From Lutibacter sp. (GTDB lineage Bacteria > Bacteroidota > Bacteroidia > Flavobacteriales > Flavobacteriaceae), in the NCBI GenBank assembly GCA_028696945.1, contig JAQVGD010000003.1, positions 1-48,950 on the forward strand: 48,950 nt of DNA. The letters run 5' to 3'. The notes under the pieces are model-generated. The model was not told the origin of the DNA. It saw only the letters and a list, made by a program, of their open reading frames with translations, and ran no database searches. This document shows positions 1 through 48,950 of this stretch, piece by piece (the stretch's first letter is position 1; each line of letters opens with the position of its first letter). Position numbers and translations under genes: made by a program.

Positions 1-32
1 TTTTCATCTGTTTAATTTTTATTTTTTTATTG

Positions 33-95
33 TTACAGCTGATGTTCGCCATTAATCATTCTGCTGTGTATCAAAATTTGACCTGCTCGTTTCAT
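33..95 (-). CDS. Candidate small ORF A of the repeat unit (20 aa)
   Basis: Fourth unit from the lytic transglycosylase. It encodes MKRAGQILIHSRMINGEHQL and then an early TAA. The unit is followed by a further ATGAAA-type junction at the window edge, so another unit or a gene start may lie to the left. Confidence 0.22.
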   Translation of the reverse strand: MKRAGQILIHSRMINGEHQL

Positions 96-99
96 CTGT

Positions 100-183
100 T
101 TACATTTTATTTTTCTGTTGGTACAGCTGCTGTTCGCCATTAATCATTCTGCTGTGTATCAAAATTTGACATGCTCGTTTCAT
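100..183 (-). CDS. Candidate small ORF B of the repeat unit (27 aa)
   Basis: This is the longest ORF of the array. The peptide begins MKRACQILIHSRMINGEQ and ends with QQKNKM. It has exactly the same length as the 27-codon ORF in the solitary copy before asd, which ends PQKNKI, with no indel between them across 88 bp. It is followed by TAA, then ACAG and the ATG of the next unit. No homologue is known to me. Confidence 0.3.
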   Translation of the reverse strand: MKRACQILIHSRMINGEQQLYQQKNKM

Positions 184-201
184 CTGTTTATATTTTATTT
201 T

Positions 202-270
202 TTATTGGTACAGCTGCTGTTCGCCATTAATCATTCTGCTGTGTATCAAAATTTGACATGCTCGTTTCAT
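202..270 (-). CDS. Candidate small ORF C of the repeat unit (22 aa)
   Basis: Second unit of the array. The peptide starts MKRACQILIHSRMINGEQ and stops after QLYQ. A 1-bp deletion relative to the unit at 90-177 moves the frame onto an earlier stop, so it is five residues shorter than ORF B. Expression is unproven. Confidence 0.25.
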   Translation of the reverse strand: MKRACQILIHSRMINGEQQLYQ

Positions 271-288
271 CTGTTTATATTTTATTTT

Positions 289-357
289 TTATTGGTACAG
301 ATGCAGTTCGCCATTAATCATTCTGCTGTGTATCAAAATTTGACATGCTCGTTTCAT
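289..357 (-). CDS. Candidate small ORF D of the repeat unit (22 aa)
   Basis: This is the first unit after the lytic transglycosylase gene. Its ATG overlaps that gene's stop codon as TAATG, an arrangement that would allow translational coupling by reinitiation. The peptide starts MKRACQILIHSRMINGEL and ends HLYQ. The overlap and the repeated start are seen directly. Whether the peptide is made is inference, and the ORF may simply be carried by a DNA repeat. Confidence 0.3.
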   Translation of the reverse strand: MKRACQILIHSRMINGELHLYQ

Positions 358-1883
358 TAATTAAATATTTTTAATTTAATTCCAGGTTTTAGACTTTTTA
401 CACTCCAAATATTGTTCCATTCTTTAATGTTTTGTACAGAAACATTTGAATATTTTTTTGCGATAGACCATAAAGAGTCTCCTAGTTTTACAATATAAAA
501 AGTATGTTCCTCTTGATTGCTTTTAGCTGGAGTAGTTTTTACGGCAACAACAGGCTTCGGATTTTTTGGATAAATCACTAATTTTTGACCAATTTGTAAT
601 CTGGTGCTTTTTAAGTTGTTCCAACGTTTTAAGCTACTTTCAGCAACTCCATGTTTTGCAGCTATTTTTCCTAAATATTCACCACTTTTCACTTTATGCG
701 TAATCATAGAACTCATTTCTACATATTCCGGAATTGGCTTTTCTCGTTTTGCATCTTCAATATCAGCATAGGCATAAATCAATTTTTCATTACTCACGAA
801 ATTTCCGTTATCTTTTATGGGTAAAGTCAACACATGTTTTTCATCCTTCACATAAGGGATGATTTCCAGTTTGTATTGCGGGTTTAAAAATTTTAGCACT
901 TCAATATCAACGTTTAATGTCTCGTTAATTTGTGCAAAAGTCAACTGTCTTTTTACTAGAACGGTATCCGTAGCATAGTACGAAATAGCGTTTTCTTTGG
1001 CTTTTAAGTTGTGTTCATTTGCAAATTCAAAAATGTATAAGGTTGCGTAAAATGCTGGTACATAAGCGGCAGTTTCTCCAGGTAAATATTTACGAATATT
1101 CCAATAATTGGTACTTCCTCCAGATCTTCTGATGGCTTTGGAAACATTTCCAGGTCCCGAATTATAAGCCGCCAAGGCCAAACTCCAATCACCATACATT
1201 TGATATAAATTTTCCAAATACATACAAGCTGCTTCTGTAGCCCTGAAAGGATCTGATCGTTCATCTATATAGGAACTTACCTCTAAATTATATAATTTAC
1301 CTGTTTGATACATAAATTGCCACAATCCCGTTGCGCCCATGCGAGAACGTGCATTTGGATTTAAGGCCGACTCTACAACCGCCAAATACTTTAATTCCAT
1401 AGGAATATTATATTTCGCCAAATGTTCTTCAAACATAGGAAAAAAGTAACGTGCCCTTTCCATAATGGTAGAAAGCGAAGATTTTCTTTTTTGCAAATAC
1501 GTCCTAATTATTTGCTCTAACTGAGGATTGTATTCAATATTAAAAGGTGTTTTGCTGTTTAAATATTTCAAACGTTCTTTTAATAGATCAGTCGATAAAT
1601 CTTCAAGATCCGTAACCAATATTTCGTCATCTCCCAAAATATATTGTGCAGTATCATATAAAGGAGATTTTACCAATTCATTAATCCATAAACTATCAAT
1701 TAACATAGCATCTGAATGAATTTGAAGCACTAAAGAATCAGGATTCTTAAAAGAAAATAATACACTATCTGATAAATATTCTCTGATATTTTCATTTTTA
1801 TCAGATTCGGAAGTCTCTGATTTCGTTTGTGAAAACCCAAAACCAAAAAATAATAAAAACGCAATATATACTATATTTTTCAT
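357..1883 (-). CDS. mltD: Secreted LysM lytic transglycosylase, MltD-like
   Basis: A murein-cleaving lytic transglycosylase of 508 residues expected to act in the periplasm. Residues 1-19 form a signal peptide ending FGFSQ. The SLT/GH23 domain spans about 140-280: the catalytic Glu is E171 in VVESALNP, followed by GATGLWQFM and AYNSGPGNV. Two LysM peptidoglycan-binding modules follow, near 390-440 and 460-508, the second running to the C-terminus. The layout and length are those of MltD-type enzymes. The gene is 6 nt downstream of the OmpA-like lipoprotein gene on the same strand, so both may form a cell-wall operon. The stop codon overlaps the first ATG of the repeat array as TAATG. The family call is firm; mltD is the nearest familiar name, not proven orthology. 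Confidence 0.9.
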   Translation of the reverse strand: MKNIVYIAFLLFFGFGFSQTKSETSESDKNENIREYLSDSVLFSFKNPDSLVLQIHSDAMLIDSLWINELVKSPLYDTAQYILGDDEILVTDLEDLSTDLLKERLKYLNSKTPFNIEYNPQLEQIIRTYLQKRKSSLSTIMERARYFFPMFEEHLAKYNIPMELKYLAVVESALNPNARSRMGATGLWQFMYQTGKLYNLEVSSYIDERSDPFRATEAACMYLENLYQMYGDWSLALAAYNSGPGNVSKAIRRSGGSTNYWNIRKYLPGETAAYVPAFYATLYIFEFANEHNLKAKENAISYYATDTVLVKRQLTFAQINETLNVDIEVLKFLNPQYKLEIIPYVKDEKHVLTLPIKDNGNFVSNEKLIYAYADIEDAKREKPIPEYVEMSSMITHKVKSGEYLGKIAAKHGVAESSLKRWNNLKSTRLQIGQKLVIYPKNPKPVVAVKTTPAKSNQEEHTFYIVKLGDSLWSIAKKYSNVSVQNIKEWNNIWSVKSLKPGIKLKIFN

Positions 1884-1889
1884 AAGAGA

Positions 1890-2840
1890 TTAGTTGTTTA
1901 AAAGTTTTGAAATTTCGTCTAAGTTAGGCGCAAGAATAATCTCGATTCTTCTATTTTTAGCTTTTCCTTCTGAAGTTGCATTGGTATCAACATTTATATA
2001 TTCGCTTCTTCCAGCCGCAGTAATTTGCGTTGGGTTTACGCCCTTGTTTTGTAAAATCCTTACAATCGCTGTCGCCCGTTTAACGGATAAATCCCAGTTG
2101 TCCAACACAGTTGCTCCAGTATAAGGAACATTGTCTGTATGCCCTTCAATAAGCACGTTGATATCGGGATTTTTTGACAACACACTTGCCAGTTGTTCTA
2201 CAGCTTTTTTTCCTTCATTACCTACCGCCCAACTTCCTGAATCAAACAGTAATTTATTTTCCATAGACACATAAATTTTTCCATTTTTATGAACAACGGT
2301 CAATCCTTTTCCTTCAAAATTAAGCAAAGCACTGGAAATGGCATCTTTTAACTGTTGCATTTGGGCTTCTTTGGCATTAATTAAATTTTGAAGTTCGTTA
2401 ATTTGGTTTGAACGTTCTGCCAATTCATTTTGAAGATTTTCCAATCGGGCACTTTCAAGAGCCAATTTTCTTTCCTTTTCTTCCAGTTGCACCAATAATT
2501 CCTGATTTTTTTGGGATTGCTCCGCTAACTTTTTTGAGCTTTGTGTTGAAAGGACATTATAAGATTCGTCTAAATTATTATATTTATGTTGAAGTGAAGC
2601 AAACTCATTATCTAAAATTTCCTTTTGGTTTGAAAGTGTACTGTAATCACTGTTAAGCTTTTCTAAATCGGCTTCCAGCACTTTTTTTGCAGCCAATAAA
2701 TTATCTTTTTCTTCAATTAATGCTGAATTTGAAGAACGTAAATTATTGAATTTTGTTTCTAATTCCTGATATATTTTTTTAGATACACATGAATTTAGCG
2801 TGATTGCTATAATGAATAGAATTGCTGTTTTTTTTAACAT
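1890..2840 (-). CDS. OmpA-family lipoprotein with coiled coil
   Basis: A 316-residue envelope protein. The N-terminus MLKKTAILFIIAITLNSC is a lipoprotein signal with the lipidated Cys at residue 18. A long Gln/Glu/Lys-rich coiled coil covers about residues 25-170. The C-terminal OmpA/MotB-like peptidoglycan-binding domain covers about 190-310, recognised by the LIEGHTDNVPY core and a GKAKNRRIEI ending. It probably tethers the outer membrane to the wall, with the coiled coil spanning the periplasm. It lies directly upstream of the lytic transglycosylase and downstream of xth. OmpA-type lipoproteins with such stalks are common in Bacteroidota; the specific partner is unknown. Confidence 0.88.
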   Translation of the reverse strand: MLKKTAILFIIAITLNSCVSKKIYQELETKFNNLRSSNSALIEEKDNLLAAKKVLEADLEKLNSDYSTLSNQKEILDNEFASLQHKYNNLDESYNVLSTQSSKKLAEQSQKNQELLVQLEEKERKLALESARLENLQNELAERSNQINELQNLINAKEAQMQQLKDAISSALLNFEGKGLTVVHKNGKIYVSMENKLLFDSGSWAVGNEGKKAVEQLASVLSKNPDINVLIEGHTDNVPYTGATVLDNWDLSVKRATAIVRILQNKGVNPTQITAAGRSEYINVDTNATSEGKAKNRRIEIILAPNLDEISKLLNN

Positions 2841-2863
2841 TGTACTGCTTTTATTTATTTTAA

Positions 2864-3625
2864 TTATTCAATTTCAACTACGATGGGACAATGATCCGAA
2901 TGTTTTGCTTCCGGTAAAATATAGGCTCTTTTTATTCTGTCTTTCATGTAATTGCTTACCATATTGTAATCTATGCGCCAGCCTTTATTGTTGTTTCTTG
3001 CATTTGCTCGGTAACTCCACCAAGTGTAATGATGCGGTTCTTTGTTTAAATGACGGAACGAATCTGTAAAACCGCTGTCTATAAAATTCCCGAGCCAGTT
3101 GCGCTCAACGGGCAAAAATCCAGAAGTATTTTTATTCTGAATCGGGTTATGAATGTCAATTTCTGTATGGCAAATGTTGTAATCACCACAAATAATGAGG
3201 TTGGAAATTTCCCTTTTGAGCTTGTTTATATAGCCCTGAAATTGAGCCATATAATTAAGTTTGAAATCCAGTCGGTCATCATTGGTTCCGGAAGGTAGGT
3301 ATAAACTCATTATTGACACCTCCTCAAAATCAATTCGTAAATTTCTTCCTTCATTGTCCATGGCCTCAATTCCAGTGCCATAAACCACCTTGATGGGTCT
3401 CGTTTTTGATAAAACGGCCACACCGCTATAACCCTTTTTTGTTGCAGAAAACCAGTAATGGTAAGGATAGCCAGCATTGTCGAACAAACTTAAATCCAAC
3501 TGTTCTTTATTTGCTTTTATTTCCTGCAAACAAATAACGTCGGGGTTCGCGGCCACTAACCATTCAATAAAACCTTTATTTAAGGCAGCCCTAATTCCGT
3601 TAACATTGTATGATATTATTTTCAT
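2864..3625 (-). CDS. xth: Exodeoxyribonuclease III
   Basis: A 253-residue AP endonuclease / 3'-5' exonuclease for base-excision repair. Motifs in order: ISYNVNGIRAA at the N-terminus, CLQEIKA with the metal-binding Glu, GYSGVAVLSK, GDYNICHTEIDIHNP, WWSYRANARNNNKGWRIDY and the C-terminal HSDHCPIV, whose Asp-His pair is catalytic. I place the start at the ATG encoding MKIISYNVNG; a longer frame begins 11 codons upstream at 3658 but adds residues outside the fold. It sits 23 nt before the OmpA-like gene on the same strand. Confidence 0.95.
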   Translation of the reverse strand: MKIISYNVNGIRAALNKGFIEWLVAANPDVICLQEIKANKEQLDLSLFDNAGYPYHYWFSATKKGYSGVAVLSKTRPIKVVYGTGIEAMDNEGRNLRIDFEEVSIMSLYLPSGTNDDRLDFKLNYMAQFQGYINKLKREISNLIICGDYNICHTEIDIHNPIQNKNTSGFLPVERNWLGNFIDSGFTDSFRHLNKEPHHYTWWSYRANARNNNKGWRIDYNMVSNYMKDRIKRAYILPEAKHSDHCPIVVEIE

Positions 3626-3693
3626 TCTTGTTTTAAAGTTGTAAGTCTTAAATTTCAAGCCATTTCTCTATTCTATTTTTTCATTTTCAATTA

Positions 3694-5508
3694 TCAATTG
3701 TAAGAATCTCTTAATTTTCTTCGCATCACTTTGTTAGAGGCGGTGCGTGGCAAACTATCAATTTTAATCAAATCAGTTAGTTTAAAAAGCGGATTTAATT
3801 CTTTTTTGATATAATTTTTTGCCAAGTTTAGCCGTTCTTCATCTGAAATTGGCGATGCGTTTTCAACATAAAAAACCACCAATAAACTTGGTCCACCACC
3901 TTTTGGCGTAACTGCGATGGCAGCTGATTCCATGATAAAATCCAACTTGTTTAAAACCGATTCCAACTGAACGGAACTTACCTTTATGCCTCCTAAATTC
4001 ATGGCATCATCTACCCTTCCCTGAGCTTTATAATAACCGTTTTCCAGTTGTTCCAATTCGTCTCCATGACGCCTTAAAACTTTACCGTTATAGGTTGGCG
4101 TTCCTTTGTAATACACTTCAAAATGATTGCTGTTTAGCAATTTTGTTGACAATCCCATAATTGGTGGGATTAAAAATAACTCGCCTTTATTGGATTTATT
4201 GTTATTTTCATCCAATAAAACAAATTCACCACCTAAAGCCTGCGTTGAAAATGTGCTTGCAATATTGGACTGAACCACGGTACTTGTAACGTAACCTCCA
4301 CCAATTTCAGTGCCTCCACAGTATTCAATCACAGGTTTGTTATTCGCCAATTTCATTAAATATTCCATTTCTGAAGGATTGGAAGCTTCACCTGTAGAGC
4401 TAAAACATTTTATGGCATTCCAGTCATATTTTTCCATGTTCCTTTCATTTTTCCATAACTTCACAAAACTTGGAATTACGCCCAGCATCGTCACTTCGGC
4501 ATCTTGTACAAATTTTCCAAAACCTTCACTCGTTGGCGCACCGTAATATAAAGCAATTGCTGATTTATTGATTAAAGTTGTAAAAACCAGCCAAGGACCC
4601 ATCATCCAACCCAAATTTGTTGGCCAGCAAACCACCTCATTTTTCTGAATGTTTTGATGATAGTAACCATCACTTGCACATTTTATGGGCGTGGTATGTG
4701 TCCACGGAATTGCTTTTGGCGTTCCTGTTGTTCCCGAAGAAAACAACACCGTAATAATCTCGTCTGGATTTTGGATAACTGTTTTAAAATCGGAATTTTC
4801 GCTTAAAAAATGTTTCCAATACATATCATCTTTTCTCAATGAAATCGGAGCTTCTGCAACTTTAAAAACAATCGCTTTTGGCGCATTTGTTTCCACTACT
4901 TTTGCAAACAGCGGCAATTGTTTTCCAGCTCTTTGCAAAACATCTTGGGTGAAAATTATTTTAGGTTTTGTGATTTCCAGTCGAACGGCAATTTCATTTG
5001 GCGAAAAACTGTCGGCAATAGTCGCCACAGGCATTCCAGCTTTTATGGCAGCCAAATAAATGGCAACGGCTTCCAAAGTCATTGGCATATAAATGGCGAT
5101 TTTATCCCCAGGAAATAATCCCAGTTCAACCAATCCGTTCGCAATTTTGTTCACTAAGGCTAATAGATTTTTTTGGTTTACCTTTTGAATGGGCTTTCCT
5201 TCCTCTTGAAATACAATTGCAGTTGCGTTATCATTATTTTGAAAACAGGAATCAACAATATTCAATTTGGCATTTTTTAACCATTGCGCATTTTCAACAC
5301 CTTTGGAAATATCTATAATTGAAGTGTATTTTTTTTCTAATTTAATGCCTAAATTTTTAACGGTGTCTTCCCAGAATTCAGCTTTATTTTCAATAGACCA
5401 TTTCCAAAAATCCTCATAATTTTTATAACCAAAGTGATGCATCATTTTATAAATGTTGCTTTCTTTAATAATTTTTTCCGAAGGTTGCCAAAAAGGTGTA
5501 GTGCTCAT
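3694..5508 (-). CDS. AMP-forming acyl/acetoacetyl-CoA synthetase-like enzyme
   Basis: A 604-residue member of the AMP-binding (ANL) superfamily, which adenylates a carboxylate and transfers it to CoA. Residues about 1-100 match the acetyl/acetoacetyl-CoA synthetase N-terminal extension (FWQPSEKII). The phosphate-binding loop is FSSGTTGTPKAIPWTH, the second core motif is EYCGGTEIGGG, and the hinge/C-domain region contains GRVDDAMNLGGIKVSS. The catalytic Lys lies in the C-terminal TASNKVMRRKLR. Length and N-terminus favour a short-chain acyl or acetoacetate substrate, but the pocket cannot be assigned by eye. It ends 68 nt before xth and begins 5 nt after the PBP1A stop, so it is probably co-transcribed. 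Confidence 0.85.
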   Translation of the reverse strand: MSTTPFWQPSEKIIKESNIYKMMHHFGYKNYEDFWKWSIENKAEFWEDTVKNLGIKLEKKYTSIIDISKGVENAQWLKNAKLNIVDSCFQNNDNATAIVFQEEGKPIQKVNQKNLLALVNKIANGLVELGLFPGDKIAIYMPMTLEAVAIYLAAIKAGMPVATIADSFSPNEIAVRLEITKPKIIFTQDVLQRAGKQLPLFAKVVETNAPKAIVFKVAEAPISLRKDDMYWKHFLSENSDFKTVIQNPDEIITVLFSSGTTGTPKAIPWTHTTPIKCASDGYYHQNIQKNEVVCWPTNLGWMMGPWLVFTTLINKSAIALYYGAPTSEGFGKFVQDAEVTMLGVIPSFVKLWKNERNMEKYDWNAIKCFSSTGEASNPSEMEYLMKLANNKPVIEYCGGTEIGGGYVTSTVVQSNIASTFSTQALGGEFVLLDENNNKSNKGELFLIPPIMGLSTKLLNSNHFEVYYKGTPTYNGKVLRRHGDELEQLENGYYKAQGRVDDAMNLGGIKVSSVQLESVLNKLDFIMESAAIAVTPKGGGPSLLVVFYVENASPISDEERLNLAKNYIKKELNPLFKLTDLIKIDSLPRTASNKVMRRKLRDSYN

Positions 5509-5513
5509 TTAAA

Positions 5514-7802
5514 TTAAAATTCAGGATCCTCATTTATTTTTATGTCGATTGCGTCATCATCACTTTTTTGTTTTCTGCAATCTATTTCAATAGTCAATTC
5601 TTCTGGTCTTTCAAAAGCTTCCTTGCTAACATTCAACGTTGGGTCTGCATATAATTTTTTATAATATAATGCCCAAATCGGTAAAGCCATGGTAGCACCC
5701 TGTCCTTTACTGATTCCGGCAAAATGTATAGCTCTATCTTCACCTCCAACCCAAACGCCTGTTGCTAAATTAGGTACAATTCCCATAAACCATCCATCAG
5801 ACTGATTTTGGGTCGTTCCGGTTTTTCCTGCAATTGGGTTTGTAAATTGATAGGGATAACCGGTTACCATATCATCTGCATAAGCGGCACCACTGGTGCG
5901 TAAACGAATACCTGAACCCGATTCTGTAACTCCTTCCAATAAATTAATAACCACAAAAGCTGATTCCTCGCTTATTGCTTCTTTTGAGTTTGGCATAAAT
6001 TGCTCTAAGACCATTCCGTTTTTATCTTCAATTTTTAATAACATCATAGGTTCCACTCTTAATCCTTTATTTGCAAAAGTTGAATAAGCCCCAACCATTT
6101 CATGTAATGATAAATCCACAGATCCAAGCGCTATTGAAGGCACTTCTGGAATTTCACTTTCTATTCCAACACTATGAGCCAAATTGACCACCGTTTTAGG
6201 ATGCACCATATCAATTAGCTTTGCCGTAATAACATTTACTGATCCTGCCAATGCCTGTTTTAATGTTAGTTCCCCACCATATTTATTGTCAGAATTTTTT
6301 GGTGTCCAATCTTCTGGCATTTCATATTTTTCTTTCGGAACTGTATAAGGCGTATTTGGCAATTTATAACATGGCGATAATTTCAATTGGTTAATTGCCG
6401 CGGCATACACAAAAGGCTTAAAGGTAGAGCCTACCTGACGTTTTTGTTGTTTAACCGCATCATACTGAAAATGCTTATAATTTACGCCACCAACCCAAGC
6501 TTTTACATGCCCTGTTTGTGGTTCAATCGACAGCAATCCAGCGCGTAAAATTTGTTTGTAATAGCGAATAGAATCATAAGGAGTCATAAGGGTGTCTATT
6601 TCTCCTTTATAAGAAAAGACGCTCATATTTGTCTTTTCTTCAAAAGAAGCCTTAATTTCTTGTTCTGAGGCACCATTCGATTTCATACGAATCCAACGGT
6701 CTGATCTTTTCATAGCCTGAGCCAACGTAGAAGCGACCTGATCCTTGTTTAAATCGTAAAACGGTGCTGTTTTATTGCGTTTTTGTTCTTTGTTAAATAC
6801 GCGTTGCAAGTTGGCCATATGCTCTTTCATAGCTTCTTCGGCATATTTTTGCATACGCGAATCTATGGTCACGTAAATTTTAAGTCCATCCCGTTGCAAA
6901 TTATAATCAGTACCATCTGGTTTTGGATTGTTTTTTATCCATGTTTTCATAAAATCACGCAGGTATTCCCTAAAATAGGTTGCGGAACCATCACTATGCC
7001 CTTCTTTATGTACATCCAAATTTAAAGGGCTAGCCTGAAAAGTATCTCTTTGCTTTTTTGTAATAAAATCATTCTTATACATTTGGTTTAACACCACGTT
7101 TCTGCGATTTTTTACCAATTCTTCTCTTCTTAACGGATTAAAATAAGAAGCGTTTTTAAGCATTCCAACCAACATTGCAGACTCTGGTATTTTTAAGTCG
7201 ATAGGCTCTTTTCCGAAATAAATGCGTGAGGCAGAACGGATCCCCACCGCTAAATTTATAAAATCATACCTATTCAAATACATAGTCAAAATTTCCTGCT
7301 TTGTGTATTGGCGTTCTAACCGAACTGCGATGACATATTCCTTTACTTTTTGCAGAATCCTTTCCACAATATTCCTGGATCCTTCCCCATGAAACAATAG
7401 TTTGGCTAATTGCTGGGTTATGGTACTTCCTCCTCCATCTTTTCCCAATTTCACAACTGCTCGTAAAGTAGCTTTAAAATCGATTCCTGAATGTTCATAA
7501 AAACGTTCGTCCTCTGTAGCAATTAAGGCATTGATTAAATTTTCTGGAAGTTCTTTATATTTTACGGGTGTTCTGTTTTCATAAGCGTATTTTCCCAACG
7601 TTTTTCCATCGATAGAAATCACTTCTGAAGCTGTGTTGTTTTCGGGATTTTCTAATTCCTCAAAAGAAGGAAGCGCGCCAAAAGCGCCGAATGAGGCCAA
7701 CAAAAATAACAGGATGATAAAGGTAATACCGCCAAGAATGATCATCCAAAACCATTTTACATACTTTAAAAATTGATCGTTATCTTTTTTTGATTTTGTC
7801 AT
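5514..7802 (-). CDS. Bifunctional penicillin-binding protein 1A
   Basis: A 762-residue class A PBP that polymerises glycan strands and cross-links peptides at the cytoplasmic membrane. A cytoplasmic Lys-rich tail and one membrane anchor occupy about residues 17-45. The GT51 glycosyltransferase domain follows, with ATEDERFYEHSGID near 95-108 and STITQQLAK. The transpeptidase domain has the SxxK motif at S459-K462 (GSTFKPF), an AGSVNV SxN motif and KTGTTQNQSDGW as the KTG box. All catalytic motifs are intact. Its ATG overlaps the gldH stop (ATGA), indicating translational coupling. mrcA/ponA would be the usual symbol but orthology was not tested. Confidence 0.95.
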   Translation of the reverse strand: MTKSKKDNDQFLKYVKWFWMIILGGITFIILLFLLASFGAFGALPSFEELENPENNTASEVISIDGKTLGKYAYENRTPVKYKELPENLINALIATEDERFYEHSGIDFKATLRAVVKLGKDGGGSTITQQLAKLLFHGEGSRNIVERILQKVKEYVIAVRLERQYTKQEILTMYLNRYDFINLAVGIRSASRIYFGKEPIDLKIPESAMLVGMLKNASYFNPLRREELVKNRRNVVLNQMYKNDFITKKQRDTFQASPLNLDVHKEGHSDGSATYFREYLRDFMKTWIKNNPKPDGTDYNLQRDGLKIYVTIDSRMQKYAEEAMKEHMANLQRVFNKEQKRNKTAPFYDLNKDQVASTLAQAMKRSDRWIRMKSNGASEQEIKASFEEKTNMSVFSYKGEIDTLMTPYDSIRYYKQILRAGLLSIEPQTGHVKAWVGGVNYKHFQYDAVKQQKRQVGSTFKPFVYAAAINQLKLSPCYKLPNTPYTVPKEKYEMPEDWTPKNSDNKYGGELTLKQALAGSVNVITAKLIDMVHPKTVVNLAHSVGIESEIPEVPSIALGSVDLSLHEMVGAYSTFANKGLRVEPMMLLKIEDKNGMVLEQFMPNSKEAISEESAFVVINLLEGVTESGSGIRLRTSGAAYADDMVTGYPYQFTNPIAGKTGTTQNQSDGWFMGIVPNLATGVWVGGEDRAIHFAGISKGQGATMALPIWALYYKKLYADPTLNVSKEAFERPEELTIEIDCRKQKSDDDAIDIKINEDPEF

Positions 7803-8302
7803 TTTTGTGTTTTTTCAATTCTTAACCCAACATCGGTGATGCCTTTTAAAGGATTTTTTCCTTCAATATCATTGATGCTCCGTGTTGCGTGCTGAATATT
7901 AAATTTATAGGTTCCTATTTCAGAAAAAACAACATTTTCTTTATAAAATAGTTTGTTTTCTTTAAGATCCGTAAATCCTGAACCCAACCAATTACCAGAA
8001 GAATCAGTCATTTCATATTCCAAGGTATCAATCACTTTAAATCCGTTGGGCATTTCAAGTTTGGCAATTAAAAACAAGGAACTAAATTCATAATCCTTGT
8101 TGTTTCTAATATTGATAAACACATTATTTGTTGAAATAGTATCTAGATTGTTTACAATAAAATCAATTCCCTTATCTGAATGCCATTGTTGGTTCTCAAT
8201 AGAAATATATTGATCAAAAACGGCATTTGAGTTGCATGAAAACAACAGAAAAGTAAAGGCCGCTAAACTTAGCAGTTTATTTATTTTTTTTCGGATTTGC
8301 AC
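7799..8302 (-). CDS. gldH: Gliding motility lipoprotein GldH
   Basis: A lipoprotein of about 167 residues matching GldH, which in Flavobacterium johnsoniae is required for gliding and is linked to the type IX secretion machinery. The first plausible start with a lipoprotein signal is the GTG at 8302, giving a short basic start, the hydrophobic run LLSLAAFTFLLFSC and the lipidated Cys. The frame is open back to 8422 but that part overlaps the ricT-like gene in another frame and is not signal-like. The gene overlaps the end of the PSP1 gene by about 26 nt and PBP1A by 4 nt. The PSP1-gldH-PBP order is one I know from flavobacteria and supports the call. Confidence 0.82.
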   Translation of the reverse strand: MQIRKKINKLLSLAAFTFLLFSCNSNAVFDQYISIENQQWHSDKGIDFIVNNLDTISTNNVFINIRNNKDYEFSSLFLIAKLEMPNGFKVIDTLEYEMTDSSGNWLGSGFTDLKENKLFYKENVVFSEIGTYKFNIQHATRSINDIEGKNPLKGITDVGLRIEKTQK

Positions 8303-9503
8303 TTCTGTTTGGAGGTCTTTGTTTTTTGTTTTTTGGACTGCCGCTGCTTTGTTTGGCTTGCATCGTTGTTTGTAAATTTTTAGGTTTCTTTTTGTTCCTA
8401 TTTTTTCTTTTTGGGATATCAAAACGCGTTAAGCTGTCTTGCCCCACAACATCCTCAAATTCTGCTGCATCTTCTACCAACAATTCAAATTCATAATCTT
8501 CCAAAGAGGCAACAGGCTTGTTGGCTTTATTTAAATCTATAATTTCTTTAACATTTTCAATAGTTAATTTATACCACTTATTTCTGTCATTTTTATACGT
8601 GTACCACAAAACCCTTTTAAAAATATCCATTTTAATAAAAACAGCTTCTCCTTTTATCGTTTTTAACTCAATATCTTGTCGCGGGAAATCGGATAAAGCA
8701 TCTAAATACGTATCCAATTCATAATTTAAACAGCATTTTAATTTTCCGCATTGGCCGGCTAATTTTTGTGGATTTAACGACAATTGCTGATAGCGTGCCG
8801 CGGTAGTATTCACTTTTCTTAAATCTGTTAACCATGTTGAACAGCACAATTCCCTTCCACAGGAACCAACACCTCCTAATCGAGCTGCTTCTTGGCGTAA
8901 GCCCACTTGTTTCATTTCAACTCTGATGCTGAAAGTGCTTGCCAAATCCCTAATTAATTGCCTAAAATCTACACGGTCATCTGCAGTATAATAAAAAGTG
9001 GCTTTGTTGCCGTCACCTTGGTATTCCACATCAGAAAGTTTCATTTTTATGCCCAGCCTGCCCAAAATCTCTCTTCCTTTATATTGGGTTTCATATTCCT
9101 TTTCGCGAGCAGCTTTCCAAATATCAATATCTTTTTGAGTGGCTTTTCTATATATTTTTTTTACTTCATCACTGTCAAAGGCAATGCCTTTTTTCTTCAT
9201 CTGAATTCTTATCAATTCTCCGGTCAATGAAACCGTTCCAATGTCATGACCTGGATTTCCTTCCACGGCAATTATATCGCCAATAGAAATTTGCAGATTG
9301 TCAACATTGCGATAAAAATGTTTTCGTCCATTTTTAAATCGGACCTCAACAATGTTCAGTGGTTTTTGACCAGTTGGCAACGACATGTTCGCTAACCAGT
9401 CAAAAACAGAGAGTTTTTCACAACCTCCATCTCCGCAATTTCCATTGCTTTTGCAGCCTTTCGGCACGGTATTTATATCTGAAGAGCAACTATTACAGCT
9501 CAT
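8277..9503 (-). CDS. PSP1-domain protein, RicT/YaaT-like
   Basis: A 408-residue cytosolic protein. The N-terminus is Cys-rich (MSCNSCSSD, then clustered Cys to residue 28). The PSP1 core is at about 100-300, containing VGSCGRELCCSTWL and AGQCGKLKCCLNYE. These paired cysteines are typical of the RicT/YaaT family, which in Bacillus subtilis joins RicA and RicF as an Fe-S complex affecting RNase Y. In Bacteroidota its role is not established. The C-terminal 60 residues are Lys/Asn/Pro-rich and probably disordered, and they overlap the gldH start region. It appears to be the first gene of a PSP1-gldH-PBP1A unit. Confidence 0.85.
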   Translation of the reverse strand: MSCNSCSSDINTVPKGCKSNGNCGDGGCEKLSVFDWLANMSLPTGQKPLNIVEVRFKNGRKHFYRNVDNLQISIGDIIAVEGNPGHDIGTVSLTGELIRIQMKKKGIAFDSDEVKKIYRKATQKDIDIWKAAREKEYETQYKGREILGRLGIKMKLSDVEYQGDGNKATFYYTADDRVDFRQLIRDLASTFSIRVEMKQVGLRQEAARLGGVGSCGRELCCSTWLTDLRKVNTTAARYQQLSLNPQKLAGQCGKLKCCLNYELDTYLDALSDFPRQDIELKTIKGEAVFIKMDIFKRVLWYTYKNDRNKWYKLTIENVKEIIDLNKANKPVASLEDYEFELLVEDAAEFEDVVGQDSLTRFDIPKRKNRNKKKPKNLQTTMQAKQSSGSPKNKKQRPPNRSANPKKNK

Positions 9504-9615
9504 ATATTTTTATATTTTTATATTGTTTGTAAAACTGAAAATCAATTTTACGGTCTTCACTAATTTGTAAAGATATAATTAATATTGTTAATTTTAAAAC
9601 GATAAAAAACAGGGA

Positions 9616-9846
9616 TTATGTTTGTTTTACGTCAATAATTTTTACTGGACAGGCTTCTTTCGCTTTTGTTACTGCTTGCAAAATGCCCATATTTGCCGAT
9701 TTAAACGTGAAAAAACCTCTTTTTTCTATGGAATGAAGCAACACCGCCTTTCCGTCTTTTTTCGACATTTGAAAATGGGCAGGTGCCTGTTCCACACAGT
9801 AATTACAGCCTATGCATTTGGCTCTTTGTAATGTGATAATTACCAT
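9616..9846 (-). CDS. Small 4Fe-4S ferredoxin
   Basis: A 76-residue soluble electron carrier. The sequence CIGCNYCVE gives three cysteines at 11, 14 and 17, and a fourth in ACPVKI near the C-terminus completes one [4Fe-4S] site. There is no second CxxCxxCxxxCP set, so this is a single-cluster ferredoxin. It stands alone between the PSP1 gene and the U32 gene, with 112 and 152 nt gaps. The redox partner cannot be deduced from the neighbours. Confidence 0.88.
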   Translation of the reverse strand: MVIITLQRAKCIGCNYCVEQAPAHFQMSKKDGKAVLLHSIEKRGFFTFKSANMGILQAVTKAKEACPVKIIDVKQT

Positions 9847-9906
9847 TCTTTATTTCTGAATTATGAATTACTACTTTTGATTATGATCTTTTAACATACA
9901 TAGTAC

Positions 9907-9926
9907 AGACAGCTCGCGAGCTGTCT
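9907..9926. repeat. Perfect 20-bp palindrome
   Basis: AGACAGCTCGCGAGCTGTCT equals its own reverse complement and lies in the 152-nt gap between the U32 gene and the ferredoxin gene. It is much more GC-rich than its surroundings. It has no T-tract on either side, so a simple terminator is unlikely. A protein-binding site or a dispersed palindromic repeat are alternatives. Confidence 0.8.
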
Positions 9927-9998
9927 CTACATTCATTTTTGCCTTTTCAAATTTAATTTATCTACGAACTGCCTGCCAGAAAGGCTTTCAACTTTTCC

Positions 9999-11276
9999 TT
10001 ACCCAACTTCAACAATGGCACTTCCAACTTCCGCATTCATGGGAACAATTTTATATAATTTATCTGATGGACGAATTCTAAAATCTATTTTAAAAGTGCA
10101 GGAATCGCCTTTTTGGGCTTTTTCTCCAACAACGTCATTTATGTACATTTGGGTAATTTCCATTTCTTTGGCACCAGTGGTTGGACCCGTAATTAAAATG
10201 GTATCGCCAACAGAAATTTCATAAGCTTCAATTTTAAATTCGGCAATGTTGGTTTTGGGAAAATAATGCATTCCTTTACCTACATACACCTTTTTCTGTG
10301 TGGCTTGGCTACCCGAACCATTGCTCCATTCCCCTAATTTTTGTCCCAAATAATAGCCGCTCCAAAATCCGCGATTATACACTTTTTCCAATTCCAGCAT
10401 CCAGGAAATCACTTTTTCTTTGCTGTAAGTTCCCGCTTCAATACTGTCAATGGCATCGCGGTAACATTTAATTACCTTTGCCACATATTCAGGAGCTCTT
10501 CCCCTTCCTTCAATTTTCAAAACTTTTACCCCGGCATCTTCAATTTGATCCAAAAAATCGATGGTACACAAATCTTTTGGCGACATAATATACTCATTAT
10601 CCAATTCCATTTCAAAACCAGTTTCCTGATCGATTACCGTATATTTTTTTCGACAATTTTGTTTACAAGCACCTCTGTTTGCCGATGAATTGGAAGAATG
10701 TAAACTCATATAACATTTTCCTGAAACCGCCATACACAATGCTCCGTGTCCAAAAATTTCAATTTCCAATAAATTTCCCGAAGGTCCGCGTACGTCTTCT
10801 TTCATAATTTGTTCGGTAATTTTTTTAACCTGACGCAAGCTCAATTCGCGGCTCAACACCATGGTATCGGCAAACATAGCATAAAATTTCGCCGTTTCAA
10901 TATTGGTAACATTTATTTGGGTTGAAATATGAACTTCCATTCCAATAGCCCTTGCCGAAGCAATAACTGCCTGATCCATGGCGATAACTGCTGTAATATC
11001 TGCTTCTTTTGCTTTTTGAAGCAAGGTTTTAACAACAGATAGATCGTGGTCGTAAATAATGGTATTTAAGGTAAGATAAGTTCTAACATTTTTTGCTTTG
11101 CATCGCGCTGAAATTTCTTTCAAATCATCCATAGTAAAATTTATGGAAGCCCTAGCGCGCATATTTAACTGCTCAACGCCAAAGTAAACTGAATCGGCAC
11201 CATTATCCAATGCGGCTTGCAACGATTCAAAACTTCCAGCGGGAGCCATCAATTCAATTTTTCCTGTAGTAGTCAT
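9999..11276 (-). CDS. Peptidase U32-family protein, TrhP/YegQ-like
   Basis: A 425-residue member of the U32 family, whose best-known bacterial members (TrhP/YegQ, RlhA, UbiU/V) are RNA or ubiquinone hydroxylation factors rather than proteases. The N-terminus IELMAPAGSFESLQAALDNGADSVYFG is diagnostic, as are the HGALCMAVSGKCYMS segment and the conserved cysteines in RGACKQNCRKKY that probably bind a cluster. The start at 11276 (MTTTGKIELM) is chosen because a TAATTTTG promoter element lies at 11295-11302, just upstream; the longer GTG frame from 11330 would run through it. TrhP-type 5-hydroxyuridine tRNA modification is the likely role, by inference. Confidence 0.87.
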   Translation of the reverse strand: MTTTGKIELMAPAGSFESLQAALDNGADSVYFGVEQLNMRARASINFTMDDLKEISARCKAKNVRTYLTLNTIIYDHDLSVVKTLLQKAKEADITAVIAMDQAVIASARAIGMEVHISTQINVTNIETAKFYAMFADTMVLSRELSLRQVKKITEQIMKEDVRGPSGNLLEIEIFGHGALCMAVSGKCYMSLHSSNSSANRGACKQNCRKKYTVIDQETGFEMELDNEYIMSPKDLCTIDFLDQIEDAGVKVLKIEGRGRAPEYVAKVIKCYRDAIDSIEAGTYSKEKVISWMLELEKVYNRGFWSGYYLGQKLGEWSNGSGSQATQKKVYVGKGMHYFPKTNIAEFKIEAYEISVGDTILITGPTTGAKEMEITQMYINDVVGEKAQKGDSCTFKIDFRIRPSDKLYKIVPMNAEVGSAIVEVG

Positions 11277-11294
11277 TTTGTTTTTGATTTTTGG

Positions 11295-11302
11295 CAAAAT
11301 TA
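11295..11302 (-). promoter_or_regulatory. -7 element (TAATTTTG) of the U32 gene
   Basis: The minus strand reads TAATTTTG, matching the flavobacterial -7 consensus TAnnTTTG. It lies 18 nt before the ATG at 11276 and implies a very short leader. Confidence 0.55.
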
Positions 11303-11450
11303 CAATATTTATAATAACTATTTCAGCCACAAATCTTTTATCATTTTTTTAACAGAAAAATATTTATCTGTTAATTTCCAATAATTTAGGCTTATTTCTT
11401 ACATTTTTTTATAAAATTTGCATCAGTATAAAAATTAAAAAAATAATTAG

Positions 11451-11534
11451 ATGAAACGAGCACAACAAATTTTGATATACAAAGGAATAATTAATGGCGA
11501 ACAGCATCTGTTACCGCAAAAAAATAAAATTTAA
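11451..11534 (+). CDS. Candidate leader ORF in the repeat before asd (27 aa)
   Basis: A 27-codon ORF begins MKRAQQILIYKGIINGEQ and ends with PQKNKI, then TAA, four bases (ACAG) and the asd ATG. It is colinear with ORF B of the left array. Most differences from ORF B change the amino acid, which argues against strong selection on the peptide. It could act as a coupled leader peptide or merely be part of a DNA repeat. Confidence 0.28.
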   Translation: MKRAQQILIYKGIINGEQHLLPQKNKI

Positions 11535-11538
11535 ACAG
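11451..11538 (+). repeat. Solitary inverted copy of the left-edge repeat, ending at the asd ATG
   Basis: This 88-bp stretch matches the reverse complement of the 1-354 array units base for base over most of its length, with no indel against the 90-177 unit. Shared blocks include ATGAAACGAG, CAAATTTTGATA, ATTAATGGCGAACAG and AAACAGATGAAA. In the array, the position of the next unit's ATGAAA is taken here by the asd start ATGAAA at 11539. The copy therefore supplies the entire immediate leader of asd. Confidence 0.9.
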
Positions 11539-12531
11539 ATGAAAGTAGCTGTTGTAGGCGCAACTGGAATGGTGGGAAACGTGATGTTGCAAGTGTTGGC
11601 GGAAAGAAATTTTCCAATTACGGAATTGTTGTTGGTTGCCTCAGAACGTTCTGTTGGTAAGCATATTGAATATAAAGGAAAAAAATACACCATTATTGGC
11701 ATGCAGGATGCCGTTGATGCGCGCCCTGATATTGCTTTATTTTCAGCAGGCGGAACTACTTCTGAAATCTGGGCTCCAAAATTTGCTGAAGTTGGAACTA
11801 CGGTTGTTGACAATTCTTCTGCCTGGAGAATGGATCCAACCAAAAAATTGGTAGTTCCTGAAATTAATGGCAACGAACTAACCAAAGAAGACAAAATTAT
11901 TGCGAATCCAAACTGCTCAACCATTCAATTGGTAATGGCCTTGGCTCCTTTGCATAAAAAATACCACATGAAACGCGTGGTCATTTCTACCTATCAATCG
12001 GTTTCTGGCACTGGCGTAAAAGCCGTACAACAACTTGAAAATGAGTCGAAAGGCATCAAAGGAGAAATGGCTTATCACTATCCAATTAACAGAAATGCCA
12101 TTCCGCAGTGTGATGTGTTTTTAGAAAACGGCTATACCAAAGAAGAAATGAAATTGGTGAAAGAGCCTAAGAAAATATTAAATGACGATTCTTTTTCGGT
12201 TACCGCAACCGCCGTTCGTATTCCAACGTCGGGCGGACATTCGGAAGCGGTGAACGTTCAGTTTGAACAGGATTTTGACTTGAGCGAAGTGCGTAAATTG
12301 TTAAGCGAAATGCCCGGAGTTATTGTTAAGGACAATTTGGATACCAATACCTATCCGATGCCAATTTACGCGCACAATAAAGATGAAGTTTTTGTTGGCA
12401 GAATTAGAAGGGATGAATCGCAACCAAACACCTTAAATATGTGGATTGTGGCCGATAACCTTCGCAAAGGTGCCGCAACAAATACCATACAAATTGCAGA
12501 ATACCTGATTGTAAATAAGTTGATTGGTTAA
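11539..12531 (+). CDS. asd: Aspartate-semialdehyde dehydrogenase
   Basis: A 330-residue NADPH-dependent enzyme converting aspartyl phosphate to aspartate semialdehyde, the branch point for Lys/diaminopimelate, Met and Thr. Visible motifs: the nucleotide-binding GATGMVGNVML at the N-terminus, the catalytic Cys C126 in NPNCSTIQLV, SVSGTGVKAV and the IPTSGGHSEAVNV segment with the active-site His. The start at 11539 (MKVAVVGATG) fits the fold exactly. The upstream in-frame ATG at 11494 lies within the repeat copy and would add 15 unrelated residues. It is divergent from the U32 gene. Confidence 0.96.
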   Translation: MKVAVVGATGMVGNVMLQVLAERNFPITELLLVASERSVGKHIEYKGKKYTIIGMQDAVDARPDIALFSAGGTTSEIWAPKFAEVGTTVVDNSSAWRMDPTKKLVVPEINGNELTKEDKIIANPNCSTIQLVMALAPLHKKYHMKRVVISTYQSVSGTGVKAVQQLENESKGIKGEMAYHYPINRNAIPQCDVFLENGYTKEEMKLVKEPKKILNDDSFSVTATAVRIPTSGGHSEAVNVQFEQDFDLSEVRKLLSEMPGVIVKDNLDTNTYPMPIYAHNKDEVFVGRIRRDESQPNTLNMWIVADNLRKGAATNTIQIAEYLIVNKLIG

Positions 12532-12618
12532 AAAGCAGGAAGGTTAAAAGTTGAAAAGTTTATTCGTTGGGTATTTATGGGCTAAAAACAAAATGTTTAA
12601 AAAAGCTACAAATATTTG

Positions 12619-12626
12619 TATCTTTG
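12619..12626 (+). promoter_or_regulatory. -7 element (TATCTTTG) next to a start codon
   Basis: TATCTTTG fits TAnnTTTG. Only five bases separate it from the ATG at 12632, so the expected transcription start falls on or next to the start codon and the mRNA would be leaderless or nearly so. Confidence 0.6.
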
Positions 12627-12631
12627 TGTGA

Positions 12632-13411
12632 ATGGAAAAAATAGGAGATATAGAAATTCGCGTAGTTGGCAAATTTGGCAATGAAGAGTTAAGCCCTGGC
12701 AACTATGATATTAAACATATTGCATCGATTTTGCAAAATGTTGAAGACCTGCTGTACCCAAACAATAAAAAAGACAGACCGATTATATCTTACAATATTA
12801 AAGAAGGTTCCGTTAAGCATATTTTTAAAACCGCCATTCAAACTATCATCGGATTTAGTGCTGTGTTATCAGAGGTTCAGTCAAAAAATTCTATTGATTT
12901 CCTAGAATTAAAAACTGCACGCGCCATTGAAAATATTCAATATTTGGCGCTTCAAAAAAACTATGAATTTCAAATTAAAACTTCTTTAAAAGAAGATTTC
13001 GAATTAATTATAAATCCTTCAACCAAATTTATTAGGACTGAAAATATTTGGGTTGATGCTGAATTGTACTTTTACGGCATCTTAAAAGATGCTGGTGGCA
13101 AAAGCAAAGCAAACATCCATCTTGATACTGAAGATTATGGATATTTATCTATTGAAACTGGGGAAGAATTTTTAAAACAAAGAGAAGAAAATTTGTTGTA
13201 TAAAAAATTTGGGGTTAGGGCAAATGGAAAACAAAATATTGAAACTGGCGAAGTTGACACAAAATCATTGAAGCTTTTAGAGTTAATTAATTACAATCCA
13301 AAATTTGACAGCGAGTATTTAAATAGCCTAATTTCTAAAGCCAAGAAGAATTGGAAGGAAATTAATGCTGATGAATGGTTATTGAATTTAAGAGGTGGCT
13401 ATGAAGCATAG
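12632..13411 (+). CDS. Unknown protein paired with a PIN-domain protein
   Basis: A 259-residue protein I do not recognise. It has no signal peptide or membrane segment. The N-terminus (MEKIGDIEIRVVG, then an LSPGNYDIKHIASIL segment) looks like mixed alpha/beta structure, followed by an IKEGSVKHIFK segment and a hydrophobic stretch near residues 70-80. The C-terminus is rich in Lys and Trp. The last 11 nt overlap the start of the PIN-domain gene, implying coupled expression. It is much larger than a typical type II antitoxin, so an antitoxin role is only a guess from the arrangement. The promoter at 12619 suggests it heads a two-gene unit. Confidence 0.75.
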   Translation: MEKIGDIEIRVVGKFGNEELSPGNYDIKHIASILQNVEDLLYPNNKKDRPIISYNIKEGSVKHIFKTAIQTIIGFSAVLSEVQSKNSIDFLELKTARAIENIQYLALQKNYEFQIKTSLKEDFELIINPSTKFIRTENIWVDAELYFYGILKDAGGKSKANIHLDTEDYGYLSIETGEEFLKQREENLLYKKFGVRANGKQNIETGEVDTKSLKLLELINYNPKFDSEYLNSLISKAKKNWKEINADEWLLNLRGGYEA

Positions 13412-13883
13412 CGTTCTTCTCGACACAAGCTTTTTTATTAGACTTTTAAATGACGAAGATCCACTTCACAAAAATGCGGTTGGTTATTTTAAATATTTTT
13501 TAGAAAATGAAATAACGCTTAAAGTTTCCACCATTTCAATCGCTGAGTATTGCGTACTCGGAAAATTAGATGATTTGCCTCTCAACAATGTTCAAATTGT
13601 TCCATTTAATCTAAAAGAAGCCGAGAGAACGGGAGAATTCGCAAAGATAATTTTTATTGAAAATAAAATAAGTTTAAAAAAATTATTTCCAAGAGCCATC
13701 ATACCAAATGATTCAAAACTTTTTGCCCAAGCGGATTTAGACAAGACTGTTAGTCATTTTGTAACTTCTGATTCTAGGTCAAAAAATACGTTTAAGATGC
13801 TTAAAAAGTCAACGATTCCTAAATTTGAGATCATTAGCATTGATGTTCCTTATACGCATACTTTTGGTGTTTTAGATTTATAA
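13401..13883 (+). CDS. PIN-domain protein, probable ribonuclease
   Basis: A 160-residue protein with the PIN fold pattern. Candidate metal-binding acidic residues are D8 in VLLDTSFFIRLL, E49 in SIAEYC, D104 in IPNDSKLFAQADL and D125 in VTSDSRS, placed as in VapC-like nucleases. The start ATG at 13401 is preferred; a GTG two codons upstream (13395) is possible. It overlaps the 12632 gene by 11 nt. It is slightly longer than most VapC toxins (about 130-140). The role may be toxin, RNA processing or defence; the sequence supports the fold, not the target. Confidence 0.78.
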   Translation: MKHSVLLDTSFFIRLLNDEDPLHKNAVGYFKYFLENEITLKVSTISIAEYCVLGKLDDLPLNNVQIVPFNLKEAERTGEFAKIIFIENKISLKKLFPRAIIPNDSKLFAQADLDKTVSHFVTSDSRSKNTFKMLKKSTIPKFEIISIDVPYTHTFGVLDL

Positions 13884-13929
13884 AAACCGAGCTATCAAGA
13901 TATTATATTATTTAATTCGTTATTAATTC

Positions 13930-16530
13930 TTATTGCTTCTTTTTAAATAAATTCTTCAAAGCGTCTTTAACAATGCTGTCCTTTGCTTTTTCAATGGTTT
14001 GTTTTGGCGTTGCTGTTTTTGTGGTATCAACGCTCTTAGTTTGGGTTGTGTCAACTTTTGTTTTCCCTGGAATTAAGTTGCCTAAAGCTTCGGTTGCCTG
14101 ATTGATTAGTTTACCTTTTTGCATGTCAACCAATTGCGTAACCAAATTGGTCGTGGCCTGACCAATGTCGGTTGAAACTTTCGGATTGGCAAAACTTCCT
14201 GTTAAAATGGCGTTTATTGGCAAATTTTCGATTTTTGCAGCATCGGCTGGCGTTAATTTGGAAATTAATTTATTGACTTCCGTACCTAAATATTTTGCAG
14301 GAACATCGAATTTTAAGTTATATGCCATGCTTTGGTCAAAACCGTGTGAACCTGCAACTTCAATATTGATATCCTGATATTTAAGTGTAAAAGGGTTGAT
14401 TTCTACTTTTCCGTCTTTAAAAGTCAATGCCATTTTTAAAGCATCCAAATTTAACTTTTCAAGATCAATAAACTTCACGTTTGAAGCCAAAGAAGTCAGC
14501 AGTTGTGAATTGGCTGAACTTATTTTTGAACCCAACAATTGACCGATTAAATTTCCTGAAATAGATTTAAGATCTGGCGTCATATCATCGGTTAAATTCC
14601 CCGATAATTTTATGGTTGAATTCAGCTTTCCCATAACGGCGTTGGCAATTGGCGCAATGGCTTTTAACATGGCCAACTGCGTAAAAGATTCTGAAATATT
14701 CAAGGAATTTAACCCCAAATTCATTTCAAATTTTGGCGTTTTTTCTTTGGTGGAAACCATGCCGCTTAATGCTATTTGTCCGTCAAAAACATTCATTTTT
14801 AAATTGCTCAATGTTACGGCTTCATCTTTAATAGTCAAATTCCCTGAAACTTCTTTTAAATTTAAATTATCATAAACTACTGTGGTTGCCTTGGCGGTGA
14901 TGGCAACATCTAAAAACGCAGGAATTTTAAGTGCTTCTTTGGTGGTTTTAGTTGCAGTGGTATCGGTCTTTGTTTCCATAAAATCAGCAACTTCAAATTG
15001 TTGGGAAGTCATATTAAAATTTCCCTTCAGCACCTGATTTTTAAAAATAAATCCATAAAAATTATCCAAATTTCCAGTCACCTGAAAATCGGAATTTCCA
15101 GTTTCTCCTTCAAAAGTATTCAGACGAATATCTTTTGGTGTAAAGGCAATGGCGGCTCGTTTAATTTTAAATGGTTTTGCCATTTCCTCACTTTCATAAT
15201 TAAAATCGGTTACCGTAATGGTACCCGAATTTTGTATATTTTGATACTGACTTGCTTCAACCGATTTCATGTCAAATCGTGTTACCACATCAGCTTTTAA
15301 AATACCTGTTAAAGGTTTTTCCAATTTTACTGGGTATGCTTTGGATACATTTGCCAAATTTATAATTCCTTTAAGTTCTGCATTTATCAACGGATTTTCG
15401 GCAACATTTTTAATGGTTGCTTTTGCGTTAAACACATCTTGATCAATGGTAAATGACAACTTATTAAGGTCTATGTATGTATCATTAAATATTCCGGTTT
15501 TGTTTACAATACGAGAATCTATTACAATATTTTTTACAGATTTTGGTAAATCAGGATATTGAAATGAAGCATTGTTTGAAGCAATTTCAACATCAAAAGT
15601 AGGAATTGTGGTATCAGAATAAGTTCCTTTAACAAGGCCGTTTACCATAAAATCACCAGATGTTTTTACGCCATCTAACTTTCCTGAATACATTTCTGGA
15701 ATCAATCCCAAAAAGTTTTTAAAAGATGACGTTGGTGTTTTAAATTTCATGTCATACACTTGTCCAGCATCTGTCATCTGAATAAATCCATCAAACGCAA
15801 TTGGCAACAAATTTACCAAAGCTTCATTTTCCTTAAAAGTATATTTAAGATTTTCTAAATCCAACCCCAAAACGGCATCAAGCGACAGTGCCACATTTTT
15901 TAAATAGTTTATTTTATTGATGGAAACAGCCAATTTGGCGGTAGATTTTGTTTTTAAGTCCAGTATTTTATTTTTAAAATCGCCACTACCTTCATGGTTG
16001 ATGCTGTCCAAAATCACGCTCATATTAGAGGCTGCATCAAAATAAGTAAAGCGAAGGTTTTTAAGGGCATAATGCTGAAAGTTCAGGGTAAACTCCTCAT
16101 TTTTAGAGGTGTCTTTTTCTTCTTTATCTTTTAAGGCAATGTCGTAATTAGACAAACCATCTTTGTTATAAATAATATTCACTTTCGCGTTTTCACTGCT
16201 AAAAGCCTCAATGCTCATAGGTTCTCCTTTTCCTTTAAAAAGTGCTGCGATACTCATTTTTAGGGTAAAAGTTTCAGAATAAAACAAGGTGTCCTTTTCA
16301 AAAGGAGCCTTGTTAACAATGCTTAAATCATCAATGATAACAGTAGCTTTGGGAAAGTTTTTAAACAAACTCAAATCCACATCCTCAAAAGCTACCACTG
16401 CATCAACATTTTTATTGATTGAATTTAATACCAATTCCTTGATTTTTACTTTAAATAAAAAGGGTGTAGCCACAAGAACAATAGCAAAAATCAATAAGAT
16501 GATTCCAATTATTTTAAATGCTTTTTTCAT
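13930..16530 (-). CDS. AsmA-family inner-membrane/periplasmic protein
   Basis: An 866-residue protein with one N-terminal transmembrane anchor (about 5-27) and a long beta-rich periplasmic body. The N-terminus, with FEDVDLSLFKNFPKATVIIDDLSI near residues 47-70, and repeated KxxG-type strands are typical of AsmA/TamB-like proteins, which form lipid-conducting bridges between the membranes. The C-terminal 70 residues are Lys/Thr-rich, ending with FKKKQ. No partner gene is adjacent. AsmA-like assignment is secure at the family level; a specific lipid cargo cannot be inferred. Confidence 0.83.
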   Translation of the reverse strand: MKKAFKIIGIILLIFAIVLVATPFLFKVKIKELVLNSINKNVDAVVAFEDVDLSLFKNFPKATVIIDDLSIVNKAPFEKDTLFYSETFTLKMSIAALFKGKGEPMSIEAFSSENAKVNIIYNKDGLSNYDIALKDKEEKDTSKNEEFTLNFQHYALKNLRFTYFDAASNMSVILDSINHEGSGDFKNKILDLKTKSTAKLAVSINKINYLKNVALSLDAVLGLDLENLKYTFKENEALVNLLPIAFDGFIQMTDAGQVYDMKFKTPTSSFKNFLGLIPEMYSGKLDGVKTSGDFMVNGLVKGTYSDTTIPTFDVEIASNNASFQYPDLPKSVKNIVIDSRIVNKTGIFNDTYIDLNKLSFTIDQDVFNAKATIKNVAENPLINAELKGIINLANVSKAYPVKLEKPLTGILKADVVTRFDMKSVEASQYQNIQNSGTITVTDFNYESEEMAKPFKIKRAAIAFTPKDIRLNTFEGETGNSDFQVTGNLDNFYGFIFKNQVLKGNFNMTSQQFEVADFMETKTDTTATKTTKEALKIPAFLDVAITAKATTVVYDNLNLKEVSGNLTIKDEAVTLSNLKMNVFDGQIALSGMVSTKEKTPKFEMNLGLNSLNISESFTQLAMLKAIAPIANAVMGKLNSTIKLSGNLTDDMTPDLKSISGNLIGQLLGSKISSANSQLLTSLASNVKFIDLEKLNLDALKMALTFKDGKVEINPFTLKYQDINIEVAGSHGFDQSMAYNLKFDVPAKYLGTEVNKLISKLTPADAAKIENLPINAILTGSFANPKVSTDIGQATTNLVTQLVDMQKGKLINQATEALGNLIPGKTKVDTTQTKSVDTTKTATPKQTIEKAKDSIVKDALKNLFKKKQ

Positions 16531-16602
16531 AATTCAACTATTTTTTATTGATGAAATTTAGTCTTTGGTTTGGGTATGTAATCTTTTTTAGCAAATTTAA
16601 CA

Positions 16603-16610
16603 CAAAGGTA
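16603..16610 (-). promoter_or_regulatory. -7 element (TACCTTTG) of the AsmA-like gene
   Basis: TACCTTTG on the minus strand fits TAnnTTTG and lies 73 nt before the ATG at 16530. A second match, TAAATTTG at 16592-16599, is slightly closer. The rest of the 369-nt gap up to folB holds the heptamer array, the folB promoter and AT-rich sequence in which I see nothing else. Confidence 0.45.
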
Positions 16611-16808
16611 AAGGTAATAAAAAAGAGAATAGGGGAAATGGAAACAGTGAATAGTTCAAGACTAAGGGAATAAGGGTAAAAACTGAGCTTCTCTGATTAA
16701 TGTTGACCAGTTTTTATTAATTTTTAATTTTTTCTTCATAGAAAAATATACCCAATCTTCTCGCTCTAAAAGTGGGACAGGCTTCTCAAAAGGGAAATAT
16801 TTTGTTAA

Positions 16809-16864
16809 ACTTCGGACTTCGGTCTTCCGACTTCGGACTTCGGGCTTCGGGCTTCGGACTTCCG
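16809..16864 (+). repeat. Heptanucleotide minisatellite (ACTTCGG-type, 8 copies)
   Basis: Eight consecutive 7-mers of ACTTCGG or its one- or two-base variants (TCTTCCG, GCTTCGG, ACTTCCG) run from 16809 to 16864. The array ends 11 nt before the folB -7 element, so the -33 region of that promoter lies within it. Copy-number change would shift upstream promoter sequence. Confidence 0.9.
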
Positions 16865-16875
16865 ACTTTTCACAC

Positions 16876-16883
16876 TATCTTTG
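16876..16883 (+). promoter_or_regulatory. -7 element (TATCTTTG) of folB
   Basis: TATCTTTG fits TAnnTTTG and lies 16 nt before the folB ATG, giving a predicted leader of about ten bases. Confidence 0.6.
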
Positions 16884-16899
16884 TCCAAATGTTTTTAAA

Positions 16900-17259
16900 A
16901 TGGGAATAATAAAATTAAAAAACATAAGAGTTTATGCTTATCACGGCTGTTTGCTGGAAGAAGGAAAAATAGGTTCCGATTATCGCGTGGACGTTTCTGT
17001 AAGCGCAAACTTAAAACCGTCGGCAGAAAGCGACAACCTTATTGATACGGTAGATTATGTTCATTTAAACAGAATTGTAAAACAGGAAATGGCCATTCGT
17101 TCCAAGTTATTGGAAACGGTGGTGAAACGCATTTTGGATAGGATTTTACTGGAAATTCCCTTGGTTGAAAAAGCCGATGTTACGGTTTCAAAAATAAATC
17201 CGCCCATTGGCGGCAATGTGGCGATGGTAACTATTGAAATGTCGAAAATTCGTTCGTAG
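16900..17259 (+). CDS. folB: Dihydroneopterin aldolase
   Basis: A 119-residue folate-pathway enzyme that cleaves 7,8-dihydroneopterin to 6-hydroxymethyl-dihydropterin and glycolaldehyde. Family features: IRVYAYHGCLLEEGKIGSDY at residues 9-28 with the conserved Glu, TVDYVHLNRIV near 50-60, LLETVVKRI with a conserved Glu, and the C-terminal VTVSKINPPI, whose Lys is catalytic. Length is standard. It is a single-gene unit facing the 1.6-kb repeat region; its promoter abuts a heptamer array. Confidence 0.93.
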   Translation: MGIIKLKNIRVYAYHGCLLEEGKIGSDYRVDVSVSANLKPSAESDNLIDTVDYVHLNRIVKQEMAIRSKLLETVVKRILDRILLEIPLVEKADVTVSKINPPIGGNVAMVTIEMSKIRS

Positions 17260-17390
17260 GGACAAGTTGCGATCTGTTCATACTTATGAATTTAAAATCG
17301 TAAATCAATTTGCGTATTCTATGATAAAAAGCAAGAAAAAATTATAAAAAAACTCCGAACCAAAAAATTTAACCGCAAAGTGCGCAAATA

Positions 17391-17636
17391 AAAACCGCAA
17401 AGGGCAAAGTTTTATGCTAAGTTCGTTAGATAGCTAAAATCTGCTTTGTGCAACTTCGTGGCTCTCCGAGAAACTCCGCGTAATTAAAAGCTATTACACG
17501 GAGATTCACAAAGATAAACACAAAGGTTCACAAAGTTTTAAATCACAATAAGTCAATTATTGACTAATCTCTATTTTAACCGAAAATGCCAATTTTGTTT
17601 TGGTTAACATTTGATTGCGCCAGGCAAAATTCCTAA
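17391..17636. repeat. Module B, copy 1 (246 bp)
   Basis: First copy of the longest module of the mosaic. It starts AAAACCGCAAAGGGCAAAG and ends GGCAAAATTCCTAA. The inverted repeat at 17470-17499 has arms CTCCGCGTAAT and ATTACACGGAG; on the minus strand the only imperfect position becomes a G-U pair, so the structured strand is probably minus. Confidence 0.88.
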
Positions 17637-17654
17637 TCCCGATAGCTATCGGGA
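17637..17654. repeat. 18-bp palindrome TCCCGATAGCTATCGGGA
   Basis: A perfect palindrome located exactly between module B copy 1 and module A copy 2. It is absent at the other two B-A junctions, where AATCGGA is found instead, so it looks like an insertion or a site replaced in the other copies. I recall this palindrome as common between genes in flavobacterial genomes. Confidence 0.8.
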
Positions 17655-17748
17655 CGTAAATCAATTTGCGTATTCTATGATAAAAAGGAAGAAAAATTTA
17701 TAAGAAGACTCCGAATCAAAAATTTATTAAACGCAAAGCACGCAAATA

Positions 17749-17994
17749 AAAACCGCAAAGGGCAAAGTTTTACGCTAAGTTCGCTAGATGACCAAAATCT
17801 GCTTTGTGCAACTTCGTGGCTCTCCGAGAAACTCCGCGTAATTAAAAGCTATTACACGAAGATTCACAAAGATAAACACAAAGGTTCACAAAGTTTTAAA
17901 TCACAATAAATCAATTATTGGCTAATCTCTATTTTAACCAAAAATGGCAATTTTGTTTTGGTTAACATTTGATTGCGCCAGACAAAATTCCTAA
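17749..17994. repeat. Module B, copy 2 (246 bp)
   Basis: The same length as copy 1 with scattered substitutions. One change (CGGAG to CGAAG in the inverted repeat) keeps pairing as a U-G wobble on the minus strand. Confidence 0.88.
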
Positions 17995-18225
17995 ATCGGA
18001 AATCAATTTGCGTATTCTATGATAAAAAGCAAGAAAAAATTATAAAAAAAACTCCGAACCGAAAATTTATTAACCGCAAATAAAGACCGCAAAGCGCGCA
18101 AAAAAGTTTTTTTATATTTTAAACTTAAAGTTGGTTAAACTACTTTAAATATGGATTTTGAAATTATTGATAGTACATCCTAATTGCGTATTCTACGATA
18201 AAAACCAAATAAAAAATCATAAAAA

Positions 18226-18255
18226 TCAATTCAATTCAATTCAATTCAATTCAAT
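18226..18255 (+). repeat. Pentanucleotide microsatellite (TCAAT)6
   Basis: Six perfect TCAAT copies lie between a degenerate module A piece and module B copy 3. It is prone to slippage but is not near any gene. Confidence 0.92.
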
Positions 18256-18286
18256 TTTGCATTTAACCGCTAAATAAACGCAAATA

Positions 18287-18533
18287 AAAACCGCAAAGGG
18301 CAAAGTTTAACGCTAAGTTTGCTAGATGGCTAAAATCTTCTTTGTGCAACTTCGTGGCTCTCCGAGAAACTCCGCGTAATTAAAAGCTATTACACGGAGA
18401 TTCACAAAGAAAAAACACAAAGGTTCACAAAGTTTTAAATCACAATAAATCAATTATTGGCTAATCTCTATTTTAACCAAAAATGGCAATTTTGTTCTGG
18501 TTAACATTTGATTGCGCCAGACAAAGTTCCTAA
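18287..18533. repeat. Module B, copy 3 (247 bp)
   Basis: Third copy, one base longer. It is followed by modules A and C as at 18001-18188, so about 540 bp of the region is a direct duplication. Confidence 0.87.
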
Positions 18534-18730
18534 ATCGGAAATCAATTTGCGTATTCTATGATAAAAAGCAAGAAAAAATTATAAAAAAATTCCGAACCAA
18601 AAAATTTAACCGCAAAGCACGCAAATAAAAACCGCAAAGCGCGCAAAAAAGTTTTTTTATATTTTAAACTTAAAGTTGGTTAAACTACTTTAAATATGGA
18701 TTTTGAAATTATTGATAGTACATCCTAATT

Positions 18731-18832
18731 GCGTTAGGGATTGAAGTGTAAAGCCCACAGTCGCGCTTTTGGGCGCGCGAGGACTTGCAGCGGAAAGCCC
18801 GTCCGCCCGCCTTTTCGGCGGGGGAAACGCCC
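18731..18832 (+). other. GC-rich structured intergenic element
   Basis: About 100 bp of very GC-rich sequence in an AT-rich region. It starts GCGTTAGGGATTGAAG, has AAAGCCC and GGAAAGCCCG as imperfect direct repeats, a hairpin TCGCGC/GCGCGA (18761-18780) and a second hairpin CCCGCC-TTTTC-GGCGGG (18806-18822). I remember very similar GGGATTGAAG...GGAAAGCCCG sequences between genes in many flavobacteria, with no assigned function. It lies next to the convergent end of the flippase-like gene. It may be a noncoding RNA, a terminator module or a mobile repeat. Confidence 0.7.
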
Positions 18833-18860
18833 AAAATATCAACATTATTTTAAAGATTTA

Positions 18861-19835
18861 TTAATGCCGTTTTCTATTGTAAATTGGGATGAACAAGAAG
18901 GAGAGTCCGCCAAAAACAATGACCATTAAAGTTTGGGCAGTCCACATTATCCAGCCAAAAGCACGTGCCGGATTGTCTTCAATATGGTATAAAATAAGCG
19001 CGCTTGCCACAAAAACTGGATAGGTTCCCAAACCGCCATTTGTGAGTGCCATACTAAAACCGCCAACCACAAATGCCACAATTATGGCAGCAAAAGGAAG
19101 GTTTGTAGTTTCGGGTAGGGCAAAAGTTACCGTGTAAAACATAAGTACGTACATGAACCATATAAAAACGGTGTGAAAAATAAACGCCCATTTCTTTTTC
19201 ATGGTAATAATGCTTTTTATACCATCAATCAATCCTTTTATGAATTTATATATTTTTACTATAAATGGATGAGTGGATTTTTTAAGAAAATAATAGGTTA
19301 TAATTCCTATTAGTGGAACAAGAATAATAAATGCAATTTTTAAATAAATGCTGCTTCCTTCGTCTTCTTTAAATAAATAGCTGCCCATTAATTCGGTTTG
19401 TAATAAAAAGGCGATTCCCGTGATTGAAATTAGCATAATTACATCGGCAACACGTTCTGCAACAATGGTTCCTATTGCTTTTTCAAAAGGAATATCTTCA
19501 TATTTTTTTATGGTAGCCGCACGTGCAATTTCTCCTGAGCGTGGAATGAATAAGTTAAGCAAATAAGCGATTAAAACTGCCATAACACTGTTTGCAAATC
19601 TTGGCTTGTGACCCAGTGGTTCCAATAAAAATTGCCAACGATAGGCGCGTGACAAATGACTTAAAATTCCAAAAACCAAGGACAATACCACCCACCAATA
19701 ATTTGCTGTTTTAAAGGAGGTTTTAATAGCTTGTATGTCTGCCGGTGTTAATTTTGATATGGAATACCAAATTAAAAAAACTCCCAAGGCTATTGGGAGT
19801 GTGATATAACTTATTTTTTTTATTCTGTTGATCAA
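18861..19835 (-). CDS. Lysylphosphatidylglycerol synthase TM-region / UPF0104 flippase-like protein
   Basis: A 324-residue integral membrane protein with about eight hydrophobic segments. It matches the membrane domain of MprF-type proteins (LPG_synthase_TM, UPF0104): early SHLSRAYRWQFLLEPLG, then PRSGEIARAATIKKYEDIPFEKAIGTIVAERVADV, and a late GGLGTYPVFVASALI. The cytosolic aminoacyl-transferase domain of MprF is absent, so a role in lipid translocation or glycolipid handling is more likely than lysyl transfer. It begins one base after the panD stop and is probably co-transcribed with it. Confidence 0.87.
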   Translation of the reverse strand: MINRIKKISYITLPIALGVFLIWYSISKLTPADIQAIKTSFKTANYWWVVLSLVFGILSHLSRAYRWQFLLEPLGHKPRFANSVMAVLIAYLLNLFIPRSGEIARAATIKKYEDIPFEKAIGTIVAERVADVIMLISITGIAFLLQTELMGSYLFKEDEGSSIYLKIAFIILVPLIGIITYYFLKKSTHPFIVKIYKFIKGLIDGIKSIITMKKKWAFIFHTVFIWFMYVLMFYTVTFALPETTNLPFAAIIVAFVVGGFSMALTNGGLGTYPVFVASALILYHIEDNPARAFGWIMWTAQTLMVIVFGGLSFLFIPIYNRKRH

Positions 19836-19836
19836 A

Positions 19837-20187
19837 TTATGTTAACGTATTGTCATTTTCGTTAGGAAAAATTAATGTTGGTTTAAATAATTTTGCCTTT
19901 TCAAAATCCATGATGCCATAAGAAATAATGATAATAAGATCTCCTTTGGAAACTTTTCTGGCAGCAGGACCATTTAAGGTAATTTCTCCGCTTTTTCTTA
20001 TTCCAGGGATTACATAAGTTTCAAGGCGTTCACCATTGTTGATGTTAACAATATGAACTTTTTCTCCTTGAATAATATTTGCGGCATTCATTAAATCTTC
20101 ATCAATAGTTATGCTGCCAATATAATTTAAATCGGCACCGGTAACTTTTACCCTGTGAATTTTTGATTTTACGACTTGTATTTGCAT
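19837..20187 (-). CDS. panD: Aspartate 1-decarboxylase precursor
   Basis: A 116-residue pyruvoyl enzyme making beta-alanine for pantothenate. Self-cleavage occurs between G24 and S25 in YIGSITID, producing the pyruvoyl group. Conserved K9 in [18 protein letters not shown] and [12 protein letters not shown] are present. It follows panC on the same strand with a 37-nt gap containing its own TAATTTTG element, whose position leaves only four bases before the ATG. Confidence 0.96.
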
Positions 20188-20191
20188 AGTG

Positions 20192-20199
20192 CAAAATTA
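20192..20199 (-). promoter_or_regulatory. -7 element (TAATTTTG) four bases from the panD start
   Basis: Minus-strand TAATTTTG fits TAnnTTTG. The predicted transcription start coincides with the panD ATG at 20187, so this promoter would give a leaderless mRNA in addition to any read-through from panC. Confidence 0.5.
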
Positions 20200-20224
20200 A
20201 TGATTTTGAATTAATCTAGGATAT

Positions 20225-21064
20225 TTATAAACTTATATTATCAATTAGCCTTACTTTTCCTGCAAAAATAGCTATAAAAGCGCGATAATTTTTCGTTGAA
20301 ACTTTAGTTTCAACAGGTAAAAGTGTTTCTTCATCTGCAATTTCAAAATATTCTAAGGTAAATAAAGGATGATTTTTAAATTCATTTTCAACCCATTTTG
20401 ATACTTCTGAAGCATTTTTGGTGGTAAATTGAATTTTAGCCTTATTTAATGTTTCATAAATAAAAGGTGCTGCAGCTCGTTGTTCTTTTGTAAGTCTGGT
20501 ATTCCTAGAACTCATGGCCAAACCATCCTTTTCTCTGTGAATGGGACAGGAAATAATTTTAGTAGAAATTTTGTGTTTTTCTACCAATTTTTTTACGATT
20601 TGCAATTGCTGAAAATCTTTTTCGCCAAAATAGGCTTTATGTGGTTTTACAATCTCAAAAAAACGCTCAACAATGGTGCCTACACCGTTAAAATGGCCTT
20701 CTCTAAATTTCCCTTCCATTTGAAGTTCCAATCCGTCAAAATCAAAAGATTGTGATTGGATGTTATTTGCATAAATTTCTTCTGGAGTTGGGGTAAATAC
20801 AATATCACAATGTGCAGATTTTAAAAGAGACAAATCTTTATCAATGTTTTTTGGGTAATTTATTAAATCTTCAATATTATCAAATTGTGTTGGGTTCACA
20901 AAAATGCTCACCACTACAATATCATTCTCTTTTTTTGCCTTTTCCACAAGAGATAAATGACCTTCATGAAGTGCTCCCATAGTTGGCACAAAGCCAATAG
21001 TAGTGCCGTTTTTAAGCGATTTTAATTTTTCTTGTATCGATTTTATTTTAGCAAAAACTAGCAT
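20225..21064 (-). CDS. panC: Pantothenate synthetase
   Basis: A 279-residue enzyme joining pantoate and beta-alanine with ATP. Diagnostic motifs: VPTMGALHEGHLSLVEKA (HxGH nucleotide motif), FVNPTQF, FREGHFNGVGTIVERFFEIV, YFGEKDFQQLQIVKKLV and REKDGLAMSSRN containing the KMSKS-like loop. It sits upstream of panD, giving a panC-panD unit, and is divergent from the starch-synthase-like gene. panB is not in the window. Confidence 0.96.
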   Translation of the reverse strand: MLVFAKIKSIQEKLKSLKNGTTIGFVPTMGALHEGHLSLVEKAKKENDIVVVSIFVNPTQFDNIEDLINYPKNIDKDLSLLKSAHCDIVFTPTPEEIYANNIQSQSFDFDGLELQMEGKFREGHFNGVGTIVERFFEIVKPHKAYFGEKDFQQLQIVKKLVEKHKISTKIISCPIHREKDGLAMSSRNTRLTKEQRAAAPFIYETLNKAKIQFTTKNASEVSKWVENEFKNHPLFTLEYFEIADEETLLPVETKVSTKNYRAFIAIFAGKVRLIDNISL

Positions 21065-21094
21065 AACGGATTGTTAATAAACGTTAAAAGCGTG

Positions 21095-21102
21095 CAAACT
21101 TA
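21095..21102 (-). promoter_or_regulatory. -7 element (TAAGTTTG) of panC
   Basis: Minus-strand TAAGTTTG fits TAnnTTTG and lies 30 nt before the panC ATG. Confidence 0.55.
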
Positions 21103-21135
21103 CATTTTTCAAGCTAAATTCTACATTAATTTTCG

Positions 21136-21143
21136 TAATTTTG
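21136..21143 (+). promoter_or_regulatory. -7 element (TAATTTTG) of the starch-synthase-like gene
   Basis: TAATTTTG lies 29 nt before the ATG at 21173 and 33 nt from the panC -7 element on the other strand, forming a compact divergent promoter. It supports the start at 21173 over the longer frame from 21071, which would span it. Confidence 0.55.
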
Positions 21144-21172
21144 CATATATTTTAAAAATAAGAGCTGGATTT

Positions 21173-21982
21173 ATGAAAGACAAGAGAGTATTGATCGTTT
21201 CTTCAGAAGTTGTTCCCTATTTGCCTGAGAATGAATTGTCAACAACCTCATTTGAAACAGCAAAAATGATTCACAGCAACGGAGGTCAAACACGGATTTT
21301 TATGCCTCGTTTTGGATTGATAAATGAAAGAAGACACCAACTTCATGAAGTTATTCGTTTGTCTGGGATGAACCTGATAATCAATGATATGGACATGCCT
21401 TTAATTATTAAAGTTGCTTCAATCCCAAAGGAAAGAATGCAGGTTTATTTTATTGATAACGATGAATATTTTAAAAGAAAAGCATTGTTTTCTGATGAAG
21501 ATAATAATTTATTTGAGGACAATGATGAACGCATCATTTTTTTTGCAAAAGGAGTGGTGGAAACCGTAAAAAAATTAAATTGGGTACCAGATATTATACA
21601 CGTTAATGGATGGATGGCTTCGCTTTTACCTTTATATATTAAAGAATATTATAAAGATGATCCCTTATTTTCAAACAGCAAAATAGTAACTTCATTATAT
21701 AATACCAGCTTTGAAGGCGCGTTAAACAACAAGTTTTTTGATAAGATTAAGTTTGATAATATTGATGAATCTAAAATTGGCACCATCTCTAATCCAACCT
21801 ATTCAAATCTTTTAATTAATGCTATTGAAAATTCTGATGCAGTTATTAAAGCGAGCGAACAACTTCCAAATGACTTGCTTGAATATTTAAAAGATTGTAA
21901 AAAACCTGTTTTGGATTATTTTCCAATCAGTGAATTTGACAGTGCTTACACCAATTTTTATTTAACTAAAGTTTTATCATAA
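21173..21982 (+). CDS. Short glycogen/starch synthase-like protein (N-terminal domain only)
   Basis: A 269-residue protein matching only the N-terminal Rossmann domain of GT5 glycogen synthases: KRVLIVSSEVVPYLPENELSTT where GlgA has its KTGGL loop, then IHSNGGQTRIFMPRFG and WVPDIIHVNGWMASLLPLYI. The C-terminal domain with the nucleotide-sugar site is missing; full GlgA is about 480 residues. The usual KxGGL ADP-glucose-binding loop is not conserved. The frame is intact and in operon-like spacing (17 nt) with the DUF4270 gene, so it is not an obvious pseudogene. I infer a non-catalytic or altered function. Confidence 0.8.
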   Translation: MKDKRVLIVSSEVVPYLPENELSTTSFETAKMIHSNGGQTRIFMPRFGLINERRHQLHEVIRLSGMNLIINDMDMPLIIKVASIPKERMQVYFIDNDEYFKRKALFSDEDNNLFEDNDERIIFFAKGVVETVKKLNWVPDIIHVNGWMASLLPLYIKEYYKDDPLFSNSKIVTSLYNTSFEGALNNKFFDKIKFDNIDESKIGTISNPTYSNLLINAIENSDAVIKASEQLPNDLLEYLKDCKKPVLDYFPISEFDSAYTNFYLTKVLS

Positions 21983-21999
21983 AAACCGAACATTTATAT

Positions 22000-23538
22000 A
22001 TGGCAATTAAAGTTGTAAATACTTTAAAATACTTGGGGCTATCGTCAATTGTATTTTTTACTATAATCTCGTGCGAAAATGAAATAGAAAGTATTGGAGT
22101 TAACCTGGTTAACAATAATAATTTTAGCACAAATAAAGATACTTCAGAGGTTATAACTTCTAACAAAAATATTCCCAATGTGCCAACCAACAACGTTGCA
22201 CAATATTTATTGGGGGTTTATTCCGACAATGAATTTGGAACTTTAAAAGCGTCAATTGTATCGCAATTGGAGCTTCCGTCAACAGGTGATACTTATAATT
22301 ACGGAACAAACTATGGGATAGATTCTGTTTTATTGGTTATTCCGTATCAAGCTACCAAAGTAGAAAAATACACCGATGGAAAACCAAAATTTTCTATCGA
22401 TTCTGTATTTGGAAATGCTGATGTTGAATTTCAGTTGGGCATTTATGAACTAAAAACCTACTTAAACACTTTAGATCCAAATGATCCTTCAAAACCTGCT
22501 ATTTATTATTCTGACAAAGAATTTCAAAAAGGGGATACACCATTTTATTTAGGAAACTTTAAAGTCAATCCAAATGATACGGTAGCATACATCAAAAGAT
22601 ATATGCCTAATGGAATTACCTCTTATGATATTGACACCATTAAACAAGCAGATATAGGCCCAAGTATTAGAATTCCATTGAATGAAAGTGCGATTCAGCA
22701 GCTTTTTGTTGACAATGCATCTGGTGCCGAGTTTCAATCTCTTGACAATTTTCAACATTATTTTAGAGGTTTCTATATTGAAGCCAAAGAATTAACTTCC
22801 AATAAATCTCATTTAGTTTCATTGTCAATGGTAAATGCTAAAATGATAATTTATTATTCAAAAGATGAAGATGAAGGCACAGATGCAACTACGGGTTTAG
22901 ATATTAATGGAAATGGAATAAAAGGAGAAGGAATTGTTAGAACCAAACACAACTATGAATTTGCGCTTGGATCCATAAAAACGAATGTGTTTAAAAGAGA
23001 CGATACAGCCCCGCACCAAAGTGGTTCAGACAGATTATATGTACAGGGAGCTGCAGGCTCAATGGTCACTATTGAATTGTTTAACAATGTAAACTTGGCT
23101 GATTTACAAGATAATAATTGGCTGATTAATGATGCGAGTTTGATTTTTTATGTTGATCAAAATGCGGCAAGTTCTATTGCTCCTGAACAATTATTTATTT
23201 ATAATTATACTGAGAATTTGCAGATAACAGACGTTATGACCGAAGGATTGGCAGCTGTTGGCGGATTGTTGGAAAGAGATTCCAACGGAAAACCTTATCG
23301 TTATGTGTTTAAGATTACGGATTATATTTCGAGATTGTTAAAAACGGATGAACCGTTAGACTTAGTGACAATAGGACTAAAAGTTTTTAATCCCACAGAT
23401 GTTCCTATCGCTATTAATGATGTGAAAATTAAAGATTCTAGCTGGACACCAAAAGGCGTTGTGCTGTTTGGACAAGACCCTGTTTTTGGCGATAAAAGAG
23501 TAAAGCTGGAAATTGCTTATACAAAAATTAATAATTAA
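22000..23538 (+). CDS. DUF4270 lipoprotein
   Basis: A 512-residue lipoprotein of the DUF4270 family, known mainly from Bacteroidota and without an assigned role. A basic/hydrophobic signal precedes Cys26 in FFTIISCENE, and IESIGVNLVNN follows. The body is beta-rich with DxDxNGxG-like stretches (near residues 300-310). It lies between the starch-synthase-like gene and glmS, 14 nt from the latter, so the three may share a transcript. An outer-membrane or surface location is expected. Confidence 0.85.
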   Translation: MAIKVVNTLKYLGLSSIVFFTIISCENEIESIGVNLVNNNNFSTNKDTSEVITSNKNIPNVPTNNVAQYLLGVYSDNEFGTLKASIVSQLELPSTGDTYNYGTNYGIDSVLLVIPYQATKVEKYTDGKPKFSIDSVFGNADVEFQLGIYELKTYLNTLDPNDPSKPAIYYSDKEFQKGDTPFYLGNFKVNPNDTVAYIKRYMPNGITSYDIDTIKQADIGPSIRIPLNESAIQQLFVDNASGAEFQSLDNFQHYFRGFYIEAKELTSNKSHLVSLSMVNAKMIIYYSKDEDEGTDATTGLDINGNGIKGEGIVRTKHNYEFALGSIKTNVFKRDDTAPHQSGSDRLYVQGAAGSMVTIELFNNVNLADLQDNNWLINDASLIFYVDQNAASSIAPEQLFIYNYTENLQITDVMTEGLAAVGGLLERDSNGKPYRYVFKITDYISRLLKTDEPLDLVTIGLKVFNPTDVPIAINDVKIKDSSWTPKGVVLFGQDPVFGDKRVKLEIAYTKINN

Positions 23539-23552
23539 AAAACAAAATTGCG

Positions 23553-25403
23553 ATGTGTGGAATTGCTGGTTATCTAGGTTTTAGAAAAGCATACCCAATA
23601 GTTATTAACGGCTTACAACGATTGGAATATAGAGGTTATGACAGTGCTGGAGTTGTATTGCTTGACGGAAGCGAAATGAGCCTTTATAAAACAAAAGGAA
23701 AAGTTTCTGATTTAAAAAAAATCATGAAACAAAAAAATGTTGAAGGTAATTTGGCATTAGGTCATACGCGTTGGGCAACTCATGGTGCTCCAAATGATGA
23801 AAATTCACATCCACATCTTTCAAATTCAGGAAATTTAGCGATTGTTCATAACGGAATCATAGAAAACTATGATACCATAAAAAAAGAACTTATTACTAGA
23901 GGATATACTTTTAAAAGTGATACGGATACCGAAGTTTTAATCAATTTAATTGAAGAAATTAAAATTAAAAACAACTGTAAATTGGGCTATGCCGTACAAA
24001 TGGCGTTAACCAATGTAATTGGTGCTTATGCCATTGCTGTATTTGATGTTTCAAAACCTGACGAAATTATTGTCGCTAAATTGGGAAGTCCGATAGCTAT
24101 TGGGATTGGAGAAAATAATACAGAGTTTTTTGTTGCCTCAGACGCATCGCCTTTTATAGAATATACCAGAAATGCTATCTATTTAGAGGATGAAGAATTG
24201 GCAATCATTAAATTGGGGAGAGATATTAGAATTCGTAAAATTCATGGCAATACCGCAGTTGTGCCCGATATTCAGCAACTAAAGCTTAATTTAGAGCAAA
24301 TTGAAAAAGGTGGTTATGATCATTTTATGCTAAAGGAAATACATGAGCAGCCTCAATCTATTGTAGATGCCTACAGAGGTCGACTTTTAGCTTCCAAAGG
24401 CATCATAAAAATGGGCAGTGTTGATAATAACATTGCGAGATTTTTAAATGCAAATCGTATTGTTATTGTTGCCTGCGGAACTTCATGGCATGCGGGGTTG
24501 GTAGCCGAATATTTGTTTGAAGATTTGGCGCGAATTTCTGTTGAAGTAGAATATGCATCAGAATTTAGATACAGAAACCCAATCATAAATAAAGACGATG
24601 TAGTAATTGCAATTTCACAATCGGGTGAAACTGCAGATACATTGGCAGCTATAAAATTGGCAAAATCCAAAGGTGCTTTTGTTTTTGGTGTTTGCAACGT
24701 GGTAGGATCTTCCATTGCAAGAGAAACAGATACTGGTGCTTATACCCATGCTGGACCAGAAATAGGTGTAGCTTCAACAAAAGCATTTACCACACAAATT
24801 ACCGTGCTTGCCTTAATTGCACTAAAACTGGGGAATTTGAAAGGAGAACTTTCAAACTCAAGGTACAACCACTATATTCAGGAAATGAGCTTAATTCCGG
24901 CTAAAGTGGAAGAGGTTTTAAAAATGGATAAAGAAATTGAAAAAATTGCTGCGATTTATAAAGATGCCCCAAATTGTTTGTATTTGGGCAGAGGCTTTAA
25001 TTTTCCTGTAGCATTAGAAGGTGCTTTAAAATTAAAAGAAATTTCTTATATTCATGCAGAAGGTTATCCTGCTGCTGAGATGAAACATGGCCCAATTGCT
25101 TTAATTGATGAGCGAATGCCAGTTGTTATTATTGCACCAAAAAACGGACATTATGACAAAGTAGTGAGCAACATCCAGGAAATTAAAGCCCGTAAAGGTA
25201 AAATTATTGCGATTGTTACCAAAGGTGATACCATAGTAAAAGAAATGGCAGACCATGTAATTGAAATTCCAGAAACCGAAGAAGCCTTTACGCCGCTTTT
25301 AACAACAATACCATTGCAACTGCTCTCTTATTATATCGCGGTAATGCGTGGCTGTAATGTAGATCAACCAAGAAATTTAGCAAAATCCGTTACGGTGGAG
25401 TAA
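23553..25403 (+). CDS. glmS: Glutamine-fructose-6-phosphate aminotransferase (isomerizing)
   Basis: A 616-residue enzyme producing glucosamine-6-phosphate, the first committed step to UDP-GlcNAc for peptidoglycan and LPS. The N-terminal glutaminase starts MCGIAGYLG with C2 as nucleophile, then GHTRWATHG and VHNGIIENY. Two SIS domains follow (VACGTSWHAG, ISQSGETADT and later GRGFNFPVALEGALKLKE). The C-terminus DQPRNLAKSVTVE is canonical. The length is standard. No glmS ribozyme-like structure is evident in the 14-nt upstream gap. Confidence 0.97.
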   Translation: MCGIAGYLGFRKAYPIVINGLQRLEYRGYDSAGVVLLDGSEMSLYKTKGKVSDLKKIMKQKNVEGNLALGHTRWATHGAPNDENSHPHLSNSGNLAIVHNGIIENYDTIKKELITRGYTFKSDTDTEVLINLIEEIKIKNNCKLGYAVQMALTNVIGAYAIAVFDVSKPDEIIVAKLGSPIAIGIGENNTEFFVASDASPFIEYTRNAIYLEDEELAIIKLGRDIRIRKIHGNTAVVPDIQQLKLNLEQIEKGGYDHFMLKEIHEQPQSIVDAYRGRLLASKGIIKMGSVDNNIARFLNANRIVIVACGTSWHAGLVAEYLFEDLARISVEVEYASEFRYRNPIINKDDVVIAISQSGETADTLAAIKLAKSKGAFVFGVCNVVGSSIARETDTGAYTHAGPEIGVASTKAFTTQITVLALIALKLGNLKGELSNSRYNHYIQEMSLIPAKVEEVLKMDKEIEKIAAIYKDAPNCLYLGRGFNFPVALEGALKLKEISYIHAEGYPAAEMKHGPIALIDERMPVVIIAPKNGHYDKVVSNIQEIKARKGKIIAIVTKGDTIVKEMADHVIEIPETEEAFTPLLTTIPLQLLSYYIAVMRGCNVDQPRNLAKSVTVE

Positions 25404-25444
25404 ATCCAAAATTTAGAAGCACCAAATAAATTTATTATTGTATT

Positions 25445-26059
25445 TTATTTAACAATACTATGATGAACCATACTGTGATATCCATCATTCCATAAGGTTA
25501 ATATATCAGTTGCAACTTGGGCACCACTTCCTGCGGCAATTGCGAACTGACTTCTCCATCCCGCTAAAATGCCGGCAACGTATATGCCATCGGCGACTAA
25601 ATGGTTGTTGTTTTTTAACATTATACGTTCCTTTTTTGGGGGTAAACTGTGATGTGGAATTACAAATTGCATAAGGCCTTCAATATTAAAAAGATTAGAA
25701 GCACCAACAGCCACGACAACAATTTTTGAATTGTAGGAATTTTTATTGGTATATACCTTAAAATTTGGAAATTCGCCTTCAATTTTAACCACTTTTTCTT
25801 TTTCAATCTGAATCACATGAGGAAATAATTCAGAAAGTTGGTTTAAGCCATTTTCCAATATTTGATTGCCTAAGGTTCCTTTTTTAAATCCCAACACATT
25901 GTTGAGCAAAGCATCGTTTAGTGCCGAACTTTTTTGGTGAGCAACAATCCCAATTTTTTTATTTTTTGCAAAAGGTTTGTCAACTGCCGAACCTAAAACT
26001 AGGGCGCAAGACAAGCCAGATGCACTTCCACCTATTATTAACACATCAAAAGTATCCAT
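25445..26059 (-). CDS. Small FAD/NAD(P)-dependent oxidoreductase-like protein
   Basis: A 204-residue flavoprotein-like protein with an N-terminal dinucleotide fold (DVLIIGGSASGLSCALVLG) and a C-terminal FAD motif (ADGIYVAGILAG). It resembles thioredoxin reductase but is about 100 residues shorter, lacks the CxxC redox pair and has no second GxGxxG NADPH domain. It may need a separate reductase partner. It starts 10 nt after the marC stop and is probably in its operon; the gene is convergent with glmS. Confidence 0.75.
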   Translation of the reverse strand: MDTFDVLIIGGSASGLSCALVLGSAVDKPFAKNKKIGIVAHQKSSALNDALLNNVLGFKKGTLGNQILENGLNQLSELFPHVIQIEKEKVVKIEGEFPNFKVYTNKNSYNSKIVVVAVGASNLFNIEGLMQFVIPHHSLPPKKERIMLKNNNHLVADGIYVAGILAGWRSQFAIAAGSGAQVATDILTLWNDGYHSMVHHSIVK

Positions 26060-26069
26060 ATTTAATAAT

Positions 26070-26657
26070 TTAATTATGAAATAATCCCTGTATATTTGAA
26101 GTAAATAATTTTACGGCTATCGCCAAAAGAACTACCCCAAATACTTTTCTAATTATATTTATACCGTTTTTTCCGATAAATTTTTCAATTTTTGCTGAAG
26201 TTTTAAGTACAATGTATAAGAAAATTGTATTGATAATAATGGCAATTACAATATTTATGGTTGAAAATTCAGCCCTTAATGAAAGCAAAGTTGTTAAACT
26301 TCCAGGTCCCGCCAATAATGGAAAAGCCAGCGGAAATACAGAAGCCGTTTCTGCATTTGTTTCTTCTTCCTTATATAGAGAAATTCCCAGAATCATTTCC
26401 AGTGCCAAAAAAAACAAAATAAAGGAGCCAGCAACAGCAAAAGAATTGACATCAATTCCAATTAGACTTAAAATACTTGTTCCCAAAAACAAAAAAGTAA
26501 CCATGATAAAACATGCAACAATAGATGCCTTTTCTGAATGAATATGCCCAAATTTTATGCGTAGATTAATAATTATCGGAATACTTCCTACAATGTCTAT
26601 TACTGCAAATAAAACCATGGTTGCAGTAACTATTTCCTTAAAATTTATTTCTATCAT
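26070..26657 (-). CDS. MarC-family integral membrane protein
   Basis: A 195-residue protein with about six transmembrane segments. MarC/UPF0056 signatures are FAVIDIVGSIPI near residue 17, the SIV...FLFLG region, AFPLLAGPGSLTTLL near 110 and a C-terminal GINIIRKVFGVVLLAIAVKL. The family's function remains unclear; the early link to multiple antibiotic resistance was not confirmed for E. coli marC. It heads a two-gene unit with the small FAD protein. Confidence 0.88.
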   Translation of the reverse strand: MIEINFKEIVTATMVLFAVIDIVGSIPIIINLRIKFGHIHSEKASIVACFIMVTFLFLGTSILSLIGIDVNSFAVAGSFILFFLALEMILGISLYKEEETNAETASVFPLAFPLLAGPGSLTTLLSLRAEFSTINIVIAIIINTIFLYIVLKTSAKIEKFIGKNGINIIRKVFGVVLLAIAVKLFTSNIQGLFHN

Positions 26658-26844
26658 GTGCCCTTTTTAAACGATTGGCGAAAGTAATCAATCAAAAATT
26701 GATATATTAAACTATCCTATTTCTTTTGGATATTATATACACATATTCATTTACTAATAGGTTGTTAATGGAATAGTTGTTTTTTTAAATTCTCAAAACT
26801 TAACACTAAAATCTATTTATAACAAAAGTAATGTAAAAAATAGT

Positions 26845-26852
26845 TATTTTTG
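26845..26852 (+). promoter_or_regulatory. -7 element (TATTTTTG) four bases from a start codon
   Basis: TATTTTTG fits TAnnTTTG and is separated from the ATG at 26857 by only four bases, the same arrangement as at panD, predicting a leaderless mRNA. Confidence 0.58.
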
Positions 26853-26856
26853 CCAG

Positions 26857-27420
26857 ATGTTTCAATTAGGAAAAACAATCGTTTCAGAAGAGATTATAGA
26901 AAAAGATTTTGTCTGTAATTTATCGGCTTGTAAAGGCAAATGTTGTGTTGATGGAGAAGCTGGAGCTCCGTTAGATGAAGATGAATTAATTATACTGATG
27001 GATATTTATCCGAAAGTAAAACCTTTTCTAAGACCAGAAGGAATTCAAGCCATTGAAGACCAAGGTCTTTTTACCATGAATGAAGGGGAATATGAAACGA
27101 CTTTAATAGATGGAAAAGATTGTGCGTATGCTATATATGATGCAAATAATATCGTTAAATGCGGTATTGAAGAAGCTTACAATCAAGGCGCAATAGATTG
27201 GAAAAAACCCATTTCCTGTCATTTATACCCAATCCGAATTACAGAATACAGCGAATTTTCTGCAGTAAATTACCATAAATGGCCAATTTGTGATGATGCC
27301 TGTGCTTTGGGCGCAGCATTACAGGTTCCAGTTTACAAATTTGTGAAGGATGCCTTAATCAGAAAATTTGGAGAGGATTGGTATATGGAACTTGAAAAAG
27401 TTGCTAAAAATCACAAATAA
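26857..27420 (+). CDS. DUF3109 family protein
   Basis: A 187-residue cytosolic Cys-rich protein. The N-terminal VCNLSACKGKCCVDGEAGAPLD segment and later ISCHLYPIR and KWPICDDAC cysteines are typical of DUF3109, a family near the YkgJ-type zinc/iron-cluster proteins. These cysteines suggest a metal site. No function is established. It stands alone with its own close promoter. Confidence 0.87.
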   Translation: MFQLGKTIVSEEIIEKDFVCNLSACKGKCCVDGEAGAPLDEDELIILMDIYPKVKPFLRPEGIQAIEDQGLFTMNEGEYETTLIDGKDCAYAIYDANNIVKCGIEEAYNQGAIDWKKPISCHLYPIRITEYSEFSAVNYHKWPICDDACALGAALQVPVYKFVKDALIRKFGEDWYMELEKVAKNHK

Positions 27421-27485
27421 ATTATTTATCAAGCCAAAGTCTAAATTATTTTTCTACATTAGTAAGTACTATTACTATGTAGAAA

Positions 27486-27647
27486 ATGAAAAAGATTAAT
27501 AAACAAGCGATTACCAGGATAAAAAAAGTAATTTTTATTACTATAATGTTGTGTTTATTTAAATCGTTTAGTCAATCTATAATTTCATTCTGGCAATTAT
27601 CTACAAAAGGAGGATTATCGCAAAATAGTGTGTTGTCTGCTGTCTAA
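27486..27647 (+). pseudogene. 5' remnant of a second hybrid two-component regulator gene
   Basis: A 53-codon ORF begins MKKINKQAITRIKKV, continues through a hydrophobic signal (IFITIMLCLFKSFSQS) and then reads FWQLSTKGGLSQNSVLSAV before TAA. The LSTKGGLSQNSV segment is the standard start of the periplasmic propeller in hybrid two-component regulators, where (S/W)V is normally followed by xxIxQDxxGFIW. The next codons in the same frame are GAT ATT AAT TAG, so the reading ends twice and nothing further of the protein is visible before the intact regulator at 27781. I interpret it as a truncated duplicate. The rest of this 360-nt gap shows nothing else. Confidence 0.72.
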
Positions 27648-27780
27648 GATATTAATTAGATGAAGGAATATAGAAAAACGAAAATAAATAGTTCATTATA
27701 GTAGTAAAAAGAGAAAAGTTTAATTCGCCATTATTTTACGGAATTTACTCTTAGAAATTTTTATAAAAAATTGGTCAAAA

Positions 27781-30700
27781 ATGAAATATAAATTCTTTAT
27801 TTTTTTATTGCTGTTTGCTTTATCGCTATTTGGACAGAATTTACAAGAATTAGCGTTTAATTCCATTAAACTCAATTATATTGGGAAAGAGCTTTCCAAT
27901 CAATGGGTTTCGTCTATAATACAAGATAATGAGGGCTTTATTTGGCTAGGAACCCAAGATGGTTTGTATAGATATGACGGGAATAACTTTATTTCTTATC
28001 GGTATAATCCATTAAAAAAAGAATCGCTCCCCGCCAATTGGGTTCGCGATATTGCGCAAGACATAGATGGTACATTTTGGATAGGAACACAAGGTGCGGG
28101 ATTGGTAAAATTCAATGCTCAAAAAGAAATATTTCATAAATTTAGCTTAAATTCTAAAAATGAGACCAATTTTAAAGGACTATCTGTTTATAGTTTGTTT
28201 ATTACATCATTAGGTGTAATTTGGGCAGAAACCGATAATGGATTATTTAGAAAAGCTAAAAATAATATCGATTTCGTTAAAATAAGTGATGGATATTTAG
28301 GTGCAATTGTATCAGAAACTAACGATGGAAAAGAAATTGTTGTTTTCAATAAAACAATGTACGAATATGATGAATCCGAAAATAAGTTAAATCCTTTACT
28401 GGAAAATTTCCCGATTGAGAGACTATCAATAACTTCTAAAAACAATCTGATTTTCAGGTCAGAAGGTAAATTATATTCTTATAATTTTAAAAACAATCCA
28501 TTACCCATTAAAACACCTAATCACATAAAGTATATGTCTAATATACACAATGATATTTGTGTTTTAGTTGCTGAAAATAAACTTTATAAATTTGATATAA
28601 ACAGTGGGCAAATATTAGAATTAAGGGTTAATAATCCCGATTTAAATATTTCAGAAATTAACGTATTGTTTCTAGATGCTCAAGGTGTGTTATGGATTGC
28701 AAATAATAAAGGACTATTAAAGGAAAACATAGCGGGTAAAATTTTTACAGAGCATATTCCATTAAATGCCCGAAGAATAGTAGTTGATAATCATACAATA
28801 TATTTAGCAGGAGCAAATGGATTGCATATTTACTCCCAAGCCAACAAAACTTATAAAACAATTCTTAATACAAGAAATATTACATCTATCTATAAATCAG
28901 CGAGTGGAATATGGGTAGGAGATACCTTTGGCATTGTTTATTTTATTGATAATAAATTTAAGATTACTTCCTTTCCTTTGGTCGAAAACAATCATAAATT
29001 ATTGAAAATATTTGGTATTGTAGAAGATAAAAATGGGTATTTATGGATTAGTTCTTGGGAGGGAATTCATTTATTAAATAAGAAAGGTAAAATTATTAAA
29101 AATTTTAAACTAGGATCAAATAATGAAATAGATGAATTAAAAGCCATACAAATACATATTGATAAAAACGATAATTTATGGGTAATAACCGCTGGTAATG
29201 GCGTTTATAAAACACCTGATATTGCTGAGGTAAGTTCCAACAAAATGAAATTTAAATACAAACAGTATTTGCATAAAACTGGTGATAAAAGCAGTTTAAA
29301 TTCAAACGTTTTGTACGAATTGCATGAAGATAAAATGGGTAATATTTGGTTGGGATCGGATTACGGAATCAATAAATACAACAGGAAAACAAATGCTTTT
29401 GAAGGATTAGAAATAGATGGTGAGTTATTTGATAAAAAAACAATGGCAATTGAAACCGATAACAATGGTTTCCTTTGGATAAGCACAATCCGAAATGGTA
29501 TATATGTTTATAATCCAAACAAAAAAGAACTCTTAAATTTCAATCAGAATGATGGTTTGATTTCCGATGCCTGTCTTTTTACCTCAAGTGCATTTTTTAA
29601 TAATAAACTTTATTTTGGCACAGATCAGGGCGTGCAAATAATAAATCCAGATTATTTTACGCTTCCAACAATAGACAAAGGTCCGATAATTACAGATCTG
29701 AAAGTTTACGGAGAAAGTGAGGAGAATCTTCTTAATTCTTTATTAAAAAATCAAAAAGTTGTTTTAAAACAGAATCAAACAGATTTTACCATCCATTTTT
29801 CATTACCTGATTATCGTTTTCCTGAAAAAATAAATTATTACTATAAGTTAAATACAGCTTCAAGTACTTGGCGAAAATCAGAAAATAATACCGCTAGCTT
29901 TACCAACCTCGAACAGGGTAATTATCAATTTTTGGTTAAGGCGGCATACCAATCAAATACCGATACTCCCATTTCAGCTTTCAGTATTGAAGTAACACCT
30001 CCTTGGTATAAAACTTGGTGGGCATATCTTATTTTGGTAATTTTTTTTAGTTCGCTTTTTTACTTGTACTATGCTCTACGACTAAAACAGCAATTAACAA
30101 ACACCAAATTAAAAGGCATAAAAGAACTTGATAAAACAAAATCAATCTTCTTCGCAAATATTTCGCATGAATTTAGAACACCTTTAACTTTGATTTCAGG
30201 TCCAATAGAAAGACAACTTTCTAAACCTGAAATTTCTAAATCCGACAAAGAAGAATTCAATCTCATTTTAAGAAATTCAAAACGGCTGTTAAATCTCGTT
30301 GATCAATTATTGGATTTATCTAAATTAGAATCTAAAAAATTAAAATTAAACGTTTCAAAAGGTAACTTAAGTCATTTTTTAAAAGAATTGGTTTCAGCAT
30401 TTAAACATAAAGCACTAGATAAAAACATTAACTTTTCCTATAAAATTAAACCTTTAACATCGGCATGGTTTGATAAAGATATTGTTGAAAAAATTGTAAC
30501 TAACTTATTGACAAATGCAATAAAATATACACCTAAAAATGGAAGAATTCATATAGATGTCAGCATTGTGGAAAGTCAAGTAATTATTAAGGTAATTAAT
30601 AATTATAATAACCTTACCAATGATGATTTGTCTAAATTATTTAAGCGATTTTATCAAGCGAATAAAACCTCCGAAGGAGTCGGGATAGGACTTGCTTTGG

Positions 30701-31653
30701 TTAAAGAATTAACGGACATATACCATGGCAGTATTTCGGTACAAACTATTAATAAAGATGATATTCAGTTTATTGTGATGTTTCCTTATGAAAAAGAATA
30801 TTTTGACACATCAGAAATTTATAATGTTGAACCGATTTTGAACGATGATTATACTGATGAAAGCATCAATCTAACGCAAAGCAAGCCAAATTTAAAAGGT
30901 GATTTGCCATTGATGCTAATTGTTGAAGACGATGCGGACATTAGATATTTTATAAAATCCATTTTTAAAAATGATTATAAAATTTTTGAATCCAAAAATG
31001 GCCAAGAAGGAATTGAAAAAGCTTTTAAAACAATACCGGATATTATAATTTCGGATGTAATGATGCCTTTGAAAAACGGTTTTGAATTATGCAATATCTT
31101 AAAGGAAGACGAAAAAACTTCCCATATTCCAATCATACTTTTAACTGCAAAAACTGGTGAAGAAAATGAAATAGTTGGGCTTAATACAGGCGCAGACGAC
31201 TACATTACAAAACCATTTAGTGCTAAAAAATTAGTTGTTCGTGTCGAAAAATTAATTGAGTTAAGAAAAAGGCTAAGACATCGATACCAACAAGATTTAA
31301 TCCAATTACCTAAAGATATCGCTATTACTTCTACTGATGAGAAGTTTTTAAATCGTGTTGAAACGTTATTTAAAACACACCTAACGGATCCATCATTTAA
31401 TGCAGAAAGTTTTAGCAAAACCATAGGGATGAGCAGAATGCAATTACACAGAAAATTAATTGCGATAACAGGTCTTTCCACTACTGCATTTATTCGTTCC
31501 CAACGACTTAAAATTGCCATGCAACTTTTAAAAGCTTCCGATGCAACAATTTCCGAAGTTGCATATACCTCAGGATTTAATACAGTTTCTTATTTTATTA
31601 AATGTTTTAAAGAAATATATGGCGAAACACCTTCTGAATACAGTTCAAACTAA
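27781..31653 (+). CDS. Hybrid two-component system sensor/AraC regulator (one protein)
   Basis: A 1290-residue sensor, kinase and transcription factor in one chain. In order: a signal peptide (1-18); a beta-propeller of two-component-regulator repeats (about 30-640), e.g. QDNEGFIWLGTQDGLYRYDG; a Y_Y_Y domain (about 690-745); a transmembrane helix (about 757-780); HisKA with H796 in ISHEFRTPLTLI; HATPase with NLLTNAIKYTP and VGIGLALVKEL; a receiver with E1049/D1050/D1051, phospho-acceptor D1092 in SDVMMP and K1144; and a C-terminal AraC helix-turn-helix (about 1190-1288). All catalytic residues are present. Such regulators usually control glycan-utilisation loci, but no SusC/SusD pair is nearby; the downstream secreted-protein cluster is the likely target. 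Confidence 0.94.
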   Translation: MKYKFFIFLLLFALSLFGQNLQELAFNSIKLNYIGKELSNQWVSSIIQDNEGFIWLGTQDGLYRYDGNNFISYRYNPLKKESLPANWVRDIAQDIDGTFWIGTQGAGLVKFNAQKEIFHKFSLNSKNETNFKGLSVYSLFITSLGVIWAETDNGLFRKAKNNIDFVKISDGYLGAIVSETNDGKEIVVFNKTMYEYDESENKLNPLLENFPIERLSITSKNNLIFRSEGKLYSYNFKNNPLPIKTPNHIKYMSNIHNDICVLVAENKLYKFDINSGQILELRVNNPDLNISEINVLFLDAQGVLWIANNKGLLKENIAGKIFTEHIPLNARRIVVDNHTIYLAGANGLHIYSQANKTYKTILNTRNITSIYKSASGIWVGDTFGIVYFIDNKFKITSFPLVENNHKLLKIFGIVEDKNGYLWISSWEGIHLLNKKGKIIKNFKLGSNNEIDELKAIQIHIDKNDNLWVITAGNGVYKTPDIAEVSSNKMKFKYKQYLHKTGDKSSLNSNVLYELHEDKMGNIWLGSDYGINKYNRKTNAFEGLEIDGELFDKKTMAIETDNNGFLWISTIRNGIYVYNPNKKELLNFNQNDGLISDACLFTSSAFFNNKLYFGTDQGVQIINPDYFTLPTIDKGPIITDLKVYGESEENLLNSLLKNQKVVLKQNQTDFTIHFSLPDYRFPEKINYYYKLNTASSTWRKSENNTASFTNLEQGNYQFLVKAAYQSNTDTPISAFSIEVTPPWYKTWWAYLILVIFFSSLFYLYYALRLKQQLTNTKLKGIKELDKTKSIFFANISHEFRTPLTLISGPIERQLSKPEISKSDKEEFNLILRNSKRLLNLVDQLLDLSKLESKKLKLNVSKGNLSHFLKELVSAFKHKALDKNINFSYKIKPLTSAWFDKDIVEKIVTNLLTNAIKYTPKNGRIHIDVSIVESQVIIKVINNYNNLTNDDLSKLFKRFYQANKTSEGVGIGLALVKELTDIYHGSISVQTINKDDIQFIVMFPYEKEYFDTSEIYNVEPILNDDYTDESINLTQSKPNLKGDLPLMLIVEDDADIRYFIKSIFKNDYKIFESKNGQEGIEKAFKTIPDIIISDVMMPLKNGFELCNILKEDEKTSHIPIILLTAKTGEENEIVGLNTGADDYITKPFSAKKLVVRVEKLIELRKRLRHRYQQDLIQLPKDIAITSTDEKFLNRVETLFKTHLTDPSFNAESFSKTIGMSRMQLHRKLIAITGLSTTAFIRSQRLKIAMQLLKASDATISEVAYTSGFNTVSYFIKCFKEIYGETPSEYSSN

Positions 31654-31666
31654 GTTTTATCACACA

Positions 31667-31727
31667 TTGTTACATTTGTTACATTTCTTGCATACATAGT
31701 TACATCTCTGCTATCATATATATAGCA
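31667..31727 (+). promoter_or_regulatory. TTGTTACAT direct repeats and a small inverted repeat before the secreted-protein cluster
   Basis: TTGTTACAT occurs at 31667-31675 and 31676-31684 in tandem, with TAGTTACAT at 31697-31705, exactly 21 bp after the second. It is followed by TGCTAT-N7-ATAGCA at 31709-31727. Two-turn spaced direct repeats are what a dimeric AraC-type protein would bind. The site lies between the regulator and the first secreted-protein gene. Confidence 0.45.
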
Positions 31728-31772
31728 TTCCCACTAATTTAGTCTTCTTAATATTAATACAAAAATATTATT

Positions 31773-32597
31773 ATGAAAACTAAATTTATTGCCTGTGTCG
31801 TTTTTCTATTTTTTATAAATCATAATATCGAAGCCCAATTTTTGAAAAGATTAAAGCAACGAGTTGAACAAAAAGTAGAAAATACAATTGTTGAAAAAAC
31901 TTCAGATAAAGCTGCAGAAAAGACTTCAAACTCGTTAGATAGAGCTTTTGATGTAAACTTTATGGGTAAAGGAAATTCAAAAGTAGATCCATCAGTAATT
32001 CCAGATTCCTATACTTTTAGCTGGAAATATTCTATGAAAATGACCACAAAAGATGGTAATATTACTTTTGATTATTTTCTTCAACCAGGCCAGCCATATT
32101 TCGGATTTGACATGCCAACTATGGAAGACAAAAAAGTAATGAGTAACATGTTTATGGTAATGGACAACGATTTAAAAGTAACCATTATGTATATGCAATC
32201 TGATAAAAATTCTATGATGATGGTAAACGGAATGCCAGATGATATAGATTTAGAGGAAGCAACCGACAAGTCGGCAAGTTATAGTTATGAAATGCTTCCT
32301 AATAAAACAATTATGGGATATAACTGTAAGGGAGTTAAAGCAACCAACGAGGAGTATGAAATAACCATGTATTTTACCACTGATGCGCCAGTTAGTTTTA
32401 ATGATATTTATAAAAATAAAAAATCCAATATTCCTGATGGTTTAAAAAATTATTTTAAAGAAAATGAGCAATCATTAATGCTTGAAATGAAAATGATTGA
32501 TAAGAAAAAAGGCAAAATGAATGCAACTATGGAGTGCGTTGGCTTATCGGAAGTGCAAAAAAGCATCAATAAATCAGATTATAAAACAATGAACTAA
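31773..32597 (+). CDS. Secreted DUF4412-like protein
   Basis: A 274-residue exported protein with a signal peptide ending NIEAQF. A Lys/Glu-rich helical stretch (residues 25-60) is followed by a beta-rich domain with YSYEMLPNKTIMGYNCKGVKA, the pattern of DUF4412, where a modified tripeptide 'GYxCK' strand is typical. It is Met-rich in the middle (MSNMFMVMDN, SMMMVNGMP). No enzymatic residues are recognisable. It is the first gene of the cluster downstream of the hybrid regulator. Confidence 0.72.
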   Translation: MKTKFIACVVFLFFINHNIEAQFLKRLKQRVEQKVENTIVEKTSDKAAEKTSNSLDRAFDVNFMGKGNSKVDPSVIPDSYTFSWKYSMKMTTKDGNITFDYFLQPGQPYFGFDMPTMEDKKVMSNMFMVMDNDLKVTIMYMQSDKNSMMMVNGMPDDIDLEEATDKSASYSYEMLPNKTIMGYNCKGVKATNEEYEITMYFTTDAPVSFNDIYKNKKSNIPDGLKNYFKENEQSLMLEMKMIDKKKGKMNATMECVGLSEVQKSINKSDYKTMN

Positions 32598-32611
32598 AAA
32601 AACATTAAACA

Positions 32612-32956
32612 ATGGAAACAACAGAAAAACAATTAAGTCAGAGTATTGAAGGTAAAAACACAGCTATAATTGCTTATATCACAATTATAGGTCTTATCAT
32701 CGCTTTTGTTATGAATAATGATAAGAAAGAACCCTTTGCCTCTTATCATATTAAACAGTCATTAGGTTTAGCACTAACAGGTCTCGCTTTAGGAGTTATT
32801 GGCATGGTACCTATATTAGGTTGGATAATCAACATTTTGGGCATTTTTGTCTTGCTTTATATGTGGGTTGTTGGTCTTATGAATGCAATTAATGGAAAAG
32901 AAAGCGCAGTTCCATTTTTAGGTGAAAAATATATGGAATGGTTTAAGAATCTTTAA
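32612..32956 (+). CDS. DUF4870-like small membrane protein
   Basis: A 114-residue membrane protein with three hydrophobic segments: one at about residues 15-31, then two after the conserved EPFASYHIKQSLGLAL loop. That FxxxHIKQSLGL motif and the NAINGKESAVPFLGE tail are typical of DUF4870/Tic20-like proteins. It lies 14 nt after the DUF4412 gene and overlaps the frame upstream of the next gene. Confidence 0.82.
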   Translation: METTEKQLSQSIEGKNTAIIAYITIIGLIIAFVMNNDKKEPFASYHIKQSLGLALTGLALGVIGMVPILGWIINILGIFVLLYMWVVGLMNAINGKESAVPFLGEKYMEWFKNL

Positions 32957-32978
32957 AAAACGCATAAAAATTATTACT

Positions 32979-33473
32979 ATGAAAACAACTAAAATTAAAT
33001 TAACAATTATTGTATTTGTGTTAATGTCTTCCTTTTCCTTTTCCCAATCATTTGAAGGCAAACTTTCTATTAAAGGATTAACAAAAAGCAGCACCATAAA
33101 ACAAAAAACACCTGTAGAATTATTTAAAGCATTTAAAGATGGTGTTTACAGCATCAATTTTAATTTCAAGTCAACCAATGTTGAATCTGACGGTATCATT
33201 CTTTTTGATATGAAAACAACGGTAAAACACAATGGTAAAATTATTTCAGAAACATCACGTAAAGGCTGGCCTTGGCTACCGGGAGACCTGTTTGTACCCA
33301 TTGAAGCATTTGATGCCATTCCTACTTTACAAAAACTTACTGCCCATGGTCTTCCAACCGGAATTCCTTTTAAAAATGGCAGCTATGAAATCATATTCCA
33401 ATTTGTCCCATCAGAAGGGCAAAAAGTAAAAGGGAGTATAAGTCCTGCAACTTTCAGTTTTACTGTAAATTAA
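32979..33473 (+). CDS. Secreted protein of unknown function
   Basis: A 164-residue exported protein. The start is the ATG encoding MKTTKIKLTIIVFVLMSSFSFSQ, a clean signal peptide; the frame is open to 32922 but that part overlaps the previous gene. The mature part is beta-rich, with KHNGKIISETSRKGWPWLPGD and a C-terminal KVKGSISPATFSFTVN. I do not recognise a family. Confidence 0.7.
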   Translation: MKTTKIKLTIIVFVLMSSFSFSQSFEGKLSIKGLTKSSTIKQKTPVELFKAFKDGVYSINFNFKSTNVESDGIILFDMKTTVKHNGKIISETSRKGWPWLPGDLFVPIEAFDAIPTLQKLTAHGLPTGIPFKNGSYEIIFQFVPSEGQKVKGSISPATFSFTVN

Positions 33474-33484
33474 AAATTAAACGC

Positions 33485-33607
33485 AATAATATTGGTTTCG
33501 TTTATAATAACAGGTTTAAAATCTCCCTTCAAGGGATAGATGATGCGGATATCTTGTGGTCTTATATCGACTTTGAAAATTTAAAAAAATTAGATCAATA
33601 CAATTAA
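33485..33607 (+). pseudogene. 3' remnant of a paralogue of the 35012 lipoprotein gene
   Basis: A 40-codon open stretch without a start codon reads NNIGFVYNNRFKISLQ and then ADILWSYIDFENLKKLDQYN before TAA. It aligns with the C-terminus of the 35012 product, which reads ISTIYNNRFQLKVQ followed by PDVLWTYLKQANLQILDPF. The match covers essentially the whole remnant. It is the only coding trace in the 144-nt gap, so it is best explained as the tail of a lost third-type gene copy upstream of the 33618 gene. Confidence 0.7.
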
Positions 33608-33617
33608 ACTAAATTCT

Positions 33618-34427
33618 ATGAAATCACTAAAATACAGTATCGCAGTATTTGTAATAGGCATGTTATTTAATATAGGTAGCTATGCACAAAACTCCATTAT
33701 TGGAACCCTTGAAAATTACACAAATAATGAAGGATTAATAATGTCTTATGATTTAATAACAAGGGATCGGATTTCTTATGGAACTATAGATAATGAAGGG
33801 GAGTTTACGATTCCACTTAAAGAAGATTATTTGGAAATGATGTTAAAAAAAGCAAAAGAAGTTGAAGAAAAAGCACTTAGTAATGGGAAAATCAGTTTAA
33901 ATACGATGGCTTCAACTTTTATATGTGATTTTAATAATGAAAACATAGAATACCTTGATGATGGTACAGAAAAAGTGACTTATACTGGTTCAAACAAAAA
34001 AAATGAAATAATCTATAAAAATGGAGAAGCTATTATAATGAGAATTCCAGATCTTTTTATAACCGATAAAAATAAAGTTTCAAGTATTTTATATGCCGTA
34101 AGTGATCCTGAAATTGCTAATTGGCTCTTTTATTATGGAGACAATATTATTGTAAAAGGAAGCTATTTACAGTGGTTTTTTGTTGAAGGCGAGGTTTCTG
34201 CTATTGGAGTTTGTGTAATACCCACTTATACAGGAAATAATGAAGAAAACTATATGAATGTCACTAATATAAATCTAAAACTTCAAAAGGGATGGAACAT
34301 CATTAAATATAATATTACAGAAATTTTTACTGATGTAAATAATAAAACTTACGCCTCTAAAACGGAAATAAGTAACGTAACCGAGATTCCAAATGATGTG
34401 AAGTGGGTAAAGGTGATTTACCAATAA
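33618..34427 (+). CDS. Secreted protein, family A, copy 1
   Basis: A 269-residue exported protein with a signal peptide ending NIGSYAQ. The C-terminal part contains YLQWFFVEGEVSAIGVC, then LQKGWNIIKYNI and EIPNDVKWVKV. These correspond in order and spacing to YLLSWVYVEEACALRAN, FKPGWNLVKTEV and IPQDATYFF of the 36384 product, so the two look like distant paralogues. It joins the next gene without a gap: its TAA is immediately followed by that gene's ATG. No known domain was recognised. Confidence 0.72.
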   Translation: MKSLKYSIAVFVIGMLFNIGSYAQNSIIGTLENYTNNEGLIMSYDLITRDRISYGTIDNEGEFTIPLKEDYLEMMLKKAKEVEEKALSNGKISLNTMASTFICDFNNENIEYLDDGTEKVTYTGSNKKNEIIYKNGEAIIMRIPDLFITDKNKVSSILYAVSDPEIANWLFYYGDNIIVKGSYLQWFFVEGEVSAIGVCVIPTYTGNNEENYMNVTNINLKLQKGWNIIKYNITEIFTDVNNKTYASKTEISNVTEIPNDVKWVKVIYQ

Positions 34428-35015
34428 ATGAAACAGATAATCATAAAAAAGATACTGTTTTTGGCTATCTGTTTATTGCTTTTTTCTTGTAAAGACAAAG
34501 AACAAACGAATAAATCCAATGTTATATCTCAAAATACTAAAAACAATGTGGTGTTTAGTGGTGACTATGAAGAATTATTAACCATAGAAATTGCTTCAAA
34601 AATTACCAGATTTGAGCCTTCAAAAGCAAGAAAATCAAACCCAATGAAAGGGATGATGGGGGAAATACTCAAATATTCTTGGGAAAACGGAAGAGAGTTT
34701 GTTAAAGAAAAATCAGTATCAAACAGAAAAAGAGTTGCCTATCCGCGACCTGATTTTGTACAAATAAGTTTTGTTGATTTTGAAGCTGATACAGAGTCAT
34801 TTTTAGAGTTTGTTGATTCTGAAACACATCCAGAAGTTTCTAAAATAGAAGGTATCGGGGAAGCAGCTTATTGGAATTCAAAAAATAATTCTATAGAAGT
34901 TTATTACAAAAATGTTTCTTTTAGAGGCAAAGTAGAAGTTTCGAATGATGATGCTATAAACAAAGAAAAAACTATTGAATTAGCTAAATTAATTATAAAA
35001 GAAAAATTAAAATGA
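34428..35015 (+). CDS. Lipoprotein, family B, copy 1
   Basis: A 195-residue lipoprotein; the Cys follows LAICLLLFS at residue 21. The C-terminal region IEGIGEAAYWNSKNNSIEVYY and VEVSNDDAINKEKTIELAKLII matches the order LGSKAVWDSRMSQL and VKVSNNDIENKEKAIEVSKLII in the 36944 product. A GxGxxAxW motif plus a terminal helix of this type is also seen in DUF3558-like domains, but that is only a resemblance. Its stop overlaps the 35012 ATG (ATGA). Confidence 0.73.
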   Translation: MKQIIIKKILFLAICLLLFSCKDKEQTNKSNVISQNTKNNVVFSGDYEELLTIEIASKITRFEPSKARKSNPMKGMMGEILKYSWENGREFVKEKSVSNRKRVAYPRPDFVQISFVDFEADTESFLEFVDSETHPEVSKIEGIGEAAYWNSKNNSIEVYYKNVSFRGKVEVSNDDAINKEKTIELAKLIIKEKLK

Positions 35016-35587
35016 AAACATATTTAAAAATAGTAATGGTGTTTGTACTAATTACTTCTTGTCAAGATCAAAAAAAAGAAGTGGATAGTTTAAAATCTGT
35101 ATTAGAAAAAGCAAAACAGTCTGAAAAAAAAGAAAAAGACGTTTCTAAGGCAGAGAAACCTCTAAAAATGGTTACTAAAGCACAATTTGAAAGTTTTTTC
35201 CCAAAAACTATAGGTGATTATAACCTCATTAACGTTGCTGTAGATGAAAAAAGAGGTATTGGAACAGGATCTTATATAAAAGGAAAGGATTACGCAAATG
35301 GGATGACCTATTTTGTAACAGATGGAAAAGTTAAAGGAGCTGCTGCGCTAAGAAATTTTGAATATAGTTATCAATCAAACGATATAGCGCCAGAAGGGAG
35401 AGAATTTGTTAGAATGGAACGTGATGGTTTTAAAACGTTCGCCATGCTTGAACACAAGTACAATACTTATGATATTTCTACAATTTATAACAATCGTTTT
35501 CAACTAAAGGTACAAACCCATGAAAAACCAGACGTACTTTGGACTTATCTAAAACAGGCTAATTTACAAATTCTAGACCCATTTTAA
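35012..35587 (+). CDS. Lipoprotein, family C
   Basis: A 191-residue lipoprotein: MKTYLKIVMVFVLITSC gives the lipidated Cys at 17. A Lys/Glu-rich linker to about residue 55 is followed by a folded domain with TKAQFESFFPKTIGDY and a C-terminal IYNNRFQLKVQ...VLWTYLKQANL. The C-terminus is the same as that of the remnant at 33485. Translational coupling with the family B gene is likely from the ATGA overlap. Function unknown. Confidence 0.73.
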   Translation: MKTYLKIVMVFVLITSCQDQKKEVDSLKSVLEKAKQSEKKEKDVSKAEKPLKMVTKAQFESFFPKTIGDYNLINVAVDEKRGIGTGSYIKGKDYANGMTYFVTDGKVKGAAALRNFEYSYQSNDIAPEGREFVRMERDGFKTFAMLEHKYNTYDISTIYNNRFQLKVQTHEKPDVLWTYLKQANLQILDPF

Positions 35588-35606
35588 AACTTAAACACCA
35601 TAGAAA

Positions 35607-36236
35607 ATGAGAACAAATACCTATAAATTTAAAAACTTAATAGTTTTAATTGTTATGACTTTTGCATTGATTAACTGTAAAAATGAGGCACAAAATTCTT
35701 CAAACAAAGATGATGATAACAATGAGGTATCAACTTCATCAAAGAGCAATAACAAGTCAGACCAAAGGAAAGTCCCAACAGGAATCGTTAAGGTTCAATT
35801 TGATGGAGAAACTGTCGAGTTTACCGACTTTGATCCCAATATGACTACCGATGTTACCTATCTTGATAATGGGATTCAGTTTCGAATTAATTCTAAGAAC
35901 GATCAATCTGTTTTGGTCAATATGTATTCTCCAAAACTTTTAAAAAAAATCCCAATAACCATTTCTCAACAAACTTACGCACTTCAAGGAGAAGAGGGTT
36001 TTAAGGTAGAAACACAAAGTAGATTGGAGGTTTTTATTCCTAGTAATCCGCCAAATAAACGCGACTCCAAAGTGTTATATGAAGGGACTGTGACTTTAAG
36101 TGAGCTTTCTGAAAACAAGCTTGTTGTTACGTTTTCTGGAACAGGTTTGCCAATTGGCGATTCTAAAACAGATTTCTTCCCTTTAGAGGGAAAAATAGTG
36201 TTAGAAAATTTCAATGTTTATGATTTCCGTGATTAA
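35607..36236 (+). CDS. Lipoprotein of unknown function
   Basis: A 209-residue lipoprotein: after TFALINC (Cys at 24) comes a Ser/Asn/Asp-rich linker to about residue 55, then a beta-rich domain beginning GIVKVQFDGETVEFTDFD. The calycin-like pattern, ending FFPLEGKIVLENFNVYDF, suggests a beta barrel or sandwich on the periplasmic or surface side. There is no copy elsewhere in the window. It lies 19 nt after the family C gene. Confidence 0.7.
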   Translation: MRTNTYKFKNLIVLIVMTFALINCKNEAQNSSNKDDDNNEVSTSSKSNNKSDQRKVPTGIVKVQFDGETVEFTDFDPNMTTDVTYLDNGIQFRINSKNDQSVLVNMYSPKLLKKIPITISQQTYALQGEEGFKVETQSRLEVFIPSNPPNKRDSKVLYEGTVTLSELSENKLVVTFSGTGLPIGDSKTDFFPLEGKIVLENFNVYDFRD

Positions 36237-36383
36237 AAAAATACCCAAAAATATTGAACTTTAATTAAAAAAGACTCTAAAAGATTTTCAGAGGAAAATT
36301 TAAAAACCATATAAAATTCACTTTTAAAAATCGTAAAGTTTTTGTTGAACTCTTAGTATTTAAACCGAATAAGTAAAGAAATC

Positions 36384-36923
36384 ATGAGGAACTTTAAATC
36401 AGGAGCTACCAATCAACGTGAATTTATTCAGCAGCTTGCCTTGTGTTATATTGCCGCACAAATTTTATTTACCTTTTCAGGCTGTAAAGATGAAAAATCA
36501 GGTTTTAAGCTTAACTCTTATTTATTGGTGTATCAAAATGAGCAACAAATTGGAATTTTAACCATCGGGAACTCTGCAAAAGTAACCCTAAATTTATTAA
36601 CACCTGGAGATTTATATTTTGGAGATGAAGGATATTTGTTGTCATGGGTTTATGTGGAAGAAGCATGTGCGTTAAGGGCAAATGAAAATTTTAAAGGAGA
36701 TTTAAGTAATACTGGTAGACCATTAATTGTTGAAACCAATGTTACTTACAATCTTAGTTTTAAACCAGGATGGAATTTGGTAAAAACCGAAGTTATTGGC
36801 ACGTATGAATTTCCAAATACTCCTGAAGAAGATAGGACAAGGTATAAAAAGCACGTGCACACTATTGTGCCTTCTATTCCTCAGGACGCCACCTATTTCT
36901 TTAGAAAATCGCCTCAATATTAA
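36384..36923 (+). CDS. Lipoprotein, family A, copy 2
   Basis: A 179-residue protein. The N-terminus is unusually long before the hydrophobic stretch (YIAAQILFTFSGC), with a possible lipidated Cys at 34. The segments YLLSWVYVEEACALRAN, FKPGWNLVKTEV and SIPQDATYFF correspond to the C-terminal part of the 33618 product; the first 90 residues of that protein have no counterpart here. It opens a second A-B pair after a 147-nt gap in which I see nothing. Confidence 0.68.
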   Translation: MRNFKSGATNQREFIQQLALCYIAAQILFTFSGCKDEKSGFKLNSYLLVYQNEQQIGILTIGNSAKVTLNLLTPGDLYFGDEGYLLSWVYVEEACALRANENFKGDLSNTGRPLIVETNVTYNLSFKPGWNLVKTEVIGTYEFPNTPEEDRTRYKKHVHTIVPSIPQDATYFFRKSPQY

Positions 36924-36943
36924 AAATTTTAAAAAGACTTAAA

Positions 36944-37513
36944 ATGAAAACGATAAAAATTAATTTACTAATTGTCCTATTCTTCACAATTGTATTGGCA
37001 TGCAATAGCAAAGAAAACAAAACGAATGCACCTCAAAATAAGATAGAGAATAAAAATGAAAAGTCAGAAAAATCCTCCACTATTAATTCTCCTTGTGAAC
37101 TTGTTTCAATAGATGAAGTTAAAAGTATGTTTGCAACAGCAGAACACCCAATTGAGATGAAAGATGTGGTATATACTTACCCTACTTGCATTTTTAAATG
37201 GGAGGATGGCAAGGTTACTATGTCCAGTTCTATTGGAGGTCAAGTAATTAAAGCAAATATGCCTAGTGAAGTTTTAATTGTCATGGTAAAAAATGCAAAT
37301 GAAGATATGTTCAATAGATCCACAACAGTTTATAAACAACCACAAGATATTTCTAATCTAGGGTCTAAGGCAGTTTGGGATTCGAGGATGTCTCAATTAA
37401 CGTTTCTTTCAAATAAGTATCTATTTCACGTACATGTTAAAGTATCTAACAACGACATTGAAAATAAAGAAAAGGCTATTGAAGTTTCCAAACTTATTAT
37501 TGGAAAAATTTAA
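36944..37513 (+). CDS. Lipoprotein, family B, copy 2
   Basis: A 189-residue lipoprotein: MKTIKINLLIVLFFTIVLAC gives the lipidated Cys at 20, followed by an Asn/Lys/Glu-rich linker. The folded part has two extra cysteines (SPCELVS and YPTCIF) that copy 1 lacks and that could form a disulfide. The C-terminus is homologous to the 34428 product (GSKAVWDSRM, then ENKEKAIEVSKLII). A 198-nt gap with no recognisable feature follows. Confidence 0.72.
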   Translation: MKTIKINLLIVLFFTIVLACNSKENKTNAPQNKIENKNEKSEKSSTINSPCELVSIDEVKSMFATAEHPIEMKDVVYTYPTCIFKWEDGKVTMSSSIGGQVIKANMPSEVLIVMVKNANEDMFNRSTTVYKQPQDISNLGSKAVWDSRMSQLTFLSNKYLFHVHVKVSNNDIENKEKAIEVSKLIIGKI

Positions 37514-37711
37514 GGATAACAGTTTTGAAAACGCAAGTATTAGTTAAATACAGTAAACAATATTAAGCGGTAAATAAGTTGTTATATAATTTAAAAGGAT
37601 TAAAACTTTAATCTAAAAGAATAATTGGAATGGAATCAGAAATTTATTAGATAACTTTCAATGATACCCCATTTTCTAATGGTTTTAACCTAAAACGAAA
37701 CATTAATAATT

Positions 37712-38194
37712 ATGGAATCCTTTTCATCACTGAACCAATCTCAAATTGCTGGTATTATAGCACAATTAGTAGCTATTCCCTTTATAATTATAGCTGCCAA
37801 AAAATGGTGGTTGGCAAACCAATCATTGAATTGGCCAAAAGTAGAAGGGATTGTTGTTAAAGGTTTAGATTTTTCAACGTCAGGTCATCTACTTTTTTTA
37901 TATGAATATCAAATAAGTGGAATAACATACCAAGGTAAAAAACCTTTTTTTGCGAATTCTTTTAAAAATTTAAGAGAAAAAAAATCTTGGAAATTAATTG
38001 AAAGATACCCAGAAGGGATGTCGGTAAACGTTTATTATAACTCAGCAAATCCAAAAATATCAACTTTAGAAATAGGCAGAAAAGATGGTGTAATTACAGT
38101 TTTAATAATAATGGTCTTATTATTTATACTTGGTTTTATTTCACAACATTATCCAACATTATTATACCAGTTTTTAAATTATTTTCAAACCTAA
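37712..38194 (+). CDS. DUF3592-like membrane protein
   Basis: A 160-residue protein with an N-terminal transmembrane helix (about 13-31) and a C-terminal one (about 128-150), and an extracytoplasmic beta domain between them. WPKVEGIVVKG, YEYQISGITYQGKKPFF, and YPEGMSVNVYYNSANPKISTLE are the DUF3592 pattern. The family is widespread and uncharacterised. It is the last gene of the cluster, convergent with the Pit genes; the gap between holds AAATAGTT/AACTATTT arms at 38193-38236 that could form a weak bidirectional terminator. Confidence 0.8.
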   Translation: MESFSSLNQSQIAGIIAQLVAIPFIIIAAKKWWLANQSLNWPKVEGIVVKGLDFSTSGHLLFLYEYQISGITYQGKKPFFANSFKNLREKKSWKLIERYPEGMSVNVYYNSANPKISTLEIGRKDGVITVLIIMVLLFILGFISQHYPTLLYQFLNYFQT

Positions 38195-38234
38195 ATAGTT
38201 AACCCTTAAAAGGAACTTTTTTAGATCCAACTAT

Positions 38235-40496
38235 TTATTTTTTCCTCGTAGCGTAAAGTTCTAACAAATTCATGGTAGCCTTTATCAAGTCTTCAGTTTC
38301 TAACAAAATACTAAAGTATAGCGTTGTGTTTTTAGGACTGGATTCTGTTGTTCTTGTACGCTCAACCTGTTTTTTGGCGTATGCAGAAACAATCGTCAAT
38401 AATTCTTGTTTCTCTTCAATCAATGAGGCAATTTTATTAAAAGAGCGAGAATCGAAAATAGTTCTTATTTTCCCAAATAGAACAGTCAGCTTTTCATCTA
38501 TTTCTTTTAATTCCTTTGCTTGATTTTCTTTAAGGCCTTTATGATTGTTATGGATGTGTTTATGACTTACTTTTGAAATGAAACCAACCGATTGTGCGAT
38601 GTCTTGCAAATCTCCAATTACATTAATATAAAAAGTACTTGCACTAACAGAAGTTTCATCCAAATTTTTAATAAAATAGAAAATATTATTTTGTAAATCC
38701 TCAATTTCAGCTTCTAATTTACCAATCGTATTCTTCGCTTTTTTAAGTGTTGGCAAATCTTGATTTATTAAACCATTAATGGTGTTTTCGTTTATTTTAC
38801 TTACCCTCTTTAACACTTTGGAAATATTATCGGCACTTTCTTCAATTACGCCTTTTACCGATTTGCTTTCTGTTCTGTTTAAACTGTCTTCAGCTTTTGT
38901 TTCTTTTGATTTCTTAATATGATTTATTGAGTTTCTTACTAATATTACAACTGCAATCAGCAATAGAATTGCAATCATAGTGGATCCTCCTAAAAAGATT
39001 AAGTATGCAACTACTCCTGATGCAATAAAAGCCATAAAAGCGGTAAAAAACCAACCTCCAATTACATTTAAAACACCAGCAACTCTATAAACCGCACTTT
39101 CACTTCCCCAAGCCCTGTCTGCCAATGAAGAACCCATTGCAACCATAAATGTTACATAAGTAGTTGATAATGGTAATTTGTAGGAAGTAGCAATAGAAAT
39201 TAATACCCCAGAAACCATTAAATTAACTGCGGCACGAACCAAATCAAAAGAGGGCAATTCAAGTTTTTTACCCTGCACCAAGTCAATTACAGGCTTTTCA
39301 AATTGTTTGTCAATTTTAACTTGAATTGAGTTTGGAATTAAAATTGAAAGATATTTTGAAAACAATATTGAACCTCTTACCAATATTCTTGATGTATAGT
39401 TTGGTTCGAAACGTTCTTTGGTATCTCCCTGGCTGGATAAATCTATTGATGTTTTTACTACGGCTTTGGCTTTTGATGAAAACCATAAAGTTAATACCAT
39501 GATCATTCCAGCGATGAATAGCAATAAAGTTGGCGTAGCAACTTTTTCACCTAAAACTCCCATTGCAAACTCTGTAGCAGGAACTCCAGAACCAACCCAG
39601 GCATTGTACGATTGCCAGCCTGCAATTGGAACACCAATAAAGTTCACCAAATCATTGCCTGCAAATGCCAATGCCAATGCAAAAGTACCCACAATAATTA
39701 TAATTTTATAAATATTAATTTTAAAGAAGTTTGTTAAAACATAGGAAATACCCGACCAAAAAATCAAATTTATCGCTATTATTTGGTACACAAACTTTTC
39801 CAAGAAATCTTTAATGGTTATATGGCCAATAATATCAAAACTCTCCGTTGCATAATTTGTTCCTCCAATACCTTTCATAAGGATAAAATACGTAATTGAT
39901 GATAATGCTATCCCACCAAAGATGGCACCATACCACGCCGATTTTTTTTCATAATTGAATGACAGTAATAACCGTGAAAGATATTGAACAATAGCACCAA
40001 TAGAAAATGCAATCAATACCGACAGTAGAATTCCAAAAATAATTTGGGTGGCTTTTGTAGTATTAATATAATTTGTAACATTAGCAAAATTACCACCTTC
40101 GGCACCTATTTTAATTAATGCAACTGCAACTGCAGCACCTAACAATTCAAAAACAATTGAAACTGTTGTAGAGGTTGGCATTCCTATTGAATTGAAAAAA
40201 TCAAGCAATAGGATATCGGTAATCATTACTGCCATAAAAATGATCATGATATCACTAAACATAAACATTCCAGGGTTAAAGATTCCTTTACGGGCAACCT
40301 CCATCATTCCACTTGAAAACACAGCTCCACAGGCAATACCAATACCAGAAACAATCATAATTGTTTTAAATGATACAGCTTTTGAACCTATTGCAGAATT
40401 TAAAAAATTTACAGCATCATTACTTACGCCAACAACTAAATCAGCAATGGCCAATATTGCTAAAGCAACAATCATTAATAAATATAAATCATCCAT
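38235..40496 (-). CDS. Pit-type inorganic phosphate transporter with PhoU-like tail, copy 1
   Basis: A 753-residue protein of the PiT family (Pi:H+ or Pi:Na+ symport). The two signature repeats are the N-terminal GVSNDAVNFLNSAIGSKAVS and a central AFAGNDLVNFIGVPIAG; SYKLPLSTTYVTFMVAMGSSLADRAW marks the second half. From about residue 540 on it is hydrophilic and helical (KRVSKINENTINGLI, IHNNHKGLKENQAKELKEI), resembling a fused PhoU/DUF47 regulator. It is very similar along its full length to the 40667 product. It is the last gene of the phosphate block; a 170-nt gap separates the two copies. Confidence 0.92.
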   Translation of the reverse strand: MDDLYLLMIVALAILAIADLVVGVSNDAVNFLNSAIGSKAVSFKTIMIVSGIGIACGAVFSSGMMEVARKGIFNPGMFMFSDIMIIFMAVMITDILLLDFFNSIGMPTSTTVSIVFELLGAAVAVALIKIGAEGGNFANVTNYINTTKATQIIFGILLSVLIAFSIGAIVQYLSRLLLSFNYEKKSAWYGAIFGGIALSSITYFILMKGIGGTNYATESFDIIGHITIKDFLEKFVYQIIAINLIFWSGISYVLTNFFKINIYKIIIIVGTFALALAFAGNDLVNFIGVPIAGWQSYNAWVGSGVPATEFAMGVLGEKVATPTLLLFIAGMIMVLTLWFSSKAKAVVKTSIDLSSQGDTKERFEPNYTSRILVRGSILFSKYLSILIPNSIQVKIDKQFEKPVIDLVQGKKLELPSFDLVRAAVNLMVSGVLISIATSYKLPLSTTYVTFMVAMGSSLADRAWGSESAVYRVAGVLNVIGGWFFTAFMAFIASGVVAYLIFLGGSTMIAILLLIAVVILVRNSINHIKKSKETKAEDSLNRTESKSVKGVIEESADNISKVLKRVSKINENTINGLINQDLPTLKKAKNTIGKLEAEIEDLQNNIFYFIKNLDETSVSASTFYINVIGDLQDIAQSVGFISKVSHKHIHNNHKGLKENQAKELKEIDEKLTVLFGKIRTIFDSRSFNKIASLIEEKQELLTIVSAYAKKQVERTRTTESSPKNTTLYFSILLETEDLIKATMNLLELYATRKK

Positions 40497-40666
40497 ATAT
40501 TATTGGGTGTTTTTTATAATTGGGTAAAAGTAGCAAGTTATTTTTTTCTACACTAAATTAAAAGGCTTTTTTCTAAAAGAATCACTGAACATAGTTTTAG
40601 TAAAATGGGATTTGGTTAATTTGGTCAAATTCCTTTTATTTTAAATTGAAGTTGACTTTTTAATGG

Positions 40667-42922
40667 CTATATTTTGGTGAATAATTCTAATAATTTGATT
40701 TTTGCCTTTAGCAAGTCCTCAATTTCTAATAAGATACTAAAATAAAGTGTTGTGTTTTTAGGACTGGACTCTGTTGTTCTGGTTCGCTCAACTTGTTTTT
40801 GCGTATAAATGGTAACTTCTGTTAACAAGGTTTCCAATTCTGCGACTAAATATGGAATTTGGTTAAAAGTGTGTGAATCAAAAACAGCCTGTGTTTTTAA
40901 AAACATTTCATTCAGTTTTAGTTCAATTTCTTTTAACTCATTTGCTTGATTTACTTTTAATCCCTTATGATTGTTGTGAATATGCTTATAACTAATTATT
41001 GAAACAAAACCGATTGATTGCGCAATATCTTGCAATATTTTTATAACATCAATATAAAAAGAACTTGCACTCACTGATGACTCATGCAAATTTTTAATAA
41101 AATAGAAGATATTATTTTTCAAATCTTCAATCTCTACCTCTAATTTTCCGACAGCATTCTTGGCTTTTTTAAGTTTGGGTAAATCCTCATTAATTAAACC
41201 GGTTATCGTGTTTTCCTGTATTTTATTTACTCTTTTTAACACTTTGGAAATATTGCCGGCGGTTTCTTCAACAACACCTTGAATAGAATCACTTTCAGCA
41301 TTATTTAAACTATCTTCTGCCTTAATTTCTTTTGCTTTCTTGATGTAATTCAGGGAGTTTCTCGTTATTAATACGATTGATAGAAATAATAATAGACCAA
41401 TCATAATTGAACCTCCTATATGAATTAAAAAAGCGACCGTAGCTGCAGCAACAAATGCGATTATTGCGGTAAAAAACCATCCGCCAATTACATTTATAAC
41501 ACCTGCAACTCTATAAACGGCACTTTCACTTCCCCAAGCCCTGTCGGCTAATGAAGAACCCATAGCCACCATAAATGTCACATAAGTTGTGGATAAAGGA
41601 AGTTTATAGGAAGTTGCAACAGATATTAAAATACCGGCAACTATTAAGTTTACGGATGCCCTTACCAAATCGAAAGCTGGAAAGTCCTGTGATTTACTGT
41701 AATCTAATTGAACTGTGGGCTTTTCAAATTGAATATCAATTTTATTTTGAATAGATTTTGGTGTTAAGGCCAAAAAGTAATTGGAGAATAGTTTTGTATA
41801 TCTTACCAATACTCTTGATAAGGAAGTTGGTTCAAATCTTTCTTTTGAAGAGCCTTCTCTTGATAAGTTAATTTCAGTTTGCGCTACGTATTTTGCTTTT
41901 TTGGAAAACCACAATGTTAACACCATTACAATACCTGAAATAAAAAGCAATAAGTTTGGCGTTGCTACCTTGTCACTCAAAAAACCCATAGTAAGTTCTG
42001 TCGCAGGAACTCCTGAAACAACCCAAACTTGATATGATTGCCAAGCGGCGATAGGCACTCCAATAAAGTTTACCAAATCATTGCCAGCAAAAGCCAAGGC
42101 CAATGCAAAAGTTCCTACAATAATAATGATTTTATAAATATTTACTTTTAAATATGCTATGAGAATGTAGGATAAAACGGCCCAAAAAACCAAGTTAAAT
42201 GTGATAATTTGTAAGGCATAAAATTCTAGAAAATCTTTAATTGTTTTGCCCTCAATGATCTCAAAATTTTCTTTTGCAAAGTTGGTTCCGCCAATACCTT
42301 TTAAAAGAATAAAATACATCATTGATGTTAATGCGATACCCCCAAATAATGCCCCAACCCAATTTGCCTTTTTCTGATACTTAAATGACAACAATAAACG
42401 TGAGATAAATTGCACTATGGCACCAACTGAAAAAGAAATAATTACGGAGAGCAAGATTCCAAAAATAATTTGAGTTGCTTTTGAGGTATTTATATAATTA
42501 GTCACCTCTAAAAATGTACCGCCATCAGCGATAATTTTAATTAATGCAATTGCCACAGCAGCCCCCAACAATTCAAATACAATGGAAACTGTTGTTGATG
42601 TGGGCATTCCTATGGTGTTAAAAAAGTCGAGCAATAAAATATCAGTAATCATAACGGCCATAAAAATGACCATGATATCACTAAACATAAACATTTCCGG
42701 ATTAAATATTCCTTTTCTGGCGACCTCCATCATCCCATTCGAAAAAATTGCCCCAAGGGCAATCCCAATACTCGCAACAATCATTATTGAGCGCATTGAA
42801 ATAGCTTTAGAACCAACCGCAGAATTTAAAAAATTTACGGCATCATTGCTTACTCCCACAACCAAATCAACAATTGCCAATATTCCTAAGGCAATAATCA
42901 TTATTAGGTAAATGTTATCCAT
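40667..42922 (-). CDS. Pit-type inorganic phosphate transporter with PhoU-like tail, copy 2
   Basis: A 751-residue paralogue of the 38235 product with the same signatures (GVSNDAVNFLNSAVGSKAIS, AFAGNDLVNFIGVPIAA) and the same helical C-terminal domain. The start MDNIYLIMII at 42922 aligns with MDDLYLLMIV of the other copy; the frame is open to 42973. A tandem duplication followed by divergence is the simplest origin. It lies downstream of phoU with a 110-nt gap, so it may be transcribed from the pst promoter or its own. Confidence 0.92.
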   Translation of the reverse strand: MDNIYLIMIIALGILAIVDLVVGVSNDAVNFLNSAVGSKAISMRSIMIVASIGIALGAIFSNGMMEVARKGIFNPEMFMFSDIMVIFMAVMITDILLLDFFNTIGMPTSTTVSIVFELLGAAVAIALIKIIADGGTFLEVTNYINTSKATQIIFGILLSVIISFSVGAIVQFISRLLLSFKYQKKANWVGALFGGIALTSMMYFILLKGIGGTNFAKENFEIIEGKTIKDFLEFYALQIITFNLVFWAVLSYILIAYLKVNIYKIIIIVGTFALALAFAGNDLVNFIGVPIAAWQSYQVWVVSGVPATELTMGFLSDKVATPNLLLFISGIVMVLTLWFSKKAKYVAQTEINLSREGSSKERFEPTSLSRVLVRYTKLFSNYFLALTPKSIQNKIDIQFEKPTVQLDYSKSQDFPAFDLVRASVNLIVAGILISVATSYKLPLSTTYVTFMVAMGSSLADRAWGSESAVYRVAGVINVIGGWFFTAIIAFVAAATVAFLIHIGGSIMIGLLLFLSIVLITRNSLNYIKKAKEIKAEDSLNNAESDSIQGVVEETAGNISKVLKRVNKIQENTITGLINEDLPKLKKAKNAVGKLEVEIEDLKNNIFYFIKNLHESSVSASSFYIDVIKILQDIAQSIGFVSIISYKHIHNNHKGLKVNQANELKEIELKLNEMFLKTQAVFDSHTFNQIPYLVAELETLLTEVTIYTQKQVERTRTTESSPKNTTLYFSILLEIEDLLKAKIKLLELFTKI

Positions 42923-43032
42923 ATTTATTCTTTGTTTAAAATTTTTAACAGAAATATTGTGCTTTCCTAACATTATTCTTCAACAGAGAAAAGGCACTAA
43001 ACAGAACTCTTTTTTTATCAATAATGTAAAAT

Positions 43033-43695
43033 TTATTTTTTCTTTTTGTGTTTTAAAATTTCTGCATCAATATAAAAAATAATGCTTTCAGAGATATTTT
43101 TTAGCAGATCGCCAACTTTTTCAAATTTTTTCATCACCACCAAAGCCATTAAATATTGTCTAATTATCTCAGGGTTTTTAACGGCATCTTCAGCAACAAT
43201 GTTGAAAGCGTTTGCGTTTATTTCATTGATAACTTTATCTTTTTTAAATACTTTTCGGGCAGCTTTTAAATTTCCGTCGGTATAAGCGGATGTCACATCC
43301 TTAAACATGCTTTCTAGTGTTTCATACATCAAATTAAATTGCAATTTTTCAATAATTTCAGGAATAAGCTTTTGATTCAAATCAATGGTGTGATTTGCGA
43401 TATCATAAGATTGGTCACCAATCCGTTCTAAATTATAATTAATTTTAAGCAGCGCCAATGCAAATCTCAAATCGGTTGCAACCGGATTATACAATGCAAT
43501 AAATCGGTCGGTGTCCTTTTCTATTCTTAAATCAAGCGCATTTACCCTATTTTCTTTTAAAACTATTTCTTCGGCTAAATCCGTGTCAAAGAGGATGAAT
43601 GCTTCATAGGCAAGTTGAACTTGTTTGTGACATAAGCTCAACATCTCTTCACCTATCTGGCTTAAAGCAGCTCTTTGTTCTTCAATATTTATCAT
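43033..43695 (-). CDS. phoU: Phosphate transport regulator PhoU
   Basis: A 220-residue all-helical cytosolic protein that connects the PstSCAB transporter to phosphate signalling. Two PhoU three-helix repeats are visible, with ATDLRFALALLKINYNLERIGDQSYDIANH in the first and a degenerate MALVVMKKFEKVGDLLKNISESIIF in the second. The start is the ATG at 43695 (MINIEEQRAAL); the frame reaches 43791 but that part overlaps pstB. It follows pstB by 13 nt. Confidence 0.94.
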   Translation of the reverse strand: MINIEEQRAALSQIGEEMLSLCHKQVQLAYEAFILFDTDLAEEIVLKENRVNALDLRIEKDTDRFIALYNPVATDLRFALALLKINYNLERIGDQSYDIANHTIDLNQKLIPEIIEKLQFNLMYETLESMFKDVTSAYTDGNLKAARKVFKKDKVINEINANAFNIVAEDAVKNPEIIRQYLMALVVMKKFEKVGDLLKNISESIIFYIDAEILKHKKKK

Positions 43696-43708
43696 AATTT
43701 TATTTTTT

Positions 43709-44521
43709 TTAACCAAACCTGCCTGTAATATAATTTTCAGTTTGTTTCTTTTCCGGATTGGTAAATATCTTTTTCGTTTTGTCAAATTCAATCAATTCAC
43801 CCATATAAAAAAATGCGGTATAATCACTAATTCGCGATGCCTGTTGCATATTATGGGTAACAATTATAATGGTGTAATATTCTTTTAAATGATAAATTAA
43901 TTCTTCAATTTTCGCTGTTGAAATAGGGTCAAGAGCTGATGTAGGTTCATCCATCAATAAAATTGAAGGTTCAACGGCCAAGGTTCTGGCAATGCACAAA
44001 CGCTGTTGTTGTCCGCCCGAAAGAGTTAACGCCGACTTGTTTAAATTGTCTTTAACTTCATTCCATAAATCTGCTTGAACCAATGCTTTTTCTACACGTT
44101 GGGCTATTAATTCTTTATCTTTTATGCCTTGAATGTTTAATCCGTAGGCAACATTTTCAAAAATTGATTTCGGAAATGGATTTGGTTTCTGAAAAACCAT
44201 GCCAACTTCCTTTCTAAGTTCCTCAACTTGTACCTTTTTTTTATAGATGTTGGAATCGTCAATTTTTATTTTACCATCCATTTTGAAATCATCAACATAA
44301 TCATTCATCCTGTTAAACAAGCGCAAAAAAGTGGATTTACCGCAACCAGATGGACCAATAAAAGCAGTGATACTTTTTGGTTTCACATTCATGGAAACAT
44401 TTTTAATTGCCTGAAAATCGCCATAAAAAACGTTTACGTCTTTGGCTTGTAACTTGTATTTTTCGGCAGTTGTTGTTTCTATTTTAGGTTCGGTGGTTTT
44501 TTCTGTCATTAAATCAATCAT
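43709..44521 (-). CDS. pstB: Phosphate ABC transporter ATP-binding protein
   Basis: A 270-residue ATPase of the high-affinity phosphate importer. Walker A is [15 protein letters not shown], the Q-loop [13 protein letters not shown] (typical of PstB), the ABC signature [16 protein letters not shown], Walker [14 protein letters not shown] and the H-loop VTHNMQQA. The ATG at 44521 lies four bases after the pstA stop; an internal ATG at 44509 is an alternative start. Confidence 0.97.
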
Positions 44522-44525
44522 TGGA

Positions 44526-45380
44526 TTACTGTAATTTTTTTTGCCATCTATTTCTAAAATAAACGGCTATGCCATTCATTATAAAGGTAATTAGCAATAA
44601 TATTATTATTGCGGCCGAAGCGGCAACCACAAATCCCTGCTGTGGCCTTGTCGTCCAGTTAAAAATTTGCATAGGCAACACTGAAAATGTATCAAAAAGG
44701 GAATGTGGCACAAAAGGTACATAGGCCATAGCACCTACAACAATTAATGGTGCCGTTTCACCAATAGCTCTAGACAAGGATAATATTATTCCAGTTAAAA
44801 TACCGCCAAAAGAGGAAGGCAAAACAACGCTTCTTATGGTTTGCCATTTAGAGGCACCCAATGCAAACGAAGCTTCTTTTAATGATGGAGGCACTGCTTT
44901 TATGGCTTCCCTTGTAGCCACAATAATTATTGGCAAGATTAAAAGCGACAAGGTTAAGCTGCCCGATAAAATACTTCCTCCGAAGTTAAAATATCTCACA
45001 AAAATACCCAATCCCAATAACCCATAAATAATGGAGGGAACTCCCGCTAAATTTGAAATATTAATTTCCAATAAAGAAGAAAGTCTTGATTTTTTTGAAT
45101 ATTCCTCAAGATAAATACCAGCGCCAACTCCCACAGGAATTGCAAAAATAACCGTCAAAAGCATTAGATCCAATGTTCCAATAATAGCAGTATAGATTCC
45201 TGCTTCTTCAGGTTTTCTGGAAGGTAAACTGGTTAAAAAATCCCAATTAATTCTTGTAAAACCTATACGAAGAATATTATAAATTAAAATAACCAAAATT
45301 GAAATGCCAAAAAATGTAAATAACATACCTAAAGCTTTAAATGCTTGATCTTTATACCTATTTTTCTTTAAATTATTCAT
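44526..45380 (-). CDS. pstA: Phosphate ABC transporter permease PstA
   Basis: A 284-residue inner-membrane permease with about six transmembrane helices. The EAA loop [26 protein letters not shown] and the [11 protein letters not shown] segment are characteristic of PstA. Its first eight bases overlap the end of pstC, and it couples to pstB four bases on. Confidence 0.95.
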
Positions 45381-46248
45381 ATTTTTCTTGGTACTTTTTC
45401 TTAATCCAAAAACTAATACTGTTCAAGGTAAAGGTAAATAAAAACAAGGTGAGACCTGCGGCAAAAATAGTTTTGTATTCCAGCGAGCCTTGCGGGGCAT
45501 CGCCTGAACTTACCTGCACAATATAAGAAGTAATGGTTTGAATTGGAATGGTTGGATTTAAAGTGAATTGAGCCTGTTGTCCAGCCGCAATAGCCACAAT
45601 CATAGTTTCGCCAATCGCTCTTGAAATGGCTAATATAATAGATACGATTATTCCAGAAGAAGCCGCTGGTACCATCACCTTAAATGCCGTTTGAAATCGG
45701 GTTGAACCCATTCCGAAAGCAGCTAATTTTAATGATTTTGGAACCGCATATAAGGCGTCCTCACTTAAAGAAGATATAAATGGAATGATCATTATACCCA
45801 TTACGATACCTGCGGATAAGGAATTGAACGTTTCTAAATCGGGGTAAATAGTTTGTAAAAAAGGCGTTACAATAGACAGGGCAAAAAATCCATATACCAC
45901 AGTGGGTATTGCCGCTAAAATTTCAAGAAATGGCTTTAAAGTTTTTCTAAAACCTTTAGGCGCGTACATATTTAAATAAATTGCGATGGTCAATCCTATT
46001 GGAAGTGCCACTGCAATAGCTATTGTTGCAGTTAAAAACGTTCCTGAAACCAAGGCTAAAATACCAAAATGTTTTTCGCTAAATAAAGGTGTCCATCGTG
46101 TATCGGTTAAAAACTCAAAAATTGAGACATCTCTAAAAAACGAAATACTTTCAAACAACAGTACCGCAATAATGCCAATTGTTGTAAATATGGTAATTGA
46201 GGCGCACAGTTTTAAAATGAGTTCAATTATTTTTTCTTTAACTTTCAT
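45373..46248 (-). CDS. pstC: Phosphate ABC transporter permease PstC
   Basis: A 291-residue inner-membrane permease partner of PstA. Typical PstC segments: [62 protein letters not shown] (EAA loop) and [19 protein letters not shown]. The ATG at 46248 ([10 protein letters not shown]) is preferred over the TTG at 46257, which abuts a hairpin. The pstS-pstC gap carries that hairpin. Confidence 0.95.
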
Positions 46249-46257
46249 ATAACACAA

Positions 46258-46283
46258 TTGCCGATAAGAATGCTTACCGGCAA
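46258..46283 (-). other. Intercistronic hairpin between pstS and pstC
   Basis: On the transcribed strand, arms TTGCCGGTAAG and CTTATCGGCAA form an 11-bp stem with one G-U pair and a CATT loop. No T-tract follows. It sits ten bases before the pstC ATG and 20 nt after the pstS stop, which suggests mRNA stabilisation of the pstS part or modulation of pstC initiation rather than full termination. Confidence 0.65.
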
Positions 46284-46303
46284 ATATAATTTTTAACTAA
46301 AAT

Positions 46304-47236
46304 TTATTGAACCAGCACTTTATTAAAAGCTGCCTTTTGTTCCTCATAACCACTTTGAGGCATAGGAACATAGCCAACTTCTTTCGATAATTGCGGTGCA
46401 TTGTCTAAATAAAAATTTATAAATTTTTGAACTTCAGGTCTTTGTGCTGATTTTTTATTCACAAATATAAATAATGATCTTGATAGAGGAGCATATTCAT
46501 TGCTTGATACAGTTTCTATACTTGGCAAAACGGCACCATTTCCATTGTCAATTCCAACAACACCTAATTTCTCTTTATTTTCTTCATAATAAGACAATCC
46601 GAAATAACCCAAGGCGTAAGTGTCTTTTTCAATTCCCTGTACGGCAACGTTATAATCTGATACTGCATTATAATCAGTTCTGCTTGCGCCAGATTCTCCC
46701 ATGATTACTTCAGTAAAGAAATCGTAGGTACCATGTGAAGTATTTGGACCATATAAGTGTATTTCCTCATTTGGCCAATCGGCTCTAATATCACTCCATT
46801 TATTAACAGTGCTATTTGGCTTCCAAAGTTTTTTAAGCTCTTCGGTAGTCATTGTTTTAGCCCAAGTATTTTCTTTATTAACAACAACAGAAATACCATC
46901 AAGAGCAACAGTAAGTTGTATATATTCTATACCATTTTCTTTACAAAGCGCAATTTCAGTATCTTTAATTTCTCTTGAAGCATCACTAATATCGGTAACT
47001 CCAGTAGCGAATTTTTTAAAACCTCCACCAGTTCCAGACTCACCAACAGTAACCTTTACTTTAGGTTCGACTTTTAAAAATTCTTCGGCAACAGCCTCTG
47101 AAACAGGAAAAACTGTTCCTGAACCATCAATAGAAATTGATCCCGTTAATTCTGTTCCTTTTTCCTTTTTGTTTCCGCAAGCTCCAATTACCAAAGCAAA
47201 GGATATCATCATTATTAATTTTTTCATTTTTTTCAT
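46304..47236 (-). CDS. pstS: Phosphate-binding lipoprotein PstS
   Basis: A 310-residue substrate-binding protein of the Pst importer. The signal MKKLIMMISFALVIGAC ends in a lipidated Cys, so it is anchored to the membrane. Phosphate-binding elements are visible: IDGSGTVFPVSEAV, GESGTGGGFKKF and ISDASREIKD, then GPNTSHGTYDFFTE. Two ATGs, 47236 and 47227, could start it; both leave a very short leader after the promoter at 47252-47287. It is the first gene of pstSCAB-phoU. Confidence 0.95.
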   Translation of the reverse strand: MKKMKKLIMMISFALVIGACGNKKEKGTELTGSISIDGSGTVFPVSEAVAEEFLKVEPKVKVTVGESGTGGGFKKFATGVTDISDASREIKDTEIALCKENGIEYIQLTVALDGISVVVNKENTWAKTMTTEELKKLWKPNSTVNKWSDIRADWPNEEIHLYGPNTSHGTYDFFTEVIMGESGASRTDYNAVSDYNVAVQGIEKDTYALGYFGLSYYEENKEKLGVVGIDNGNGAVLPSIETVSSNEYAPLSRSLFIFVNKKSAQRPEVQKFINFYLDNAPQLSKEVGYVPMPQSGYEEQKAAFNKVLVQ

Positions 47237-47251
47237 TTTTTAATTTGTTTA

Positions 47252-47287
47252 GCAAAGGACTGAGTTGATTGTTAAGTTTAGGTTAAC
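47252..47287 (-). promoter_or_regulatory. Candidate Pho box and promoter of pstS
   Basis: The minus strand reads GTTAACC-TAAA-CTTAACA (47270-47287), two 7-mers at an 11-bp period. The -7 region GTCCTTTGC begins at 47260, with ten bases between it and the second repeat. The porin promoter has the same 36-bp layout. The 11-bp direct-repeat design is that of the PhoB boxes of E. coli, although the sequence differs. Confidence 0.68.
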
Positions 47288-47329
47288 TAAATATTATTAG
47301 ATTGCTATTGTTTTCTTTTATCAAATGAA

Positions 47330-48337
47330 TTATAATTTGAATTCAGCATTTAAAAATACCAGTGATTTGGCATCTAACGTTGAATTGTCAAAACTGAAGT
47401 CTTGGTAATTCAATGAAAATTTAAGACCTTTAACAGGTGCATATTGAATTCCGGCAATAATTTGGCTGCCATTATTATCCATATTCCATGCGGTAGCTTC
47501 GCTAGTTAAAGTATTTGAATCTAGCTGATCATAGCGACCAAAGATTTCAAATTTTTTGTTGATAACATAAGTTGAATAAAAGGAAAAACCATCCAATTCG
47601 TGATCAACAGCTGGACTCGAATATTTTTTCCCATTATTTAATTTGTTGTATTCCGCACCAAATCTCCAATCTGTTGCTTCATAACCCGCAAATAAAGCCA
47701 AAGCGCTAATTGCTTTTGAATCGGAAACTGATTGGCTGTCCATATAAATTTTTGTGGTCAATCCTTTTACGGGTTCAAAAACCAAACTTCCGCCAATTTT
47801 CTGGTTTCCGTCTTCATCCTGTAATTTTTTATAGCCTTCACCGTTGGAAACCACGAAATTCGCTTTTAAAGTTTTTGTTATTGTAAATTCAGCATTTACA
47901 CCCAAATCCGCGCTCGGTCCGTAACTGTGCTCATCTTGAAATGATTTAAATATATATCGGTAACCCCAAAAATCTTCCTGGTCGTTAAATTGTTTCATGC
48001 CAATTAATCCCATACTTAATTTAACTCCAGAAGCTACTTTCCAATCCAATTGAGCAGCTTTTAGATAGGCAGTATAGGCACTTCCGCCGGTATTACTGCC
48101 AACATCAAAAGTAATTTTTGCTGAAATGTCCTTGCTGAAATTATATTTATATCCAAAATAAGAGCGGTTTAACTCAAAGGCACTTTTTTTGGTGGCGTTT
48201 TGAGAAAAATCGTAATGATAGTTCCAAAATACTTTAAATTGGACTTCGCCGTTTGGCTTAAATTCTTCTGAAGTGTTTTGGGAAAATAAAGAAATGGTTA
48301 AAAAGAGGGCACTTAAAAATAGTAATTGTTTTTTCAT
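47330..48337 (-). CDS. Phosphate-selective porin, OprO/OprP-like
   Basis: A 335-residue outer-membrane beta barrel. The start is the ATG at 48337 with the signal MKKQLLFLSALFLTISLFSQ; the frame extends to 48466, but that part would overlap the promoter. Alternating amphipathic strands run throughout, and the last residues VFLNAEFKL end in an aromatic strand as expected for barrels. Motifs such as GLIGMKQFNDQEDFWGYRYIFK fit the OprO/P family. Together with the Pho-box promoter and the pst genes downstream, phosphate uptake across the outer membrane is the likely role. Confidence 0.86.
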   Translation of the reverse strand: MKKQLLFLSALFLTISLFSQNTSEEFKPNGEVQFKVFWNYHYDFSQNATKKSAFELNRSYFGYKYNFSKDISAKITFDVGSNTGGSAYTAYLKAAQLDWKVASGVKLSMGLIGMKQFNDQEDFWGYRYIFKSFQDEHSYGPSADLGVNAEFTITKTLKANFVVSNGEGYKKLQDEDGNQKIGGSLVFEPVKGLTTKIYMDSQSVSDSKAISALALFAGYEATDWRFGAEYNKLNNGKKYSSPAVDHELDGFSFYSTYVINKKFEIFGRYDQLDSNTLTSEATAWNMDNNGSQIIAGIQYAPVKGLKFSLNYQDFSFDNSTLDAKSLVFLNAEFKL

Positions 48338-48462
48338 TTGGAATTGCTTTGATTTACATTCACCAAAAAGTGAATTTTTTAAATTAACTTTTAAAATTAA
48401 GAATGCAAAAAAGCTTTTTCGCTTTGTTTTTTTTGGTTCATTCTTTATTAGATTTTGTCGTT

Positions 48463-48498
48463 GCAAAGAACCAATGCTTTTGTTAAGTTAATGTTAAG
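48463..48498 (-). promoter_or_regulatory. Candidate Pho box and promoter of the porin
   Basis: The minus strand reads CTTAACA-TTAA-CTTAACA (48481-48498), a perfect 7-bp direct repeat with an 11-bp period. The -7-like region GTTCTTTGC starts ten bases further on and ends at 48463, exactly as at pstS. The predicted leader to the ATG at 48337 is about 120 nt. Confidence 0.7.
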
Positions 48499-48535
48499 CG
48501 TACATTACCAATTTAATAAAGTTTATGGCATAAAA

Positions 48536-48559
48536 AAGGCTGCCCGAAAAGGCAGCCTT
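48536..48559 (-). terminator. Intrinsic terminator for minus-strand transcription from the right
   Basis: AAGGCTGCC-CGAAAA-GGCAGCCTT is a perfect 9-bp stem with a six-base loop. A run of A precedes it on the plus strand, so the T-tract lies on the minus strand. It would stop transcripts entering from beyond the window before the porin promoter. Confidence 0.8.
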
Positions 48560-48848
48560 AAACATTTCACAAATTAGTTGATAAAAACTAAATGGATATT
48601 ATGAAAGGATATATATTTAAAGCTTGTTTAAATACAACGCAAACTTCAATGAATAAATCCTTTTTTGTGTAACCAAATCATTGCGTAATTATTTAATATT
48701 TAGGTGCTAGTTTAATTGAGCGTTGCTATTTAATTTCAAATCCATATTTCGGAAGTTTCAAGTTGGTTCGAACGTAGAAAATTCAATTATTCCCTTTAGA
48801 TACTATGGTTAAATCCTAATTTAATTTATTAATTAACTTCTTTTTTTA

Positions 48849-48935
48849 TATTTTTGCCTTAACAAAAGAAGGCTTTTGGCAATTCATTGAGCCTAAGTCT
48901 ATCTAGCGCGGAGCAGTTTTGCTCCGCTTTTTTTT
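48849..48935 (+). ncRNA. Candidate small RNA or leader/attenuator with terminator
   Basis: TATTTTTG at 48849-48856 fits the -7 element. About 50 nt after it lies a clear plus-strand terminator: GCGGAGC-AGTTTT-GCTCCGC followed by eight T (48908-48935). No ORF fits between them. A weak hairpin AGGCT/AGCCT lies at 48870-48894. The expected transcript is about 70 nt. It could be a free small RNA or an attenuated leader of a gene beyond the window. The remainder of 48560-48848 shows AT-rich sequence only. Confidence 0.4.
48908..48935 (+). terminator. Intrinsic terminator (plus strand)
   Basis: A perfect 7-bp GC-rich stem with a six-base loop is followed by an eight-T tract. No protein-coding gene on the plus strand precedes it within the window, which makes it an orphan terminator. 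Confidence 0.85.
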
Positions 48936-48950
48936 AAATTCTTATTGGTT

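Follow-up and report, generated by a model that had tools for sequence, protein, structure and literature searches.

The four tandem units at one end of the stretch of DNA analysed here (the window, 48,950 nucleotides from a Lutibacter genome) are best read, judging from comparisons of sequences among lineages, as copies of a non-autonomous mobile 5′ leader of about 90 bp. We suggest, with moderate confidence, that this leader inserts at the hexamer ATGAAA and that a helix (P2) formed with the start codon of the downstream gene lowers or gates translation of that gene.

The array was recovered by Tandem Repeats Finder with a period of 87 bp (4.1 copies, 95% matches, span 2-357), and a repeat search of the window gave four copies in register, with spacings of 88, 87 and 87 bp. 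This confirms the original prediction, made from the sequence of the window alone, of four minus-strand units of 87-88 bp arranged head to tail, the first of which begins within the TAATG stop of a lytic transglycosylase gene; the units occupy 8-357, and the first begins at position 357. All four minus-strand units open with ATGAAACGAGC. In unit-free relatives (L069 and L103), TAATG is the native overlap between the mltD stop and the start of the next gene. The units abut without spacers, and the array is thus not a CRISPR, as had been stated. Bases 1-7, which read ATGAAAA on the minus strand, form the contig end; they probably open the next gene, whose start in L103 is ATGAAAAA, as a fifth unit would be expected to show ATGAAAC and is the poorer match. 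The features of the window are as follows; they include a single unit at 11451-11538 that the original note did not mention.

1..7, minus strand: ATGAAAA, a copy of the target at which the downstream DUF4837 gene probably starts, truncated where the contig ends (from the gene order of orthologs in L103 and L069)
8..95, minus strand: array unit 4, 88 bp, adjoining the downstream gene; internal hexamer CAGCTG, one mismatch from full pairing with CAGATG
96..183, minus strand: array unit 3, 88 bp
184..270, minus strand: array unit 2, 87 bp
271..357, minus strand: array unit 1, 87 bp, beginning with the ATG of the TAATG overlap at the mltD stop
357..1883, minus strand: upstream gene, mltD-like lytic transglycosylase with SLT and LysM domains (Pfam)
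2864..3625, minus strand: xth-like exonuclease gene, unit-free in the window and filled in L065, L071 and L072 (Pfam and locus comparison)
11451..11538, plus strand: single unit directly before the asd start at 11539 (covariance model, 103.4 bits)
11505..11510, plus strand: 5′ arm of P2, CATCTG, of the single unit before asd (read from the unit sequence; pairing tested at the family level)
11536..11541, plus strand: 3′ arm of P2, CAG plus the ATG start codon of asd (read from the unit sequence; pairing tested at the family level)
11539..12531, plus strand: asd, aspartate-semialdehyde dehydrogenase, carrying the unit at its start (Pfam PF01118 and PF02774)

The closest named relatives of the transglycosylase are from Lutibacter and other Flavobacteriia MAGs, which places the host close to Lutibacter. 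Other repeats were also seen in the window. A 358-bp tandem repeat of 2.2 copies occupies 17299-18080, with related sequence to about 18400, in a long stretch without a listed gene; it is rich in the motifs accgcaaag..gcaaag and cttcgtggctctccgagaaactccgcg. The heptamer ACTTCGG is repeated 8.6 times at 16809-16868, and the pentamer TCAAT 6.2 times at 18226-18256.

When up to three mismatches were allowed, a 27-base core of the unit matched 202 places in the source genome, 104 on one strand and 98 on the other, while the reversed control matched none. The 37 congeners held 0 to 95 core matches each, and 25 of the 38 genomes of the genus had at least one. The search for the 88-bp unit in this genome and its relatives, which had been proposed as a check, has thus revealed a dispersed family (an earlier whole-genome search with the array listed 49 matches, and 40 candidates were scored). 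Tandem arrays range from one to eight units. A second cassette, B, is 89 bp long (11 complete units were read) and alternates with type A in the same orientation, for example as A-A-B-A-B-A-A. Head-to-tail units of high identity could also arise as an ordinary minisatellite by local slippage, but the dispersal over many contigs in both orientations, the single copies in other genera and the empty alleles make such an origin barely credible.

In a test limited to genomes with at least five sampled units, the nearest unit came from the same genome in 61.4 of 111 cases, against a mean of 14.7 and a maximum of 28.5 with shuffled labels. Most of this excess came from the source genome, G000 (29.2 of 37), and from G018 (18 of 18), which carries its own homogeneous unit variant; the signal was absent in G002 (1.2 of 12) and G013 (0 of 5). 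As the nearest unit is often in the same genome, we infer that copies of the element amplify within at least some lineages. Several contigs of the source genome (C41, C185, C279, C112, C58 and C45) have an end within or near an array, so that the element probably limits assembly and the copy numbers are perhaps underestimates. REP-like palindromes of the CCTGC..GGCAGG type were seen inserted within units (L070, L064, L042 and L235); two kinds of small mobile repeats therefore nest.

At the locus of the window, two relatives (L103 and L069) carry an empty allele, ...AATTAATGAAAAA, in which mltD adjoins the DUF4837 gene directly, and two others (L072 and L073) carry a filled one with exactly one unit, reading ...AATTA, then ATGAAACGAGC...AAACAG, then ATGAAAAAG. 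Among the 23 relatives displayed of 80 loci, 5 were filled, 13 had a short empty junction and 5 had other sequence. An old decayed copy is present at the DUF4837 start in another Lutibacter MAG (L084), and L077, with a closely matching flank, is empty. At the xth locus, 3 of the 18 relatives displayed were filled, and L066, whose flank is near-identical to that of the filled L072, lacks the unit. In the compared alleles, ATGAAA (ATGAAG in L066) marks the empty site and flanks the insert at either end. By this comparison of alleles, the units insert precisely at ATGAAA and duplicate the hexamer. Their orientation is fixed, with the element directly upstream of the ATG. The view that this is a miniature repeat spreading next to start codons is well supported by the precise junctions, by the filled and empty alleles and by the amplification in some lineages. 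In L066 and L071, this start codon carries different insertions, which lie between mltD and the DUF4837 gene and end in a B-like tail (..ACAAATAAAAAAACAATAAATA.. followed by ATGAAA); these are probably diverged members of the same superfamily.

The loci compared held 180 distinct arrays or single copies, of which 14 were cut by a contig or locus end. Among the 166 left, 143 open an ORF of at least 60 aa at the junction, 21 open a shorter ORF and 2 have no start-like codon, and ATGAAA was found in 158 of 164 junction hexamers. Three cross-label duplicates were then removed (L027 is the same as L207; L070, L072 and L073 have 60 bases in common). The tabulation originally proposed, of copies that end at an ATGAAA start, thereby gave ATGAAA at 155 of 161 junctions, a count that admitted start-like codons only, and an ORF of at least 60 aa in 140 of 163, with some copies not at genes. 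Without the limit to start-like codons, ATGAAA was found in 93 of 100 cases in six genomes, and 81 of the 100 arrays stood at an ORF start. In other genera, ATGAAA lies at the end of the element in 21 of 28 copies (counting the nearest ATG gave 24 of 27), and an ORF of at least 60 aa begins at the nearest ATG in 25 of 27 loci. The 20 junctions from distant orders and another class read ATGAAA (15), ATGAAC (3) or ATGAAT (2); 13 of these 20 copies start an ORF, and two of the remainder run into another unit. Genes bearing the element include those which we take, from their protein starts, to be aspartokinase, xerD, lpxD, ksgA and metG.

This association with starts is explained in part because ATGAAA is a common gene start. 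Among ATGAAA sites that are either non-coding or starts, starts make up 51% in the source genome's own loci, 48% in four relatives, 65% in L204-L262 and 79% in L064-L098, where the null masks element-bearing sites and the last set, taken around one locus, is biased. Targeting of ATGAAA together with the loss of gene-breaking copies explains much, but not clearly all, of the association. These shares, 48-65% in three of the four sets, are in keeping with a selfish repeat without any role in expression that inserts at any ATGAAA, loses its gene-breaking copies and is harmless at starts. The copy number, ranging from 0 to 202 within the genus, also fits this alternative, as do copies clearly not at genes, for instance within a REP-like element (L029 and L059) and at L037. 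It sits less well with the presence of ORF starts at 81 of the 100 arrays from the six genomes and, in other genera, at 25 of 27 loci, with the covariation of P2 across orders and classes, and with the conservation of some orthologous copies where synonymous sites are near saturation (see below). We consider it rather improbable.

It had also been proposed that the repeat is a leader-peptide cassette with related peptides. The related peptides of 20-27 residues are indeed encoded in frame by the units of the window (22, 22, 27 and 20 residues), and their MKRA-x-QILIHSRMINGE core is one of several frames; but ORF length is kept neither among units nor among lineages. The 115 type-A unit ORFs of the source genome fall into 30 of up to 5 aa, 36 of 6-16 aa, 20 of 17-24 aa and 16 of at least 25 aa, with the ATG lost in 13, and among gene-proximal units of all lineages, 69 of 155 stop within 5 aa. 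Frameshifts and early stops are common, and a reading of the unit alignment revealed much variation at non-synonymous positions (CAG/CTG, CAT/CAG and GGC/AGC). A leader-peptide cassette or attenuator was therefore rejected and is, in our judgement, highly improbable. A promoter for the downstream gene was likewise set aside, as the flavobacterial promoter motif TANNTTTG is not kept between lineages in the alignments that were read.

Helix P2 consists of an internal hexamer, CATNTG, paired with CAN′ATG, the last three bases of the element plus the start codon, with compensatory changes. In diverged units from other Lutibacter and another family, the hexamer and the tail match: CATCTG occurs with CAG-ATG, CATGTG with CAC-ATG and CATATG with CAT-ATG. 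Cassette B has CATTTG with CAA-ATG where an ATG follows. The helix has six pairs, three of which involve the nearly fixed ATG, and encloses a 24-base A-rich loop. Among the distinct rows from 155 gene-proximal units, 151 have a letter at both partners of the variable position, and in 145 of these the two form a Watson-Crick pair. CAGCTG with CAGATG, which breaks one pair, occurs in 26 of the 155 units, including unit 4 of the window.

Three alignments were examined: A2, a non-redundant alignment of 57 units that is the basis of the covariance model; A3, 28 aligned copies from 27 loci in genomes outside the genus, which were not used in model building; and A4, 20 copies from four genomes of distant orders and another class. 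In A2, P2 was 95.5% paired, against 87.1 ± 1.1% in shuffles, and sliding the partner by one to three columns lowered this to 6-49%. Its column pair 68-103 had the highest mutual information among the pairs passing the pairing filter, being Watson-Crick in 55 of 56 cases with three types (GC 27, CG 24, AU 4, other 1, gap 1). In A3, the helix was 97.0% paired (82.5 ± 1.7% when shuffled) with a covariation of 0.425 (0.143 ± 0.024), and four of its six pairs changed on both sides, which 7 of 500 shuffles reached. In A4, it was 97.4% paired (90.7 ± 1.3%), with double-sided change only at the N pair. Percentage paired and covariation score lay above all 500 shuffles and all slid controls in A2, A3 and A4, although A3 and A4 were aligned with the P2-containing model, which favours P2 somewhat, and several rows are orthologs or close copies. 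Of the five measures used, the two that count pairs changed on both sides and further pair types were not above shuffles in A2 (500 and 484 of 500) or A4 (348 and 75 of 500); they fail on A2 because one pair carries the covariation.

Two compensations in A3 deserve mention, CTG-ATG with CATCAG (L305) and AAG-ATG with CATCTT (L310). In four Flavobacteriaceae orthologs (L293, L295, L297 and L299), the triplet is ATA or GTA, pairing is kept and an ATGAAA start lies five bases downstream, so that P2 does not hold the start codon itself there. Wobbles in A2 and A3 together were G.T on the sense strand in 12 cases versus A.C in 4, a bias in the sequences that favours a structure on the mRNA strand (or its single-stranded DNA) over a protein-bound double-stranded inverted repeat. 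Unconstrained folding of eight selected distant examples predicted P2 in all eight and both helices in seven.

The second helix, P1, found outside Lutibacter, has the form AAY-GA-GCAT...ATGC-GA-RTT. Its AAY, at positions 5-7 (the AA of the upstream ATGAAA and the first base of the element), pairs with RTT just before P2, and these outer pairs enclose GA/GA and GCAT/ATGC; in Lutibacter the outer part of P1 is lost. P1 and P2 together were 90.4% paired in A3 (79.2 ± 1.1% shuffled), a figure that is not independent since P1 was read off A3. In A4 they were 94.7% paired (90.3 ± 0.7%), with no shuffle as high and slid controls at 15-33%. By text match, the Y/R pair is T-A in 16 and C-G in 6 of the 28 copies of A3 (5 not recognised, 1 mismatch), and T-A in 10 and C-G in 10 of the 20 copies of A4; by column count it fails in 7 rows of A4, namely those from G506, whose copies have a helix longer by one base. 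L296 has Watson-Crick pairs in place of the GA/GA step. The hairpin is strong in f2, G506 and other genera and weak in type-A units (mean z −0.5 for 15 sampled), being weakest in the lineage with the most copies. Folding a single type-A unit gave z of 1.5 and 0.3 on the two strands, and alifold of a mixed alignment gave 0.0; the structure thus emerged only from lineage comparison. Covariation in type-A units between the extra C of GAGC(C)AT and ATRGC was not convincing (A in 1 of 40 versus 6 of 63). A variant with a long P1 hairpin (GACAAAATTTTA..TAAAATTTTGTC), also in tandem, was seen in L223 and L231 (G037).

Of 296 genomes of the order searched with the covariance model, 31 matched; they belong to several families and to 19 of the 91 genera. 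When 296 genomes were drawn from the whole phylum, 17 matched, and the 5 new ones among them comprised four from other orders and one from a different class. There were 38 pairs of orthologous insertions. Five pairs selected from these have matching flanks and units that are still 87-94% identical, while identity is 31-65% at 4-fold sites and 87-98% in the upstream flanks (the xerD-like pair G012/G031, G032/G013, G035/G036, G019/G036 and G000/G029). In the four pairs with G018 as the partner, the flanks are 80-90% identical and the units only 71-79%, and the units there seem to have been replaced or converted rather than simply conserved. Old copies, to judge from these pairs, can be retained and constrained, though not uniformly.

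In the reading that we favour, the gene's own upstream promoter, left intact, would drive transcription through the element, which would give the mRNA a new A-rich 5′ leader. P2 would partly hide the start codon, lowering or gating translation, and as every target supplies an ATG, the lock would work on any gene landed on. The base at position −3 is C in 79 of 85 cases. In F. johnsoniae, A at −3 is reported to favour initiation, and the bases around starts tend to be unpaired (PMC6847099). With another base imposed at −3 and the AUG paired, translation may be expected to be lowered or gated. More tentatively, the elements might be start-codon cassettes found across the phylum, in which the internal anti-start would pair with the ATG of a single-stranded intermediate for targeting and would then lock translation of the mRNA, the sequence used for recognition during mobility being the regulatory element as well; we regard this extension as doubtful.

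It is also conceivable, though on the unlikely side, that both helices serve mobility and not translation. A recombinase would then recognise the junctions and prefer ATG, with effects on translation as by-products; RTT and CATNTG, which lie next to each other inside the element, would pair with the two ATGAAA-containing ends, either as single-stranded DNA or within an RNA guide. The two copies of the duplicated hexamer each contribute part of one helix, which suggests recognition in single strands, and such a role would be in keeping with a target that is nearly always ATGAAA, with the absence of terminal inverted repeats and with the pairing kept by some copies not before an ORF (L209 and L213). 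However, four orthologs keep standard P2 pairing despite a changed ATG, suggesting selection in place, the fold is weakest in the lineage that has amplified most, and no enzyme fits. Among the 12 multi-copy genomes, a Y1/HUH transposase (PF01797), which a REP/RAYT or IS200/IS605 derivative would call for, is absent from five (G018, which is 88% complete, G037, G313, G318 and G328), and IS110 (DEDD_Tnp_IS110), the family with bridge RNAs, is absent from eight and present in only four. Reverse transcriptase (RVT_1) is present in 15 and absent from 23 of the 38 genomes of the genus, including 9 of the 14 copy-rich ones. The genes may have been lost after amplification in these cases.

Within the genus, Y1 is present in 13 of the 14 genomes with at least 10 copies versus 7 of the 24 others. 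The Y1 genes of element-rich Lutibacter genomes (L263-L282), which we take to be RAYT-like, lie mostly beside palindromic repeats of their own type (19 of the 20 flanks were inspected). These 20 Y1 stretches hold three copies of the element: in L274 a copy immediately precedes a Y1 gene, in L268 a copy follows one at a distance of 65 bp, and the third lies further off. No copy in the covariance-model scan of these stretches encloses a Y1 gene. Despite the correlation, Y1 was set aside as the mover given its absence from 5 of 12 genomes, its own palindromes nearby and the lack of any enclosed gene. No autonomous longer copy with the same ends was seen at the 30 of 61 head-motif places inspected in 12 genomes. 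The window array had no match in phage or plasmid collections, and the type-A core none in viral contigs; seven viral contigs with one of two 17-base cores proved to be unrelated sequence without a covariance-model match.

Dispersed intergenic repeats that can fold as RNA include BOX, RUP, Correia and ERIC, whose sequences and targets differ from those of the present element; to our knowledge, none of them inserts exactly at, or pairs with, start codons. Leaders that sequester the start codon, such as RNA thermometers, have a helix containing the AUG and are fixed to particular genes. The present element would work likewise, but it moves, and the genes before which it inserts are unrelated. 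REP elements with Y1 transposases (RAYT) are dispersed, short, non-autonomous repeats of many copies. Both kinds are multi-copy and both occur in this genome, but the element has no REP palindrome, and Y1 is absent from several multi-copy genomes. With MITEs it has in common a target duplication (ATGAAA on both sides, the hexamer being constant). Terminal inverted repeats define a MITE as a derivative of a DDE transposon, whereas the ends here, CGAGC.. and ..AAACAG or ..AACAC, are not inverted repeats, the inverted pair being internal sequence versus the 3′ end. The BrickBuilt MITE of Porphyromonas gingivalis is likewise a short, dispersed, multi-copy, intergenic element of Bacteroidota with tandem repeats; its ends are small inverted repeats and its distance from coding sequences is 49-591 nt, whereas the element here abuts the start exactly and duplicates ATGAAA (PMC4596501). 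Direct repeats of TAACTGA lie a few bases 5′ of start codons in Beggiatoaceae, Cyanobacteria and some Bacteroidetes, with a proposed translational role, but these are heptamer arrays of different sequence, and the abstract reports neither a mechanism of spread nor a helix with the start codon (PMC4679880). The element fails the testable defining features of MITE, REP/RAYT, IS110 and CRISPR, and exact insertion at a start codon combined with a helix containing that codon matches no kind known to us. Rfam gave nothing at the gathering score on window positions 1-2000 and 27 loci except two tRNAs; three sub-threshold matches (E 0.18-0.38) were to RNA families of plants or animals, and one of these overlapped the L323 unit on the opposite strand. 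A search of the open-access literature by topic and sequence motif, with subscription papers outside its scope, found no description of the element.

If the favoured reading is true, mobile DNA would rewire translation gene by gene, landing on start codons and pairing with them, in a phylum largely without Shine-Dalgarno sequences. This would be a new route to translational control for genes, housekeeping ones such as asd included. For engineering in Bacteroidota, it would also supply a naturally occurring, portable lock on the start codon, and it would point to a recombination activity that reads ATGAAA.
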